Part shown: in pieces, positions 1 through 64,000 of the stretch
Layout: each line of letters begins with the position of its first letter
How positions within the stretch are numbered: position 1 is the stretch's first letter
Source of the DNA: Nitratireductor thuwali
GTDB lineage: Bacteria > Pseudomonadota > Alphaproteobacteria > Rhizobiales > Rhizobiaceae
DNA length: 64,000 bases
Assembly: GCF_036621415.1 (NCBI RefSeq)
Contig: NZ_CP030941.1
Span: 3,904,001 to 3,968,000, forward strand
Direction: 5' to 3'
Program-made: the position numbers and the translations under genes
Notes under the pieces: model-generated
Database searches by the model: none
The model's input: only the letters and a program-made list of their open reading frames with translations
What the model was told of the DNA's origin: nothing

Positions 1-275
1 GCATCGGCCATGTCGGCCCGGAGGCTGCCGTCGGCGGCCCGATCGGCCTTCTGAAGGATGGCGACGTCATCACCATCGACGCGGTGGAAGGGACCATCGA
101 CGTGGCCCTCAGCGACGAGGAGCTTGCCGAGCGCCTCAAGAACTGGGTGCCCCGCACGACGGATTACCAGTCGGGCGCGATCTGGAAATATGCACAGACG
201 GTGGGACCGGCCGTGAACGGCGCCGTAACCCATCCGGGAGCCGGGAAAGAAACGCACTGCTATGCGGACATCTAG
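1..275 (+). CDS. ilvD: Dihydroxy-acid dehydratase, C-terminal fragment (partial at left edge)
   Basis: The frame is open from the left edge and ends at TAG 273-275. It encodes about 90 residues matching the extreme C-terminus of IlvD/Edd dehydratases: a glycine-rich start ([20 protein letters not shown]), then a segment ending in [16 protein letters not shown], and a tail rich in G, A and H. IlvD is a cytosolic Fe-S enzyme that dehydrates 2,3-dihydroxy-acids in valine, isoleucine and leucine synthesis. The Fe-S cysteines and the rest of the protein lie outside the window. The stop overlaps the start of the following exoR-like gene by 14 bases, so the two may be translationally coupled. Confidence 0.9.
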
Positions 276-1062
276 GTCCATAACGGTCCGGCTCGCCGCC
301 GGCCTCATGCTTCTCGTCGGGAGCTTCGGTTCAGCCGAAGCGCTCGATCAGGACATGGTCGTCAAGAAGCCCGAGACCAACAGCCCATGGGCGATGTTCC
401 GTTTCGGCTTCTCGGCCTATAAGCGCGGGCAGAAGCAGGAAGCCGTCGAGGCCTACCGCTATGCCGCCGAAAAAGGGCAGGTGGGCGCGCGCTGGAAACT
501 TGCCCGCATGTATGCCGAAGGCGACGGCGTTCCGCGCAACGACTACGAGGCGTTCAAGTTCTTCTCTGCCGTGGTCCAGCAGGAGGTGCGGCCCGGCAGC
601 AGCGACGAGGCCTATGTCTCCGATGCTCTGCTGGCGCTCGGCAACTACCTGCGCACCGGCATACCGGGCTCGCCGGTAGAGGCAAATCCGGCCGCGGCCC
701 ATGACTATTTCCTGCGCGCGGCCGCCACCTACCGCAATGCCGACGCCCAGTACGAGCTGGGCCGGATGTTCCTCAGCGGGGAGGGCGGCACGAGAAACGT
801 CCAGCAGGCGGGCCGCTGGCTGCAGCTCGCCGCCGAAAAGGAGCATGCCGCCGCGCAGGCGACGCTGGGAAACCTGCTGTTCCAGAGCGGCAAGGTCGTG
901 CGCGGGCTGGCCCTGATGACGGCGGCGCTGGAACGCGCCAAGCCGTCGGATGTCGGGTGGATACGCGCCATGCACGAGGAGGCGTTCGCGCTGGCGGGCG
1001 AGTCCGATCGCCGCACGGCCATCGCCCTGGCCGAAGGCTACCTGGTCGACGGACTCAAATAA
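262..1062 (+). CDS. exoR: ExoR-like periplasmic Sel1-repeat regulator
   Basis: This 266-residue protein begins with a signal peptide (hydrophobic residues about 10-26, cleavage near SAEA-LD). The mature part is a run of Sel1/TPR-like helical repeats, including [34 protein letters not shown] and [20 protein letters not shown]. Length, repeat spacing and the C-terminal [13 protein letters not shown] segment match rhizobial ExoR. In Sinorhizobium and Agrobacterium, ExoR is a periplasmic inhibitor of the ExoS-ChvI two-component system, which controls succinoglycan, motility and acid response. The ATG lies inside the ilvD tail. The ExoR identity comes from remembered family sequence; exoS/chvI are not in the window. 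Confidence 0.85.
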
Positions 1063-1096
1063 CGCTCTCGAATGATTGCCATGGCGGCGGGCGCTT

Positions 1097-1345
1097 TCAG
1101 CGCGCCGCCAGCACCGGCGGGTCGCTGTCCTGCATCGAGATCGCGCTGCAATCGCGGCCGAGCATCTTCCAGGAGCTGTTGTTCAGGACCTTCTCGCAGC
1201 GCGCGAGCCGCGGGCCGTCCGGCATCTTGAGGCAGGCCTGCTCGCCCTCGACATAGCGGGCGCCGTTCGCCACGCATCGGCAGTCCGCTGTCGCCGGCTG
1301 CGCCAGGATCAGGCTGGTCAGGACCATCCACGCCAAATGTCTCAT
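1097..1345 (-). CDS. Small secreted cysteine-rich hypothetical protein
   Basis: This 82-residue protein starts with a signal peptide (MRHLAWMVLTSLILAQPATA), after which a short mature domain carries five cysteines, beginning with a C-x-C pair. The odd number suggests disulfides plus one free thiol, or a metal site. It is convergent with exoR, whose stop is 35 bases away, and lies downstream of xthA on the same strand. I do not recognise a named family, although short secreted proteins with this cysteine pattern occur as conserved hypotheticals in Hyphomicrobiales. The signal peptide and codon pattern support a real gene. Confidence 0.6.
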   Translation of the reverse strand: MRHLAWMVLTSLILAQPATADCRCVANGARYVEGEQACLKMPDGPRLARCEKVLNNSSWKMLGRDCSAISMQDSDPPVLAAR

Positions 1346-1427
1346 AGCGGGGCATCTTACCGCATCGGCCCGGAATCCGGTAATGGATTTCCAAAAGCGT
1401 TCGGCGTGGCACCCGTTGGCTCTTCCT

Positions 1428-2219
1428 TCACGCCGCCTTGAGCGAAAGCTCCGCGATCACCGGCACGTGGTCGGAGGGCTTTTCCCAGGCTCGCGTATGC
1501 TTGGCGATGCTGACCGCCGACAGTCGGTCGGCAGCTTCGGGCGACAGCATCAGATGATCGATGCGGATGCCGTTGTTCTTCTGCCAGGCGCCGGCCTGGT
1601 AGTCCCAGAAGGTGTATGTGCCGCTCTCCTGCGTCGTGGCGCGCAGCGCATCGGTGAAGCCGAGATGCGAGAACCTGCGGAAGGCGGCGCGGGTCTCCGG
1701 CCGGAACAGTGCGTCGCCCAGCCATGCCTCCGGGTTCTTGGCGTCCGCCGGCTCGGGAATGACGTTGTAATCCCCGGCCAGCACCAGCGGCTCTTCCAGA
1801 TCCAGCCTGCCGTGCGCCCATTGCTCCAGCCGCTGCATCCAGGTGAGCTTATAGGAAAACTTCTCCGTTTCCACCGGATTGCCGTTGGGCAGGTAGAGGG
1901 AAACCACGCGCAGCACGCCCTTGTCGGTCGAGAAGACCCCCTCCATGAAACGCGCCTGCGCATCGTCCCCATCGCCCGGCAGACCGCGATTGACCTCGTC
2001 GAAGCGCAGCTTCGACAGGATCGCGACGCCGTTGAATCCCTTCTGGCCGTGCGTCTCGACATGGTAGCCGAGGGCTTCGATGGGACCACGCGGGAAAAGG
2101 TCGTCGACCGACTTGATCTCCTGCAGGCAGACAATGTCCGGCTGCTCCTCCTCCAGCCAGTGGAGCAGGTTCTCGATGCGCGCCTTGACGCCGTTGATGT
2201 TCCAGGTGGCGATTTTCAT
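1428..2219 (-). CDS. xthA: Exodeoxyribonuclease III
   Basis: This 263-residue protein has the exonuclease/endonuclease/phosphatase fold of ExoIII, which cleaves abasic sites and removes 3'-blocking groups in base-excision repair. Visible motifs in order are the N-terminal MKIATWNINGVKAR, the metal-binding CLQEIK glutamate near residue 37, LYLPNG, GDYNVIPEP with the catalytic Asp and Asn, and the C-terminal SDHVPV catalytic His. Start chosen: a longer frame runs upstream, but the family begins at MKIATWN, so the ATG at 2217-2219 is used. It stands alone between a secreted small protein and a polysaccharide deacetylase. Confidence 0.93.
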   Translation of the reverse strand: MKIATWNINGVKARIENLLHWLEEEQPDIVCLQEIKSVDDLFPRGPIEALGYHVETHGQKGFNGVAILSKLRFDEVNRGLPGDGDDAQARFMEGVFSTDKGVLRVVSLYLPNGNPVETEKFSYKLTWMQRLEQWAHGRLDLEEPLVLAGDYNVIPEPADAKNPEAWLGDALFRPETRAAFRRFSHLGFTDALRATTQESGTYTFWDYQAGAWQKNNGIRIDHLMLSPEAADRLSAVSIAKHTRAWEKPSDHVPVIAELSLKAA

Positions 2220-2428
2220 CGGCGTGTATTTCCCAGTAGCGGCATGTGTTGCGATTCCCCCCAATGTGCCCTTGGCGTGCGTCGCAGTCCACCGCTCAGT
2301 CGCGGTATCTGCGCCAAATGCTGACATCGTGCCGGCCGCTGCCTGGCCGGCGGGAAAGGACCTACTGTTCGGCGCATCCCTGCCGGTCCGGACTGGGATG
2401 ATTGGCCGCTACAGCCAAAGCGGGAAGA

Positions 2429-3490
2429 TCAGGCTTTCCGCGTGTCCGGCAGCTTGAACGGGACGCCCGAGAGCAGAGCGCCCACATAGCGCCGCTTCTG
2501 ATAGTTCCCGTTGAGCGAAACGCGTCGGAAGGCGGTGGGATCCTGGGCGCTTTCGGAGCGCAACACGCCCGGCAGATTGGTCACGGCGACCTTGAAGCCG
2601 GCCTGACGGGCGGCCTGGATCTCCCTGGGGCCGACGGCGGAGGCATAGCCATAGGGATAGGCGAAGGTCTCCGGGCGATAGCCGGCATAGCGCTCCACCG
2701 TATCGAGCGACCCCTCAATTTCGTGCTTCAGCCGGTCCGCATCCACGCGCCGCAGGTTCACATGGGTTAGCGAATGCCCGCCAAACCGGCAAAGCGCGTC
2801 CTCCGCGAGCTGGGCGATGTCGTGGACAGGCAGGATAAGCTGGTCGGTCAGCGCCAGCGGGTCGATTCCCACACTGCGCGCAAGGCGGTCGATTGCATCG
2901 ACCGCCTCGTCCTCGGGTGTCAATGTAAGGTAATCCATGAACCTGTCGTAGACAAAGGTCTTTCGGATTTCAGAGCCAAGGGGGAGATGCTTCTCGCCGC
3001 TGCCGAAATCGAAGACGATTTCGCAATTGCACGCCAGGATCGCTTCCAGCGTCTCCCACCAGATCGAACGCGTCCGCTCCACGAAACCGGAGGTCAGGAA
3101 AATGGTGTAGGGCACGCCGTACTTGCGGAAAACGGGGGTCGCGAACTGGGCATTGTCGCGGTAGCCGTCATCCAGCGTGAAGCAGAAATAGGTGCGTTTG
3201 TCGCGCGGATCGGCGAGGCGCTCGGGCAGGTCTTGCAGCGGCAGCGGCATCATGTCCCGCTCCAGACAAGCCTGGATCGCCTCTTCCAGAAAGCTCGGCG
3301 TGATCGAAAGCAGCGCGTTCGCATAGGTGCGTGTCGAAGTCGCCGGGCGCACGTGATGCAGCGTGAAGATGATCCCGCGTCCCGCGGCCGCGCGCCACAG
3401 GTGTCCGGCCCGCGTGAGCGAGATGCCCTCCAGCCCCGTGCGTATGAGCGCATGCCGCACGAAGCGCCTGACGGTCGTCCCTGTTATCAT
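2429..3490 (-). CDS. Polysaccharide deacetylase (NodB-homology) family protein
   Basis: This 353-residue protein contains the carbohydrate esterase 4 metal-site motifs: TLDDGYRDN (residues 105-113, metal and catalytic Asp) and GGHSLTHVNL (His 239 and His 243), plus a third conserved block TFAYPYG. These residues suggest an active divalent-metal N- or O-deacetylase. No clear signal peptide is visible; the first 45 residues are basic and amphipathic, so the protein may act in the cytoplasm or at the inner membrane, for example on exopolysaccharide or lipid-linked sugars. The substrate cannot be told from sequence. The gene is monocistronic, with 200 bases before xthA. Confidence 0.85.
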   Translation of the reverse strand: MITGTTVRRFVRHALIRTGLEGISLTRAGHLWRAAAGRGIIFTLHHVRPATSTRTYANALLSITPSFLEEAIQACLERDMMPLPLQDLPERLADPRDKRTYFCFTLDDGYRDNAQFATPVFRKYGVPYTIFLTSGFVERTRSIWWETLEAILACNCEIVFDFGSGEKHLPLGSEIRKTFVYDRFMDYLTLTPEDEAVDAIDRLARSVGIDPLALTDQLILPVHDIAQLAEDALCRFGGHSLTHVNLRRVDADRLKHEIEGSLDTVERYAGYRPETFAYPYGYASAVGPREIQAARQAGFKVAVTNLPGVLRSESAQDPTAFRRVSLNGNYQKRRYVGALLSGVPFKLPDTRKA

Positions 3491-3633
3491 CGCCCGCGTG
3501 GAGCCACCCGTTGATCTTCCTCGGATCCTTAATGGACAGCGGTTTACACGGCGTCAACAAACACGCGGCGACGGCCAATTACGGGGGGTGGGGGTGGAGG
3601 GGCGGCGGCGTGCTGCCGCCTCCCGAAGAAGGA

Positions 3634-3984
3634 TCAGATGGAGAAGCTGGTGCCGCAACCGCAGGAAGCGACGGCATTGGGGTTCCGGATCTGGAAGGAC
3701 TGGCCGATCAGGTCGTCGACGAAATCGACCACCGAGCCGCCCATATAGACCAGCGAAAGATCGTCTATGAGGATGGTCGCGCCGTCGCGCTCGATGACGT
3801 GGTCATCATCCTCGCGAGCATCGACCAGATCGAACTTGTAGGAAAAGCCCGAACAGCCGCCGCCTTCCACCGAGACGCGCAACGCGATCTTGCCCGGATC
3901 GTCGGCAAGGATCTTGGCGATGCGCCTGGCGGCGGCATCGGTCATGTCCACGCCCTTCATATCGGTCTTTGCGTCAACGCCCAT
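3634..3984 (-). CDS. erpA: A-type iron-sulfur carrier ErpA-like
   Basis: This 116-residue HesB/IscA-family carrier passes Fe-S clusters to apoproteins. The three cluster-binding cysteines are present: one in GGGCSGFSYKFD and two in the C-terminal SCGCGTSF. The acidic, short C-terminus resembles ErpA more than SufA; a separate SufA-like paralogue lies at 55.8 kb. Start chosen at MGVDAK because AAGGTG sits a few bases upstream; a start 27 bases further upstream is also possible. It is divergent from dgt, with a palindromic repeat element between them. Confidence 0.88.
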   Translation of the reverse strand: MGVDAKTDMKGVDMTDAAARRIAKILADDPGKIALRVSVEGGGCSGFSYKFDLVDAREDDDHVIERDGATILIDDLSLVYMGGSVVDFVDDLIGQSFQIRNPNAVASCGCGTSFSI

Positions 3985-4044
3985 ATCGTCACCTTGCTTT
4001 CGCTGATGCACAATAGGTATGAACGGGTGTGCGGCGAGTCAATG

Positions 4045-4187
4045 AGAGCCTATTTTGAAAGTCGTGATGGCGGCCTGCAAACGGCGTCTTTCTGCGCTCC
4101 GGTGCTCACGTACTTAATGTACGCTCCGCTCCGGTGCTCGAAAAACACCATTTTCGACTCGCCCTGACGACCTTCAAAACAGACTCT
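4045..4187. repeat. Imperfect 143-bp palindromic element between erpA and dgt
   Basis: The outer arms 4045-4065 and 4167-4187 are inverted repeats matching at 18 of 21 positions. The interior is also roughly self-complementary around a GTAC-centred core near 4110-4120, with GCTCCGGTGCTC occurring twice (4096-4107 and about 4129-4140). The element fills almost the whole erpA-dgt gap and ends 11 bases before the dgt ATG. Its size and symmetry fit the short mosaic palindromic repeats (RIME-like) of rhizobial genomes. Family assignment is inference. Confidence 0.65.
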
Positions 4188-4198
4188 AAGGGCAAAAA

Positions 4199-5431
4199 AT
4201 GGCGGCCCCGGCAGATCTTGATGGCATCGGTTTCGGCTACCGGCCGCGCGCGGCCTATGCGTGCGACCCGGCGCAATCGCGCGGGCGCTATCACGACGAG
4301 CCGGAAAGCCCGACCCGGACGCCCTTCCAGCGCGACCGCGACCGCATCATCCACTCCACCGCCTTCCGCCGCCTTAAGCACAAGACGCAGGTCTTCATCG
4401 CCCACGAAGGCGACCACTACCGCACCCGGCTGACCCATTCCATCGAGGTCGCCCAGATCGCCCGCGCGCTTGCCCGCGCCCTGCGCTGCGACGAGGATCT
4501 GGCCGAGGCGGTGGCGCTGGTGCACGATTTCGGCCACACGCCCTTCGGCCATACGGGCGAGGAGGCGCTCGACGACAAGATGGCGCCGTGGGGCGGCTTC
4601 GACCACAATGCCCAGTCGCTGCGCGTGGTCACGCTCATGGAGCGCCGCTACGCGGAGTTCGACGGGCTGAACCTTTCCTGGGAGACCCTGGAAGGGCTGG
4701 TCAAGCACAACGGACCGTTGACCGATGCGGCCGGCAAGGGTCTGTCAGGCCCGGTGCCGCGCCCGATTTCGGACTATTGCGCACTCCACGATCTGGGGCT
4801 TCACCGCCACGCCGGCCTGGAGGCGCAATGCGCGGCCATTGCCGACGACATCGCCTATGACGCCCACGATCTGGACGACGGGCTGCGCTCCGGCCTGCTG
4901 ACGCTGCCGATGCTTGCCGATGTGGGACTGCCGGGCCGTATTCTGGCCGCCGTCAACGAGCGCTATCCGGGCCTTGATGCCGTGCGGACGGGCCACGAGC
5001 TGATGCGCCGGCAGATAACCTTGATGGTCGAGGACGTGATCGTGACGAGCCGCGAAAGCCTGGGCGCGCTCGCCCCGCGCTCGGTGGACGATATCCGCGA
5101 TGCCGGACGCACGATGGTGGTCTTTTCGGTCGGCATGGCGGCGCAGGAGAAGGAGCTGAAGCGTTTCCTTTACGCCAATCTCTACCGCCATCCCGAGGTG
5201 CTGCACGCGCGAAAGGAGGCCGACAGGACCGTACGCGACCTGTTCGACGCCTATTTCGCCGATCCGCGCGAGATGCCGGAGGGCTGGGGCGAGGGCCGGG
5301 GCCAGACCGATGACGCCCGGGCGCGCGACGTGGCCGACTTCCTGGCCGGCATGACCGACACCTATGCCATCAAGGAACACCGGCGCCTGTTCGGCTCGCG
5401 CATGTTTGACCGTTTGCCGGATATGCGCTAG
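4199..5431 (+). CDS. dgt: Deoxyguanosinetriphosphate triphosphohydrolase-like protein
   Basis: This 410-residue protein belongs to the HD-domain dNTPase family, which splits dNTP into deoxynucleoside and triphosphate. The metal-site motifs are present: [13 protein letters not shown] (His 80), then [17 protein letters not shown] with His 109/Asp 110 and the following histidines, and a later [14 protein letters not shown]. An N-terminal [15 protein letters not shown] segment is typical of the dGTPase-like type 2 group in alphaproteobacteria. It leads the long plus-strand block, 70 bases ahead of argS. The upstream palindromic element would fall in its leader. Confidence 0.92.
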
Positions 5432-5501
5432 GGGCTCGCGGATCGCCGCACCGACCGCCGGGCGGCCCAATGCGCTGATTTCTCGGATCCGGATCACTCC
5501 C

Positions 5502-7259
5502 ATGAATATTTTCGCCGATTTCTCCAATCGGGTCGTCGAGGCCGTTGAAAGGCTGGGGCTCCAGGCCAGGGATGGCAGCCCGCTCGACCTTGCGCGAGTG
5601 ACGATGGAGCCGCCGCGCGACCCGAGCCATGGCGACCTTGCGACCAATGCCGCGATGGTGCTCTCCAAGGCGGTCGGCGAGAACCCGCGCGCGCTTGGCG
5701 AAAGGCTGGCCGCGGCGATGGCCGAGGAGGCGGACGTGGCCGAGGTGAGCGTGGCCGGGCCCGGCTTCGTCAATCTGCGGCTGAGCGACGGATTCTGGCA
5801 GGCAAGGCTCGCCGAGATGCTTGACCTGAGCACGAATTACGGCCGCTCGGACGCCGGCGCCGGCCGCAAGGTCAATGTCGAGTATGTTTCGGCCAATCCC
5901 ACCGGACCGATGCATGTCGGCCATTGCCGGGGTGCGGTGGTGGGCGACGCGCTGGCCAATATCCTCGCCTTCGCCGGATACGACGTCACCAAGGAATACT
6001 ACATCAACGACGCCGGCGTGCAGATCGACGTTCTGGCCCGCTCGGTGATGCTGCGCTATCGCGAGGCGCTGGGCGAGGCGGTCGGCGCCATCCCGGACGG
6101 CCTTTATCCCGGCGACTACCTCGTCCCGGTGGGCAAGGCGCTGGCCGAGGAATTCGGCACGAAGCTTCTGGAAATGCCAGAGCCTGATGCGCTCGACATC
6201 GTCAAGGAGAGGGCCATCGACGCAATGATGGCGATGATCCGGGATGACCTTGCCGCGCTCAATGTGCGCCATGACGTGTTCTTTTCCGAGCGCACGCTGC
6301 ATGCCGGCAATGGCGGCGCCATCCGTTCGGCGATCAACGACCTGACGCTCAAGGGTCATGTCTACAAGGGCAAGCTGCCGCCGCCCAAGGGCCAGTTGCC
6401 CGAGGATTGGGAAGACCGTGAGCAGACGCTCTTCCGCTCCACCGCGGTGGGCGACGACATCGACCGCCCGCTGATCAAGTCGGACGGGCAGTTTACCTAT
6501 TTCGCCGCGGACGTGGCCTATATGAAGGACAAATACGCACGCGGCTTCGAGCACCTGATCTACGTGCTGGGCGCCGACCATGGCGGCTATGTCAAGCGCC
6601 TGGAGGCGCTGGCGCGTGCCATATCCGACGGCAAGCTGGAACTGACGGCGCTGCTTTGCCAGCTCGTGAAGCTCTACCGGAACGGCGAGCCGGTGCGCAT
6701 GTCCAAAAGGTCGGGCGAGTTCGTCACCCTGCGCGAGGTCATCGACGAGGTGGGGCGCGATCCCGTCCGCTTCATGATGCTCTACCGCAAGAGCGATGCG
6801 CCGCTGGACTTCGACTTCGCCAAGGTGACCGAGCAGTCGAAGGACAATCCGGTCTTCTATGTGCAATACGCCTCCGCCCGCTGCCATTCGGTGTTCCGGC
6901 AGGCGCGCGAGCAACTGGGCGTGGAAAGCATAGACCGCGACACGCTGCGCCGTTCGCTGCATCTGCTGACCGACGAGGGGGAACTGGCGCTCATCCGCAA
7001 GCTTGCCGAGTATCCGCGCCTGATCGAGAGCGCCGCCCAGTCGCTGGAGCCGCACCGGCTGGCTTTCTACCTCTACGACCTTGCCAGCCAGCTTCATGCG
7101 CAGTGGAATCGCGGCAGCGATACTGATAGCTTACGGTTTGTTAAGGTTAACTCGCCAGAGTTGACCTATGCCAGGCTGGGTCTGGTGCAGGCGGTATTGG
7201 ACGTCATCACGTCCGGCATGGCGCTGATCGGAGCAGAAGCACCCTCCGAAATGCGCTGA
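5502..7259 (+). CDS. argS: Arginine--tRNA ligase
   Basis: This 585-residue class I synthetase charges tRNA-Arg. It has the N-terminal Add1 domain, the HIGH motif as [10 protein letters not shown] (about residues 136-144), the degenerate KMSKS region as [10 protein letters not shown], and a C-terminal DALR anticodon-binding domain with [15 protein letters not shown]. The ATG at 5502 is chosen because the family begins MNIF; the frame is open further upstream into the dgt tail. A perfect 14-bp palindrome, TTTCCCTAGGGAAA (7260-7273), follows the stop immediately. It is probably co-transcribed with dgt upstream and the SPOR protein downstream. Confidence 0.96.
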
Positions 7260-7357
7260 TTTCCCTAGGGAAACCTGTCACCTTTTGCCCACAATGCGCT
7301 GGTAGGGGCCAACATAAGTGAGACGTCGCCGGCGTCCGACCAAGTGTGGGAAAAGGC

Positions 7358-9910
7358 ATGGCTGACCGCAATTTTGCCAATACCGACGAACCCGTCCTGA
7401 TGGCGGAGGACGATCCCTTTGCCGAGCTGACGAGGATAATGGGGCACGACCCCCGCCATCCGCAAGCGCGGCCGACGCCTCTGGATGAGGCGGTGGAAGA
7501 CCTGGCGCTGGAGCTCGAGAACGAGCTTATGGGCGATGTGATCACGCTGGAAGTTGTGCCAGACGATGCCGGACAGGCCGGCGCGCAGGAGCCATCCGGC
7601 TATGTGACCTATGCCGGGCCGCAGGGCTTTGCGGAAGAAGCGGCCGACGAACCCGCCGCTCCGTCCGACCCCGGGCAGGACGATCCCTTCGTCGACCTTT
7701 TCGAGGCCGAGTTCGAGAGCCTTGACGTCGAGAGGGATGAGATCGCCGCGCCGGCGCCCGAAACGCTTCTGCAAGAGGCGCCGTCGCCTGAACCTGAAGA
7801 CGAAACGCCCGCGCCTGAAATGGAGCGCGCCGACATGAACGCCGGCGAGCCTGTTGCCGGCGCACCCGAAGATTACAGTTTCGAGATCCGCGACGAGGAT
7901 CTGGCGGCGCTGGATTCGGATTTCGCGCTTCCCGAAGCGCAGCAAGCCGCGCCCTTGCCCGATGCGGAGCCCGATGCCGGCGAAGCCGACAATGTCTTCG
8001 CGTTCGACTATGCCCGCGCGGCTAGCCAGCGGCCGGATTTCCTGCACGACATTTCGAGCGGCGAGACCGCCCCGGACGCGCCGATGCAGGACGCGCCGGC
8101 GCAGGGTGCGTGGCAGGACGACGAGCCATTGCTCGAAGACGCAGCGCAGTCCGAACCGGATGCGGCCTGGCAGCAGCCCGACGATGAACCTGAAAGCGCC
8201 CCCGAAGGCACCCCGGAAGGCGCCCTCGAAAGCTTCGACGAGTGGTCGCCGGACAAGGTCTTCGTCTCCAGCAGCGCCGAATATCAGGATTGGGCGCGGG
8301 CCGGCGACGAGCCGGAGCCTGAGGCAGGCGAATCCTCCGCCTACGGCAATCTCGACGACGATGCGCCCGAGATCGAGACGATCGAAGTGCCGGGCGAGCC
8401 GGTCGCGGTTGCCGACGCGCTCGACGTGCCGGAGGTTCCTTATCGCGAGACCGTAAAGTCGTCGGCCGAGTTCGACGAAATCGACGAGATGCTGTCGGGC
8501 GCCTTTGGCGCGATCGACGAGATGGCGATCGAGGAAGCCGAGGCTGCCGCTCCGCCCGCCGATACGGCGACGCCATGGAGCGGCGGCGAAGCGGCTCACG
8601 ACGACAGCGCGCCGGCCGATGGCGATGCGGATTTCGAGTTCGACTTCGACGATCTGGCCCGTGACGGAACGCAGTTCTCGCAGGCATCGTATCAGCCGGC
8701 CGCGGCCGATCATGCCGAGCCCGTCTACTGGGCCGATGAGCGGGCGGCACCTTCGCTGACCCCGACGCCGGGCGCGGAGCCTCCTCCGGCCTCCGGCGGG
8801 AGCCGGTTTGGCTCGCGCGGCATCCTCGTTGCCGCTCTCCTGGGCGGCGTGGTGCTGGCAGGCGGTGTCGGCGTCTACGCCTTTGGCGGCGGCGACGGCG
8901 GTTCGGGCGAGCCGGTTCTGATCAAGGCCGACAACGCTCCCATCAAGGTGAAGCCCGAGAATCCCGGCGGCACGACCATCCCCAACCAGGACAACGCGGT
9001 CTACAAGCGCGTGTCCGGCGACAGCAGCGATATCGAGCCTGCGCAGAAGGCTCTGGTCACGACCACGGAAGAGCCGATGGACATAGCGCCCAAGGCTGCC
9101 GGCGTGTCCGACGCGGGCAGTCCGTCCCTTGTTGCCGCAACCGCAACGGCTGAGGACACCGACGCATCCGCCAAGAGCGACGACCGCCTAGTCGGCGATG
9201 AAACCGGCGCGGACCCCGCATCCGGAGCACAGGAAATCGTGGCGCTCGCGCCGCGCCGCGTGCGATCGCTGGTCGTCCGGCCCGACGGCACCATGGCGCC
9301 TCGCGAGATGCCGGAGCCAGTTCAGAATGCCGGCCAATCTGACGGCCAGTCTGCAAGTCGGTCTGCCGACCAGTCCGCGGGGATGAGCGGCGGGGCTGCC
9401 GACGAGCTGACGAGCGCCGCCGAAACCATCCGCTCGGCCGCGCAGGACAGCGCCGCGGCCGGCACCGCCGAAGCCGCTTCCGGCGAGGCGGCGGGCGAAA
9501 CGCAGGTCGCCGCTGCCGCCGTGCCCAGGAGCGCGCCGATACCGCCCGCCAAGCCGGCAAACCCGGCGCCGGCAAGGGCACAGGCCGCCCAGCCGCAGCA
9601 GCCGGGACAGGAACAGGCGCCGGCGACGCAGGCTTCCGCACCGGCCGCCCCGGCGGCGACAGTAAGCGCCCCCTGGTCCGTCCAGATATCCTCGCAGCCC
9701 TCGGTGGAGGCGGCCCAGCAATCCTACCAGGACATGGCCCAGCGCTATGGCTCGATCCTGCAGGGCAAAGGCGTGAATATCGTCAAGGCCGATATCGCCG
9801 GCAAGGGCACCTATTTCAGGGTGCGCATCCCCTCATCGTCGAAAGACGCGGCGATCCAGCTTTGCTCCCAGCTGAAATCCGCCGGCGGAAACTGCTTCGT
9901 CTCCAAATAG
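7358..9910 (+). CDS. Large acidic SPOR-domain membrane protein
   Basis: About 850 residues. The first ~480 residues form a low-complexity, very acidic and alanine/proline-rich cytoplasmic region. One transmembrane segment follows (GILVAALLGGVVLAGGVGVY), then an Ala/Ser/Pro-rich periplasmic linker, then a C-terminal SPOR domain beginning APWSVQISSQPS and ending GGNCFVSK. SPOR domains bind peptidoglycan stripped of stem peptides at division sites, so a cell-division or envelope role is likely. The gene sits between argS and nagZ, the usual rhizobial arrangement. The start used is MADRNF; an ATG 12 bases upstream is possible. Confidence 0.85.
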   Translation: MADRNFANTDEPVLMAEDDPFAELTRIMGHDPRHPQARPTPLDEAVEDLALELENELMGDVITLEVVPDDAGQAGAQEPSGYVTYAGPQGFAEEAADEPAAPSDPGQDDPFVDLFEAEFESLDVERDEIAAPAPETLLQEAPSPEPEDETPAPEMERADMNAGEPVAGAPEDYSFEIRDEDLAALDSDFALPEAQQAAPLPDAEPDAGEADNVFAFDYARAASQRPDFLHDISSGETAPDAPMQDAPAQGAWQDDEPLLEDAAQSEPDAAWQQPDDEPESAPEGTPEGALESFDEWSPDKVFVSSSAEYQDWARAGDEPEPEAGESSAYGNLDDDAPEIETIEVPGEPVAVADALDVPEVPYRETVKSSAEFDEIDEMLSGAFGAIDEMAIEEAEAAAPPADTATPWSGGEAAHDDSAPADGDADFEFDFDDLARDGTQFSQASYQPAAADHAEPVYWADERAAPSLTPTPGAEPPPASGGSRFGSRGILVAALLGGVVLAGGVGVYAFGGGDGGSGEPVLIKADNAPIKVKPENPGGTTIPNQDNAVYKRVSGDSSDIEPAQKALVTTTEEPMDIAPKAAGVSDAGSPSLVAATATAEDTDASAKSDDRLVGDETGADPASGAQEIVALAPRRVRSLVVRPDGTMAPREMPEPVQNAGQSDGQSASRSADQSAGMSGGAADELTSAAETIRSAAQDSAAAGTAEAASGEAAGETQVAAAAVPRSAPIPPAKPANPAPARAQAAQPQQPGQEQAPATQASAPAAPAATVSAPWSVQISSQPSVEAAQQSYQDMAQRYGSILQGKGVNIVKADIAGKGTYFRVRIPSSSKDAAIQLCSQLKSAGGNCFVSK

Positions 9911-9932
9911 CGCCTCTGGAACCGGTACTGCG

Positions 9933-9960
9933 AAAACCGCCGCCCATCGCGGCGGTTTTT
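9933..9960 (+). terminator. Rho-independent terminator after the SPOR gene
   Basis: A perfect 10-bp stem, AAAACCGCCG paired with CGGCGGTTTT around a 7-base loop, ends in a run of five T. It begins 22 bases after the SPOR gene stop and lies 40 bases before nagZ. It may end or attenuate the dgt-argS-SPOR transcript, implying that nagZ also has its own promoter. Confidence 0.8.
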
Positions 9961-9999
9961 GCTCGTGCTCGTGAGGGCGATCGCGGCTATCCTTTCGCC

Positions 10000-11016
10000 A
10001 TGAGCGAATCAAAATCAATGATACTGGGCGCCTCCGGCACCCGGCTCACCGGAGACGAAAAGTCCTTCTACCGCGACGAACGGCCATGGGGCTTCATCCT
10101 CTTCGCGCGCAATGTCGAGGCGGAGAACCAGATCCGCGATCTGGCCGCGGAGATGCGCGAATGCGTCGGCAGGCAGGACGCGCCGGTCTTCATCGACCAG
10201 GAGGGCGGCCGCGTGCAGCGGCTGCGTCCGCCGCTTGCGCCGAACTATCCCGATGCCGCTGCAATCGGCGCGCTCTATGCCCGCGATCGGGAAGCCGGGC
10301 TGCGCGCGGCATGGCTCATGTCGCGCCTGCACGCCTTCGACCTGGCGCGCTACGGACTGACGGCGGACTGCCTGCCGGTGCTCGATGTGCCGGTAAAAGG
10401 CTCCCACGACGTCATCGGCAACCGTGCCTATGCCCATGAGCCGGAAGCCGTCGCCGCCTTGGGCAGGGCGGCCGCCGACGGCCTGATGTCCGGCGGCATC
10501 CTGCCGGTGATGAAGCACGTCCCCGGCCATGGCCGCGCCGAAGCCGACAGCCACAAGGCGCTGCCGCGGGTGCGCGCGGGCATCGAGGAATTGCGGGCGC
10601 GCGACTTCGTGCCGTTCAAGGCGCTCAAGGACCTGCCGATGGCGATGACGGCCCATATCGTCTATGAGGCACTCGACCCGGACAACCCGGCCACGACGTC
10701 GGCCAGGATCATCGAGACGATCATCCGCCGGGAGATCGGCTTCGAAGGGCTTTTGATGAGCGACGACGTGTCGATGAACGCACTTTCTGGGGATTACGGC
10801 GAGCGCACGCGGGCAATCCTTGAAGCGGGCTGCGATCTCGTCCTTCATTGCAACGGCCTGATGGACGAGATGCGTGCGGTCGCCGCAAGAGTGCCGGAAT
10901 TGGCGGGCAAGGCCAGGACGCGTGCAGACAAGGCGCTCGCCGCGCTTTCCGCCGGCGACGAAACGCGGGAAGCACAGGCGCGCGCGGAGTTCGGGAGCAT
11001 GTTCGCCATCGCCTGA
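10000..11016 (+). CDS. nagZ: Beta-N-acetylhexosaminidase
   Basis: This 338-residue family 3 glycoside hydrolase removes N-acetylglucosamine from muropeptides during cytoplasmic cell-wall recycling. It shows FIDQEGGRVQRLRPP, the GNRAYAHEP block, KHVPGHGRAEADSHKALPRV with the NagZ-specific catalytic Asp-His pair, and GLLMSDDVSMNAL with the nucleophilic Asp. No signal peptide is present, consistent with a cytosolic enzyme. ATG 10000 is chosen because the N-terminus MSESKSMILG fits the family; the ribosome-binding site is weak. It is followed after 80 bases by scpA, an arrangement common in Hyphomicrobiales. Confidence 0.93.
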   Translation: MSESKSMILGASGTRLTGDEKSFYRDERPWGFILFARNVEAENQIRDLAAEMRECVGRQDAPVFIDQEGGRVQRLRPPLAPNYPDAAAIGALYARDREAGLRAAWLMSRLHAFDLARYGLTADCLPVLDVPVKGSHDVIGNRAYAHEPEAVAALGRAAADGLMSGGILPVMKHVPGHGRAEADSHKALPRVRAGIEELRARDFVPFKALKDLPMAMTAHIVYEALDPDNPATTSARIIETIIRREIGFEGLLMSDDVSMNALSGDYGERTRAILEAGCDLVLHCNGLMDEMRAVAARVPELAGKARTRADKALAALSAGDETREAQARAEFGSMFAIA

Positions 11017-11095
11017 CGCGCCTCCCGCCTGAGAGTGGACAAGCAGGAGCTCGGGCAGACCGCCCGCACCACGCTCCAGCAAGGATCGGAACGAA

Positions 11096-11950
11096 GTGGC
11101 AGAGCCAAAGCGCGATAACAGCGGCGAAACGGGAACGGGCAAGCCCATTCCGATGGACAAGCTGTGGTCGGACGAGACGGAGGCGCGCGGGGTCAGCGAA
11201 CCGGCGCTGACCGTCGATGTCGCCGGCTTCGAGGGGCCGCTCGACCTTCTCCTGCATCTGGCGCGCAACCAGAAGGTCGACATGGCGCGCATCTCCGTGC
11301 TGGCGCTGGCCGAGCAATATATCGCCTTCGTCGAGCGCGTCCGCAGCATGCGGCTGGAGCTTGCCGCCGATTATCTGGTGATGGCGGCGTGGCTTGCCTA
11401 TCTCAAGTCGCGGCTTCTCATCCCCAGGAAGGCGGATGACGAGGAGCCCAGCGGCGAGGAGATGGCCGCGATCCTCCAGTTCCGCCTGAAGCGGCTGGAA
11501 GCCATGCGCGATGCCGCCTCGCGGCTCGTCAACCGCAACAGGCTCGGCCGCGAGGTCTTTGCGCGCGGCATGCCGGAGCCGGTGCTGGTGGAGAAGAAGA
11601 GCGCCTATTCGGCAACCCTTTACGACCTGCTCACCGCCTATGCCGGGCAGCGGCAGCGCCGCGCCATCACCAATGTGCGCATCGCCCAGCGCGGGGTCTG
11701 GTCGCTGAAGCAGGCGCGCGAGATATTGGCGCGCATGGTGGGTGATTTCGCCGACTGGACGGCACTCGACCAGTTCCTGATCCGCTACCTGACCGACCCG
11801 CGGGAGCGGGCGACGGCGCTGGCCAGCTCCTTCGCCGCGACGCTGGAGATGGTGCGCGAGGGCGCGCTGGAAATCCGGCAGCAGGAGCCGTTCGCGCCCC
11901 TATACATGCGCAAGAGCACCGGAGAATACGCAAGAGAAGAAGCGTCATGA
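11096..11950 (+). CDS. scpA: Segregation and condensation protein A
   Basis: This 284-residue kleisin forms the SMC-ScpAB condensin with ScpB and Smc. The N-terminal domain has the hallmark FEGPLDLLLHLARNQKVD, followed by ADYLVMAAWLAYLKSRLLIP, and a winged-helix C-terminus near the end. Translation starts at GTG 11096, preceded by AAGGATCGGAA at a suitable distance. The stop overlaps the scpB start by four bases (ATGA), indicating coupled translation of the two partners. Confidence 0.93.
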   Translation: MAEPKRDNSGETGTGKPIPMDKLWSDETEARGVSEPALTVDVAGFEGPLDLLLHLARNQKVDMARISVLALAEQYIAFVERVRSMRLELAADYLVMAAWLAYLKSRLLIPRKADDEEPSGEEMAAILQFRLKRLEAMRDAASRLVNRNRLGREVFARGMPEPVLVEKKSAYSATLYDLLTAYAGQRQRRAITNVRIAQRGVWSLKQAREILARMVGDFADWTALDQFLIRYLTDPRERATALASSFAATLEMVREGALEIRQQEPFAPLYMRKSTGEYAREEAS

Positions 11951-12678
11951 GCGAAGCGACCAACGTGGTTTCCTTTTTCGGTGACGGAGGAGCGGCGGAG
12001 GACGGCGAGGCCGGACCCGGCGGCATCGCCTTTGCCGAGGCCAAGCGCATGGCCGAAGCGCTGGTGTTCGCGTCCGCAGAACCGGTTTCGGAGAAAGCCC
12101 TCGCCGATCGGCTGCCCGACGGGGTGCAAGTGAAGGCGGTCATGGAAGCACTGCAGGCCGATTATTCCCGCCGCGGCGTGAATCTGGTGCGGGCCGAGGA
12201 ATGCTGGGCCTTCCGCACCGCCGGCGATCTGGCCTTCCTGATGAGCCGCAATGCGACGCAACAGAAGAAGCTGTCGCGCGCGGCCACCGAGATGCTGGCC
12301 GTGATCGCCTACCACCAGCCCGTGACCCGCGCCGAGATCGAGGAAATCCGGGGCGTGGAAACATCCAAGGGCACGCTCGACACGCTGCTGGAGACCGGCT
12401 GGGTCAGGATGCGCGGCCGCCGCCGCACGCCCGGGCGCCCGGTGACCTACGGTACGACCACCGATTTTCTCGACCATTTCGGCCTCGAGGAATTGCGCGA
12501 CCTGCCGGGCCTTGACGAATTGAAGGGCGCCGGGCTGCTTTCGTCGCGCATGCCGTCGAACTTCTCCGTGCCGCAGCCGGCCGCCGATCCAGACGCGCTG
12601 ACGGATGACGAGGACCCCTTGACCGACATCGATCTGGAGGAACTCGGCCTGTTGACACCGCGGGTCGACGATGATTGA
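11947..12678 (+). CDS. scpB: Segregation and condensation protein B
   Basis: This 243-residue ScpB homologue carries two winged-helix domains. Recognisable blocks are EALVFASAEPVSEKALADRL, TEMLAVIAYHQPVTRAEIEEIRGV and GRRRTPGRPVTYGTT near residue 160. The C-terminal 50 residues are acidic and probably disordered, a usual alphaproteobacterial extension. It binds ScpA as a dimer in the condensin complex and is translationally coupled to scpA. Confidence 0.93.
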   Translation: MSEATNVVSFFGDGGAAEDGEAGPGGIAFAEAKRMAEALVFASAEPVSEKALADRLPDGVQVKAVMEALQADYSRRGVNLVRAEECWAFRTAGDLAFLMSRNATQQKKLSRAATEMLAVIAYHQPVTRAEIEEIRGVETSKGTLDTLLETGWVRMRGRRRTPGRPVTYGTTTDFLDHFGLEELRDLPGLDELKGAGLLSSRMPSNFSVPQPAADPDALTDDEDPLTDIDLEELGLLTPRVDDD

Positions 12679-12717
12679 TCCGGCCTGACCCGTGTCCACG
12701 CCGCTGATCGGAAACCG

Positions 12718-13869
12718 ATGGTCCTTGGTGCCAGCCATGCCGACGCCGACCGCCCTGCCTCACCGATGAGCGCGGCCGACGAAAAGCCTGCCCGCGTCAC
12801 CGCCGGGGTCACCTTTGCCGCCCGGCTTGCCTTCGAGAACATCAGCCACCGCTTCGCACCCGGCGAACCGACGCTCGACGATGTGTCGCTCGCCGCCGAA
12901 CCGGGCGAGGTGCTGTGCCTGCTGGGCCCCTCCGGCTCGGGCAAGACGACGCTGCTGCGGATCGCCGCCGGCATCGAGACGCAGAATTCGGGACGCATCC
13001 TGCTCAACGAGCGCGAGATTTCGGGGCCGGATGTCTATGTGCCGCCCGAGGAACGGTCGATCGGGCTGGTGTTCCAGGATTTCGCGCTGTTTCCGCATCT
13101 GACCATCCTCGACAATGTGCGCTTCGGCCTGACCGCGCTGTCGAACGAGGAAGCAAGGCGCGAGGCCATGATCGCGCTGTCGCGCGTCGGGCTCGAAGGC
13201 TATGCGGCGGCCTATCCGCACGTGCTTTCGGGCGGCGAGCAACAGCGCGTGGCGCTGGCCCGCGCCCTGGCGCCGCGCCCTGCCGTGCTTTTGATGGACG
13301 AGCCGTTCTCCGGGCTCGATTCGCGCCTCAAGGACAGCGTGCGCGCCGAGACGCTGGCCATCCTCCGGCAGAGCCGGGCGACGGCGATCGTCGTGACCCA
13401 CGATGCGGAGGAGGCCATGCGCATGGGCGACCGCATCGCGCTTCTGAGGGAAGGGCGGCTGGTGCAGATCGGAACGGCCGAGGAACTCTACCTCAGGCCG
13501 GTCGACCTTTTCGTCGCTGGCTTCTTTTCGGAATTGAATATATTCGAGGGGCGGGTGAAGGCCGGTGTCGCCGATACGCCGGTCGGACCGGTGCCGGCGG
13601 CGGGGTTTGAGGATGGCCAATGGGTGACGGTGGCGGTCAGGCTGTCGGGTTTCGAGGTCAATGCCACGGCCGGCGTGGTCCAGGCGCGCGTTGTTTCGCG
13701 GCGTTTTCTGGGGGTCGTCGAGCTTTTGGAGCTTGCCGTGCCGGGCGTCGAGGAGCATGTACGGGCGCGGGTCAGGTGCGGCATGCTGCCGCCATCGATA
13801 CGCGATATCTTTCTGGATGTTCGCCCCGCGGACGTTCTAGTGTTTGAAAGACGGCGCGAAAGCGCATAA
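12718..13869 (+). CDS. Orphan ABC transporter ATP-binding protein (Fe3+/polyamine importer type)
   Basis: This 383-residue ATPase has a complete nucleotide-binding domain: Walker [10 protein letters not shown] (70-78), Q-loop [10 protein letters not shown], signature LSGGEQQR (170-177), Walker [10 protein letters not shown] (189-197) and the switch His in VVTHDAEEA. The last ~130 residues resemble the TOBE-type regulatory domain of FbpC/PotA-like importers. No permease or binding-protein gene is adjacent, so its partners must be elsewhere or it has another role. An ATG 48 bases downstream (MSAADEK) is an alternative start. It lies between scpB and tatA. Confidence 0.85.
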
Positions 13870-14003
13870 ATCAGACGGGGAGCGAATTCAGGAAAAGGGA
13901 AACCGGATTTCCGCCTGAAATCGCAGCAAAGAATTATTGGGGCGGAATCGGTATTCGAGGAATAGCGAGACCCCTCCAGGCAACAGGCGAAAGAGACTGG
14001 ATT

Positions 14004-14237
14004 ATGGGTTCCTTTTCAATCTGGCACTGGCTCATCGTGCTCGTGGTGGTTCTGCTCCTTTTCGGGCGCGGCAAGATTCCCGAGCTGATGGGCGACATGG
14101 CCAAGGGCATCAAGAGCTTCAAGAAGGGCATGTCCGAGGACGAAGCCTCGGACGATGACACCGCCAAGACGGTGGAGCACCGCACGGACGAGGAAGTCCG
14201 CAGCGCCAAGGCCAAGGAGAAGGCCTCCAAGTCCTGA
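14004..14237 (+). CDS. tatA: Twin-arginine translocase subunit TatA
   Basis: This 77-residue protein has one N-terminal transmembrane helix ([16 protein letters not shown]), the conserved [20 protein letters not shown] amphipathic helix, and a charged C-terminal tail. TatA oligomers form the translocation path for folded proteins carrying twin-arginine signals. It is first in a tatABC operon; tatB starts 42 bases downstream. Confidence 0.95.
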
Positions 14238-14279
14238 GCGTCGTGCGTCGCTTCGTGAATCTCCACCGGAAACCGACCG

Positions 14280-14837
14280 ATGTTTGACCTTGGCTGGCCT
14301 GAAATTCTCGTCATCGCGATCGTGCTGATCGTGGTGGTGGGGCCGAAGGACTTGCCGCGCGTTCTGCGCGGTTTCGGACGCACGACCTCGAAGATGCGGG
14401 AGATGGCGGGCGATTTCCGCAAGCAGTTCGACGAGGCGATGAAGGAAGCCGAGCTTGACGACGTCAAGAACCTGGTGGACGACGCGCGCAAACTCGATCC
14501 GCGAAACGAGATCAAGAAACATCTCAGCCCGCTAGAAAAAGCCGGCCGTGACGTGCGCGCCGGCCTCGACGACGCGACGAAGCCCAAGCCCGCCAAGCCC
14601 GCTGAAACGGCATCGACCGAAGCGCGGGCCGTGGAGCCGGCGAAGAAGGCCGCGACCCAGACCTCGGCCACGAAGCCAGCGGAAGCCAAGAAGCCGGCCG
14701 CCAAGACCGCTTCGGCGGGCAAGGCGAAAAGCGCGGCCGCTCCCAAGGCCAAGCCCGCTGCCGGGAAAGCCGCCGCCAAGCCTGCCGCGCGCAAGCCGGC
14801 GGCCGGGAAGACGACCAAGACGGGAACCGCCTCGTGA
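14280..14837 (+). CDS. tatB: Twin-arginine translocase subunit TatB
   Basis: This 185-residue protein starts with MFDLGWPEILVIAIV and continues VVVGPKDLPRVLRGFGR, the TatB version of the transmembrane and hinge region, followed by an amphipathic helix. The C-terminal ~80 residues are an Ala/Lys/Pro-rich, histone H1-like tail seen in many rhizobial TatB proteins. TatB and TatC form the receptor for twin-arginine signal peptides. The stop overlaps the tatC GTG start (GTGA). Confidence 0.94.
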   Translation: MFDLGWPEILVIAIVLIVVVGPKDLPRVLRGFGRTTSKMREMAGDFRKQFDEAMKEAELDDVKNLVDDARKLDPRNEIKKHLSPLEKAGRDVRAGLDDATKPKPAKPAETASTEARAVEPAKKAATQTSATKPAEAKKPAAKTASAGKAKSAAAPKAKPAAGKAAAKPAARKPAAGKTTKTGTAS

Positions 14838-15685
14838 CCGCCGGCAAACAAGAACACGAGGACATTGACCAGTCTTCGGCGCCGCTGATGGAGCATCTGA
14901 TCGAGCTGCGCTCGCGCCTGATCTGGGCGATCGCCGGCTTCTTCGTCGCGTTCCTGGCATGCTTCTTCTTCGCCAAGCAGATATTCAACCTGCTGGTCAT
15001 CCCGTTCCAGTGGGCGACCGAGTGGGCGGGGCTCGAGGGCGACAAGGTTGACCTGATCTACACCGCCCCGCAGGAATTCTTCTTCACGCAGATCAAGCTG
15101 GCGATGTTCGGCGGGCTGGTCATCGCCTTTCCGGTCATCGCCCTGCAAGTCTACAAGTTCGTGGCGCCGGGCCTCTACCGCAACGAGCGCCGCGCGTTCC
15201 TGCCTTTCCTCGTCGCCTCGCCGATCCTGTTTCTCATCGGCGGAGCGCTCGTCTATTTCTTCTTCACGCCCATGGTCATGTGGTTCTTCCTGTCCATGCA
15301 GCAGGTGGGACCGGGCGAGGAGATCCAGATTTCGCTGCTGCCAAAGGTTTCGGAATATCTCGGCCTGATCATGACCCTGATCCTGTCCTTCGGGCTGGTG
15401 TTCCAATTGCCTGTCGTCACCACGCTGATGGCGCGGGTCGGGCTGCTCACGTCGCAGGGGCTGATCGACAAGCGCAAATACGCGATTGTCGCCGCTTTCG
15501 TGGCCGCAGCCATCCTCACGCCGCCCGATCCGGTCAGTCAGATCGGTCTTGCGATTCCCACCATCCTTCTCTACGAGGTGGCGATCTGGAGCGCCCGTAT
15601 GGTGGAGCGCAAGCGCAAGCGGGAAGCTGAAGCAGCCGAAGCGGCGGAAGCCGCAGCGGAGAGCCAGGACGAGCCCGCGGCCTGA
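14834..15685 (+). CDS. tatC: Sec-independent protein translocase TatC
   Basis: This 283-residue protein has six predicted membrane helices. It shows the N-terminal MEHLIELRSRLIWAI signature that recognises the twin-arginine signal, the APQEFFFTQIKLAMFGG block, and LTPPDPVSQIGLAIP before the last helices. The charged tail is rich in Lys, Arg, Glu and Ala. GTG start coupled to tatB. It completes the tatABC operon upstream of serS. Confidence 0.96.
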   Translation: MTAGKQEHEDIDQSSAPLMEHLIELRSRLIWAIAGFFVAFLACFFFAKQIFNLLVIPFQWATEWAGLEGDKVDLIYTAPQEFFFTQIKLAMFGGLVIAFPVIALQVYKFVAPGLYRNERRAFLPFLVASPILFLIGGALVYFFFTPMVMWFFLSMQQVGPGEEIQISLLPKVSEYLGLIMTLILSFGLVFQLPVVTTLMARVGLLTSQGLIDKRKYAIVAAFVAAAILTPPDPVSQIGLAIPTILLYEVAIWSARMVERKRKREAEAAEAAEAAAESQDEPAA

Positions 15686-15710
15686 TACTTCGGGTGCGCC
15701 GTTCCGCGAT

Positions 15711-15799
15711 GGCATTTCGCAGTCAGGTGGTTCCACCTGACTTCCGCATAAATGCGGAAAAACAACAAGATGGAGCGTCTTTCATGCGTCCGAACGGAC
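15711..15799. repeat. Dispersed palindromic repeat, copy 1 (upstream of serS)
   Basis: It contains two consecutive hairpins: GTCAGGTGG-TT-CCACCTGAC (15722-15741, perfect) and TTCCGCA-TAAA-TGCGGAA (15742-15759, perfect), followed by an A-rich stretch. The same order GCATTT...GTCAGGTGG..CCACCTGAC...AATGCGG.AAAAACAA is found inverted at 56743-56850. Similar sequences are, from memory, abundant between genes in Mesorhizobium and relatives. It lies in the tatC-serS gap. Confidence 0.75.
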
Positions 15800-15846
15800 C
15801 GACGGCGCCCCAGGCGGCAGTGTAAACGCATGGTGGAACAGGTCGC

Positions 15847-17286
15847 ATGCTCGACATCAAATGGATACGCGAAAACCCGCAAGCCCTTGCCGCCGCGCTG
15901 GAAAAGCGCGGTCGGGACAAGGCGGACGCGCAATCCTCCGTCGAAGCGATCCTCGCTGCCGATGCGGCGCGCCGCCAGCATCTGACCGAGCTCCAGGAAA
16001 AGCAGGCCCGGCAGAAGGCCATCTCCAAGGAGATCGGCCAGGCGATGGGCAAGGGCGACCAGGCGCTCGCCGACAAGCTCAAGGCCGAAGTGGGCGCGCT
16101 GAAGACCTTCGTGCAGGAGGGCGAGGCCGAGGAACGCAAGCTCGACGAGCGCCTGCGCGACCTCCTGGCCGGCATCCCCAACGTGCCGCTCGACGACGTT
16201 CCGGAAGGCGCGGACGAGAGCGACAATGTCGAAATCCGCAAGGTCGGCGAAGCCAGGAGCCCGAATTGGGCGAAGGAGCATTTCGAGCTCGGCGAAGCGC
16301 TCGGAATGATGGATTTCGAACGCGCTGCGAAGCTCTCGGGCGCGCGCTTCACGGTGCTTTCCGGGCAACTCGCAAGGCTGGAACGCGCGCTCGGCCAGTT
16401 CATGCTCGACCTGCACACGACCGAGCACGGCTATACCGAAGTGCAGCCGCCGCTATTGGTGCGCGATGAGGCACTGTTCGGCACCGGCCAATTGCCGAAA
16501 TTTGCAGAGGACCTGTTCAGCACAGGGCGGAATCCTTCGCTGAAGGAACGCCTGCTCGATGCTATGAAAGCTGGAGTATCCGCGGCAGTTGATCTTGAGA
16601 ATGCGATCGGGTTCAAACTGGATGAGGAAACGTTCAGGCAGTTGCTCGATTTTGAGTTGGCCGAGCAACCCAACCGCCATGATCTCTGGCTCATCCCCAC
16701 CGCAGAAGTCCCGCTCACCAACCTCGTTCGCGAGGAAATCCTCGATGCGGAAAAACTCCCCCTGCGCTTCACCGCGCTCACGCCCTGCTTCCGCTCGGAA
16801 GCCGGTTCGGCGGGGCGCGATACGCGCGGCATGTTGCGCCAGCACCAGTTCTACAAGGTGGAGCTCGTCTCGATCACCGATGCCGATTCCTCGCTCGAAG
16901 AGCACGAGCGCATGACGGAATGCGCCGAGACGGTGCTGAAGAAGCTTGAAATTCCCTTCCGCACGGTCGTCCTGTGCAGCGGCGACATGGGTTTCGGGGC
17001 GCGCAAGACCTACGACATCGAAGCCTGGCTGCCGGGCCAGAACGCCTATCGTGAAATCTCCTCCTGCTCGGTCTGCGGCGATTTCCAGGCGCGGCGCATG
17101 AACGCCCGCTATCGCAAGGCCGGCGACAAGCAGACCCATTTCGTCCACACATTGAATGGCTCCGGCGTCGCCGTCGGCCGCGCGCTGATCGCGGTGATGG
17201 AGAACTACCAGAACGAGGACGGCTCGATCGCCGTGCCGGAGGTGCTGCGGCCCTATATGGGCGGCCTGGAGAAGATTGGCGGGTAG
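15847..17286 (+). CDS. serS: Serine--tRNA ligase with an internal insertion
   Basis: This is a class II synthetase that charges tRNA-Ser (and tRNA-Sec). An N-terminal coiled-coil arm (residues about 30-100) precedes the catalytic domain, with motif 2 [20 protein letters not shown] and motif 3 [20 protein letters not shown]. It has 479 residues, whereas bacterial SerRS is usually about 425-430. The excess lies at residues ~225-279, between [13 protein letters not shown] and [12 protein letters not shown], where the family normally has a short linker. The inserted DNA (about 16519-16683) is in frame and visibly less GC-rich than its flanks. Confidence 0.93.
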
Positions 17287-17330
17287 GCCTGTTCCGGCCC
17301 CAACGAAAGCGGCAGAGAAGGAAAAGCGGC

Positions 17331-18089
17331 GTGCGCATACTTCTGACCAATGACGACGGCATTCATGCCGAGGGGCTGGCGGTGCTGGAGCGGATGGCCC
17401 GCACGCTTTCCGATGATGTGTGGGTCGTGGCGCCCGAGACGGACCAGTCTGGCTTTGCCCATTCGCTGTCGCTGTCGGAGCCGCTGCGCATGCGCAAGAT
17501 CGACGACCGGCACTTCGCGCTGCGCGGCACGCCCACCGATTGTGTGATCATGGCCGTCAGCAAGGTCATGGACGCGCCGCCCGACCTCATCCTTTCCGGC
17601 GTCAACAACGGCACCAATATCGCCGACGACGTGACCTATTCGGGCACGGTGGCCGGCGCCATGGAAGGCACGCTGCTCGGCATCCGCTCGATCGCGCTCA
17701 GCCAGGCCTACGACTTCACCGACGATTCGCGCTACGTGCCCTGGGACGTGGTGGAAACCGTGGGCCCCGACCTGCTCCGCAAGCTGACGGAGACGGACCT
17801 GCCCCAGGGCGTGTTCCTCAACGTGAACTTCCCCAACTGCGCGCCTGAAAAGGTGAAGGGGACCCAGGTCACCGCCCAGGGAAAGCTGGTGCACGGTTTG
17901 TGGATCGACGAGCGCAAGGATGGGCGTGGCTTTCCGTATTACTGGCTGCGCTTCGGCCGCAAGGAATCCGAAATCCGCAAGGGCAGCGACCAGGCGGCGG
18001 TGCGCGACGGCTATGTGTCGGTCACGCCGCTGCATCTGGACCTGACCGCCCATGAGGTGCGCGACAGGCTGGCAAAGGCGATCGGGTGA
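17331..18089 (+). CDS. surE: 5'/3'-nucleotidase SurE
   Basis: This 252-residue metal-dependent phosphatase of the SurE family opens with [16 protein letters not shown], the Asp-Asp metal site. It also contains [17 protein letters not shown] and the [20 protein letters not shown] block. It dephosphorylates nucleoside monophosphates. GTG start at 17331. It lies between serS and pcm, the widespread surE-pcm pairing, and its stop overlaps the start of pcm. Confidence 0.95.
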
Positions 18090-18736
18090 CGATGATAGAG
18101 GAGGAACAAGAGGGTTTCGCCGCCTTCATGCTGCGCATGCGCGCGGCAGGCATCGGCTCGAAGGAGCTGTTCGCCGCGATGGAGGCGACGCCGCGCACCG
18201 CCTTCGTGCCGGCCGACTGGCGCCGGGCCGTCTGGACGAACCGGACGGTGCCCATCGAATGCGGCGAGGCGCTGGAGGCCTGCGATCTCCAGGCCATGGC
18301 GCTGCATGCGCTCGACCTGCAGCCGGGCGCGCGCGTGCTGGAGGTCGGCACCGGCTCCGGCTATACGGCCGCCGTCATCGCGCGGCTCTGCGACAAGGTG
18401 CTGACGCTCGACAGGTACAAGACGCTTCTGGAGCAGGCCGGCCTTCGCCACGGGCATCTGGGGCTCGGCAATGTCGTAACGCGCCAGGCCGACGGCTCGG
18501 ACGGCGCCGCCGACGGCCCGTTCGACCGCATCGTTGTATGGGCTGCCTTCGCGGAGATGCCGCGCCGCTTCGTCGACTGCCTGACGAGCGGCGGGATCAT
18601 GGTCGCCCCGCTGGGGCCGGGCGACGGCGTGCAGACCATGGCGAAGTTTGTCAAGGTCGGCAGCCGCTTCGAACGCACTGATCTCGGGCCGGTCCGCCTG
18701 CAAGCCTTAGCCAGGGGTGTGGCGGAGGCGCTTTGA
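18086..18736 (+). CDS. pcm: Protein-L-isoaspartate O-methyltransferase
   Basis: This 216-residue SAM-dependent methyltransferase repairs isoaspartyl damage in proteins. Motif I is [18 protein letters not shown], preceded by the substrate-proximal [20 protein letters not shown] region; most PCMT enzymes have an S-Q-P variant here, so this is a divergent alphaproteobacterial form. The GTG at 18086 overlaps the surE stop and has AAAGG seven bases upstream; ATG at 18092 is an alternative. It is paired with surE and followed by the NlpD-like LytM gene, paralleling surE-pcm-nlpD of gammaproteobacteria. Confidence 0.9.
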
Positions 18737-18869
18737 GCGCCGACGGGCGGCTCCGTACCGGTATTGGTCGGTATTGGAATAATTATTGAAGAAAATTCCG
18801 GAGCTTAACTGCCCGGTAACATTAACGCGCTTTAATCCTGGCAGTTGAGAGTAACGTGCAGGTAGCGTC

Positions 18870-20153
18870 ATGCGTTTCGGCATCACAGGACAATTCCAAC
18901 GCTCGCTGGCACGAGGCGCTGCGGTCCTCGTGGTCGGCGGAGTGGCTGCGGGCTGCAGCGGCGGCGCCACACAGCTGACCGACGGCCTCGTGACGAATTC
19001 GACTCCCACCGCGCAAAGCTCCGCGCCCGGCTACCAGGCCTATCCGGGCGACGTGGGCGCGCCGACCGCGCGCCGCACCGCCGATGCAGGTATGAAAGTG
19101 ATCCGGCCTCAGGTCGACGTGGGCAGCGGTACCGGCACGGCCGGCAACGCACCCAGCCTGCCCGCGCCGGCTTCGACCCCGGTCTACACCGCCCCGGCCG
19201 CCAGCCGCTCCGAAATCGTGTCGCAACCTTTGCCGGCTCCCCAGCGGAACGCCGCATCGGCCCCGGCGTCCTCCGCGCCGCTGCCTTCGCCAGGCAGCGC
19301 ATCCACGGCCGGGCAGCGGACCGCTGCCGCGCCCGCGGACCCGGCGCCGCAGCCCGTACAACCCTCGCAGAAGCAGGCAGCCGTCCTTACCCAGGCTCCC
19401 AGGCCGGAGGCGGAGAGCAAGAAGCAGGCCGGCGATCAGCCCGCCGCCAGCAATGGCGCCTATACGGTCGTCTCGGGCGACACCCTCTACGGCATTTCGC
19501 GCAAGACGGGCGTCAGCGTCGACCGGCTGAAGCAGGAGAACGGCCTTTCCGACGGCATGATCAGGATCGGCCAGACGCTGAAGATACCGTCAGGCACCGG
19601 TGGCACTGCCGGCGTCGACCAGGTCAGGACCGCATCGGCGCCCGCCTCCCATAGCGAGCCCAAGAAGGAAGAGACGAGCCAGGTTTCCACCTATACCGCT
19701 CCGAAGGCGGGCGATGAGAGCGAAAAAGAATCCGCTTCCGACGCGCAGATTGCCGCCGTCACGCCCGATGCGACCGGCGTGGATCGCCTGCGCTGGCCGG
19801 TGCGCGGGCGCGTCGTCACCGGTTTCGGCGCCAATGCCGGCGGCCGCACCAGCGACGGCATCGACATCGCAGTCCCGGAAGGCACGTCCGTACGCGCCGC
19901 CGAAAACGGTGTCGTCATCTATGCCGGCGACGGCCTGAAAGGCTTCGGCAACACGGTGCTCGTGCGCCATGAGGACGGGCTGGTCACCGTCTACGGCCAT
20001 GCTTCCGACATCAAGGTCAAGCGCGGCGACAAGGTCACGCGCGGACAGGAAGTGGCGCTTTCGGGCATGACCGGCGATGCCGACCGGCCCAAGCTGCATT
20101 TCGAGGTTCGCAAGGGCACGAACCCCGTCGATCCAACGACCTATCTGGAATAG
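18870..20153 (+). CDS. NlpD-like lipoprotein with LysM and degenerate LytM (M23) domain
   Basis: This 427-residue protein has a lipoprotein signal ending in VAAGC (Cys 29), a long Ala/Pro/Ser-rich linker, a LysM domain at about 198-240 (YTVVSGDTLYGISRKTGVSV) and a C-terminal M23/LytM domain. The first zinc ligand of active M23 peptidases (the His of HxGxD) is replaced by Ser in SDGIDIA, while YGHAS and LHFEVR are retained. This pattern, shared with NlpD, suggests a non-catalytic activator of cell-wall amidases at the septum rather than a peptidase. Context with surE-pcm agrees with nlpD. Confidence 0.88.
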   Translation: MRFGITGQFQRSLARGAAVLVVGGVAAGCSGGATQLTDGLVTNSTPTAQSSAPGYQAYPGDVGAPTARRTADAGMKVIRPQVDVGSGTGTAGNAPSLPAPASTPVYTAPAASRSEIVSQPLPAPQRNAASAPASSAPLPSPGSASTAGQRTAAAPADPAPQPVQPSQKQAAVLTQAPRPEAESKKQAGDQPAASNGAYTVVSGDTLYGISRKTGVSVDRLKQENGLSDGMIRIGQTLKIPSGTGGTAGVDQVRTASAPASHSEPKKEETSQVSTYTAPKAGDESEKESASDAQIAAVTPDATGVDRLRWPVRGRVVTGFGANAGGRTSDGIDIAVPEGTSVRAAENGVVIYAGDGLKGFGNTVLVRHEDGLVTVYGHASDIKVKRGDKVTRGQEVALSGMTGDADRPKLHFEVRKGTNPVDPTTYLE

Positions 20154-20210
20154 CCCCAGCGGCTCATTCGACCCAATCGCGCGCCGGAACCTTTCCGCCC
20201 GGCCGTGTTT

Positions 20211-20256
20211 GAAGCGGGCGGTCTGCTGACCCAATCGGCACGCCCGCTTCTTTTTC
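20211..20256 (+). terminator. Rho-independent terminator after the NlpD-like gene
   Basis: A perfect 10-bp stem, GAAGCGGGCG (20211-20220) paired with CGCCCGCTTC (20241-20250) across a 20-base loop, is followed by TTTTTCTTCTTC. It is placed between the NlpD-like gene and the convergent DUF815 ATPase gene, and ends the plus-strand transcript. Confidence 0.75.
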
Positions 20257-20326
20257 TTCTTCGCCTGCCAAACCGATTCAACGCAGCTCCGGACGGAAAC
20301 CGGTACCCGGTTCTCCCGAGAACACA

Positions 20327-21205
20327 TTATTCCTTGAGCTGCTTTCCGAGCCGGCCCGCCAGTTCCTGGATGAACTGCCAGGCGACGCGGCCGGAGCGGC
20401 TGCCGCGCGTGGTCGCCCATTCCAGCGCATCGGCACGCAGGTTCGCCGCATCGACCGGCAGCTCGTGATAGCTGGCATAGGACTGGATCATCGACAGATA
20501 TTCGTCCTGCGAGCATTTGTGGAAGCCGAGCCAGAGCCCGAAACGGTCCGACAGCGACACCTTCTCCTCGACCGCCTCCGACGGATTGATGGCGGTGGAG
20601 CGTTCGTTCTCGATCATGTCGCGCGGCAGCAGATGCCGGCGGTTAGACGTGGCGTAGAGGACGACATTGGCGGGCCTGCCCTCGACGCCGCCCTCCAGCG
20701 CCGCCTTCAGCGACTTGTAGGACGTGTCGTCCTGGTCGAAGGACAGGTCGTCGCAAAACAGGATGAAGCGGTAGGGAGCCGCCTTCACCAGCGCCATCAG
20801 TTTCGGCAGTCCCTCGATGTCCTCGCGGTGGATCTCGATCAGCTTGAGGGCAGGGGCGCCGGCCGGTCTTTCACGGTTGATCTCGGCATGCACGGCCTTG
20901 ACCAGCGACGACTTGCCCATGCCGCGCGCGCCCCACAAGAGCGCGTTGTTGGCCGGCAGCCCGGTGGCGAAGCGCCGGGTATTGTCGAGCAGGATGTCGC
21001 GCACCCGGTCGACGCCCTTGATCAGCGCCAAATCGACGCGGTTGACCCGCTCGACGGGCTGGAGCCGCGGACCCTCCGCCTGCCAGACGAAACAATCCGC
21101 CGCATCGAAATCCGGCGCCGGAGCGGGCGGGGGCATCAGGCGCGCCACGGTTTCGATCAGCCTTTCCAGCTTTTCGTTGAGTGATTCGAGTGCCTTGTCG
21201 CTCAT
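20327..21205 (-). CDS. DUF815 P-loop ATPase
   Basis: This 292-residue AAA-like ATPase of the DUF815 family has Walker A GARGMGKSSLVK and Walker B ILFCDDLSFDQDD, then YATSNRRHLLPRDM and a C-terminal helical lid ending RSGRVAWQFIQELAGRL. The function of the family is not settled. The start is set at MSDKALES; the reading frame continues a further 17 codons upstream but includes the regulatory-looking palindrome. It is the only minus-strand gene in the 4-25 kb block. A 16-bp perfect palindrome lies 26 bases upstream of its start. Confidence 0.85.
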   Translation of the reverse strand: MSDKALESLNEKLERLIETVARLMPPPAPAPDFDAADCFVWQAEGPRLQPVERVNRVDLALIKGVDRVRDILLDNTRRFATGLPANNALLWGARGMGKSSLVKAVHAEINRERPAGAPALKLIEIHREDIEGLPKLMALVKAAPYRFILFCDDLSFDQDDTSYKSLKAALEGGVEGRPANVVLYATSNRRHLLPRDMIENERSTAINPSEAVEEKVSLSDRFGLWLGFHKCSQDEYLSMIQSYASYHELPVDAANLRADALEWATTRGSRSGRVAWQFIQELAGRLGKQLKE

Positions 21206-21230
21206 GGTCACACCGTTGGCCCAGCAGGAA

Positions 21231-21246
21231 CGTACCGTACGGTACG
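21231..21246. promoter_or_regulatory. Perfect 16-bp palindrome, TetR-type operator candidate
   Basis: CGTACCGTACGGTACG reads the same on both strands and is nearly extended by outer GAA/TTC arms with a one-base bulge. It lies upstream of the DUF815 ATPase on the minus strand and 189 bases upstream of yajC. The internally repeated ACCGTAC unit resembles operators of TetR-family repressors. No TetR gene is present in the window, so the regulator is unknown. Confidence 0.5.
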
Positions 21247-21434
21247 GTTCTTTCACGGTCGCGATGCGTTTTCAAGCCGCAATGGGGCCGCAACGGACCG
21301 CAATGGATCAGCCATGCACGTCAAAGCCCCCGAACACGGGCTCCTGACAGTTGCAAACAGGGCGTGAACATCTATATTCCGCGCGAGCTTCGACGGGCGG
21401 CATGGCCCATTTCACGCATTTCAGGAGTATTTCG

Positions 21435-21773
21435 ATGTTTGTTACACCAGCATATGCCCAGGCGGGCGCAGGCGCACCGGACATGCTGGTCAGCATTTTG
21501 CCCTTCGTGCTGATCTTCGTCATCATGTATTTCCTCATCATCCGCCCGCAGCGTACCCAGGCGAAGAAGCGCCAGGAGATGCTTGCCGCCGTGCGCCGCG
21601 GCGACACCGTGGTTACCGGCGGCGGGCTCGTCGGCAAGGTGACCAAGGTGATCAACGACGCCGAGCTCGAGGTCGACCTGGGGGGCGGCACCAAGGTGAC
21701 GGTCATGCGCGCCATGCTTGCCGATGTGCGCGTGAAGGGCGAGCCGGTGGAGAAGGCCGCGGCAAACAAATAG
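21435..21773 (+). CDS. yajC: Preprotein translocase subunit YajC
   Basis: This 112-residue protein has a single transmembrane helix (LVSILPFVLIFVIMYFLIIRP) followed by the family signature RPQRTQAKKRQEMLAAVRRGD and VVTGGGLVGKVTKV. YajC associates with SecDF at the SecYEG channel. The start at ATG 21435 is supported by CAGGAG upstream. It is followed after 79 bases by secDF, the usual order. Confidence 0.95.
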   Translation: MFVTPAYAQAGAGAPDMLVSILPFVLIFVIMYFLIIRPQRTQAKKRQEMLAAVRRGDTVVTGGGLVGKVTKVINDAELEVDLGGGTKVTVMRAMLADVRVKGEPVEKAAANK

Positions 21774-21852
21774 CTGCCTTAATGCGAGCGTAACCGGGGC
21801 CAACGCCTAAGGGTCCCGGCTTTGAGGCCGGGGCCGAACAAGAAGAGACACG

Positions 21853-24411
21853 ATGTTACATTTTCCGCGCTGGCAGACGATCCTGATCTGGTTGGCCGTG
21901 GCGCTCGGCATTGCCTACGCTGCTCCGAATATCATTCCGGCGTCCTATTTTTCGTCGCTGCCTTCCTGGGCGCCGTCGCAACCGATGACGCTCGGCCTCG
22001 ACCTTCAGGGCGGCTCCCACATCCTTCTGCAGCTCGATCGCGAGGAACTCGTCGAGGAGCGGTTGAAGAGCGCGCGCGACGATGTGCGCCGGCTGCTGCG
22101 CGAGGAACGAATCGGCTACACCGGCCTGTCCGTCTCGGGAAATGCGGTGCAGGTGCGTATCCGCGACGACAGCCAGGTCCCGGCGGCGCGCGAGGCGCTT
22201 GCCGAACTGACGGCGCCGGTGGCCTCGGGGCTGTTCGGATCGGGTTCGATTTCCGAAATGACGATCAGCGAGCCTCAGCCGGGCCTTCTGCGCCTCACGC
22301 TGACCGACGAAGGCATCGATTATCGGCTTGGCTCAGCCCTTTCCCAGTCGATCGAAGTGGTCAGCCGCCGCGTCAACGAGCTGGGCACGACGGAGCCGGT
22401 CATCCAGCGCCAGGGCGACGACCGCATACTGGTGCAGGTGCCGGGTCTTCAGGACCCGCAACGGCTGAAGGACATTCTCGGCCAGACGGCGAAGATGACC
22501 TTCCAGATGGTCGACCAGTCCGTCCCGGTGCAGGAAGCGATCGAAAGCCGCCCGCCGCCCGGCACGTCCATCATGTATTCCATGGACGATCCGCCGGTAC
22601 CCTACGTCATCGAGGATCGCGTGATCGTGTCGGGCGAGAATCTCGTCGACGCCCAGGCGACCTTCGACCAGCGGACCAACGAGCCCGTGGTCTCGTTCCG
22701 CTTCGACACGAAGGGCGCAACCCGTTTCGGCCAGGCCACGCAGGAAAATGTCGGGCGCCTGTTCGCCATTATCCTCGACGGCCAGGTCATTTCCGCGCCG
22801 CAGATCCGCGAGCCCATCCTGGGCGGAAGCGGCCAGATCTCCGGCAACTTCACCGTCCAGTCGGCGAACGACCTGGCGGTGCTCCTGCGCGCCGGCGCAT
22901 TGCCGGCCACGCTGACGGTCATCGAGGAACGCACGGTCGGCCCCGGCCTCGGCCAGGATTCCATCGACGCCGGCAAGGTGGCTTCGATGATCGGCGCGGT
23001 GCTGGTGGTCGCCTTCATGGTCGCCGTCTACGGCCTGCTGGGCATCTTCGCCGTGGTCGCGCTCGGCGCGAACATCGCGATGATCATCGCCATCCTGTCC
23101 GGCCTCGGGGCGACGCTCACCCTGCCGGGCATCGCCGGCATCGTGCTCACCATGGGCATGGCGGTCGATTCCAACGTCCTTGTCTTCGAGCGAATACGCG
23201 AGGAAAGGGCAGGCGGCAGGTCCATCATCCAGGCCATCGATGCAGGCTTCTCGAAAGCGCTCGCCACCATCGTCGACGCCAATGTGACGACGCTGATCGC
23301 GGCCGTCATCCTGTTTTATCTGGGCACCGGCCCCGTCCGGGGCTTCGCCGTCACTCTTGCCATCGGCATCGTGACGACGGTGTTCTCAGCCTACACGCTG
23401 ACGCGCTGGATGGTGGCCGTCTGGGTCAAGACCCGCCGGCCGAAGGAACTGCCGGCATCGCCGCTCCACGTGATCCCGCCGGAAACGGCCGTCCGTTTCA
23501 TGCGGCTGCGCCGCTTCACCTTCTCCCTTTCCGCACTGGCTTCCATCGCCGCGCTTGCCCTGTTCATGACCGTCAACATGAACTACGGCATCGACTTCAA
23601 GGGCGGCTCGTCCATCGAGGTCCAGGCGATCGAGGGCGAGGCAGACATTGCCGACATCCGCTCACGCCTTTCCGGGCTCAATCTCGGCGAGGTGCAGGTG
23701 CAGGAGTTCGGCGATCCGCGCGACGTGCTGATCCGCGTTCAGGCGCAGGACGGCGGCGAGAACGCCGAGCAGACCGTGATCACCAAGGTGCGCGACGCGT
23801 TGGAAGCCGATTACGACTTCCGCCGGGTGGAAGTCGTCGGACCGACCGTCTCGGGAGAACTGGCCCGGGCAGGGACGATAGCCGTTCTGGCCTCGTTGTT
23901 TGCGATCCTGATCTACATCTGGCTGCGCTTCGAGTGGCAGTTCGCCGTGGGCGCCATATTGGCGACCACCCACGACGTGATCATGACGATAGGCTTCTTC
24001 GTCGTCACCGGCATCGAGTTCAACCTGACGAGTATCGCGGCCATCCTCACCATCGTCGGTTACTCGTTGAACGATACGGTCGTCGTCTATGACCGCGTGC
24101 GCGAGAATCTGCGGCGCTACAAGAAGATGCCGCTGCCGCAACTGCTCGACCTGTCGATGAACCAGACCTTGTCGCGAACGGTCATGACCTCGGTGACCAC
24201 ACTGCTGGCGCTGGTTGCGCTGTATGTGTTCGGCGGAGAGGTGATACGCTCCTTCACGGCTGCGATGATCTTCGGTGTCTTGATCGGCACATATTCCTCC
24301 ATCTTCGTCGCCTCACCGCTTCTCATCCTGTTCCGCATGCGCACCGGCGGGCAGGAAGCGGGTGAGGAGGCCGAAAAGCAGCCGGTCACCGGCGCTGCGG
24401 CGAAGGGATGA
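21853..24411 (+). CDS. secDF: Fused protein translocase subunit SecDF
   Basis: This 852-residue fusion of SecD and SecF uses the proton motive force to pull exported proteins out of SecYEG. The SecD half has an N-terminal helix, the periplasmic P1 domain starting TLGLDLQGGSHILLQ, and a membrane block with GMAVDSNVLVFERIREE. The SecF half starts near residue 555 with MNYGIDFKGGSSIEV and contains GYSLNDTVVVYDRVRENLR. Twelve membrane helices are expected. The single-chain form is typical of Hyphomicrobiales. The stop overlaps the next gene by four bases. Confidence 0.96.
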   Translation: MLHFPRWQTILIWLAVALGIAYAAPNIIPASYFSSLPSWAPSQPMTLGLDLQGGSHILLQLDREELVEERLKSARDDVRRLLREERIGYTGLSVSGNAVQVRIRDDSQVPAAREALAELTAPVASGLFGSGSISEMTISEPQPGLLRLTLTDEGIDYRLGSALSQSIEVVSRRVNELGTTEPVIQRQGDDRILVQVPGLQDPQRLKDILGQTAKMTFQMVDQSVPVQEAIESRPPPGTSIMYSMDDPPVPYVIEDRVIVSGENLVDAQATFDQRTNEPVVSFRFDTKGATRFGQATQENVGRLFAIILDGQVISAPQIREPILGGSGQISGNFTVQSANDLAVLLRAGALPATLTVIEERTVGPGLGQDSIDAGKVASMIGAVLVVAFMVAVYGLLGIFAVVALGANIAMIIAILSGLGATLTLPGIAGIVLTMGMAVDSNVLVFERIREERAGGRSIIQAIDAGFSKALATIVDANVTTLIAAVILFYLGTGPVRGFAVTLAIGIVTTVFSAYTLTRWMVAVWVKTRRPKELPASPLHVIPPETAVRFMRLRRFTFSLSALASIAALALFMTVNMNYGIDFKGGSSIEVQAIEGEADIADIRSRLSGLNLGEVQVQEFGDPRDVLIRVQAQDGGENAEQTVITKVRDALEADYDFRRVEVVGPTVSGELARAGTIAVLASLFAILIYIWLRFEWQFAVGAILATTHDVIMTIGFFVVTGIEFNLTSIAAILTIVGYSLNDTVVVYDRVRENLRRYKKMPLPQLLDLSMNQTLSRTVMTSVTTLLALVALYVFGGEVIRSFTAAMIFGVLIGTYSSIFVASPLLILFRMRTGGQEAGEEAEKQPVTGAAAKG

Positions 24412-24797
24412 GCGGTGGGATCCAAATGCGCGCGGCCCATTTCCCCGGCCGCGCGCCCATCGACGCCTATGGCAATGGCGGCTTCCGCTTCGCGGAGATG
24501 TCGCACCGCGGCTCGATCCAGTGCCTTCCTTCCGGCATTCATGCCTGGGAACCGGCCGATACCGAGGCCCTGAGCCTGGAGGATTTCGCCGCGGCCCTGG
24601 CCGAGGCGGGCGATATCGAGATCCTGCTGATCGGCACGGGCAGGTCGCTGCGGCCGGTTCCCGCCGCGCTTCGCGCCCGGCTGCGCGAAGCGGGCATGGC
24701 TATCGAGACCATGGCGACAGGCGCGGCGGTGCGCACGTTCAACGTGCTGTTGGCCGAGGATCGGGCCGTCGCCGCCGTTCTCATCGCCGTCCCGTGA
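24408..24797 (+). CDS. Mth938-like domain protein (DUF498)
   Basis: This 129-residue protein of the Mth938/NDUFAF3 family has the typical core IDAYGNGGFRFAEMSHRGSI and ILLIGTGRSLRPVPAALR, with the late block MATGAAVRTFNVLLAEDRAV. Mitochondrial homologues (NDUFAF3) assist complex I assembly; the bacterial role is undefined. The start codon overlaps the secDF stop, so it is translated from the same message, and the squalene/phytoene synthase homologue follows one base after its stop. Confidence 0.88.
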   Translation: MSGGIQMRAAHFPGRAPIDAYGNGGFRFAEMSHRGSIQCLPSGIHAWEPADTEALSLEDFAAALAEAGDIEILLIGTGRSLRPVPAALRARLREAGMAIETMATGAAVRTFNVLLAEDRAVAAVLIAVP

Positions 24798-24798
24798 G

Positions 24799-25629
24799 AT
24801 GGCGTCCGCCACCGATATCCTGGTGCAGACCGTTCGTGGCGGCGATCCCGACCGGTATCTGTCGACGCTTTATGCGCCGCGTGAGCACCGCGACGCGCTG
24901 ACCGCGCTCTATGCCTTCAACATCGAGATCGCTTCCGTGCGCGACAAGATCGCCGAGGCCTTGCCAGGTGAGGTGCGGCTGCAATGGTGGCGCGACGCGC
25001 TGCGCAACCGCGAGGGCGGCGGCCATCCGGTGGCCTCGGCGCTGATCGACGCCATCGAGCGGCACGGGCTTCCCGCGCACACCTTCGACAGCATGATCGA
25101 TGCCCGCATTTTCGACCTTTACGACGATCCCATGCCTGACCGGGTAAGCCTTGAAGGCTATTGCGGGGAGACCGCCTCCGCGCTGATCCAACTGGCCGGG
25201 CTCGTGCTCGACCCGGAGCGGGCCCCTGCATTCGCCGACGCCGCCGGTCACGCCGGCTGTGCGCAGGCGATAGCCGGGCTGTTGCGGTCGCTGCCCATCC
25301 ACCGCCGGCGCGGCCAGTGCTACATCCCGCAGGACGTGCTGGCGGCAGCCGGCACCGACCGGGAAGCTTTCCTGGAAGGCGAGGACAAGGACGCCGCGGT
25401 GCGCGCCGTGATGGCCATGACCGCCCTTGGGCGGGACCATTACGGGCGGTTCCTCGATGCGGCCGAAGGCCTGCCCGCCAGCCTGCGGCCGGCCTATCTT
25501 CCCGCCCTTTTGAGCCGGGATTACCTCGCTCGCGTCGCGCGGCGCCCCGCCGATGCCCTGGACAAGGTCGTGGGGATCTCTCCGGTCAGGCGCCACTGGC
25601 GCATGTTCATGTCGGCCACGAGGGGCTAA
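24799..25629 (+). CDS. Squalene/phytoene synthase family protein
   Basis: This 276-residue protein has the all-helical prenyl synthase fold. It contains ALYAFNIEIASVRD, EVRLQWWRDAL, DARIFDLYDD and LRRGQCYIP-like elements (RRRGQCYIPQDVL). The first aspartate-rich motif is not the canonical DxxxD, which resembles the NDUFAF6-like branch linked to complex I assembly rather than carotenoid or hopanoid synthesis. Its immediate neighbour is an NDUFAF3-like gene, which supports that reading. Whether it is catalytically active cannot be decided from sequence. Confidence 0.85.
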   Translation: MASATDILVQTVRGGDPDRYLSTLYAPREHRDALTALYAFNIEIASVRDKIAEALPGEVRLQWWRDALRNREGGGHPVASALIDAIERHGLPAHTFDSMIDARIFDLYDDPMPDRVSLEGYCGETASALIQLAGLVLDPERAPAFADAAGHAGCAQAIAGLLRSLPIHRRRGQCYIPQDVLAAAGTDREAFLEGEDKDAAVRAVMAMTALGRDHYGRFLDAAEGLPASLRPAYLPALLSRDYLARVARRPADALDKVVGISPVRRHWRMFMSATRG

Positions 25630-25774
25630 CCGGCCTCGCGGGCGGAGGCACGGATGGAGGACGGAATTTCGTGGTACGTTCCGTCGGAAAATCGCATGAT
25701 CCCGGCGCCGTATTATCGGCGGTTTCGGCCTTTACCCGATTCTCCGTTCCTTTATTCATTTCCGGAGCTTTACG

Positions 25775-27538
25775 ATGGCAGTCATTTCAAGCAGTGCCCG
25801 CCATGGCGGGGGGAACTGGCATGACGTGCTGATAGAGATGCTGCGTGGCATACGGGAGGCGGCGGTCCGGTTTCCGGTCGCCGTCCTGCTGCTCCTTGCG
25901 GCATCTGCCTGGGCCAACGTCCTGGTTGCCTATCCCCAAATCGCGGTAGGAGCCTGGGAAGCCTATGATGACATGCTGGTGCTGGGGCTTCTGACTGGAG
26001 CCGTCGCAGCGCTGGCCGTCACGCTCTTTTGCGAGCGGCGGGACGTGCCGTCGATGTGGTGCCAGGGGGCGGCGCTGCTGATCGGACTGGCCGTCACGAC
26101 CCTCTTCGTCGTGCCGGATACGGTCGCCCTTAGCCCGCCCGCCTTGATGGCAGGCATTGCCGGCAGCGCGCTCGTCGCGCCTTTCCTGTGGCGCGGGGAC
26201 AGCGCCTCGTTCTGGATGTTCGGCGCCAGGGCCGCTTTCGCGGCGCTGCTGGCAGTCCTGGCGCTGGTGCTTTTCGCCGGCGGCATATCGGCGATCCTGG
26301 CCAGCCTCACCCATCTGTTCGGCCTGGAAGTCCCCGACCGGCTCTACCACCACGTGTGGGTCTCCACCGGGCTCTTCGCCGCACCGCTGTTCGGCCTGGG
26401 ACAGCTGCCCGAGCGCTTCGACGAGGGGCCGGCCCTCGTGCAGGCCGGCTTCATGGATCGCGGCATGCGCACGCTCGGCGACTTCGTGGCGGCGCCGCTG
26501 CTCATCGTCTACGCGGTCATCCTGCATCTTTACGCGCTGAAGATCGTGGTGACGGGCGAGGTGCCGGACGGGCAGATCGGCTGGCTCGTGCTAAGCTACG
26601 GCTTCTGCGTCTTTTTCGTTCTTATCCTGATCAGCCCCTTCTTCGACCGGGCCCGCGCGCCCAGCCGCCTGTTCCTGACATGGTGGCCGGCGCTCCTGCC
26701 GGTCCCGCTGGTGCTGCTTTTCTACGCCCTGGCGCTGCGCGTGAGCGGCTTTGGGCTAACGCCGGAACGGTATTTTCTCGGACTGTTCGCCCTGGTGATG
26801 CTGGCCGTCCTGCTTCTGCAGCTATTGCCGCGCTCAAGGGGCGACATCAGGATCATGGCAGCCTTGCCGGCGCTGGCGCTCGTCCTCGGCAGCTTCGGTC
26901 CGCAAGGCGCCGTTGCGACATCGATCGCCAGCCAGACCGCGCGCTTTCAGTCGCTTGTCGTCGGGCAGATGGCGGACGCGGCCCGTCAGAACGAAGCGCT
27001 GGGCGCGCTGCGGTTCCTCGACGGCCACGACGCCCTGCCGCCCCTGCCGGACGGCAGCCAGGCTGAAGCCGGACCCGACGGGCGCGCAAGCCGTTTCCGC
27101 GCCGTTGCAACAGCATGGGGCCTCGACCCCGACAGGCCCGCGGGCGGTTCCTTGGCTTATGTGCTGCGCGACGTGCCGGGACCCGTCGCGTTCGGCACGG
27201 CCGGCTATGATTTGGTCGTTCACAATGTGATGCTGAGCGCCGGTGACAAGACTCCCTTCGAGACGGCGTTGCCCGGCGGCGGCGCCCTGACCCTCGCGCT
27301 TGATGGCGATGCTCTGGTGATATCCGGCGCCGGCGAAAGCGCCCGCTTCCCGATCGCGCCGGATCAGCTGCGCCTCCTGGCGGACGCGGCGCCCGACAAT
27401 CCGGGCGAGCTCGACCTGAAGGCCGGCGGCCGCGCGGTCAGGATCGTCCCGACATACTTTTATGCCGACACGACGGAAAACCCGCGATTGCAGTCCATGA
27501 ACGCGACAATCCTGCTGAACGCCGCCGATTGGCAGTAG
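25775..27538 (+). CDS. DUF4153 multi-pass membrane protein
   Basis: This 587-residue protein has about ten or more hydrophobic segments across the first ~380 residues and a C-terminal soluble region of ~200 residues probably exposed to the periplasm. The order of helices and the VSTGLFAAPLFGLGQLPERF and FVAAPLLIVYAVILHLYALKI blocks match DUF4153. Function is unknown. The ATG at 25775 has GGAG upstream. It is convergent with trmFO; the stops are 18 bases apart. Confidence 0.82.
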   Translation: MAVISSSARHGGGNWHDVLIEMLRGIREAAVRFPVAVLLLLAASAWANVLVAYPQIAVGAWEAYDDMLVLGLLTGAVAALAVTLFCERRDVPSMWCQGAALLIGLAVTTLFVVPDTVALSPPALMAGIAGSALVAPFLWRGDSASFWMFGARAAFAALLAVLALVLFAGGISAILASLTHLFGLEVPDRLYHHVWVSTGLFAAPLFGLGQLPERFDEGPALVQAGFMDRGMRTLGDFVAAPLLIVYAVILHLYALKIVVTGEVPDGQIGWLVLSYGFCVFFVLILISPFFDRARAPSRLFLTWWPALLPVPLVLLFYALALRVSGFGLTPERYFLGLFALVMLAVLLLQLLPRSRGDIRIMAALPALALVLGSFGPQGAVATSIASQTARFQSLVVGQMADAARQNEALGALRFLDGHDALPPLPDGSQAEAGPDGRASRFRAVATAWGLDPDRPAGGSLAYVLRDVPGPVAFGTAGYDLVVHNVMLSAGDKTPFETALPGGGALTLALDGDALVISGAGESARFPIAPDQLRLLADAAPDNPGELDLKAGGRAVRIVPTYFYADTTENPRLQSMNATILLNAADWQ

Positions 27539-27556
27539 GGCGGGGCCGCCGTGCCA

Positions 27557-28963
27557 TTATTCGGCGGCGGCCGAAAACCCGCCGCCGAGCCACTGCCGGC
27601 AGTCGGTGAGGGCCCGGGCGCTCAAGGCCCGCTTCCTGGCGACGGACTTTTCCTTGCCGCGCAGCCGCTTGCCCTCGGGCTTGTCCACCTCGACCGGCGG
27701 AAACAGGCCGTAATTGACGTTCATCGGCTGGAAAGAGCGTTTACCCGGCTCGTCCTCGGAAAGGATATGGCCGCCGGTGATATGGCCGAGAAGCGCGCCG
27801 AAGGCGGTGGTGGGCGGCGGCGGCAGGACGGGTTGCCCGAGCCGCTCGGCCGCGGCGAAACGCCCGGCCAGCAGGCCGATGGCCGCGCTCTCCACATAGC
27901 CCTCGCAGCCGGTTATCTGGCCGGCAAAGCGCAGGCCCGGCCGTGACTTGAGCTGCAGGGTCGGATCCAGCAGGGCCGGCGAATTGATGTAGGTGTTGCG
28001 GTGCAGGCCGCCCAGCCGCGCGAACTCGGCGTTCTCCAGCCCAGGGATCATCCGGAATATGCGTGCCTGCTCACCATATTTCAGCTTCGTCTGAAAGCCG
28101 ACCATGTTGTAGAGCGTGCCCAGCGCGTTGTCCTGGCGGAGCTGAACGACGGCATAGGGCTTTTCGTCCGGCTTGTGCGCGTTGGTGAGCCCCATCGGCT
28201 TCATCGGTCCGTGGCGCAGCGTTTCCGGCCCCCGCTCGGCCATCACCTCGATGGGCAGGCAGCCGTCGAAATAGGGCGTTCCTTCCCATTCCTTGAACTC
28301 GGTCTTCTCGCCCTGGATGAGCGCCTGGATGAAGGCCTCGTACTGCGCCTTGTCCATCGGGCAGTTGATATAGTCCTTGCCGGTGCCGCCTGGCCCCACC
28401 TTGTCGTAGCGGGACTGGAACCAGCAGATATCCAGATCGATCGTGTCGAAATGGACGATGGGCGCGATTGCGTCGAAGAAGGCCAGCGCCTTCTCGTCGG
28501 TCTGGGCGGCGATCGCCTCGGCCAGGGCGGGGGCGGTGAGGGGCCCGGTCGCGATGATAGCCTGGTCCCAGCCTTCCGGCGGCAGGCCGGTGACTTCCTC
28601 TCGGGCAATCGTGATCAGCGGGTGATCCTCGATCGCCTTGGTCACGGCATCGGAAAAGCCGTCGCGGTCGACGGCCAGCGCCCCGCCGGCCGGCACCTGG
28701 TTGGCGTCGCCTGCGCGCATGATCAGCGAGCCGGCCAGCCGCATTTCCGCATGCAGCACGCCGACCGCGTTCGTCTCCGCGTCGTCGGAACGGAAGGAGT
28801 TGGAGCACACGAGCTCGGCAAGGCCGTCGGTCCTGTGCGCCTCGGTGCCGCGCACGGGCCGCATTTCATGGAGGATGACGGGCACGCCGGCCTGCGCAGC
28901 CTGCCAGGCCGCTTCCGAGCCGGCCAGTCCGCCGCCGATAATGTGAATGGGTTTTGCTGTCAT
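27557..28963 (-). CDS. trmFO: Methylenetetrahydrofolate--tRNA-(uracil-5-)-methyltransferase TrmFO
   Basis: This 468-residue FAD enzyme makes 5-methyluridine at position 54 of tRNA using methylenetetrahydrofolate. Its N-terminal dinucleotide-binding motif is [18 protein letters not shown], followed by LHEMRP and [20 protein letters not shown]. The blocks [15 protein letters not shown] and [18 protein letters not shown] are further family signatures. TrmFO occurs in alphaproteobacteria in place of SAM-dependent TrmA. Monocistronic. Confidence 0.95.
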
Positions 28964-29054
28964 AGGGCGGAGATAAGCCCATGAGAGCCCGAATGCAATC
29001 GATACGGGCCGCCGGGCAATTGCGGCGGACGGGCGGCACCTTTATCCTGTGCCC

Positions 29055-29642
29055 ATGACGTTCAGATGCGCACGCGCCGTCGCAACCCTGGTTCTGGCCC
29101 TTGCCATTCAGGCGGGGAGGGCCTTGCCGGCCTTGGCCAATGAAGGCGTGCTGCATGTGTGCAGCGGCTACAGTTGCGCCTACAGGACGGCGTTGCCGCT
29201 GAGCCCCGGTTTCAGAAAAAAGCTGGCAGGCATCATGGCCCCCGGCGCGGCCTCCGCACAGGCCGAGCGAAAGGCCCTCGCGCGCGCCGTCGCATATTTC
29301 GAGCGCGCCGCGACCGCCCGCATCGGGGTGAAGGACGGGCCCAAGGGCGAGATCGGCCGCAGCCGCATCTATGGGCAGATGGACTGCATCGACGAGTCGA
29401 GCAACACGGGCGCGCTGCTGCGTTATCTCCAGGAGGAAAAGCTGATGCGCCATCACGAGAGCCGCCCGGCCGCGTCGCGGGGCGCTTTCATCGATGGGCG
29501 CTATCCGCACTCGACGGCGGTGCTGCGCGAAAAGAACGGGGAATTATGGGCGGTCGACAGCTGGTACGAGCCCGCGGGCGGTGCGCCCGACATCATGCCG
29601 CTCGCCGAATGGCGCAAGCGCGGCGTCGGTGGCGCGCGATAG
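29055..29642 (+). CDS. Conserved secreted hypothetical protein
   Basis: This 195-residue protein has a signal peptide ending near LPALA-NEG. The mature part begins VLHVCSGYSCAYR (two cysteines), has an alanine-rich helical stretch, the MDCIDESSNTGALLRYL block with a further cysteine, and a C-terminal VDSWYEPAGGAPDI segment. The invariant-looking CIDES...Y and W-Y pattern suggests an enzyme-like fold, but I do not recognise a named family. It is followed by the minus-strand DUF1127/small-RNA unit, so its transcript probably meets that terminator. Confidence 0.7.
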   Translation: MTFRCARAVATLVLALAIQAGRALPALANEGVLHVCSGYSCAYRTALPLSPGFRKKLAGIMAPGAASAQAERKALARAVAYFERAATARIGVKDGPKGEIGRSRIYGQMDCIDESSNTGALLRYLQEEKLMRHHESRPAASRGAFIDGRYPHSTAVLREKNGELWAVDSWYEPAGGAPDIMPLAEWRKRGVGGAR

Positions 29643-29706
29643 GGCGCGGCCTGGGCAAACGAAACGATTGCAGGGAAGATCGGATCAGGCGGGAGGAAAC
29701 CCGCAA

Positions 29707-29745
29707 AAAAACAACACCCGCCGGGGGAGGAGGTCCGGCGGGTGT
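29707..29745 (-). ncRNA. CcsR/cuckoo-type small RNA hairpin 3 and terminator
   Basis: On the minus strand an 11-bp perfect stem (29714-29724 with 29735-29745) displays ACCTCCTCCC in its loop and is followed by GTTGTTTTTTT. It is the last of three such hairpins downstream of the DUF1127 gene and doubles as the Rho-independent terminator of the unit. The loop is an anti-Shine-Dalgarno sequence. Confidence 0.8.
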
Positions 29746-29755
29746 CGTTTTGATC

Positions 29756-29787
29756 GACCGACGATCGGGAGGAGGTGAAAGTCGGCC
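29756..29787 (-). ncRNA. CcsR/cuckoo-type small RNA hairpin 2
   Basis: On the minus strand a 7-bp stem (29781-29787 with 29756-29762, one G-U pair) carries the loop sequence CACCTCCTCCC. It is the middle member of the three-hairpin array after DUF1127. The loop motif CCUCCUCCC is the defining feature of the CcsR/cuckoo small RNAs of alphaproteobacteria. Confidence 0.75.
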
Positions 29788-29793
29788 GTATTC

Positions 29794-29821
29794 GACAGGA
29801 TTGGGAGGAGGTAACCCTGCC
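29794..29821 (-). ncRNA. CcsR/cuckoo-type small RNA hairpin 1
   Basis: On the minus strand CAGG (29816-29819) pairs with CCTG (29796-29799), presenting TTACCTCCTCCCAAT in the loop. The stem is shorter than in the other two hairpins. It begins about 20 bases after the DUF1127 stop codon and would be released by processing of the 3' UTR. Confidence 0.7.
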
Positions 29822-29839
29822 GAAATCTCGTTGCTTTCG

Positions 29840-29980
29840 TTAGAGCGACTTGCGCGCCACGAAAGGAATGTCGCCGCGGGCGATACCGAGGTCGCTCAGC
29901 TCGCGAGTGGAAAGGCGGCTCAGCTCGGTAACCGTCTGCCGGTAGCGGCGCCAGTTACGGTAATTGCGAATGATGTTCAT
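29840..29980 (-). CDS. Small DUF1127 protein (CcaF1-like)
   Basis: This 46-residue basic protein matches the DUF1127 (YjiS-like) domain: an amphipathic N-terminal helix rich in Arg and Tyr, then the signature LSRLSTRELSDLGIARGDIP, and a basic end. DUF1127 proteins are stress-induced, and some bind RNA; in Rhodobacter sphaeroides the homologue upstream of CcsR1-4 (CcaF1) affects RNA maturation and turnover. Here too the gene is followed directly on the same strand by CCTCCTCCC hairpins, so the mRNA and small RNAs probably come from one transcript. Confidence 0.85.
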   Translation of the reverse strand: MNIIRNYRNWRRYRQTVTELSRLSTRELSDLGIARGDIPFVARKSL

Positions 29981-30407
29981 TGTCTTGCTCACTTCGTGTC
30001 GGAGAATTGTTCGTCCGTCTTGCGATGAACAGATAGGCCCGTTCGCCATGCGGCGGAAGAGATAATGTTGCATGGCAGCAATGCATATTGTGCAATGCAC
30101 CATGATCGCGCCGCAATGCTCCCCCGGTCTCGCCACACATGCTAACGGGAAGCGGAAACCGCCTTTACCTGGGAACTGCGGGTGCCGCCGGAAAACCTTC
30201 GCGGCTGCGACCTTTTGCGATAAGGTGGCATCGCTTGACGACGGCTTCGATGCGGAGGAACGAATGGATGCAGCGCCCTTTGCGCATCCAAAAGGGCAAA
30301 GGGCGCCCAAAGGCGGAAAAAAGCCTGTTTTTCGGGCAATTTTCCTTTGATAGACCAAGGGCAGGTGATATAGAACCCCGCGCTTTCGGGAGCGCTCGGC
30401 TTTCGAA
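29981..30407. other. Long intergenic region with repeats and a strong hairpin
   Basis: No convincing gene is visible in this gap. Three GCAATGC units lie at 30078, 30092 and 30113, upstream of the DUF1127 gene and possibly in its promoter. A perfect 11-bp inverted repeat, GCGCCCTTTGC (30273-30283) with GCAAAGGGCGC (30296-30306), forms a 12-base-loop hairpin without a T-tract, followed by a short AGGC/GCCT hairpin and GTTTTT. The right end holds the tRNA-Leu promoter. Confidence 0.5.
30347..30374 (+). promoter_or_regulatory. Sigma-70-like promoter of tRNA-Leu
   Basis: TTGATA (30347-30352) and TATAGA (30369-30374) are separated by 16 bases, and the tRNA starts 34 bases downstream. This is close to the housekeeping sigma-70 consensus. 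Confidence 0.6.
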
Positions 30408-30492
30408 GCGGGTGTGGTGGAACTGGTAGACACGCCAGATTTAGGTTCTGGTGGCGCAAGCCGTGGGGGTTCAAGTCCCTCCACCCGCACCA
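30408..30492 (+). tRNA. tRNA-Leu (anticodon UAG)
   Basis: This 85-base class II tRNA includes an encoded CCA. The acceptor GCGGGTG pairs with CACCCGC; the anticodon stem CCAGA/TCTGG encloses loop TTTAGGT with anticodon TAG; a variable arm precedes the T arm GGGGG TTCAAGT CCCTC. It reads CUN leucine codons. It lies just upstream of tig. Confidence 0.95.
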
Positions 30493-30578
30493 GGCAGGCC
30501 ACCCCCGAGACGGATTTTCGGCAGGCTCAACGGTGAAACGCCGCGCAAGCGGCGATGAGTGAACACAAAGGTTTAATA

Positions 30579-32015
30579 ATGCAGGTAACCGAGACTCTAA
30601 ACTCAGGTCTTAAGCGCGAGATCAAAGTCACCGTGCCGGCCCAGGACCTCGAATCCAGGCTGATGGAGCGTCTCGAGGACGCCAAGTCGAAGGTGCGGCT
30701 GAAGGGCTTCCGCCCCGGCAAGGTGCCGCTGCAGCATCTGCGCAATATCTACGGCAAGTCCTTCATGGCCGAAGTGGTCAACGAGATCCTGTCCGATTCC
30801 TCCAAGTCGATCATTTCCGAGCGCGGCGAAAAGCCGGCCATGCAGCCGGAAATCAACATGACCGAGGACGAGAAGGAAGCCGAGAAGGTTCTGGCGGGCA
30901 ACGCCGATTTCGAGTTCTCGATGAGCTACGAAGTCATCCCGCCGATCGAGATCAAGGATTTCTCCGAGATCAAGGTCACGCGTCCCGTCTACGACGTGTC
31001 GGATGACGAGGTCGAGGAGCAGGTCAAGCGCATCGCCGACTCGGCCCGCACCTATAAGCCGAAATCCGGCAAGGCCAAGGAAGGCGACAAGGTCACCATC
31101 GACTATGCCGGCAAGATCGACGGCGAGTTGTTCGAGGGCGGCTCGGCCGAAGACTCCGACGTGGTGATCGGCCACAATCAGTTCATCCCCGGCTTCGAAG
31201 AACAGCTCGTGGGCCTCAAGGCGGGCGACAAGACGACCATCAAGGTCACCTTCCCCGAGGAATATGCGGCGGAGCATCTGGCCGGCAAGGAAGCCGAGTT
31301 CGACGTCACCGTGAAGCAGGTTTCCGAGGCGGACGAACTGGTCGTCGACGACGAACTGGCCAAGACGCTGGGGCTGGAATCGGCCGAAAAGCTGCGCGAG
31401 ATCGTCCGCGGCCAGCTTGAGAACCAGTTCGGCCAGGTGACGCGCCAGAAAGCCAAGCGCCAGCTCCTCGACGCCCTCGACGACTTGTACAAGTTCGATG
31501 CGCCGTCCAAGCTCGTCGAAGCCGAGTTCGAGAACATCTGGAACCAGGTGACCCGCGATCTGGAAAGCGCCGGCCGTACCTTCGAGGACGAAGACACGAC
31601 CGAGGAGGAGGCGCGCGCCGAGTACCAGCGTCTGGCCGAGCGCCGCGTGCGCCTCGGCCTCGTGCTGGCGCAGATCGGCGAGGAAGCCGGCGTCGAGGTG
31701 GGCGAGGACGAGATGCAGCGCGCGCTGATCGAATCGATCCGCCGCTATCCGCAGCATCAGCAGCAGGAAATCTACGACTTCTACCGGCAGAACCCGCAGG
31801 CGCTGGCCAATATCCGCGCCCCTCTGTTCGAGGAAAAGGTCGTCGACCACCTTTTGGCCAAGGCCGATGTGACCGACAAGAAGGTCGGCCGCGAGGAGCT
31901 TCTGGCCGATGACGAAGACGAGGCGGAGGCAAAGCCCGCCGCCGAAAAGAAGCCGGCCAAGAAGAAGGCCGCCCCGAAAAAGAAGGCCGCCAAGGCCGAA
32001 GGCGACGCGGAATAG
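30579..32015 (+). CDS. tig: Trigger factor
   Basis: This 478-residue ribosome-associated chaperone and peptidyl-prolyl isomerase has the ribosome-binding N-terminal domain with the [13 protein letters not shown] signature, the FKBP-type PPIase domain (about 155-245, [20 protein letters not shown]), and a helical C-terminal chaperone domain. The last ~30 residues are a Lys/Ala/Pro-rich tail. ATG 30579 ([10 protein letters not shown]) is chosen because rhizobial homologues start there; an ATG 24 bases upstream is in frame. A strong terminator follows. Confidence 0.95.
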
Positions 32016-32037
32016 AACCCGCCTGAGACGCGACCTG

Positions 32038-32064
32038 AAAAGCCCCGGTTTTCCGGGGCTTTTT
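32038..32064 (+). terminator. Rho-independent terminator after tig
   Basis: An 11-bp perfect stem, AAAAGCCCCGG with CCGGGGCTTTT around a 4-base loop, ends in a T run and lies 23 bases after the tig stop. The A-rich left arm would also allow termination on the opposite strand. Confidence 0.9.
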
Positions 32065-32203
32065 GTTGGATCAAAGACATGTGCCGCGTGGTGCTTCGCG
32101 AAAGGGCCTGCCTGCGGGAGCAATTCCAGCAAAGGAAAAGCCGTTTCGCCGCCCGTGACCGGCGAAATGAGGTGAAACGGTTTCGGGCACGGGCAAGCCG
32201 GAC

Positions 32204-32905
32204 ATGGATGATGCAATGACGGAATGGACAATCGATGCGGTCTTTGTCGGCACGCTGAAGCCGCTTGGCCCGCGCGGCGTTCTTAGCGGCATATTCAAGC
32301 AGGAGGCGACGGCCCCGGTTGCCGTGGGAAAGACAGGACTGGCCGGCGATCATCAGGGCGACACGCGCGTTCATGGCGGGCCGGAGAAGGCGCTGCACCT
32401 TTATCCCGCCCGTCACTACCGGTCGTGGCGCGGCGAGTTTCCGGAGATGGCGGGATCGCTCGCCGCGGGAGCGTTCGGTGAAAACATCTCGGTACCCGCC
32501 ATCGGCGAGGAGGACATCTGCATCGGCGACACGCTGCGGCTTGGCACCGCACTGGTGCAGTTTTCGCAAGGACGCCAGCCCTGCTGGAAGCTGAACGAGC
32601 GCTTCGGCCAGAAGACGATGGCGGCCCGTGTCCAGGAAACCGGCCGCACCGGCTGGTATTTCCGCGTGTTGGAGGAAGGGACCGTCGCCGCGGGCGACCG
32701 CCTGGTGCTGATGGAGCGCCCCCAGCCGGAATGGACGCTGGCCCGCGTCACCGACCTGCTTTACCGCGACAGGCTGAACTATGAGGCACTGGCCGAACTC
32801 GCCGACAACGCCCTGCTCGCCTGGAGCTGGCGAAAGCTCGCCCAGCGCCGGCTGGAGCGGCGCCAGGTGGAGGACTGGTCGAAGCGGCTGAAAGGCTCGT
32901 TTTGA
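32204..32905 (+). CDS. MOSC domain protein (YiiM-like)
   Basis: This 233-residue protein contains a MOSC domain and a C-terminal 3-alpha region, as in YiiM. Key features are GLAGDHQGDTRVHGGPEKALHLY, FGENISVPAI and the conserved cysteine in FSQGRQPCWKLNERFG, the site expected to hold sulfur or the molybdenum cofactor. YiiM reduces N-hydroxylated substrates with Moco. An ATG 12 bases downstream (MTEW) may be the true start. Confidence 0.88.
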   Translation: MDDAMTEWTIDAVFVGTLKPLGPRGVLSGIFKQEATAPVAVGKTGLAGDHQGDTRVHGGPEKALHLYPARHYRSWRGEFPEMAGSLAAGAFGENISVPAIGEEDICIGDTLRLGTALVQFSQGRQPCWKLNERFGQKTMAARVQETGRTGWYFRVLEEGTVAAGDRLVLMERPQPEWTLARVTDLLYRDRLNYEALAELADNALLAWSWRKLAQRRLERRQVEDWSKRLKGSF

Positions 32906-32965
32906 AGCCATTTCCGGGCGGCTGCCGCCGTTTCTCGGCGGAAACGGCGGCAGAACCGCGCTCTA

Positions 32966-33883
32966 TCAGGTGGAAATCCCGTATTTCCGCACCATCGCTT
33001 CCAGATAATCTGCTGCATCCGCGCCCTTCAGCGCCTCGTCCCAGAGACGGGCGGCGATGTCCTCGTGGAGTTGCATGGCCTCCGGCGCCGACGTGATCAG
33101 CGCGACCCCGACCCGGATATTGGGCTGCTCGCCGAGACGGAACGGGCTGATGGCCAGGACCGAGCGGTCGGCCTGCCGGAATATCTGGAAGCTCGTGGCC
33201 GGCACCGGCTCGCGCACGACGCCGATCTGCACGCCAATCGGCTGATCGCGCAGCGTCTTGATGATGTGTTCGGCCTCGCGGCGGGCCTTGACGCGGCGTT
33301 CGTCGATAAGGTTCTGCGGCAGGTCGTGACGGCCGATGAGGCCGTGCAGAAGGAAGCGCTCCAGATCCGCCGTCGCGATCAGGCTGACGATCAGCGGGCG
33401 CCGCTGCCGGAAGGCCGTCTTGCGGGCCTTGAGGATGTCGAGCAGCGCCTCGACGGTCTGCGAGGCTTCATGGCTGGCCGATGCGCCATCGGGAATCGAT
33501 TCGGATAGCACCTCTTCCAGCACTGAATCATATTTATCCGAGGTCAGCAGGTAGGACACCGGGCTGAAAAGGCCGATGATCTGCTGGCACTCGGTCTCCA
33601 ACTGCCTCATGCGCTCGAAGAATGCGGTTGCCGTGCTCACATATTCGACGCCCACGCCCATCAGGCTGGGCAGCGAAACGCCCAGCTCGTCGGCAATGCT
33701 GGTAAGCATCTCGATCTTGCGGATCTGCCCTTTTTCGGCCCGGTAGAGGGCAGCCCGCGAAATGCCGAGCCGCGAGGCAAGCGTCTCGGGCGCTATGCCC
33801 TGGCCGATGCGGTAGGCCCGCAGCCGCGCCCCTATGTCGCTGAAACGTATAGGCGCGTTGAGGGGAGATTTGTTGTCCGCCAC
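32966..33883 (-). CDS. XRE-family HTH regulator, divergent from the TRAP operon
   Basis: This 305-residue regulator has an N-terminal Cro/C1-type helix-turn-helix (about residues 15-75: IGARLRAYRIGQGIAPETLASRLGISRAALYRAEKG written in two halves as RAYRIGQG and LASRLGISRAALYRAEKG) and a ~220-residue C-terminal domain probably for ligand binding or oligomerisation. It is transcribed away from the TRAP-PyrKD-carbamoylase operon, with 207 bases between the starts that hold two inverted repeats and a promoter. It is the likely local regulator; whether activator or repressor is unknown. Confidence 0.82.
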   Translation of the reverse strand: MADNKSPLNAPIRFSDIGARLRAYRIGQGIAPETLASRLGISRAALYRAEKGQIRKIEMLTSIADELGVSLPSLMGVGVEYVSTATAFFERMRQLETECQQIIGLFSPVSYLLTSDKYDSVLEEVLSESIPDGASASHEASQTVEALLDILKARKTAFRQRRPLIVSLIATADLERFLLHGLIGRHDLPQNLIDERRVKARREAEHIIKTLRDQPIGVQIGVVREPVPATSFQIFRQADRSVLAISPFRLGEQPNIRVGVALITSAPEAMQLHEDIAARLWDEALKGADAADYLEAMVRKYGIST

Positions 33884-33960
33884 GTCAAGTCCGCATCGCA
33901 GTTGCTGTCGGGGTCTTATCCGATTGCGGCGTCGAATTTGTCAACAGCCGGCTCACAAGG

Positions 33961-33990
33961 AGAGACAACAATCAATAAAGACATGTCTCT
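33961..33990. promoter_or_regulatory. Inverted repeat, operator candidate 1
   Basis: AGAGACA (33961-33967) and TGTCTCT (33984-33990) are perfect inverted repeats; the right side also contains the 10-bp palindrome AGACATGTCT (33979-33988). It lies between the HTH regulator and the TRAP operon, about midway, and could serve autoregulation. Confidence 0.45.
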
Positions 33991-33993
33991 GCG

Positions 33994-34018
33994 CGAAATC
34001 TCAAAAATGAGATTTTCG
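33994..34018. promoter_or_regulatory. Inverted repeat, operator candidate 2, next to the -35 box
   Basis: The arms AATCTCA and TGAGATT, extended by CGAAATC and GATTTTCG with a one-base slip, form an imperfect 25-bp palindrome. It ends directly before the TTGACA box of the TRAP operon promoter, a position from which a bound regulator could block or recruit polymerase. Confidence 0.6.
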
Positions 34019-34047
34019 TTGACAGTCCTGCGGGCTGTTCTTAGGCT
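34019..34047 (+). promoter_or_regulatory. Sigma-70-like promoter of the TRAP operon
   Basis: A perfect -35 box TTGACA (34019-34024) is followed after 17 bases by TAGGCT (34042-34047), a weak -10. The first gene starts at 34091 with AGGTGG upstream. A weak -10 next to an operator fits a regulated promoter. Confidence 0.5.
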
Positions 34048-34090
34048 ATGTTCCTTCAGAAGTGCCGTCGGGCAACAGAGAGGTGGAACG

Positions 34091-35113
34091 ATGAAGAACA
34101 TTCTGGGCGCATTGGCGTCAACGGCAATCGCAGCGGCGATAGGCATGATGGCCGTCTCGGGCGCGGGGGCAGCCGAATTCGTGGCCAAGATCGGCCATCT
34201 GGAGTCCGATCAGCAGTCCCGCCATGTGCATCTGGAGAAGGTCGCCGAGCTCGTTGCCGAACGGACCGGCGGCGCGGTCGAATTCCAGATCTATCCGCAA
34301 GGCCAGCTTGGCCAGCAGCGTGAGATGACGGAAGGCGTGCAGCTCGGGACCCTCGAGGCCACCGTGGCGCCCGCCGCTTTTCTCGGCGGTTTCAATCCGG
34401 CCGTCTCCATCCTCGACATTCCCTATCTTCTGCCCGCCGACGACGAAGCGGCCCAGGCCATCCGCAGCGGAGCCTTTGGCGAGGCGCTGTGCGACAGCTT
34501 CGATACGCGCGGCGTCGAATGCATCACGCTATGGCCCAACGGCCGCAAGAATTTCACCTCCAACGAGCCGCTGGCCGATCTCGACGACTTCGCCGGGCAG
34601 AAGTTCCGCGTGATGGATTCCAACATCCTCATCGAGCAGTTCAACGCGCTCGGCGCGTCGGCGATCGCGCTGCCCTTCGGCGAGCTCTACACCGCGCTCC
34701 AGACAGGCGTCGTGGACGGCCAGGAAAATCCGCTCGACACCATCCAGCGCATGAAGTTCTACGAGGTCCAGGAGCACCTGGTCCTGTCGAACCACGGTGC
34801 GATGGAGGACGTCGTCCTTTTCAACCCCGCCTTCTGGCAGAGCCTGCCCGAGGAGCACCGCACCACCATCGTCGAGGCGTTCAACGAGGTGATCCCGGAC
34901 CTCATCGAGCACAAGGCCGCCGCCGTGGATGCCGCGCTCGAGGAGATCAAGGCGGCGGGCATGAATGTCCGTGAACTCTCCGACGAGGAAAAGGCGGCGT
35001 TCCGCGAGAAGATGTATCCGGCCGCGCGCGCCGCCTATATCGAGCGCGCCGGCGAGGAGGGCGAGCAGCTCATCGCCATCTATGAGAAAGAATATGAGAC
35101 CGCCGCCGAATAA
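34091..35113 (+). CDS. TRAP transporter substrate-binding protein (DctP family)
   Basis: This 340-residue periplasmic protein has a signal peptide (cleavage near GAGA-AEF). The mature part shows IYPQGQLGQQREMTEGVQLG, then GQKFRVMDSNILIEQFNALG, whose Arg normally forms the salt bridge with a substrate carboxylate, and GVVDGQENPLDTI, the DctP signature. It captures an organic acid and delivers it to the DctQM permease encoded next. Substrate is not determined by sequence; the adjacent PyrKD and carbamoylase genes suggest a carboxylated pyrimidine such as orotate. ATG 34091 is chosen from the signal peptide and AGGTGG upstream. Confidence 0.92.
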   Translation: MKNILGALASTAIAAAIGMMAVSGAGAAEFVAKIGHLESDQQSRHVHLEKVAELVAERTGGAVEFQIYPQGQLGQQREMTEGVQLGTLEATVAPAAFLGGFNPAVSILDIPYLLPADDEAAQAIRSGAFGEALCDSFDTRGVECITLWPNGRKNFTSNEPLADLDDFAGQKFRVMDSNILIEQFNALGASAIALPFGELYTALQTGVVDGQENPLDTIQRMKFYEVQEHLVLSNHGAMEDVVLFNPAFWQSLPEEHRTTIVEAFNEVIPDLIEHKAAAVDAALEEIKAAGMNVRELSDEEKAAFREKMYPAARAAYIERAGEEGEQLIAIYEKEYETAAE

Positions 35114-35154
35114 GGCGTGAGGGCGGCGCCGTCGCATGACGAGGGCGCCCACTT

Positions 35155-35193
35155 GCCCGCCGGCACGGTCCGGCGGGCATCTTTTCTTCTTTC
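35155..35193 (+). terminator. Terminator-like attenuator between TRAP binding protein and permeases
   Basis: A perfect 9-bp GC-rich stem, GCCCGCCGG with CCGGCGGGC around a 6-base loop, is followed by ATCTTTTCTTCTTT. It lies inside the operon, 42 bases after the binding-protein stop and 20 bases before the small permease gene, and could raise the binding-protein level relative to the permeases by partial termination and 3'-end protection. Confidence 0.75.
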
Positions 35194-35212
35194 ATATTGC
35201 CGGAGCCCTGGC

Positions 35213-35713
35213 ATGAAGGCGCTGTCCCTTTTGCGTGCGGTGGAGCGGTTCACCGTAGTGACCATCTTTCTTCTGATGGTCGCGCTCTACTTCCTGAACG
35301 TCCTCGCGCGGCAGTTCGGCGGCACGCTCGCCTCGGATCTGGCCTGGGTCGAGGAAGCGGTGCGGCTGATGAGCCTGTTCCTGGTGTTCTTCGCCGTGGG
35401 GCTTGCGCTCGACGACGGGCGCCATGTGGGCGTCCACACATGGCGCGACCGCATTGCGGCCACGACGGGCCTGCCGCTGCGCAAGGTCATCGATGCGACC
35501 GGGCTCGTCTTCTGCATCTATCTGGCCTGGCTCGGCCTGCAGATGACGATCTTCGTGCACGGAATGGGCCAGCGCAGTCCCACGCTCAACCTGCCGGTCT
35601 TCTGGATGTATCTGGCGCCCACCATCGGCTTCGTGCTGATGGCGCTGCGCTACCTGCTCAGCCTGACCGGCAAGATCGACCGATTTGCCCGCCAAGAGGC
35701 CGAAAATATATGA
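35213..35713 (+). CDS. TRAP transporter small permease (DctQ family)
   Basis: This 166-residue membrane protein has four predicted helices, starting VVTIFLLMVALYFLNVLARQ. It also shows the DctQ features DLAWVEEAVRLMSLFLVFF and DGRHVGVH. It forms the inner-membrane complex with the large subunit. The ATG at 35213 follows the attenuator hairpin; the stop overlaps the large permease start (ATGA). Confidence 0.9.
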   Translation: MKALSLLRAVERFTVVTIFLLMVALYFLNVLARQFGGTLASDLAWVEEAVRLMSLFLVFFAVGLALDDGRHVGVHTWRDRIAATTGLPLRKVIDATGLVFCIYLAWLGLQMTIFVHGMGQRSPTLNLPVFWMYLAPTIGFVLMALRYLLSLTGKIDRFARQEAENI

Positions 35714-36996
35714 TCCTGCTGTTCCTGGTCATTGCCGCCGCCGCTCTTCTTCTCGTCCTGGGGTTCGAGATGTTCCTGGTGCTCGGCGTGCCGGCGCTGA
35801 TGGTGAAGGAGTTCTTCTACGGCAATCTGCCCGACCCGGTGGTTGTCCAGAAGGTGCTGGGCGGCATCAATCATACGACTCTCCTGGCGATCCCCTTCTT
35901 CATCCTGGCCGCCGAACTGATGGGCCAGGGCCAGATCGCACGGCGGCTGACGGGCTTCGTCAAGGCGTTGGTCGGCCATACGCGCGGCGGCATGGGCTAC
36001 ACGACCATCGGCGGCTCGATGGCCTTCGGCTCAGTCTCCGGCTCGGCACCGGCCACGGTCGCGGCCATGGCCCGCATGGTCTATCCGGAGATGCGGGCGG
36101 CCGGTTTCCGCGAGCGCTTCTCGCTGGGGCTGATCGTGTCGAGCGCGGAGACCGCGCTTCTCATCCCGCCCTCCATCACCTTCATCATCTATGGCTGGAT
36201 GACCGGAACCTCGGTTGCAAAGCTGTTCGTCGGCGGCCTGGCGGTCGGCCTGACGCTCGGCCTGGCATTCGCGATCATGGTGGCGGTCGAAGCGCGCATG
36301 TCCGGCATTGAGCGGGGAATGCCGCTTTCCTGGGGCGCGCGCCTTTCCGCGCTGCGCGAGGCCGGCTGGGCGCTGGGCATGCCCGTGATCATTCTGGGCG
36401 GCATCTACAGCGGCTATTTCACGCCGACGGAGGCGGCGGCGGTCAGCGTCGTGTACGCGATCTTCGTCGAGGCTTTCGTCTTCCGGGAATTGACGTTGGG
36501 CAAGCTCTTCGCCGTCACCGAGCGTGCGGCGGTATCGACGTCAATCATTTTCATCCTGCTGGCCATGGGCGGCCTGCTGTCCTACTTCATCACGCTGGCG
36601 CAGGTGCCCGGTTTCATTACCAGTTTCCTGGAATCGGTAAATGCCGGCCCGATCTTCTTTCTGGTGGTCGTCAATGTGACCTTCCTGATCGCCGGCATGT
36701 TCATCGACCCCAACTCGGCGCTGCTGATCCTGGTGCCGCCGCTCTATCCCGTCGCGGTGGCGCTGGGCATCGACCCGGTGCATTTCGGCATGATCGTCAC
36801 CCTCAACATATCGATCGGCATGATCACGCCGCCCTTCGGGCTCGACCTTTTCGTGGCGTCTTCGACGCTGTCCAAGCCGGTGCTTTCCATCGTTTCCGGC
36901 GTCTGGTCCTTCATCGCGGCCAATATCGCGGTGCTGTTGATCATCACCTATGTCCCCGGCATCTCCACTTTCCTGCCGTGGCTGGTGTTCGGTTGA
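35710..36996 (+). CDS. TRAP transporter large permease (DctM family)
   Basis: This 428-residue sodium-coupled permease has about 12 membrane segments. Characteristic blocks are AIPFFILAAELMGQG, GSMAFGSVSGSAPATVAAM, PPSITFIIYGWMTGTSV, SGYFTPTEAAAVSVVYA and NISIGMITPPFGLDLFVAS. It is the ion-driven transport channel of the TRAP system. Its start overlaps the small permease stop by four bases, and the PyrK-like gene begins 14 bases after its stop. Confidence 0.94.
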   Translation: MILLFLVIAAAALLLVLGFEMFLVLGVPALMVKEFFYGNLPDPVVVQKVLGGINHTTLLAIPFFILAAELMGQGQIARRLTGFVKALVGHTRGGMGYTTIGGSMAFGSVSGSAPATVAAMARMVYPEMRAAGFRERFSLGLIVSSAETALLIPPSITFIIYGWMTGTSVAKLFVGGLAVGLTLGLAFAIMVAVEARMSGIERGMPLSWGARLSALREAGWALGMPVIILGGIYSGYFTPTEAAAVSVVYAIFVEAFVFRELTLGKLFAVTERAAVSTSIIFILLAMGGLLSYFITLAQVPGFITSFLESVNAGPIFFLVVVNVTFLIAGMFIDPNSALLILVPPLYPVAVALGIDPVHFGMIVTLNISIGMITPPFGLDLFVASSTLSKPVLSIVSGVWSFIAANIAVLLIITYVPGISTFLPWLVFG

Positions 36997-37010
36997 TCGG
37001 AGTTAAACCG

Positions 37011-37844
37011 ATGAGCAATATCCACCACCTAACACCGCCGCCCAGAACGGCCTACGAGCTGGAGCTGGAAGTACTGTCCAACGAGGCAGTCAACGGCGAG
37101 TACCGGCTTCTGGTTCTCAACGCTCCGCGCGGGCTCCTGGAAAGATGCCGCGCCGGCCAGTTTTTCCACCTGCTTTGCCCGCAGATGGGCGGACAGGCGC
37201 CCTATCTGCGCCGTCCGATGAGCATCTACGGCTTCTATCCCGAGCGCGAGGAACTGCATTTCCTCTACAAGGTCACGGGAGAGGGCACGCGCGCCCTGGC
37301 GATGCTGCGCAGGGGGCACGGCCTGAACGTCCTGGGTCCGCTGGGCAAGCCTTTCACCATCAAGCCGGAATGGGAGCAGTTGGTGCTTGCCGCGCGCGGT
37401 GTCGGCCTTGCCACGCTCGCGCCGCTGGCGCTGGAGGCGCGCCGCCTCGGCAAGGAGCTCACCGCCATCTGCAGCGCCCGCAGCGAGAGCGTGCTCATGT
37501 CGGTCGATCTGTTTCGCCACATGGGCGCCAACGTTATCACCCTGGTCGACGAGGACGGCTCCTCGTCGGTAGATAATGTGGAGGCCGTGCTCAACACGCT
37601 GATCGACGGGCCGGGGATCGACGCCTTCTACACCTGCGGCTCCAACCGCCTGCTCAAGCTTTTGCAGAAGGTCGGCACGCGTCACGGCATACCGGGCCAG
37701 ATCGCGCTCGAACAGCAGATGGCCTGCGGCCTGGGCATGTGCCACTGCTGCGTGCGTCCCTTCCGCAAGGACGGAGGGATCGTCAATCTGCGGGTATGCA
37801 GGGAAGGGCCGGTCTTCGACATCCAGGAGGCGGTGGCATGGTGA
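37011..37844 (+). CDS. pyrK: PyrK-like electron-transfer subunit of dihydroorotate dehydrogenase
   Basis: This 277-residue protein belongs to the ferredoxin-reductase-like PyrK family. It has the FAD-binding RRPMSIYGFY motif near residue 66, an NAD-binding region around ARGVGLATLAPLALEA, and the [2Fe-2S] cysteines in ACGLGMCHCC and the later VCREGPVFD, matching the C-x4-C-x2-C...C pattern. It transfers electrons between NAD(H) and the FMN of class 1B PyrD. Its start lies 14 bases after the TRAP permease, and its stop overlaps pyrD, so all are one operon. An alphaproteobacterium normally uses quinone-linked class 2 PyrD, so this pair is probably not the biosynthetic enzyme. Confidence 0.88.
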   Translation: MSNIHHLTPPPRTAYELELEVLSNEAVNGEYRLLVLNAPRGLLERCRAGQFFHLLCPQMGGQAPYLRRPMSIYGFYPEREELHFLYKVTGEGTRALAMLRRGHGLNVLGPLGKPFTIKPEWEQLVLAARGVGLATLAPLALEARRLGKELTAICSARSESVLMSVDLFRHMGANVITLVDEDGSSSVDNVEAVLNTLIDGPGIDAFYTCGSNRLLKLLQKVGTRHGIPGQIALEQQMACGLGMCHCCVRPFRKDGGIVNLRVCREGPVFDIQEAVAW

Positions 37845-38782
37845 GGCTCGACGTGGATATCGGCGCGCTGCGCCTGAAGAACCCGATCATGCCGGCCTCC
37901 GGCACCTTCTCCGAGGATCTGGCGGACGTCTTCGACCTCGATCTGCTGGGCGCCCACGTCACCAAGACGATCACCCGCGGCTTCCGCGACGGCAACCCCA
38001 CGCCGCGCGTGTGCGAGGTCGGCGGCTCGATGCTCAACTCCATCGGCATTCCCAGCAAGGGCGTGGGCTATTTCCTGGAGAACGTCGTCCCCTTCTATCA
38101 GGGCTACAAGACGCCGCTGGTCGTCAGCATTTCCGGCAATACGGCCGACGAGTTCGCTCAGCTCTGCGCCGAGGTCAGCGTGCCCGGCGTGGATGCGATC
38201 GAGGTCAATATTTCCTGCCCCAATATTGAGGAAGACGGCAAGGCCTTCGCCATCCGGCCTTCCTCGACCTTCGAGGTGATGACCAAGCTGCGCCGGGCGA
38301 CCTCGCTGCCGCTATGGGCCAAGCTGACGCCCAATACCGGCGAGACGAGCGAAGTGGCGCGCGCGGCCGAAGAGGCCGGCGCGGACGCGCTGGTGGTGGC
38401 CAACACGATCCTGTCGATGGCCATCGACATCCGCACGCGCAAGCCGAAGCTCGGCAATCTCATGGGCGGCCTTTCCGGTCCGTCGCTGAAGCCGATTGCC
38501 CTGCGCATGGCCTATCAGTGCGCCCGCGCCACGAAGATCCCGGTGATCGGCTGCGGCGGCATCTCCACGGTCGAGGATGCGGTCGAATTCCTGATCGCCG
38601 GCGCCAGCGCCGTCCAGGTGGGCACGGCGACATTCATCAACCCCACCGCCATGGTGACCATGATCGACGACCTGCGCCACTATCTGGAGGCCGAGGGCCT
38701 TTCCAGCGTGCGTGAGATCATCGGCACGGTCGAAGACGGGGAGCAGCGCGAAGGCATCGTCTTCATGGAGGCGGCCCCATGA
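37838..38782 (+). CDS. pyrD: Dihydroorotate dehydrogenase catalytic subunit, class 1B
   Basis: This 314-residue FMN-binding TIM barrel interconverts dihydroorotate and orotate. Visible features are KNPIMPASGTFSEDL, the loop EVNISCPNIEEDGKAF with the class 1 catalytic Cys, KLTPNTGETSEVARAAEEAG, and the FMN phosphate site GCGGISTVEDAVEFLIAGAS. With PyrK it forms an NAD-linked class 1B enzyme that can run in the reducing direction from orotate. It overlaps pyrK by seven bases and the carbamoylase by four. Specificity for orotate rather than a related pyrimidine is inference. Confidence 0.9.
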   Translation: MVRLDVDIGALRLKNPIMPASGTFSEDLADVFDLDLLGAHVTKTITRGFRDGNPTPRVCEVGGSMLNSIGIPSKGVGYFLENVVPFYQGYKTPLVVSISGNTADEFAQLCAEVSVPGVDAIEVNISCPNIEEDGKAFAIRPSSTFEVMTKLRRATSLPLWAKLTPNTGETSEVARAAEEAGADALVVANTILSMAIDIRTRKPKLGNLMGGLSGPSLKPIALRMAYQCARATKIPVIGCGGISTVEDAVEFLIAGASAVQVGTATFINPTAMVTMIDDLRHYLEAEGLSSVREIIGTVEDGEQREGIVFMEAAP

Positions 38783-40056
38783 CGGCGCCGCTGCCGGTAT
38801 CCGGCGACGACCGCGACGACGATCTGGCCTTCGCCGACCGCATCTTCACCGAAGTCGCCGCGCTTTCCCCCGACAAGCAGGGCGTCAGCCGGCCCGCCTT
38901 CTCCAAGGTCGAGACCAATACCTTGCGCTATCTGGAGGATGTCGCGCGGGCTGCCGGGCTGGACGTGTGGTACGATGCCGGCTGCAATGCCAATTTCGCG
39001 TTGCCCGAACACCGGAACGCGGAAGAATACCGCCTCGTCGGCTCCCACGTGGACAGCGTTCCCTTCGGCGGAAACTATGACGGGTTGGCCGGCGTCGTGG
39101 CCGGGCTGATCGCGCTGGTGCGCGCCCGGCGGCGCGGCGAGGCCTTCAGCCGGCCGGTGCACGTTCTTGCCTTGCGCGGCGAGGAGAGCGCCTGGTTCGG
39201 CCCCTGCTATATCGGATCGAAAGCGCTGCTCGGCGTCCTTGGCGCGGCGGAACTCGGCGCGCGCCACAAGGGCGACGGCCGCACGCTGGCCGAGCACATG
39301 GCCGATATCGGCCTTCCGATGGACAAGGTGAAGGCGGGGTCGCCGCTTGCCGACGCCTCGGCGATCATCGAATATCTGGAGCTTCACATCGAGCAGGGCC
39401 CGCTTCTGATCGGCAAGAACATACCGGCGGCCGCCGTTTCCGGAATCCGCGGCAATATCCGCCACCGCCAGGTGCGCTGCATCGGCGAGGCGGGCCACTC
39501 GGGCGCCGTGCCGCGCGCCTTCCGGCGCGATCCCGTGCTGGCCATGGCCGATCTGTTCGTCCGGCTGGACGAAAGCTGGCAGACCATCCTGAACAAGGGC
39601 GACGACCTGGTGCTGACGAGCGGCGTCGTCGGCACCGATCCGGCCAAGCACGCCATGACGCGCATTCCCGACGAAATCGGCTTCAGCCTCGATATCCGCA
39701 GCCAGGGCGCCGAGACGCTCGATCACATGCGGGCGCTGCTGCGCGAGGAGATGCGCCAGGTCGAGCGCGACCGGGGTGTGCGCTTCGTGCTCGACGACGA
39801 ATTGCGGGTGGAGCCGGCGGTCTGCGACGCCGGCATGGTCGCGGGGTTGGAGGCCGCGATGGCGCGGGCAGGGCAGGAGCCCTTCGTCATGGCCAGCGGC
39901 GGCGGCCACGACGCGGCCGTCTTCGCCGGGGCGGGCGTGCCCTCGGCAATGGTTTTCGTGCGCAACCATAACGGCTCGCACAATCCCGACGAGACGATGG
40001 ACCTGGAGGATTTCATCTCCGCCTGCGACATCGTCTACGAGTATCTCATGGGCTGA
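38779..40056 (+). CDS. M20-family N-carbamoyl amino acid hydrolase / ureido-acid amidase
   Basis: This 425-residue protein belongs to the hydantoinase/carbamoylase branch of M20 metallopeptidases, which split C-N bonds of ureido acids such as N-carbamoyl amino acids, beta-ureidopropionate and allantoate. Metal ligands are seen in GSHVDSVPFGGNYDG, LRGEESAWFG and LELHIEQGP. The dimerisation lid contains IGEAGHSGAVP, and the last ligand His lies in SGGGHDAAVF. As last gene of the TRAP-PyrKD operon it could release aspartate, CO2 and ammonia from N-carbamoyl-aspartate. That substrate is inferred from context. Confidence 0.88.
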   Translation: MTAPLPVSGDDRDDDLAFADRIFTEVAALSPDKQGVSRPAFSKVETNTLRYLEDVARAAGLDVWYDAGCNANFALPEHRNAEEYRLVGSHVDSVPFGGNYDGLAGVVAGLIALVRARRRGEAFSRPVHVLALRGEESAWFGPCYIGSKALLGVLGAAELGARHKGDGRTLAEHMADIGLPMDKVKAGSPLADASAIIEYLELHIEQGPLLIGKNIPAAAVSGIRGNIRHRQVRCIGEAGHSGAVPRAFRRDPVLAMADLFVRLDESWQTILNKGDDLVLTSGVVGTDPAKHAMTRIPDEIGFSLDIRSQGAETLDHMRALLREEMRQVERDRGVRFVLDDELRVEPAVCDAGMVAGLEAAMARAGQEPFVMASGGGHDAAVFAGAGVPSAMVFVRNHNGSHNPDETMDLEDFISACDIVYEYLMG

Positions 40057-40183
40057 CCGTGACCACGCGGCGCGCTTTCGGGTTTTCGTGGCGGCGGATT
40101 CGGTCTATCGAGGCGCTCCGGCGTGTATCCGTGCGGATATTGTATCGGCCATGGCGGCTGGCGAATGAAGGAAAAAGGGCAGA

Positions 40184-40504
40184 ATGTTTCAGTCACTCAT
40201 CGAAAGCCTGAACGAGCAGGGCGCCAGCGTGCGCGCCTACGAGGCCTGTGCACGCAAGGCCCGCGCGCGGATCGTCGACGAGCCGGAGAACGCGGCGGCG
40301 CTCTTTCTGATATCGGTCGCGGCCCAGCGTTTCGTCGACGCATATGACGATCAGCCGCTGACGGTCGATGCGGCAAACGAGGAGCTTGGCGCGTTCAAGT
40401 CCTATGTCGACGCGCTCGAGAAGGCTTTCTCGAACGGCAGCGGCGACGAAAAGGTCGCCGCGCTCAACCGCGTCGCGGCACAGCTCGGCTCGCCCAAGAC
40501 GTAG
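40184..40504 (+). CDS. Hypothetical helical protein
   Basis: A 106-residue soluble, mostly helical protein without signal peptide, membrane segment or cysteine-rich motif (one Cys only). Codon use matches neighbouring genes, and AAGG(A) elements precede the ATG. I do not recognise the family. It follows the carbamoylase gene by 127 bases and is convergent with the M23 peptidase gene, so it is probably transcribed separately. Confidence 0.6.
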   Translation: MFQSLIESLNEQGASVRAYEACARKARARIVDEPENAAALFLISVAAQRFVDAYDDQPLTVDAANEELGAFKSYVDALEKAFSNGSGDEKVAALNRVAAQLGSPKT

Positions 40505-40550
40505 ATGTGAGCTTTCTGGAGGCTGTCCATTCGGACGCACCGGGGCCTGT

Positions 40551-41828
40551 TCAGAGAAACTTGTCGATGCGCTGGCCGGCGGTAAGGAAGTTCAGCGGGT
40601 TGATGGCCGTGCCGTTCTTGCGCACCTCGTAGTGCAGATGCGGTCCGGTCGAGCGGCCGCTGCTGCCGACCTTGCCGATGACTGCGCCCACCTCGATATG
40701 CGCGCCTTCCCGCACGAGAAGCTTGCTCATATGGGCGTAGCGGGTGGTCAGGCCGTTGCCGTGGTCGATCTCGATCATGCGGCCATACCCGCCGTTCCAG
40801 CCGGCCTTGACGACCTTTCCGGCCCCCGCGGCGCGGATGGGGGCTCCCGTGCCGCCGCGGAAGTCCATTCCCGAATGGTGCGCCGGACGGCGCAGAATGG
40901 GATCGCGGCGGACGCCGAACGTGCTGGTCACGGCCGCGCCCGGCAGCGGATTGGCAATGGGAACGCGCCGCGCCGTCTTTTTCAGATGCTCCAGCGTGCT
41001 CAGTGCCTCGTCCAGTTCCCGCACCTTGACCTCGAAGCCGGCATTGTCGGCCGCCGCGACCAGCGGCCCACCCACGGCTTCCTCGCCGAAGGCCACATCC
41101 GCCTTTATTCCCGCCGCCTGCAGGGCCTCGGCAATGGTTTCGGCCGTCTCATAGGCTTCGCCGGTCAGCATCTCGATGCGTTCGATCTGTTCCGTTTCGA
41201 TGCTGCGCAGCGACTTGTTGATGGTCACGAAAAGCTGGTCGGCGCGGTCCGCCTCCGACAGGTCGAGGTCTTTCGCCGTCCGCAGCGGCCAGGGCGTGGC
41301 GGCCGGGGTCGCGTTCGCATAGGCGCTGGCCGTGACGAAATCGTCGACCGCCGCGCCGCCGCCGTCGAAGCCGGCGCGGATTTCCGGCCGCGGCGTGGGA
41401 AGCGGCGCCTGCTCGCGGCCACCTTCGATCCTGGAAGCTTTTTCCAGGACCGGGCCGAGGCGCCCGTGCCGCTGGGTGAGCTTTTCCTGGCGCTCGATGA
41501 GTTCGCCGACCTTTCGCTGCATCAATTGCTGATCGAGCAGTTGGCGGCTGGTGATGCGGTCCACCTGGGCGCGCAGCGCCGAGATCCGGTCCTCATAGGC
41601 CTGCTGCAGGCGCGCCTGCCGCGCCATCCCCGCGCCGATAAGGTCGTCGCGCAGGACGAGATAGGTGGTGGCCAGAAGATAGCCGATCGACAGGAGCGCG
41701 ATCATCGATCCGGCGGCGGCCGCCATCCAGGGCCGCACCGTGAAATGGCGTATATGCTCGCCATGCGCGATGATGACGGTGTGGGGCTCGGAGCGCTTTC
41801 CGAAAACGGGCTTACGCTGACTTGGCAT
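40551..41828 (-). CDS. M23 family metallopeptidase with coiled-coil
   Basis: This 425-residue membrane-anchored protein has a short basic N-terminus, one transmembrane helix (residues about 30-55), a coiled-coil region of ~100 residues rich in Arg, Gln and Leu, and a C-terminal M23 domain. The zinc ligands are complete: HHSGMDFRGG, YAHMSKLL and HLHYEVRK, so it should be an active peptidoglycan endopeptidase, unlike the NlpD-like protein at 18.9 kb. The start MPSQRKPVFG is preferred; an ATG 24 bases upstream is in frame. Confidence 0.87.
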   Translation of the reverse strand: MPSQRKPVFGKRSEPHTVIIAHGEHIRHFTVRPWMAAAAGSMIALLSIGYLLATTYLVLRDDLIGAGMARQARLQQAYEDRISALRAQVDRITSRQLLDQQLMQRKVGELIERQEKLTQRHGRLGPVLEKASRIEGGREQAPLPTPRPEIRAGFDGGGAAVDDFVTASAYANATPAATPWPLRTAKDLDLSEADRADQLFVTINKSLRSIETEQIERIEMLTGEAYETAETIAEALQAAGIKADVAFGEEAVGGPLVAAADNAGFEVKVRELDEALSTLEHLKKTARRVPIANPLPGAAVTSTFGVRRDPILRRPAHHSGMDFRGGTGAPIRAAGAGKVVKAGWNGGYGRMIEIDHGNGLTTRYAHMSKLLVREGAHIEVGAVIGKVGSSGRSTGPHLHYEVRKNGTAINPLNFLTAGQRIDKFL

Positions 41829-41942
41829 CACGGGACTGCACAACCGTTGCAATGATTTCCATTGCGCCGATTACACAGTGTTAGGGTTAACAAACGCTTT
41901 TGAACGGGGCCCGGAAGGCCGATTTCGGCGGAAACGGGGCCG

Positions 41943-42410
41943 TCAGAGCGCTTTTACGGCGGCGAGCACGGCGTCGACATGGCCGGGCACCTTTACCTTG
42001 CGCCAGATCTCGGCGATGCGGCCTTCGCCGTCGATCAGGAAGGTCGAGCGTTCCACGCCCATATATTTGCGGCCATACATGCTCTTTTCCACCCAGACGC
42101 CATAGGCCTGCAGCGCCTCCTTCTCCGGATCGGAGACGAGATCGATCGTCAGCCCGTGCTTGGCCTTGAACTTTTCATGGCTTTTCTGGCTGTCGGGCGA
42201 CATGCCGATGATGGTGGCGTTCAGCGAATCGAATTCCGGCTTGCGGGCGGTGAAGTCGATGGCTTCGGCGGTGCAGCCGCTGGTGGCGTCCTTGGGGTAG
42301 AAATAAAGGATCACCGGATTGCCACGCAGGGAAGAAAGCCGCAGGGTGCCGCCGCCGTCCTTTGGAAGTTCGAAATCGGGAGCTTCGTTTCCTTTTTCGA
42401 GTCCGGCCAT
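41943..42410 (-). CDS. bcp: Thioredoxin-dependent peroxiredoxin Bcp
   Basis: This 155-residue Bcp/PrxQ-type peroxiredoxin reduces hydroperoxides. The peroxidatic cysteine is in YPKDATSGCTAEAIDF; the usual resolving Cys five residues further is absent (Ile/Asp instead), and no other Cys is visible, so it should act as a 1-Cys form. Other family blocks are GMSPDSQKSHEKFKAKHGL and the C-terminal STFLIDGEGRI. Start MAGLEKGNEA at 42410. Divergent from the DUF3971 gene. Confidence 0.92.
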   Translation of the reverse strand: MAGLEKGNEAPDFELPKDGGGTLRLSSLRGNPVILYFYPKDATSGCTAEAIDFTARKPEFDSLNATIIGMSPDSQKSHEKFKAKHGLTIDLVSDPEKEALQAYGVWVEKSMYGRKYMGVERSTFLIDGEGRIAEIWRKVKVPGHVDAVLAAVKAL

Positions 42411-42495
42411 TTTCTTACCCTCGTTTGTGTCTACGCAAATGAAAAATCGATGGATATCGCCTTGAGCGTCCCGCCGGGCGGGATGCAGAGATATA

Positions 42496-45400
42496 ATGGT
42501 CCTGGGGATTCGTCCAATCATACCTCTTGCCGCCGGCAAATCTCCTGCGCGGCAAGAGGCGGCAAGAGCCTTGGACCGTGTAACGGAAACGTTGGTGGAG
42601 CACAAAAAGGACGATCACGAGGAGGTTCTTTTCAAGCGCAGCGAGATTGCGCCGCTGGAAAGCTACCCGTCGGCCTGTCGAAAGACCGTGCGCTGCCTGC
42701 GGCCGAAGCTGCGGTGGCGGCTGCTGCGTTGGGCCGCGGCCACGCTGGTCGCCATTCCGCTATGCGTCGTGCTGGCCGTTGCCGGATTTTCGCTGATCGG
42801 CATCGACGCCATCGGCAATGAGCGGCTCCGTGCCCAGGCCGAGGCCGCTATCGAGCGGGTCGCCGGTTTCGATGTCGGTGTCAGCCTGGGCGAGTTGCGC
42901 CTGCGTCCGGGCCGGTTCAGCCTTCTGGCGCTCGAGATCGCCGATGCGCGCATCGTCAGAGCGGCCGACGGCGCCGAAATCGCCGAGGCGGGGACGCTGC
43001 GGGTCGGCGTGAAGGTGCTGCCGCTGTTCGGCGGGCGCCTCGAGCTGTCCGGCATCACCCTGGCCGATGCCGAGCTTTCGCCGGCGGAAGTGCCGCTGCT
43101 CCAACTCGGCGCCATGGGGGTCGGAACGGGTTCGGCCATAGCGCCGGCCGATGTGCAGCAGGCTGTCTTCGGCACCATCCGCCGCGCCTTCTCGCTGACC
43201 GAGGATTCGGGCGTCCGGCGCGTCATGCTTTCGAATGTAAGCCTGCGGACCGCAACCGGGCAGAAGGTACCGCATCTGGTCGTGGAGCGTCTCGAGCTTG
43301 TGCGCGACAGCGCCACTTCCATCGATTTTTCCGGGGAGGCCCTCTACCGCGGCCGGCCGCTGGGCTACCAGGGCAGCGCCGTGCGCGGGACGGGCGGCGC
43401 GATCGAGCGCCTGCAGGTGGCTTTCGAGGCGGACGGAAGGAGCAACACCGGCACGCCCGGCGTCGGCGTGGTGGAGTTCGTGCTTACCGGCCGTGAAATG
43501 GGGCCGGAGCAGCCGGGCTTGCTGTCCGCCGTGGCGCAGGCCAGGGACATTCTCCTGCGCATCGAGGACGAGGAACTCGCCGTCGAGGAAGCCTCGTTGA
43601 GCGTGGGGTTCGGCGATGGAGACGAGGCGTTCTCCGTCATCGGGGCGCGTATGCGGATGGCGCGAACGACGCTCAATCTCAAAGGCACGTTCGGCCCGTC
43701 CGAGCAGTCCGCAAATGGCGGACCGCTCTACGATTTCGATCTCGTCTCGCGGGACACAGTCGTGGCGCCGGAAGACTCCACCGAACCGCCCCTGCCGCTG
43801 GCGCTAAGGCTCTCCGGACAAGTCGATCCGGCCGCCTCCCGCGTGACCGCGCATGAAATCGACATTCGCACGTCCGGAGGAGAGGTCACGGCAAGCGCTT
43901 CCGTCACCGTGCCGCAAGGGCAGTCGCCGGGCCTGCGGCTTGCTGTTCATGTGGCCGACCTGCCGACCGCCCACGCCAAGCAGCTCTGGCCGTGGTTCGC
44001 CGCCTCCGGCGCGCGGCGCTGGACGCTGGCCAACCTCTTCGGCGGACGGGTCAAGAACAGCGATCTGCGGCTCAACGTACCGCCCGGCCGTCTGGGCAAC
44101 GGCGTTCCGCTCGGCCGCGAGGAGGTGATCGGCCGGTTCACGCTGTCAGGCACGCGCTTCGACGTGGCGGGTGCCATTCCGCCGGTTCGCGACGGCGAGG
44201 GCTGGGTCGAATTCCGCGGCACGGATGTGGAAGTCGGATTGTCGGCGGGAACGATATTCATGCCCGGCGGACGAATGGTCGACGCCAGCAACGGCCGGCT
44301 TGTCATCGACAGCGCCCATGTGAAGCCGCGCATCGGCAAACTGGAAATCGACGTGGCCGGCGATGCGCCGGCGATGGTGGAACTCGCCTCCTATGAGCCG
44401 ATCGCAGCGTCCCGGTTCCACTCCCTCGAACCCGACGAGGTAACGGGCAAGGTCAAGGGGCACATCTCCGCCGACATTCCCCTGCAGGACGGCATCGCGG
44501 CCCGCGACCTGGCCTGGAAGGTGGCGCTCGACTACGAGGATCTGGCCATCTCGCAGCCCTTCGAGGGGCAGAAGGTGGCCAATGCCAACGGATCCCTGCT
44601 CGTCGCCCCGGACCGCGCCGAGATCGAGGCGCAAGCAGACCTCAACGCCGTGCCCGCGCGGCTCAGCATCGTCCAGCCGCTCGGCGGCTCCGACGTGGAG
44701 CGCAAACGCCGGGTCGAACTCAGCATGGACGACGCGGCGCGCGAAAGAATGTTCCCGGGGCTGGGGGTCTTCGTGACCGGGCCGTTCAAGGTGACCTATG
44801 AAGAGCAGGGCGCCGATGCAGCGAAGAAGATCACGGCGGCGCTCGATACGGCCCGGCTTTCGGTACCCTGGATCGGCTGGCGCAAGGGGGCCGGCATACC
44901 GGCGACCGCCACCTTCACCATGAGCGAGAAGGACGGCGTGACCGAGCTTTCCGACTTCCAGCTTACCGGCGAAAGCTTCTCCGTCGCCGGCCTCGTGCGC
45001 CTCAAGGAAGGAAGGCTCGCCGAGGCGCGGTTCGACCGGGTGCGGCTCACGCGCAACGACGATTATCGGGCAAGCATCTCCAGCACCGGAAATGGCTATG
45101 CCGTGAACGTAAAGGGCGCTGCCTTCGATGCCCGTTCGCTGATCAAGGAAAGCCTGTCGGACGAGACATCCGGCGGCAAGGCGGCCGACAGCACCCCCAT
45201 CGAACTCGTGGCCGACATGGATACGGCCATCGGCTTCAACGGCGAAACGCTGACCAATGTCGCCGTCCGCTACAGCGGCAACAGTTCCTCTGCCTCCCGG
45301 GCCTCCATCCGCGGAGCCACTGGCGGCTTCGGCTCGATCGCCTTCGAGAAGGAAACCGGCGGCAACGGCCATGTGCTGCGCATGTCGTCGGACAATGCGG

Positions 45401-45948
45401 GGGCGGTGCTGCGTTTCCTCGACATCTACCCGCATGTGGAGGGCGGCCGCATCGATGTGAACATGACCGGCAGCAACGCGCGGCAACTGGCGGGCCAGAT
45501 CAATCTGCTCGATTTCTGGGTGGTCAACGAGCCGCGGCTGGGCTCGCTGGTCGCCGCCACCAAGGAGGCCGGGCGGGGAGGCGAGCAGGTGGACGTATCC
45601 CGCGTCCGCTTTGAGCGCGGCGCGGCGATCATCTCGCGGAACGGCGGTGCGCTGAGCCTGGAAGACGGCGTCCTGCGCGGCCCGCTGATCGGCTCGACCT
45701 TCCAGGGCACGCTCTATGACGCTGACGACAACATGGCCATCACGGGCACGTTCATGCCGCTCTACGGCATCAACCGCATATTTGGCGAGATACCGCTGTT
45801 CGGCCAGATCCTGGGCAATGGCCGCGACCGCGGGCTGATCGGCATCACCTATCGCCTCAGCGGCAAGCTCGAAGACCCGTCGCTGCAGATCAACCCGATA
45901 TCAGCCATCGCCCCCGGCATCTTCCGGCAGATTTTCGAATACCGCTGA
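42496..45948 (+). CDS. AsmA-like / DUF3971 envelope protein
   Basis: This large protein of up to 1150 residues has an N-terminal membrane anchor (LRWAAATLVAIPLCVVLAVAG) and a long beta-rich periplasmic part. The DUF3971 block is in the middle (HVADLPTAHAKQLWPWFA, then RWTLANLFGGRV) and an AsmA-like C-terminal region lies at the end (GSTFQGTLYDADDNMAITGTFMPL). AsmA/TamB/YhdP proteins are bridge-like lipid carriers between inner and outer membranes. The start is uncertain: TTG 42592 or GTG 42595 would fit better with homologues, since an 11-bp inverted repeat lies within the first codons of the long form. Confidence 0.85.
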   Translation: MVLGIRPIIPLAAGKSPARQEAARALDRVTETLVEHKKDDHEEVLFKRSEIAPLESYPSACRKTVRCLRPKLRWRLLRWAAATLVAIPLCVVLAVAGFSLIGIDAIGNERLRAQAEAAIERVAGFDVGVSLGELRLRPGRFSLLALEIADARIVRAADGAEIAEAGTLRVGVKVLPLFGGRLELSGITLADAELSPAEVPLLQLGAMGVGTGSAIAPADVQQAVFGTIRRAFSLTEDSGVRRVMLSNVSLRTATGQKVPHLVVERLELVRDSATSIDFSGEALYRGRPLGYQGSAVRGTGGAIERLQVAFEADGRSNTGTPGVGVVEFVLTGREMGPEQPGLLSAVAQARDILLRIEDEELAVEEASLSVGFGDGDEAFSVIGARMRMARTTLNLKGTFGPSEQSANGGPLYDFDLVSRDTVVAPEDSTEPPLPLALRLSGQVDPAASRVTAHEIDIRTSGGEVTASASVTVPQGQSPGLRLAVHVADLPTAHAKQLWPWFAASGARRWTLANLFGGRVKNSDLRLNVPPGRLGNGVPLGREEVIGRFTLSGTRFDVAGAIPPVRDGEGWVEFRGTDVEVGLSAGTIFMPGGRMVDASNGRLVIDSAHVKPRIGKLEIDVAGDAPAMVELASYEPIAASRFHSLEPDEVTGKVKGHISADIPLQDGIAARDLAWKVALDYEDLAISQPFEGQKVANANGSLLVAPDRAEIEAQADLNAVPARLSIVQPLGGSDVERKRRVELSMDDAARERMFPGLGVFVTGPFKVTYEEQGADAAKKITAALDTARLSVPWIGWRKGAGIPATATFTMSEKDGVTELSDFQLTGESFSVAGLVRLKEGRLAEARFDRVRLTRNDDYRASISSTGNGYAVNVKGAAFDARSLIKESLSDETSGGKAADSTPIELVADMDTAIGFNGETLTNVAVRYSGNSSSASRASIRGATGGFGSIAFEKETGGNGHVLRMSSDNAGAVLRFLDIYPHVEGGRIDVNMTGSNARQLAGQINLLDFWVVNEPRLGSLVAATKEAGRGGEQVDVSRVRFERGAAIISRNGGALSLEDGVLRGPLIGSTFQGTLYDADDNMAITGTFMPLYGINRIFGEIPLFGQILGNGRDRGLIGITYRLSGKLEDPSLQINPISAIAPGIFRQIFEYR

Positions 45949-45959
45949 GTTCGGCGCGC

Positions 45960-47213
45960 CTATTCCGGCCGCACCAGCATGTGCTTCTTCTTGCCGAGGG
46001 ACAGCTTGATGACGCCGTCGCCGGTCAGGTGCTGCGTCGACACGACCACGCGCTCGTCCGACACCGGCTCGTCGTTGATGCGCATCGCGCCGCCCTTCAC
46101 ATGCCGCCGCGCCTCGCCATTGGACGCGGCAAGGCCTGCTGTGACGAACAGCGAGAGGACGCCGATCCCCGCCTCCAACTGGCCGCGCGGAATGCCGACG
46201 GCGGGCAGGGATCCGGCAAGCGCTCCTTCCTCGAAGGTCTTGCGGGCCGTTTCGGCGGCCTCTTCCGCCGCTTCGCGCCCGTGCAGCATCGCCGTCACCT
46301 CGGTGGCGAGCACCTTCTTTGCCTCGTTGATCTCGGCGCCGCCCAGCGCCTCCAGACGGGCGACCTCGTCCATCGGCAGCGTCGTGTAGAGCTTCAGGAA
46401 GCGCCCCACGTCGGCATCTTCCGTGTTGCGCCAGAACTGCCAGAAATCATAGGCGCCCAGCAATTCCGGATTGAGCCACACGGCACCGTCGACGCTCTTG
46501 CCCATCTTGGCGCCCGACGCCGTTGTCAGCAGCGGCGACGTCAGCGCGTAGAGCTGCGGCGTGCCCATGCGGTGGCCGAGATCGATGCCGTTGACGATGT
46601 TGCCCCACTGGTCGGAGCCGCCCATCTGGAGCCGGCAGCCATAGCGCTTGCTGAGTTCGACGAAGTCGTAAGCCTGCAGGATCATGTAGTTGAATTCGAG
46701 GAAGGAAAGCGACTGCTCCCGGTCGAGCCGCGTTCTCACCGAATCGAACGACAGCATGCGGTTGACCGAGAAATGCCGGCCAACATCGCGCAGGAACGAG
46801 ATGTAGTTGAGGTCGAGCAGCCAGTCCGCGTTATTGACCATCAGCGCATCGGTCTTGCCCTCGCCGAAGCTGAGGTAGTTGGCGAAGACTTGTCTGATGC
46901 CGGCTATGTTGCCGGCGATCGTCTCGGGCGTCATCAGCTTGCGGGCCTCGTCCTTGAAGGACGGATCGCCTACCATGCCGGTGCCGCCGCCCATCAGGGC
47001 GATGGGCTTGTGGCCGGTCTTCTGCATCCAGTGCAGCATCATGATCTGCATGAGGCCGCCCACATGCAGGCTGGGCGCGGTCGGGTCGAAGCCGATATAG
47101 CCCGTCACCGTCTCGCGCGAAAACAGCTCATCCAGCCCCTGATCGTCGGAGGTCTGCTGAATAAAGCCGCGCTCGGACAGGGTGCGCAGAAAATCGGACT
47201 TGAACTTCGGCAT
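45960..47213 (-). CDS. tyrS: Tyrosine--tRNA ligase
   Basis: This 417-residue class I synthetase attaches tyrosine to tRNA-Tyr. It shows [20 protein letters not shown] with the HIGH-type [18 protein letters not shown], the tyrosine-binding block [18 protein letters not shown], and the KMSKS loop as KMGKSV. An S4 RNA-binding domain ends the protein ([14 protein letters not shown]). It is convergent with the DUF3971 gene; stops are 11 bases apart. Confidence 0.96.
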
Positions 47214-47311
47214 TTGCGATGTCCCGCTGGAGGGATGGGGGATTGGAGGCGAGTGCGTTTAGCACCCATTTCGGCCAGCGCACAAGCATTTGAGGAAGCG
47301 GCGGGCCAGGC

Positions 47312-47953
47312 TCAGCCCTCGATCCCGCCATAGTCCCGGACCAGCCCGGCCATGGCGTCGTTGCGCTCGTCGCGGTATCCCTTGGCCACGCCCGCGCGGT
47401 CTTCGACCGGCCTGTTCTGGCTGACCTTCCATTTGCCCTCGATCGCCTCGACCTTGATGCGCAGGCCGATGATGCCCTTCATCTGGGCCTCGATGAAGTT
47501 TTCCGGCGCATCGCCGACCTGCCAGGCGGCAGCGCGGCCGGATTCGTGCCGGCCGGTCAGCGCCTCGATCTGCGCGCGCAGCCAGTCGCGGTCGTCGATG
47601 ATCTCGGCCGGGCCGCGCACCTGCACGATGGCATAGTTCCAGGTCGGCACCACCTTGCCGGTCTGCTTCTTCGTCTCGTACCAGGAAGGCGTTACATAGG
47701 CCTGCGGACCCTGGAAGACGACGAGGACCGGCGTATCCGGCTGCTCGCCCATCACCCGCCATGCCGGGTTGGCCTTCGACAAGTGGGCGCGCAGAACGGC
47801 GGGCTGCCCTTCGGGCGTGTCGAGAAGAAACGGAATGGGATTGGCGATCGGGCCTTGCGGACCGTTGCAGACCAGCAGCCCCAGCGGATGGGCGCGGATG
47901 AGCCCGTGCAGGATCTCGGGGCGCGTCTCCTTGAAGTGCGGCGGCTGGTACAT
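47312..47953 (-). CDS. FMN-binding negative transcriptional regulator (PaiB-like)
   Basis: This 213-residue protein of the PaiB/split-barrel flavin-binding family starts MYQPPHFKETRPEILHGLI, a family hallmark. It contains ANPIPFLLD, YVTPSWYETKKQTGKVVPTWNY and MKGIIGLRIKVEAIEGKWK. In Bacillus PaiB is linked to protease and sporulation control, but in alphaproteobacteria the role is unknown. It is 12 bases downstream of the alpha/beta hydrolase gene on the same strand, so the two may be co-transcribed. Confidence 0.88.
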   Translation of the reverse strand: MYQPPHFKETRPEILHGLIRAHPLGLLVCNGPQGPIANPIPFLLDTPEGQPAVLRAHLSKANPAWRVMGEQPDTPVLVVFQGPQAYVTPSWYETKKQTGKVVPTWNYAIVQVRGPAEIIDDRDWLRAQIEALTGRHESGRAAAWQVGDAPENFIEAQMKGIIGLRIKVEAIEGKWKVSQNRPVEDRAGVAKGYRDERNDAMAGLVRDYGGIEG

Positions 47954-47965
47954 GGGTCCCTGTCC

Positions 47966-48640
47966 TTATCTGATCCGTTTCGGCCTCGGCTCGGCCAGTT
48001 CGCCGGCCAGGCGCCGGTCGAGATATTCCGAGCATTCCTCGATCAGCTCATCCGCGCAGTTGGTGTAGAAGTGGTTGGCCTCGGGCATGATCTTCTGCGT
48101 GATCGTGATGCCCTTCTGGGACTGGAGCTTGTCGACCAGGGTCTGCACGTCCGCCGGCGGAGCCACCTTGTCCGCGCCGCCATGGATGATCAGGCCGGAT
48201 GAGGGGCAGGGGGCCAGGAAGGAGAAATCGTATATGTTCGGCTGCGGCGAGATCGATATGAAGCCCTCGATCTCCGGCCGGCGCATCAGGAGCTGCATGC
48301 CGATCCAGGCGCCGAAGGAATAGCCCGCGACCCAGCAGCTTTTCGAATCGGGATGCAGCGACTGAACCCAGTCGAGCGCGGCGGCCGCGTCCGACAATTC
48401 GCCCGTACCATGATCGAAAACGCCCTGGCTGCGGCCGATGCCGCGGAAATTGAAGCGCAGCGTGGTGAAATTGCGCTGCTGGAACATGTAGAAGAGATCG
48501 TAGACAATCTTATTGTTCATCGTGCCGCCGAACTGGGGATGCGGATGCAGGATGAGCGCGATCGGCGCGTTTTTTTCCTTGGAGGGCTGATAACGGCCTT
48601 CCAGACGGCCGGCAGGACCGGTAAAAATGACCTCTGGCAT
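47966..48640 (-). CDS. Alpha/beta hydrolase (dienelactone hydrolase-like, small)
   Basis: This 224-residue protein has the alpha/beta hydrolase fold. The oxyanion region is LHPHPQFGGTMNN, the nucleophile elbow GYSFGAW (Ser), a late Asp in IHGGADKVAPP and the catalytic His in PEANHFY. This set is typical of the conserved bacterial group that includes YfhR/CocE-like small hydrolases; the substrate is unknown. The start is taken at MPEVIFTGPAGRLEGRY; the frame extends 20 codons further upstream without homology. Confidence 0.88.
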   Translation of the reverse strand: MPEVIFTGPAGRLEGRYQPSKEKNAPIALILHPHPQFGGTMNNKIVYDLFYMFQQRNFTTLRFNFRGIGRSQGVFDHGTGELSDAAAALDWVQSLHPDSKSCWVAGYSFGAWIGMQLLMRRPEIEGFISISPQPNIYDFSFLAPCPSSGLIIHGGADKVAPPADVQTLVDKLQSQKGITITQKIMPEANHFYTNCADELIEECSEYLDRRLAGELAEPRPKRIR

Positions 48641-48871
48641 ACTTACTCCGCTTGGGCAGGGCGTTCCTGGTGCTCGGTTGGCGTGGCCGACCGGGGCCAC
48701 TTGACGCCGGGCTTATGCCTCCATAGAAGCTACTTTAGAACAGTTCAAAACTGGGTGGCGTAGCCTCCCGTGGCAAGCCGCGTAAATAGGACGGCTGGCC
48801 TTGAAGATTCAAGGAAATAACGCCACCGCCGCCACAAATATGGCAAGAAGCGCCAAAGCATCGCGAAGGAT

Positions 48872-50047
48872 ATGATCACAAAGCGCATCTATCTCGACCA
48901 TAATGCCAGCGCACCGCTCGTTCCTGCGGCGCGGGCGGCGATGCTGGATGCGCTGGAGATCGACGCCAACCCGTCATCGGTGCACGGCGAAGGACGGCAG
49001 GCGCGGCGCCTGGTCGAAGAGGCCCGCCGCGCCGTCGCGGCGCTGGTCAACGCCAAGGCCGAGCATGTGGTTTTCACCTCCGGCGCGACGGAGGCTGCGA
49101 CAACGCTGCTGACGCCCGGCTGGACCATGGGCCGTTCGCCTTTGGCCTTCTCCCGGCTTTATGTGAGCGCGGCCGAACATCCCTGCCTGCTGTCGGGAGG
49201 GCGTTTCGCGCCGGATGCGATCACCATCCTGCCGGTTCTCGAAAGCGGCTTGCTCGATCTGGCGGCGCTGAGCGATGCGCTGAAGGCGCATGACCGGTCG
49301 AAGGGGCTGCCGCTTGTCGCCATCCATGCGGCCAATAACGAGACGGGGGTCATCCAGCCGGTTGACGCCATCGGTGCCCTCGCGCGCGCGGCGGGCGCGA
49401 CGCTCATCGTCGATGCGGTTCAGGCAGCCGGGAGGATTGCTGTAGATATCTCAAGCGGTTACGGCGATTTTCTGATTCTTTCCTCGCACAAGATCGGCGG
49501 CCCGAAGGGGGCAGGCGCCATTGTCGGCGCCTCCGACCTCATGATGCCCGGCGCGCTGGTTCGCGGCGGCGGCCAGGAAAAGGGCCATCGCGCGGGAACA
49601 GAGAATGTCGCGGCGATTGCCGGCTTTGGCGCGGCGGCGCGCATCGTGCGCGAGGGGCTGGCGGCGATACACGATGTCGAAGCGCTGCGCGATGCGTTCG
49701 AGGAAGCCGTCCTGGAACTGATCCCGGATGCCGAAATACACGGACGCGGCGCGCCCCGGCTGCCCAATACGGTTTTCTTCACCATTCCGGGGCTGAAGGC
49801 GGAGACGGCGCAGATCGCCTTCGACCTGGCCGGCATCGCCCTTTCGGCGGGGTCGGCCTGCTCGTCCGGCAAGGTCGGGCCGAGCCATGTGTTGAAAGCG
49901 ATGGGCAAGGGCGAGGACGCGGGCGCGCTGCGCGTGTCCATCGGCGCGCGGACCGGCCCCGACGATCTCGACGCCTTCAAGACGGCCCTTGGCAAAATCG
50001 CGCAAGACGGCCCTTGGCAAAATCGCGGCCAGACGGCGAAACAATGA
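48872..50047 (+). CDS. Class I cysteine desulfurase (IscS/NifS-like) leading the suf operon
   Basis: This 391-residue PLP enzyme removes sulfur from cysteine for Fe-S cluster assembly. It begins IYLDHNASAPL, and has the PLP lysine in ILSSHKIGGPKGAG and the active cysteine in the mobile loop SAGSACSSGKVGPSHVLKAMG, a class I pattern. The 3' end carries a perfect tandem duplication of 25 bp (49978-50002 and 50003-50027), which shifts the frame and replaces the last residues with DGPWQNRGQTAKQ. It lies 185 bases upstream of sufB and probably supplies sulfur to the SUF system beside SufS. Confidence 0.9.
   Translation: MITKRIYLDHNASAPLVPAARAAMLDALEIDANPSSVHGEGRQARRLVEEARRAVAALVNAKAEHVVFTSGATEAATTLLTPGWTMGRSPLAFSRLYVSAAEHPCLLSGGRFAPDAITILPVLESGLLDLAALSDALKAHDRSKGLPLVAIHAANNETGVIQPVDAIGALARAAGATLIVDAVQAAGRIAVDISSGYGDFLILSSHKIGGPKGAGAIVGASDLMMPGALVRGGGQEKGHRAGTENVAAIAGFGAAARIVREGLAAIHDVEALRDAFEEAVLELIPDAEIHGRGAPRLPNTVFFTIPGLKAETAQIAFDLAGIALSAGSACSSGKVGPSHVLKAMGKGEDAGALRVSIGARTGPDDLDAFKTALGKIAQDGPWQNRGQTAKQ
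49978..50027 (+). repeat. Perfect 25-bp tandem duplication inside the cysteine desulfurase 3' end
   Basis: Two adjacent identical 25-base units (49978-50002, 50003-50027), beginning CAAGACGGCCC. As 25 is not a multiple of three, the second copy is read in another frame. Removing one copy would give a C-terminus KIAARRRNNEAAA and a stop at a nearby position, so the duplication looks recent. Confidence 0.9.
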
Positions 50048-50232
50048 GGCGGCGGCATGAATTTGCGCTCTATAGCCCAAACTTCACCTTGTCTGGCTCA
50101 ATAAAGTGGAGAAGAAGACACATATTTTCGGGTGATGGCAGTGAAGTCCGCACCGGGACTTACTAAATAGGGCGTAAGGCGTCCGACATGGAAGCGGCCG
50201 AACCTTGAATTCGGCATGAAGGAGAAATGCTG

Positions 50233-51765
<1,533 letters not shown>

Positions 51766-51794
51766 TCGGCACTGAATTTTGGGAAGATAAAGAC

Positions 51795-52550
51795 ATGCTT
51801 GAAATCAAGAACCTGCACGCCCGTATCGCCGAGGACGGCACTGAAATCCTGCGCGGCGTAAACCTGTCCGTGAAGGCGGGGGAGGTGGCCGCCATCATGG
51901 GGCCGAACGGCTCCGGCAAGTCGACGCTCTCCTATGTGCTGGCCGGGCGCGAGGACTACGAGGTCACCGAGGGCGACATTCTTTACAACGGGGAATCGAT
52001 CCTCGAGATGGACCCGGCCGAGCGCGCCGCCGCCGGCCTGTTTCTGGCCTTCCAGTATCCGATGGAGATACCGGGCGTGGCGACCATGGAATTCCTGAAG
52101 GTTGCGGTGAATTCGCAGCGCAAGGCGCGCGGGGAGCCCGAGCTGAAGATTCCCGAAATGCTGAAGCGGGTCCGCCAGGCGGCCGACGAGCTGGACATGG
52201 ACATGGCCATGCTCAAGCGGCCGCTCAATGTGGGTTTTTCCGGCGGTGAGAAGAAGCGCGCCGAAATCCTGCAGATGAAGCTGCTGGAGCCGAAGCTGTG
52301 CGTGCTGGACGAGACGGATTCGGGCCTCGACATCGACGCGCTCAAGATCGTGGCCGATGGCGTCAACGTGCTGCGCTCTCCCGATCGGGCGATTGTCGTG
52401 ATCACCCATTACCAGCGCCTGCTCGACTACATCGTGCCCGACAGCGTTCACGTGCTCTACAAGGGGCAGGTGATCAAGTCCGGCCAGAAGGAGCTGGCGC
52501 AGGAGCTCGAGAAGAACGGCTATGCCGGCATCGTCAACGAAGCGGCCTGA
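51795..52550 (+). CDS. sufC: Fe-S cluster assembly ATPase SufC
   Basis: This 251-residue ABC-type ATPase of the SufBC2D complex has Walker A GPNGSGKST (about residues 36-44), a signature FSGGEKKRAEILQMK and Walker B LCVLDETDSGLDIDALK. It is soluble and does not transport; ATP use drives structural change in SufB/SufD. The sufD start lies ten bases after its stop. Confidence 0.96.
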   Translation: MLEIKNLHARIAEDGTEILRGVNLSVKAGEVAAIMGPNGSGKSTLSYVLAGREDYEVTEGDILYNGESILEMDPAERAAAGLFLAFQYPMEIPGVATMEFLKVAVNSQRKARGEPELKIPEMLKRVRQAADELDMDMAMLKRPLNVGFSGGEKKRAEILQMKLLEPKLCVLDETDSGLDIDALKIVADGVNVLRSPDRAIVVITHYQRLLDYIVPDSVHVLYKGQVIKSGQKELAQELEKNGYAGIVNEAA

Positions 52551-52560
52551 GGTGCGTGAC

Positions 52561-53826
52561 ATGAACGTTATCACGCAGATGAAGCGGACGGCGGCCGAGG
52601 ATGCGCTGATCGACAGCTATGACGTGCGCGCGGCGGATCTGCCGGGCGATGCCAAGGTGACGGTCAAGCGCGACGAGGCGGTTGAGCTGCTGAAAAGCGG
52701 CCTGCCGACGCGCAAGGTGGAAGCCTGGCACTACACGGATTTGCGCCGTCTTCTGGCCTCGGTGCCGGCGTTCGACCTGGAAGCCTATGCCGAGCCGGTG
52801 GAACCTCTGCTCGCCGGCGCTTCGGTGCTGCCGGTGCTGAACGGCGTGGCCGGGCGGGCGGCGGCGCCCGACGGCGCCAGGCTCGCAAGCTTTGCCGAGG
52901 GGCTGGCCTCCGGAGAGTTCGCCGCCCTTCTGGGCTCCTCCGGCCATGACGACCCCGTCTCGGCCATCAACTCGGCCCTCGTCGCCGACGGTTTCGTGCT
53001 GGATATTCCGGCCGGCGTGGAACTGGCCCAGCCGGCCGAACTGCAGAACGTCCATGGCGGCGGCCAAGCCCATTCGCGCTTTGTCGTTCGGGCGGGCGCC
53101 GGCGCAAAAGCCGCCATCATTGAACGCCAGACCGGCAAGGGCGCGGCACTCGTCTCCTCGATCAGCCATCTCGATGTCGGCGACGATGCCGAGATCAGCT
53201 ATCTGATCATTCAGGAGCAGCCGCAGGATGTGAGCCATTTGGGCCAGATCAACATCCGCATCGGCAAGGGCTCCAGCCTCACGCTGTTCGTCATGAACAC
53301 CGGCGGCAAGCTGGTGCGCCAGGAAGTGCGCGTGGTGGCCGCCGGCGAGGGCTCGCAGTTCAAGCTGCGCGGCGTCAACCTCCTGTCGGGAGACAGCCAC
53401 ACCGACGTGACCATGGTGCTGGACCATCTGGCGCCGCAGACCGTCTCGACCGAGACGTTCCGCAACGTCGTCACGGGCAAGGCGGAAGGCGTGTTCCAGG
53501 GGCAGATTCGGGTGGCCCGCGATGCCCAGAAGACAGACGCGAAGATGGCCTGCAACACGCTGCTGCTTTCGGATGAAGGTTCGTTCTCCTCCAAACCGGA
53601 ACTCGAGATCTTCGCCGACGACGTGGCCTGCGGCCATGGCGCGACGGTGACCGAGATCGAGCAAGACCATCTGTTCTATCTCATGGCCCGCGGCATCAGC
53701 GAGAAGGTGGCCCGGGGGCTGCTGGTCAAGGCCTTTGTCGCCGAGGTGATCGAGGAACTGGAAGACGAGGCCGTCGTCGAAGCGCTGGAGGTAAAGCTCG
53801 ACGCGTGGTTCGCCGAGCACGGGTAA
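52561..53826 (+). CDS. sufD: Fe-S cluster assembly protein SufD
   Basis: This 421-residue partner of SufB has the beta-helical core with SRFVVRAGAGAKAAIIERQTG, the block RGVNLLSGDSHTDVTMVLDHLAP and a conserved FRNVVTGKAEGVFQGQIRV; the end ARGISEKVARGLLVKAFVAEV is shared with SufB. It also bears the N-terminal GLPTRKVEAWHYTDLR typical of SufD. The start MNVITQMKR at 52561 is used. It is followed by sufS after 184 bases. Confidence 0.95.
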   Translation: MNVITQMKRTAAEDALIDSYDVRAADLPGDAKVTVKRDEAVELLKSGLPTRKVEAWHYTDLRRLLASVPAFDLEAYAEPVEPLLAGASVLPVLNGVAGRAAAPDGARLASFAEGLASGEFAALLGSSGHDDPVSAINSALVADGFVLDIPAGVELAQPAELQNVHGGGQAHSRFVVRAGAGAKAAIIERQTGKGAALVSSISHLDVGDDAEISYLIIQEQPQDVSHLGQINIRIGKGSSLTLFVMNTGGKLVRQEVRVVAAGEGSQFKLRGVNLLSGDSHTDVTMVLDHLAPQTVSTETFRNVVTGKAEGVFQGQIRVARDAQKTDAKMACNTLLLSDEGSFSSKPELEIFADDVACGHGATVTEIEQDHLFYLMARGISEKVARGLLVKAFVAEVIEELEDEAVVEALEVKLDAWFAEHG

Positions 53827-54010
53827 GGCGCCTTCGCACCTCCTCGTCGCGAGAGCCTGGGTGCTATCGCAAAGGGGGCGAATGGTGCCCGGGTCGAGGC
53901 GAGGACCGGGCCGTGCGCGGCGATGTTCTTCCGATCGGTCCCGGATAGCCGTCCGGGCTTCCGGAATGACGCCACGGACATTCGGGACGGCAAACAGGAA
54001 GGTTGAGGCA

Positions 54011-55252
54011 GTGGACCAGAAGGTCGAAAACAAGAGCTACGACGTCGAGGCCGTCCGCCGCGACTTCCCGATCCTGGCGCGCGAGGTATACGGCAAGCCG
54101 CTGGTCTATCTCGACAACGCCGCCTCGGCACAGAAGCCGCAGGCCGTTATCGACGCCGTGACCGATGCCTATTCCAACCAATACGCCAATGTGCATCGCG
54201 GCCTCCATTTCCTTTCCAACGCGGCCACCGACGCCTACGAGAAGGCGCGCGAGACCGTGCGGCGCTATCTGAACGCGCCGAGCACGGATGAGATCGTCTT
54301 CACCAAATCGGCGACCGAGGCCATCAACACCGTGGCCCATGGCTATGCCATGCCGCGGATCGGCGAGGGCGACGAGGTGGTGCTGTCGATCATGGAGCAC
54401 CACTCCAACATCGTGCCGTGGCATTTCCTGCGCGAAAGACAGGGCGCAAGGCTGGTCTGGGCACCGGTGGAAGAGGACGGCTCCTTCTCGCTGGAGAAGT
54501 TCGAAGCCTGCCTGAGCGATCGCACGAAGCTGGTGGCCATCACCCAGATGTCCAATGTGCTCGGCACCGTCACGCCGATCGCGGAGATCGTCCGCATTGC
54601 CCATGCGCGCGGCATTCCGGTGCTGGTCGACGGCAGCCAGGGCGCGGTGCACATGCCCGTCGACATGCAGGCGCTGGGCTGCGACTTTTATGTCTGCACC
54701 GGCCACAAGCTCTACGGCCCCTCGGGCATCGGCGTTCTTTATGGCCGCAAGGAGATGCTTGCGCAGATGCGGCCGTTTCAGGGCGGCGGCGAGATGATCG
54801 AGGACGTGACGGAAGACGATGTCACATATAACGATCCGCCGCACCGTTTCGAGGCGGGAACGCCGCCGATCGTGCAGGCGATCGGCCTTGGCGCGGCGTT
54901 GGAATATATCGAGCGGCTCGGCCGCGAGAACATCGCCGCCCACGAAGCCGACCTTGCAAAATACGCCCATGAACGGCTCGGCCAGATCAATTCGATGCGC
55001 ATTTTCGGCACCGCGCCGGGCAAGGGCGCCATCCTGTCCTTCGAGCTGAAGGGCATCCACGCGCACGACGTTTCGATGGTGATCGACCGCTCGGGCGTGG
55101 CCGTCCGCGCCGGCACGCACTGCGCCCAGCCGCTTCTGAAACGACTGGGCGTGACCTCGACATGCCGTGCCTCATTCGCCATGTATAATACACGGGCCGA
55201 GGTGGACGCCCTGGCCGAAGCGCTCGACAAGGCACGCAAATTTTTCGGCTGA
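54011..55252 (+). CDS. sufS: Cysteine desulfurase SufS (class II)
   Basis: This 413-residue PLP enzyme supplies persulfide sulfur to the SUF scaffold. It has DFPILAREVYGKPLVYLDNAA near the N-terminus, the MEHHSNIVPW block, the PLP lysine in CTGHKLYGPSGIGVLYG and the active Cys in VRAGTHCAQPLLKRLG, a class II pattern. GTG 54011, preceded by AGGAAGG, is chosen; the frame extends upstream without homology. No sufE gene is visible near. Second cysteine desulfurase of the operon. Confidence 0.94.
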   Translation: MDQKVENKSYDVEAVRRDFPILAREVYGKPLVYLDNAASAQKPQAVIDAVTDAYSNQYANVHRGLHFLSNAATDAYEKARETVRRYLNAPSTDEIVFTKSATEAINTVAHGYAMPRIGEGDEVVLSIMEHHSNIVPWHFLRERQGARLVWAPVEEDGSFSLEKFEACLSDRTKLVAITQMSNVLGTVTPIAEIVRIAHARGIPVLVDGSQGAVHMPVDMQALGCDFYVCTGHKLYGPSGIGVLYGRKEMLAQMRPFQGGGEMIEDVTEDDVTYNDPPHRFEAGTPPIVQAIGLGAALEYIERLGRENIAAHEADLAKYAHERLGQINSMRIFGTAPGKGAILSFELKGIHAHDVSMVIDRSGVAVRAGTHCAQPLLKRLGVTSTCRASFAMYNTRAEVDALAEALDKARKFFG

Positions 55253-55307
55253 AAGCGCGATTTCCCGCGTTTTTCCGGGTGAAAACCCATGTTTTTGGGG
55301 TGAAACG

Positions 55308-55691
55308 ATGAGCGAAACGACTGAGAACGAGCCGAACGGGGCCGTGGACGCCCAGAAGACGGCATCGGCCATACCCCAGGAGGAGCTGGCGCGCCTGACC
55401 GACGATATCGTCTCGGCGCTGAAGACGGTCTACGATCCCGAGATCCCGGCCGACATCTACGAGCTTGGCCTGATCTACAAGATCGACATCGAGGACGACC
55501 GCTCGATCAAGATCGACATGACGCTGACGGCGCCAGGCTGCCCGGTCGCCGGCGAGATGCCCGGCTGGGTGGAAAACGCGGTGAGCGCGGTGGAGGGCGT
55601 GGGCAATGTCGAGGTCAACATGGTCTTCGACCCGCCCTGGACCCCCGACCGCATGTCGGAAGAAGCGCAATACGCGGTGGGATGGTACTAG
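55308..55691 (+). CDS. sufT: SUF system protein SufT (DUF59/MIP18 family)
   Basis: This 127-residue protein carries a DUF59/MIP18 domain: KTVYDPEIPADIYELGLIYKI, then MTLTAPGCPVAGEMP with the conserved cysteine, and VFDPPWTPDRMSEEA. SufT homologues help Fe-S protein maturation. The first ~25 residues are a variable leader. It lies 55 bases after sufS and 134 bases ahead of sufA, and belongs to the suf operon of alphaproteobacteria. Confidence 0.92.
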   Translation: MSETTENEPNGAVDAQKTASAIPQEELARLTDDIVSALKTVYDPEIPADIYELGLIYKIDIEDDRSIKIDMTLTAPGCPVAGEMPGWVENAVSAVEGVGNVEVNMVFDPPWTPDRMSEEAQYAVGWY

Positions 55692-55825
55692 CCGGCACAA
55701 TGGCCGGTTGCCCTCGATCCCGCTCGATCGCGGGTCTGCGGGTGCTTGCAACCTGCTTCGGACTTGACCATCTTAGGCATGAGAACCTTCCGCGAGTCTT
55801 GACCTCGCAGTGAATGGAGAAGTTT

Positions 55826-56215
55826 ATGGGCCGGTTTCAGGTAATATCCATCACGGACGCAGCGGCTGCCCGCGTGCGTGAGATCGTCGACACGCGGGAA
55901 AGCGCCCATGGCGTGCGCGTCGGCATAAGGAAGGGCGGCTGCGCGGGCATGGAATATACGGTCGACCTCGTCACGGAGCCGGACCCCAAGGACGACCACA
56001 TCGAGCATGAGGGGGCGCACATCTATGTGGCGCCGGAGGCCGCGCTGTTCCTTCTGGGAACCCAGATGGACTTCGAGACGACGAAGCTGCGCACCGGCTT
56101 CACCTTCAAGAACCCGAACCAGAGCTCGGCCTGCGGCTGCGGCGAATCCGTCGAGCTCAAGCCGGCCGATCTGAAGGCGCTGGCAGAAGCACGCGCGGAG
56201 GGTGCGGCCGGCTAA
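55826..56215 (+). CDS. sufA: A-type Fe-S carrier SufA-like
   Basis: This 129-residue HesB/IscA-type carrier has the three cluster cysteines in KGGCAGMEYTVDLV and SACGCGESVEL. It differs from the ErpA-like protein at 3.6 kb by its longer C-terminus and closes the suf operon. ATG 55826 is chosen since GGAGA lies five bases upstream; an ATG 12 bases earlier is in frame. Its stop overlaps the convergent GFA gene stop by four bases. Confidence 0.9.
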   Translation: MGRFQVISITDAAAARVREIVDTRESAHGVRVGIRKGGCAGMEYTVDLVTEPDPKDDHIEHEGAHIYVAPEAALFLLGTQMDFETTKLRTGFTFKNPNQSSACGCGESVELKPADLKALAEARAEGAAG

Positions 56216-56709
56216 TCGACCCACATGCCGTTTCGCCGGTGCCATGCGGCAATCGATTCTTCCGGGTAAAGATCGAAGATCACGTCACCATCGCGGACGT
56301 TCGGCTCGACCCAGCTGGCCTTGTATTTCAGCATGAGATGCACCCGGCTGGGCGCCGCGGGCAGCTCGGTGTCGATGGCCGATGCGAAGGGATGGACGAG
56401 GTCCGGCCAGGTCGGGTCGTAAAGCCACAGCGCCGCGCCGCATTCGCGGCAGAACCGGCGCTCGCCGGTCGATATCTCGCAACGGGGACGCTCGTCATCC
56501 TCGATGTCCGCCCGGTAAAGGCCAAGATGCTCGCCGCCTTCGACGACCAGCGTCGAGGCATTTGCTCCGAGATTGATTGCATACCCGCCGCCGCCCTGCT
56601 GCTTGCGGCATATGGTGCAGTAGCAGAGCTGGTAGGGGACGGGCGTGTGGCTTTCGACCGCGAACCTGACCGCGCCGCAGCGGCATGAGCCTTTCAGCAT
56701 CATGGGCAT
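56212..56709 (-). CDS. GFA-family zinc-binding protein
   Basis: This 165-residue protein of the glutathione-dependent formaldehyde-activating (Gfa/CENP-V) family has two structural zinc sites: GSCRCGAVRF with CYCTICRKQQGG, and RRFCRECGAALWLYD. Family function in most bacteria is unknown; only a few are true glutathione/formaldehyde binders. Start MPMMLKGSC is backed by GGAGG seven bases upstream. Convergent with sufA. Confidence 0.88.
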   Translation of the reverse strand: MPMMLKGSCRCGAVRFAVESHTPVPYQLCYCTICRKQQGGGGYAINLGANASTLVVEGGEHLGLYRADIEDDERPRCEISTGERRFCRECGAALWLYDPTWPDLVHPFASAIDTELPAAPSRVHLMLKYKASWVEPNVRDGDVIFDLYPEESIAAWHRRNGMWVD

Positions 56710-56742
56710 GGCAACCTCCAACGGGATGGGCACAGGAGGAAG

Positions 56743-56850
56743 TCTAGAGCAGATCATCGCTTCACTGAAACGCTGATCTGCTCAATCTACTTGTTTTTAC
56801 CGCATTTGTGCGACGTCAGGTGATTCCACCTGACTGCAAAATGCTCTAGA
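56743..56850. repeat. Dispersed palindromic repeat, copy 2
   Basis: The element is bounded by TCTAGA hexamers (56743-56748 and 56845-56850). It holds GTCAGGTG-ATT-CCACCTGAC, an AT-rich GTTTTTACCGCATTTGTGCG stretch, and a hairpin AGCAGATCA...TGATCTGCT. Read on the minus strand it aligns with the copy at 15711-15799. From memory, this TCTAGAGCA...CAGGTGG...GCGGTAAAAACAA repeat is frequent in Mesorhizobium-like genomes. It is between the GFA gene and the helicase gene. Confidence 0.8.
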
Positions 56851-56959
56851 CTTCCTGGCCGTCCCTGTCAGCCGCCGGGGACCGTCTCCTGACAATCCAG
56901 GGAGGGAAGATCCGCGACCTGTCCACGCCCGCGCGAAAACAGCGCGCGACAGGCAAAGA

Positions 56960-58507
56960 TCAGACCTTGCCCGGCACTTTCATGAAATCGGGGATATCGT
57001 TGCCGAAGCCGATGGGCGCATCGCCCTCGTCGCGGTCTTCGCGGCGGCGCGGCGCGCGCTGGCGCTCGGTCGAGCCTGCGTTGGCGGACTTGATCTCGTC
57101 CCGGCGGCGCCGCTTGTCGGCCTGCTTCTCCGGAGCCGGCCGGCTGGCCCTGGCCGGCTCGCCGGCCTCGGCCGGTTCGGGAGCCTCGGCTGGCTCGGGC
57201 GCCTTGGCTGGCTCGGGCGCTGTGTCGCGGCGGCGGTTGCGCTCGCCGTCCTTCCTGCCGCGTCCCGATGGCTTCTCGCCGCGTTCGCTACGGCCGCCAC
57301 GGCGCGGCCTCTCGTCGGCCTCTTCCTCGGCCGAGACGGTGCTGAGATCGCCATCGAACCACTCGATCTTCTGGCCGATCAGCTTCTCGATCGCATCGAG
57401 ATACTTGACGTCCGACTTCGAAACGAGCGTGAAGGCCTTGCCCGAGCGCCCCGCGCGGCCGGTGCGGCCGATGCGATGCACATAGTCTTCCGCATGGGTC
57501 GGCACGTCGAAATTGAAGATGTGGCTGACGTCCGGGATATCGAGCCCGCGCGCGGCCACGTCGGAAGCCACGAGCAGCCTCAGCTTGCCGGCCCGGAAAC
57601 CCTCCAGCATCGCCATGCGCGCCCGCTGGTCCATGTCGCCATGAAGCGCGCCTGCATCGAACTCGTGGCGCACGAGCGAACGGAACAGCGTCGCGACCTC
57701 GGTCTTGCGGTTGCAGAAGATGATGGCGTTCTTCAGCGCGTCGCCCTCGGCGGTGATGAGCTCGCGCAGGCGCTGGCGTTTGGCCCAGGGCTTCGATCCC
57801 GTCTTGACCAGGCGCTGGGTGATGTTGATCGCCGTCGATGCCGGCCTGGAAACCTCGATACGAACCGGGGCCTGCAGGAACTGCTGGGTGAGCTTGGTGA
57901 TCTCCGGCGGCATGGTTGCCGAGAAGAACAGCGTCTGGCGGGTGAAGGGGATCAGCTTGCAGATGCGCTCGATGTCGGGGATGAAGCCCATGTCGAGCAT
58001 GCGGTCCGCCTCGTCGATGACGAGAATTTCGACGCCTGTCAGAAGCAGCTTGCCGCGCTCGTGGTGGTCGAGAAGGCGGCCGGGGGTGGCGATCAGCACG
58101 TCGGCCCCGCGCTCCAGCTTCTTCTCCTGCTCGTCGAATGAGACGCCGCCGATCAGAAGCGCGATGTTGAGCCTGTGGTTCTTGCCGTATTTGACGAAAT
58201 TTTCCTCGACCTGGGCCGCCAGCTCGCGCGTCGGCTCCAGGATCAGCGTGCGCGGCATGCGCGCCCTGGCGCGCCCGCGCTCCAGCCGCGTCAGCATGGG
58301 CAGCACGAAGGACGCCGTCTTGCCGGTGCCGGTCTGCGCGATTCCCAGCACATCCTTGCCCTGCAGCGCATGGGGAATGGCGCCGGCCTGGATCGGGGTG
58401 GGGATCGTGTAACCGGCGTCAGTGACGGCGGAGAGCACTTTCGGCGAAAGGCCGAGCTCTGCAAATGTCACGGCTTGCTGTGCGTTTTCTTCGGTGTCTG
58501 ACACGTA
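56960..58507 (-). CDS. DEAD-box ATP-dependent RNA helicase (RhlE-like)
   Basis: This 515-residue helicase has all core motifs: Q motif GYTIPTPIQAGAIP, motif I AQTGTGKTASF, Ib TPGRLLDH, II VIDEADRMLDMGF, III FFSATMPPE, V ASDVAARGLDIPDV and VI HRIGRTGRAGRSG. The C-terminal ~130 residues are low-complexity, basic, and contain PEPA repeats followed by Arg-rich clusters and a short end motif DFMKVPGKV. GTG 58507 is taken as start (SDTEEN); TTG 58528 gives a longer form. It probably acts in RNA remodelling, as RhlE does at ribosomes and the degradosome. Confidence 0.92.
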   Translation of the reverse strand, partial: YVSDTEENAQQAVTFAELGLSPKVLSAVTDAGYTIPTPIQAGAIPHALQGKDVLGIAQTGTGKTASFVLPMLTRLERGRARARMPRTLILEPTRELAAQVEENFVKYGKNHRLNIALLIGGVSFDEQEKKLERGADVLIATPGRLLDHHERGKLLLTGVEILVIDEADRMLDMGFIPDIERICKLIPFTRQTLFFSATMPPEITKLTQQFLQAPVRIEVSRPASTAINITQRLVKTGSKPWAKRQRLRELITAEGDALKNAIIFCNRKTEVATLFRSLVRHEFDAGALHGDMDQRARMAMLEGFRAGKLRLLVASDVAARGLDIPDVSHIFNFDVPTHAEDYVHRIGRTGRAGRSGKAFTLVSKSDVKYLDAIEKLIGQKIEWFDGDLSTVSAEEEADERPRRGGRSERGEKPSGRGRKDGERNRRRDTAPEPAKAPEPAEAPEPAEAGEPARASRPAPEKQADKRRRRDEIKSANAGSTERQRAPRRREDRDEGDAPIGFGNDIPDFMKVPGKV

Positions 58508-58530
58508 TTGGCTGTCTTTGCTTCTCAAGA

Positions 58531-58572
58531 ATTGTGGCTATTGCCGGGTCGATTGTGGCTGCTGCCGGGTCT
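58531..58572. repeat. Two-copy 21-bp tandem repeat upstream of the helicase gene
   Basis: ATTGTGGCT[AT]TGCCGGGTCG (58531-58551) is repeated as ATTGTGGCT[GC]TGCCGGGTCT (58552-58572) with three differences. It lies in the helicase 5' region on the minus strand. No other feature is seen in this 285-base gap to nadK. Confidence 0.7.
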
Positions 58573-58792
58573 TTGCCGATCAGGCGCTCCCGATCCTGAC
58601 GGGCCGCGGCGTCGGCTGCCAGGGGCGCCGAAGAACTTCCGCGTCCGCGCGGAACCGCGCATATAATCAGCGCGATATGCCCCGCAGCGATCAAATGAAC
58701 GCGCGCGCGGCCAATGTCAACAGCGCTATTGCCTTCCGGCCTCGCCAAAAGGGCGATTCCGGCAGGGCGGGGGCATTTTCGCGCTAATCCGC

Positions 58793-59566
58793 TCAGTAGC
58801 GGAATTGTTCCGACAGGATGCGCTCATCCCATGAATGGCTCGCGTCGAAGAGGAGCGTCACCGTCCGGTCGTGCGCTTCGCGCACCCGCACATGCCGCAC
58901 CGACTTGATCTCCGTATGGTCGGCGACGGCGTTGACCGGGCGCTTTTCGTGCTCGAGTATCGAGAAGTCGACGGTCGACTGGTTCGGCAGCAGCGCGCCG
59001 CGCCAGCGCCGCGGCCGGAACGGGCTTACCGGCGTCAGCGCCAGGAGCGGCGCATCGAGCGGCAGGATGGGGCCGTGGGCCGACAGGTTGTACGCCGTCG
59101 AGCCGGCGGGCGTGGCGACCATCACCCCGTCGCAGATCAGCTCCTCGAGCCGCACCTTGCCGTCTATGGAGATCCGTATCTTGGCCGCCTGGTAGGACTG
59201 GCGCAGCAGCGACACTTCGTTGATCGCCATCGCCGTCCTCGTGCCGCCATCGGCCTCGGTGACGGTCATCTCCAGCGGGCGGACGGTTTCGGGGATGGCC
59301 GCCGCGATCCGCTCGCGCAGGCCTTCCTCCCGGTATTCGTTCATCAGGAAGCCGATCGTGCCGCGGTTCATGCCATAGATCTTCTTGTCATGGCCCATCA
59401 TGTCGCGCAGCGTCTGCAGCATGAAGCCATCGCCGCCAAGCGCGACGATCACCTCGGCATTTTCCGGCTTTTCCTGGCCGTAGAGGACCGAGAGCCTCGC
59501 CGCGGCGTCGCGCGCGTCTTCGGATTCGGTCGACACGAAGGCGAGGGAGAGGGCGGAGGACTTCAT
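58793..59566 (-). CDS. nadK: NAD kinase
   Basis: This 257-residue enzyme phosphorylates NAD to NADP. It has [17 protein letters not shown] (GGDG, near residue 44), [23 protein letters not shown] and the second signature [21 protein letters not shown]. It is a short form lacking extra N-terminal extension, as usual in alphaproteobacteria. Monocistronic, on the minus strand. Confidence 0.95.
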
Positions 59567-59838
59567 GGGAATGGCGGCTTCCGATCTGTTTCAACCATGT
59601 CCGCGCGGAACGGCCATCCCGGTTACCACGGGCGGCTGCCGCTGCAAAGCGCGGGCGCTGCCGCCACGGCAGATTGCCCCTGCGCACGGCGTCGAAGGGT
59701 AGTTTGCTGTCGGTCCGCTTTCGGCGTGCGGCCACGAAAAGCAGACGCCTATCAAAATTCTGAGGCATATGCAGGCTGCAGGCGCCGGAAGAACCTGGGC
59801 ATTGGGGACAACCAAGCCCGGTCGTGCGAACGGACGTG

Positions 59839-60732
59839 TCAGATGATTTCCGATAAAGCGCTCTTAAGGTGATCCGTGAATGCCCTGACTTTTGCGGGGA
59901 GGAAATGCGACGTGGGAAAGACGGCATGCACGTCGAGCGACGCATACTGATAAGCCGGCATGACCTGCACCAACTTGCCGGTGGCAAGTTCCGCCCGTAT
60001 CTGGGGTAGCTGTGCGCCGCCCAGGCCAAGGCCGGCCACGAGCGCCTTGGTGAGCACGAAAGTATTGTTGGCAAGGAAGCTGGTGTGCACCGCTACCGAC
60101 AGCGGCCCTGCCGGACTGATCAACGGCATGGTGTCGTCGGTCGCAGCCCAACTGAACCGCACCTGCCGATGTGTCGACAACTCTTCCGGCGTCTCGGGCG
60201 TGCCATGTTGTGCAAGATAGGCAGGCGCGGCAACCAGAATACGATGGAGCGTGCCGAGCCGACGCGCGATGAGGCCAGAGGACCGCAGGGTACCGAAGCG
60301 AACGGCAAGGTCGACCGCCTGCTCGGTCAGGTCCACATATCGGTCGTCCAGCATCAATTCCGTGATCAGCCCAGGATGCATCAGCTGAAACGCGATTGCG
60401 ATATCGGACAGATACATCTGGCCGAAACCGGTTGGCGCGTGAATGCGGAGGCGACCCGTCAACCGGCGTTCAGCGCCAGCGACCAGTTCGGTCGCTTCAT
60501 CGACCGCGGCGAGCACTGGCTTGACCCGCGAATAATATGCCAGACCCGCTTCGGTGAGCGCCACTTGACGTGTGGTCCGGTTGACCAGCCGCACGCCCAG
60601 ATGCCGCTCCAGCGCGCTGACTCTCTGGCTGATGGCAGGCTGGGACAGCTTCAGGTCCCGGCCTGCCGCAGACAGGCTACCCAATTCGGCCACCCGCACG
60701 AACACGCCCATTGCGGCCAGGACATCCATCAA
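59839..60732 (-). CDS. LysR-family transcriptional regulator
   Basis: This 297-residue regulator has an N-terminal winged HTH (residues 1-65; GSLSAAGRDLKLSQPAISQR) and a C-terminal periplasmic-binding-like effector domain. The subgroup with LNRTTRQVALTEAG-like sequence (VNRTTRQVALTEAG) often controls an adjacent divergent oxidoreductase gene. That is the case here: the PRISE-like gene starts 110 bases away and a T-N11-A inverted repeat lies between them. The GC content of this gene appears lower than in its neighbours. Confidence 0.93.
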   Translation of the reverse strand: MMDVLAAMGVFVRVAELGSLSAAGRDLKLSQPAISQRVSALERHLGVRLVNRTTRQVALTEAGLAYYSRVKPVLAAVDEATELVAGAERRLTGRLRIHAPTGFGQMYLSDIAIAFQLMHPGLITELMLDDRYVDLTEQAVDLAVRFGTLRSSGLIARRLGTLHRILVAAPAYLAQHGTPETPEELSTHRQVRFSWAATDDTMPLISPAGPLSVAVHTSFLANNTFVLTKALVAGLGLGGAQLPQIRAELATGKLVQVMPAYQYASLDVHAVFPTSHFLPAKVRAFTDHLKSALSEII

Positions 60733-60757
60733 AGCACCCCAAAGTTTTCTTTATAGC

Positions 60758-60770
60758 TGATAGCACATCA
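60758..60770. promoter_or_regulatory. LysR-type box (T-N11-A) between regulator and reductase
   Basis: TGAT-N5-ATCA fits the T-N11-A dyad recognised by LysR regulators. It lies 26 bases upstream of the LysR start and 72 bases upstream of the divergent reductase, the usual place of a shared operator. Confidence 0.5.
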
Positions 60771-60841
60771 AGAGGCCTGCAGCGCCAGGAGTAAATAAAT
60801 GATGCTGCGCCATCGCCCATCGGGGGCGCTTGGAGAACAGC

Positions 60842-61900
60842 ATGTCCGAAACACGAAAAACCGCCCTGGTGGTTGGGGCCAATGGCGTAATTGGCGGCAA
60901 TCTCATCGACCATCTGCTGACACTGGATGATTGGGATATCGTCGGGCTGTCACGCCGGGGTGGCGCCTCCAGGGGACGTGTCCGCTATATCGCTGTCGAT
61001 CTGCTCGACCGCGAGGCCACCTGCCAAGCCCTCGCCAAACTATCTGAGGTCACGCATATCTTTTATGCTGCCTACCAGGATCGCCCCAGCTGGGCCGCGC
61101 TGGTGCCGCCAAATCTGGCGATGCTGGTCAATGTTGTCGATGCGATCGAGCCCGTCGCCAACGGGTTGCAGCACATCAGCCTCATGCAGGGCTACAAGGT
61201 CTATGGCGCCCATCTCGGCCCCTTCAAGACGCCGGCGCGAGAGAGTGACGCCAATCACATGCCGCCCGAATTTAATATCGACCAGCAGGTGTTTCTCGAA
61301 CAGCGGCAGATCCGCCAGACTTGGACATGGTCCGCATTGCGCCCTTCCGTGGTCATCGGTTTCGGGTTGGGCAATCCGATGAACCTCGCCATGGTGATCG
61401 CCATTTACGCCAGCATGTCCAAGGAACTGGGACTGCCACTCCGCTTCCCGGGCAAGCCAGGCGCCTATGACAGCCTGCTGGAGATGACGGACGCCGGGCT
61501 GCTGGCGCGAGCCACGGTATGGGCAGCCACCACGCCGGGCTGTGCAAACCAAGCTCTCAATATCACCAACGGTGACCTGTTTCGCTGGAGCGAAATGTGG
61601 CCCAGGATCGCGGCTTATTTCGAACTGGACCTGGCGCCGCCCCTGCCAATGCACCTGTCGACTATCATGGCTGACAAGGAACCCCTATGGGCAGACATGA
61701 TCGAACGTCACGGACTGGCAGATATCAGCTATTCGGAGGTGTCGTCCTGGCCTTTCGGTGATGCTGTCTTTAGCTGGAACTACGACTTTTTCGCCGACGG
61801 ATCGAAGGCACGGCGCCTAGGCTTTCACGAACATGTCGACACGGCAACAATGTTCTTTTCAGTGTTCGATGATCTGCGTGCACGCAAGATCATTAGCTAG
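60842..61900 (+). CDS. NAD(P)-dependent reductase, PRISE-like short-chain dehydrogenase
   Basis: This 352-residue extended SDR has the N-terminal ALVVGANGVIGGNLIDHL nucleotide-binding motif. It also has the PRISE-type catalytic region LMQGYKVYGAHLGPFKTP with a YxxxK-like variant, and FNIDQQVFLEQRQ. PRISE enzymes (progesterone 5-beta-reductase/iridoid synthase-like) reduce the C=C bond of enones; bacterial members have unknown substrates. ATG 60842 with GGAG upstream is used. Divergent from a LysR gene, which likely regulates it. Confidence 0.87.
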   Translation: MSETRKTALVVGANGVIGGNLIDHLLTLDDWDIVGLSRRGGASRGRVRYIAVDLLDREATCQALAKLSEVTHIFYAAYQDRPSWAALVPPNLAMLVNVVDAIEPVANGLQHISLMQGYKVYGAHLGPFKTPARESDANHMPPEFNIDQQVFLEQRQIRQTWTWSALRPSVVIGFGLGNPMNLAMVIAIYASMSKELGLPLRFPGKPGAYDSLLEMTDAGLLARATVWAATTPGCANQALNITNGDLFRWSEMWPRIAAYFELDLAPPLPMHLSTIMADKEPLWADMIERHGLADISYSEVSSWPFGDAVFSWNYDFFADGSKARRLGFHEHVDTATMFFSVFDDLRARKIIS

Positions 61901-62013
61901 CGGTCCACTGCCGGGGCGGTGTTCGCCGCCGCCCCTCTCGCCCAGCTAGATGGCTGGTTTTCGATTTCGCCGGATCGTCGACAAGCGTTCGAGATGGGGT
62001 CGGTTGCTGCCGC

Positions 62014-62478
62014 TCAGGCGATGGAATTCTCTCTGGTTCCCCTGTTCTGAAGCACCAGATCACGAATGTCGGCGCCAAGCTGATCATCTTGCCATGCTCG
62101 TTCTAGTTCAGCGGAGACCTCACCTAGCTTTGCCGCCTTCAAGGCATAGAAAGCTGCTACTAAACAATGATCAGCGAAATGCGCCGTAGCTGCGGCTTGC
62201 GCGATAGAACGGGCAATCGCCACCGACACACCACTTCGGTACTCTCTCGCCGCGGCATGTGCAGCGACTGACGCTTTTTGAGCCACGCCCGTTTGAACCT
62301 CTCCCGCCTCCCACCTTCGCGAAACCGCGATTGCATCAATCAGCCTTTGGTCCAGTTCGTCGGGCATGAGGGGCAAAACATGCTTGGCACAGTTTCGCCC
62401 CCATGCCATGAGCGCGCGGTGCTGGCGTGTCTCAAGTGGGCCGCCGCGGTGGGCTGCGACAAATCGTTTGTCTCGCAT
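62014..62478 (-). CDS. Imm5-like putative immunity protein
   Basis: This 154-residue all-helical protein begins MRDKRFVAAHRGGPLETRQH and contains ALMAWGRNCAKHVLPLM, AVSRRWEAGEV and TAHFADHCLVAAFYALKA. This pattern agrees with small proteins annotated as Imm5-like immunity proteins, named from toxin-immunity loci. No toxin gene is adjacent, so true immunity function is doubtful. It lies in a lower-GC patch between the reductase and tRNA-Thr. Confidence 0.7.
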   Translation of the reverse strand: MRDKRFVAAHRGGPLETRQHRALMAWGRNCAKHVLPLMPDELDQRLIDAIAVSRRWEAGEVQTGVAQKASVAAHAAAREYRSGVSVAIARSIAQAAATAHFADHCLVAAFYALKAAKLGEVSAELERAWQDDQLGADIRDLVLQNRGTRENSIA

Positions 62479-62711
62479 AGATGTTCACCCGATTATATAA
62501 TTCGCATGGGCGCCCTTCGCCATCTACGGCTGTTTTCGGTAAGGCTGCCATGATATCGAACTGCTGGAATGGGGTCGAATTTTGCCATTCCCGCGAGGCG
62601 CTAAACCTTCCCTATCGTTTCGGAACGGGTAAGCCGTCGCGGGAGATAGGTCGGCAGGTTGTCTCTAGGGCCCGTCCAAAAGGGCAAAACAACGCTCGAA
62701 AAACTGGAGAA

Positions 62712-62787
<76 letters not shown>

Positions 62788-62919
62788 ATGGCGCCGCGCA
62801 TAGCATAATCGCGGGCCGAGGGAAATGAAAACTGGTCTTCAAGGCCCGACAGGAAATATGGGGGCCGGGCAGCCCCGGCGCCACCCCCCGTCCTCAATGC
62901 TCTGCCGGCGGCGCATGCC

Positions 62920-63756
62920 CTATCCGGAAGCCGTCCTGCCCAGTTGACGCCTGGCGATATAGAGCGAGACGGCTGCCGCGTTCGACACGTTCAGCGAACG
63001 AATGGCGCCCGGCATGTCGAGGCGCGCGAGCTTCGTCACGGTTTCGCGCGTTTTGTGGCGCAGGCCCTTGCCTTCGGCGCCCAGGACCAGCGCGATCTTG
63101 CCGCCGTCGAGAGCTTGCTCGAGGACGAGCGGGCCGTCCGAATCCAGCCCCACCGTCTGGAAACCGGCGCCATGAAGCTCCGTCAGCGCATCGGCGAGAT
63201 TGCGCACCTCGATATGGTCGAGATGTTCGAGCGCGCCCGAGGCCGATTTAGCCAGCACGCCGGATTCGGCCGGGCTGTGCCGCGCCGTCGTCACCAGCGC
63301 GTCGACGCCGAAGGCGACCGCGGAGCGCATGATGGCGCCGACATTGTGCGGGTCGGTGACCTGGTCGAGCACCAGCACCAGCCGGGCATCGCCGAGGCCG
63401 CCAAGGGTGCGCGTCTTGCGCGGCCGGGTCTCGATCAGCACGCCCTGGTGGACGGCATCGGGGCCGGTGAGCGCGTCGATCGCCCTCGGCTCGACCAGCT
63501 CGGCGGGAAAGGGCAGGGCGTCGAGGGGCCCGAGCTCCAGCCGCTGGGCCGCGTTGCGGGTAACCAGCATGCGCGCGATCTTGCGGCCGGGATTGTCGAG
63601 CGCGGCGCGCACGGTGTGCAGGCCGTAAAGCCGCACGAGGCCTTCCGGCGGCGCCGTCGGCGGCGGAGCCTCGCCGCCCTGCCGCTCCCGGTGAGCCCGG
63701 CGCAGGCGCGCATAGTGGCTGTCTTTCGGCGTTCTGCCGTTGTTTGCACTGTTCAT
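62920..63756 (-). CDS. rlmB: 23S rRNA (guanosine-2'-O-)-methyltransferase RlmB
   Basis: This ~278-residue SpoU/TrmH-family methyltransferase modifies G2251 of 23S rRNA. An N-terminal substrate-binding domain (LYGLHTVRAALDNPGRKI) precedes the knotted SPOUT domain with motif 1 LDQVTDPHNVGAIMRSA, motif 2 LVLGAEGKGLR and motif 3 IRSLNVSNAAAVSLYIARRQL. The start is set at MNSANNG; the frame is open up to 63954 and ATG 63765 is also possible. Start of tRNA-Tyr follows divergently. Confidence 0.9.
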   Translation of the reverse strand: MNSANNGRTPKDSHYARLRRAHRERQGGEAPPPTAPPEGLVRLYGLHTVRAALDNPGRKIARMLVTRNAAQRLELGPLDALPFPAELVEPRAIDALTGPDAVHQGVLIETRPRKTRTLGGLGDARLVLVLDQVTDPHNVGAIMRSAVAFGVDALVTTARHSPAESGVLAKSASGALEHLDHIEVRNLADALTELHGAGFQTVGLDSDGPLVLEQALDGGKIALVLGAEGKGLRHKTRETVTKLARLDMPGAIRSLNVSNAAAVSLYIARRQLGRTASG

Positions 63757-63954
63757 CGCGCCCATATAGACGACGATCGGCCCGCCCGCCATCCGCCCGG
63801 GCGCGGCGCGCGACATTTTTCTGACGCCGATGGCCAAGGCGCTGTTGACAGGAACAAGCCCGGTGGCCATAAGGCGCATCGCGGATTTCGGACGTGGCCT
63901 GAGGGCGGCGGAAGAGCCGCGGCAGAACTCGTTGCATGGTTCCGGCGACAGCAC

Positions 63955-64000
63955 GGAGGGGTGTCCGAGTGGTTAAAGGAGACGGACTGTAAATCCGTTG
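63955..64000 (+). tRNA. tRNA-Tyr (anticodon GUA), 5' part, cut by window end
   Basis: The acceptor strand GGAGGGG, T8-G9, the D arm TCCGAGTGGTTAAAGGAG and the anticodon loop CTGTAAA with anticodon GTA are visible up to the edge. The long D loop fits a class II tRNA such as tRNA-Tyr. The variable arm and 3' half lie outside the window. Confidence 0.9.

What the first reader, a model, noticed from the sequence alone, without database searches (positions are those of the whole stretch)
29707..29980. DUF1127 gene followed by three CCUCCUCCC-loop hairpins: a CcsR/cuckoo small-RNA array
Seen directly: a 46-residue DUF1127 gene on the minus strand is followed within 135 bases by three separate stem-loops, each exposing ACCTCCTCCC (complements of GGGAGGAGGT at 29725, 29767, 29803), the last ending in a T run. 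Known: CcsR1-4 of Rhodobacter sphaeroides and the wider cuckoo RNA family have this motif and lie in the 3' UTR of a DUF1127 gene (CcaF1) induced by stress sigma factors. Inference: this unit makes three small RNAs by 3' UTR processing. The loops are anti-Shine-Dalgarno sequences and may pair with many ribosome-binding sites or with other RNAs.
Basis: partly seen in the sequence, partly recalled or inferred. Interest (0 to 1): 0.85.

Follow-up and report, generated by a model that had tools for sequence, protein, structure and literature searches.

The report
DUF1127 gene with embedded ar14 RNA
A tiny bacterial gene carries in its tail a known type of regulatory RNA whose three exposed loops can mask ribosome-binding sites, and comparison with relatives suggests that one switch, probably the redox regulator LsrB/VtlR, makes the small protein and the RNA together.

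Summary
A 46-residue DUF1127 gene (29840-29980, minus strand) is followed about 10 nt later by three hairpins, each exposing ACCUCCUCCC. The RNA is a full-length member of Rfam ar14 (91.7 bits; cut-off 58.8), the NfeR1 family, not CcsR1 (28.0; cut-off 65.3). One RNA of about 121 nt is likelier than three. In 28 linked relatives, 28 of 33 stem pairs show compensatory change while the loops largely hold.

The new part is the promoter. A double LysR-type site (30069-30094), matching published LsrB and VtlR sites, lies upstream of DUF1127. In relatives it is there in 25 of 31 tightly linked loci, and in none of the 31 directly before the RNA; in loci without DUF1127 it is directly before the RNA in 25 of 62. 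A scan with the promoter alone found aSD repeats downstream in 108 of 108 named loci that were long enough. So LsrB/VtlR probably drives one mRNA that yields a small protein and, after cleavage, an anti-Shine-Dalgarno RNA. Stress-sigma control is not supported. Binding, transcription and cleavage are inferred. DUF1127-CcsR linkage was already known.

The parts
30069..30094 (-). double LysR-type activator site TGCACAATATGCATTGCTGCCATGCA, probably LsrB/VtlR; 30081-30094 is TGCA-N6-GCAT, 30069-30083 is 13 of 15 to the VtlR motif
   Evidence: (only match with 0 mismatches in the genome to the degenerate pattern). Binding inferred.
30054..30059 (-). predicted -35 element CTTCCG, 35 nt after the start of the site
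   Evidence: Aligned position conserved in 113 unique promoters.
30031..30036 (-). predicted -10 element CTATCT, 17 nt after the -35
   Evidence: an E. coli-type scan found no promoter here.
30022..30023 (-). predicted transcription start
   Evidence: ar14 begins 71-72 nt after the site in three DUF1127-less named loci; the NfeR1 site lies at -72 to -60.
29840..29980 (-). DUF1127 gene, 46 aa
   Evidence: Pfam PF06568, 60.5 bits; third codon positions vary most in 97 relatives.
29822..29839 (-). junction between stop codon and RNA, with AGAUUUCG as the supposed cleavage site
   Evidence: RNWUU[UC] in 112 of 115 unique junctions, 15.3 expected by shuffling. That it is an RNase E site is recalled and inferred.
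29709..29829 (-). ar14 sRNA, about 121 nt
   Evidence: RF02344, 91.7 bits, model 1-123.
29791..29824 (-). hairpin 1, loop ACCUCCUCCC at 29803-29812
29755..29788 (-). hairpin 2, loop ACCUCCUCCC at 29767-29776
29708..29751 (-). hairpin 3 and intrinsic terminator, loop ACCUCCUCCC at 29725-29734
   Evidence: followed by a U run.

Best explanation
One transcription unit with two products. A LysR-type activator, most likely LsrB/VtlR, binds the double site at 30069-30094 and helps sigma70 polymerase to start near 30023. The RNA encodes the 46-aa DUF1127 protein and ends at hairpin 3. Cleavage at the AU-rich junction after the stop codon, probably by RNase E, frees one RNA of about 121 nt of the ar14/NfeR1 type. 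Its three equal loops bind GGGAGGAGG-like Shine-Dalgarno sequences and block translation, chiefly of transport genes. Shown by computation: RNA family, structure, covariation, conserved linkage, conserved promoter and its change of place. Inferred: LsrB binding, start site, cleavage, targets.
For: ar14 over the cut-off; covariation; DUF1127 stop within -15 to +5 nt of the RNA start in 31 of 110 loci, 28 genomes; activator motif upstream of DUF1127 in 25 of 31 tight loci, before the RNA in 0 of 31, but before the RNA in 25 of 62 loci without DUF1127 (0.35 expected); promoter-only scan: 108 of 119 loci have DUF1127 next, 6 have the array directly and 5 are cut off, and 108 of 108 loci with at least 620 nt have two or more CCTCCTCCC; spacing equal to NfeR1; LsrB-like protein next to trxB in this genome; 13 GGGAGGAGG-N3-11-ATG sites against 2 in the control.
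Against: No expression data. The motif was designed on these data. 6 of 31 tight loci lack it at 2 mismatches, as do 37 of 62 loci without DUF1127. A sigma70-like score before the RNA is near background in linked and unlinked loci alike, so it cannot exclude a weak promoter inside DUF1127. The AUUUCG element also stands at the 5' end of directly transcribed copies. In the order survey 6 of 15 further matches to the site lack DUF1127, CCTCCTCC or both. ntrB, a known NfeR1 target, is not well matched here.
Confidence: 0.75

Rival explanations
1. CcsR-like array: RNase E, helped by the DUF1127 protein, cuts the transcript into two or three separate small RNAs, and heat-shock-type sigma factors drive it as in Rhodobacter.
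For: Same gene order as ccaF1-CcsR1-4, which RNase E processes (PMC10253847 passages); each hairpin folds on its own.
Against: CcsR1 model far below its cut-off; ar14 models all three hairpins as one RNA; only 2 and 3 nt between hairpins; the conserved promoter is a LysR-type site with a CTTttA-N17-CTATcT element.
Confidence: 0.1
2. The sRNA has its own promoter inside the DUF1127 gene, and the two products are regulated apart, as in stand-alone NfeR1.
For: NfeR1 has its own sigma70 promoter. In 3 of 13 loosely linked loci (L034, L037, L044) an activator motif lies between DUF1127 and the RNA.
Against: In the 31 tight loci, the window included, no such motif lies at -130 to -25 of the RNA; the RNA starts 0-15 nt from the stop codon.
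Confidence: 0.12
3. The hairpins are only a stabilising 3' end and terminator of the DUF1127 mRNA, with no regulatory RNA.
For: Hairpin 3 is terminator-like; arrays are duplicated in some relatives.
Against: Loops keep their sequence while stems change, which a terminator does not need; the same RNA exists without DUF1127; mutating the three NfeR1 aSD motifs is reported to disrupt pairing with the ntrB target used in reporter assays (PMC10746234 passages).
Confidence: 0.03

Closest known systems
ar14 sRNA family / NfeR1 of Sinorhizobium meliloti
   Same: Three hairpins with unpaired CCUCCUCCC, full-length Rfam match, LsrB-type site TGCA-N6-GCAT and alpha sigma70-type elements at the same spacing.
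   Different: NfeR1 is transcribed from a promoter directly before it; here the promoter lies before DUF1127 and the RNA sits in the 3' UTR.
ccaF1-CcsR1-4 operon of Rhodobacter sphaeroides ('CIN1 locus' type, cuckoo RNAs)
   Same: A DUF1127 gene followed in one operon by CCUCCUCCC-loop RNA, reported there to be released by RNase E.
   Different: RpoHI/RpoHII promoter, a 71-aa protein and four sRNAs there (PMC10253847 passages); here a LysR-type site, a 46-aa protein and one three-hairpin RNA; the CcsR1 model does not pass.
VtlR/LsrB-activated DUF1127 genes of Brucella and Agrobacterium (BAB1_0914, BAB2_0512, BAB2_0574, atu1667)
   Same: Small DUF1127-type gene with the same kind of activator motif (CAATGCAGCCATGCA; CATTGCTGCCATGCA here).
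   Different: No 3' RNA is mentioned for them in the passages read; their loci could not be examined by name here. A Brucellaceae plasmid relative (Pseudochrobactrum, L278) does have DUF1127 plus ar14.

Membership tests
ar14 (RF02344) | covariance-model score over the curated cut-off | tested here: met
   91.7 against 58.8 bits, model positions 1-123.
ar14 (RF02344) | three hairpins with the aSD motif in the loops, stems variable | tested here: met
   First loop exact CCTCCTCC in 29 of 31 tight loci; three or more exact copies within 130 nt in 20 of 31.
ar14 (RF02344) | promoter directly upstream of the RNA, as in NfeR1 | tested here: not met
   Site lies upstream of DUF1127 instead. This is a trait of NfeR1, not part of the Rfam definition.
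ar14 (RF02344) | one transcript of about 115 nt | not testable with these tools
   Needs a Northern blot or RNA-seq.
CcsR1 (RF02791) | covariance-model score over the curated cut-off | tested here: not met
   28.0 against 65.3 bits.
CcaF1-CcsR / CIN1 locus | short DUF1127 gene directly upstream of aSD-loop RNA | tested here: met
   feature as quoted in PMC10253847; the defining 2015 paper is not held.
CcaF1-CcsR / CIN1 locus | RpoHI/RpoHII promoter | tested here: inconclusive
   Conserved elements are a LysR-type site and CTTttA-N17-CTATcT; no RpoH model was run.
CcaF1-CcsR / CIN1 locus | RNase E processing aided by the DUF1127 protein | not testable with these tools
   Only an RNWUU-type junction is seen.
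LsrB/VtlR regulon | published binding motifs in the promoter | tested here: met
   TGCA-N6-GCAT and 13 of 15 to the VtlR motif within 30069-30094.
LsrB/VtlR regulon | LsrB gene present beside trxB | tested here: met
   296-aa LysR protein beside trxB, 464.5 bits to 9HH1.
LsrB/VtlR regulon | protein binding and dependence of expression | not testable with these tools
   Needs EMSA and a deletion strain.

The most novel reading that the evidence does not exclude
The three-loop anti-SD array is a portable 3' UTR module. One redox activator (LsrB/VtlR) makes a small protein and an anti-SD RNA from one mRNA, so that part of what is credited to VtlR-controlled DUF1127 genes, transport and carbon use above all, may be the work of the RNA; and the same kind of array has been fitted to a phasin gene as well.
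Probability: 0.4. Interest if true: 0.65.

Novelty: new variant of a known kind. Interest (0 to 1): 0.45.

Why it matters
A 2020 paper on Agrobacterium VtlR says that it is unknown whether atu1667, a VtlR-activated small gene orthologous to Brucella DUF1127 genes, encodes a small protein or works as a regulatory RNA (PMC7486931 passages). The unit found here suggests an answer that can be tested: both, from one mRNA. It also joins two lines that the papers I saw treat apart: NfeR1 under LsrB, and DUF1127 genes under VtlR. A caution: a 2025 paper shows that DUF1127 proteins alone, expressed from plasmids, restore pstS control in an Agrobacterium triple mutant (PMC12501420 passages), so the protein has a function of its own.

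Tried and rejected
Rejected or failed: chance origin of the motifs; CcsR membership; an E. coli-type promoter (none found); ntrB as a conserved target in this genome (GGAAGG before the start, GGGGAGGGG only inside the coding part). A sigma70-like score before the RNA did not separate linked from unlinked loci (6.41 and 6.36, shuffled 5.94 and 6.06), though it was raised upstream of DUF1127 (8.12, shuffled 5.55, 52 promoters); the motif test was made after it. A first count of the AUUUCG element used a window set too far upstream and was redone.

Selection: tandem hits were merged when loci were chosen; 110 loci come from 56 of the 61 genomes (counted). G005, G043, G044, G052 and G056 are not represented, and one search did not list all its matches. 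'No DUF1127' means none found by a small HMM in the stretch fetched (700 or 1400 nt upstream, less at contig ends). Alignment A1 holds 28 of the 31 tight loci. Left out were L065 and L085, whose first loops have CTCCTCC in place of CCTCCTCC, and L077, whose DUF1127 protein is the same as that of L061. Row L052 of A1 is misaligned in hairpin 3.

The original papers on the cuckoo family, CcaF1, Brucella VtlR and CcsR are not held and are cited only through papers read in part.

Full report
What is there. On the minus strand lie a 46-aa DUF1127 gene (29840-29980; Pfam 60.5 bits) and, starting about 10 nt after its stop, three hairpins. Each exposes ACCUCCUCCC; the fold of 29707-29831 is -59.9 kcal/mol, z -8.4, with none of 200 shuffles as stable. 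The ten-base motif is found three times in the window, all here (0.06 expected). In the whole genome two CCTCCTCC motifs 20-45 nt apart, the first as CCTCCTCCC, occur only here. The neighbours are a convergent ORF ending at 29642 and a tRNA gene at 30408-30489, both on the other strand.

What family. Rfam calls 29709-29829 ar14 at 91.7 bits over the full model, with a cut-off of 58.8. ar14 is the family of NfeR1: three hairpins, each with the identical CCUCCUCCC unpaired, and stems that differ highly (PMC10746234 passages). ar14 was found in 60 of 61 genomes of the same GTDB family, in 56 of 61 above the cut-off. Of the 119 named loci the nearest is from Nitratireductor luteus, 92.6% identical over 421 bases; the genome's own record may be left out there.

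The structure is real. In an alignment of 28 of the 31 tightly linked relatives, 28 of 33 pairs show changes on both sides; 89.4% of cells pair, against 71.9% in shuffles and 30-45% when the partners are slid; the covariation score is 0.556 against 0.244, and none of 500 shuffles reaches it. CCTCCTCCC of loop 1 is the same in all 28 rows; over all 31 loci the first loop has CCTCCTCC in 29 (the other two have CTCCTCC), and 20 have three exact copies within 130 nt.

Linkage. Of 110 family loci (56 genomes), 31 in 28 genomes have a DUF1127 stop within -15 to +5 nt of the RNA start, 13 have a DUF1127 further off, 62 have none in reach and 4 are otherwise arranged. [quoted passage not shown]

The promoter. 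Upstream of DUF1127 lies TGCACAATATGCATTGCTGCCATGCA (30069-30094). It contains TGCA-N6-GCAT, the LsrB site of NfeR1 at -72 to -60, backed there by EMSA (PMC10746234 section 5), and a 13-of-15 match to the VtlR motif quoted in PMC12595884 (passages). A degenerate form is matched without mismatch once in the 4.75-Mb genome; the next matches have 2 mismatches. In relatives, 30 of 44 linked loci have TGCA-N6-GCA[AT] within 170 nt upstream of DUF1127 (0.31 expected by shuffling; 3 of 44 in a control window downstream). With a second motif, designed on these data, 25 of 31 tight and 10 of 13 loose loci have it upstream of DUF1127. Before the RNA (-130 to -25) it is in 0 of 31 tight and 3 of 13 loose loci (L034, L037, L044), and at -90 to -25 in 25 of 62 loci without DUF1127 (0.35 expected), in 19 of those 25 at nearly the same distance. 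So in tight units the promoter sits before the gene, and where the gene is gone it can sit before the RNA.

An independent test. 108 have DUF1127 next; of the other 11, 5 are cut off by the locus end and 6 have the aSD array directly after the site. All 108 loci that hold at least 620 nt after the site have two or more CCTCCTCCC there. In three of the six direct cases, the ones checked with Rfam (L127, L165, L185), ar14 begins 71-72 nt after the start of the site, the NfeR1 spacing. This places the window's start near 30023, just after CTTCCG-N17-CTATCT. Over 113 unique promoters the positions outside the search pattern give CTTttA-N17-CTATcT at the same offsets. A generic E. coli-type scan does not see this promoter.

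Limits of that rule. In 297 genomes of the order, 16 hold a looser form of the pattern. Besides the window, 9 of 15 have DUF1127 and aSD repeats (six of them in one other family), 3 have DUF1127 without CCTCCTCC and 3 have neither.

The activator. The genome has a 296-aa LysR protein beside trxB. Its best solved relative is 9HH1, 464.5 bits over residues 1-296, named in PMC11975290 as LsrB of Agrobacterium, a redox-responsive regulator in operon with trxB in Rhizobiales (passages). Its binding to the window's site is inferred.

How the RNA is made. The stop-to-TTTCG distance varies from 0 to 21 nt, while TTTCG-to-loop is 14-16 nt in 107 of the 110 units with TTTCG. RNWUU[UC], which I recall as an RNase E-like site, is in 112 of 115 unique junctions against 15.3 expected by shuffling. 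I infer cleavage there. The same element stands at the start of directly transcribed copies, so it is no proof. One product of about 121 nt is likeliest: NfeR1 is a single 115-nt RNA (PMC8844928 passages), and only 2 and 3 nt separate the hairpins.

What it does. The loops match GGGAGGAGG. Such a 9-mer 3-11 nt before an ATG occurs 13 times in the genome against 2 for the reversed pattern; 7 of 13 lead ORFs of at least 80 aa. Pfam names six of these seven: a CoA-ligase subunit, TRAP DctQM, an oligopeptide ABC ATPase, a MalK-like ABC ATPase, DUF4212 and GutM; three are plain transport proteins. The two validated NfeR1 targets named in PMC8844928 encode periplasmic binding proteins. DUF1127 itself rarely has such a site: 19 of 116 unique leaders have GAGG, GGAG or AGGA (no genome control was run), so the mRNA may escape its own RNA. 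ntrB, a published NfeR1 target, is not well matched here. The protein is under coding constraint (diversity 0.18, 0.12 and 0.34 at codon positions 1-3 in 97 genes). DUF1127 proteins are reported to bind RNA (CcaF1) or the sensor kinase PhoR (PMC12501420 passages); which applies here is open.

Novelty. The RNA is a new member of ar14. The combination of DUF1127, ar14 in its 3' UTR and an LsrB/VtlR-type promoter upstream of both did not appear in what I saw of the papers found: single sections of two (PMC10746234, PMC5596092), passages of nine, and only listings of the rest. The 2015 cuckoo paper, the likeliest place, was not available. I call it a new variant of a known kind, of moderate interest, mainly because it makes the open question about atu1667 (PMC7486931 passages) testable.

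Noticed in passing
L069, L076, L087, L104, L110, L112 (unnamed relatives); own genome L002:1501-1595: A second gene with an aSD hairpin array in its 3' UTR: a phasin gene (Pfam Phasin_2 in 6 of 6 tested) whose stop lies 14-29 nt before a three-loop array in five of these relatives and 12 nt before it in L087. Comparing the lists, at least 10 of 61 genomes have ar14-class RNA just after a phasin gene; in the own genome it is a two-hairpin form below the cut-off (36 bits), 55 nt after the stop. A paper search for phasin with these RNAs showed no such link in its listing.
   Followed up: partly
L063, L072; Mesorhizobium loci such as L130, L131, L155: Expanded arrays: three ar14 copies after one DUF1127 (L063), about four in L072, and two DUF1127 genes followed by two or more ar14 copies.
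   Followed up: no
L289, L291, L292: The same activator site and a DUF1127 gene, but no CCTCCTCC downstream; L289 and L291 show other inverted repeats, L292 C-rich stretches. Possibly other loop types on the same unit.
   Followed up: no
L277, L280 (Agrobacterium vitis and Rhizobium leguminosarum plasmids): DUF1127 followed about 200 nt later by aSD motifs, with a box-like stretch of their own in between: an intermediate arrangement.
   Followed up: no
window 29689-29704: Just beyond the terminator U run lies a further small inverted repeat, GCGGGUUUCCUCCCGC on the minus strand, with CCUCC partly in its loop.
   Followed up: no
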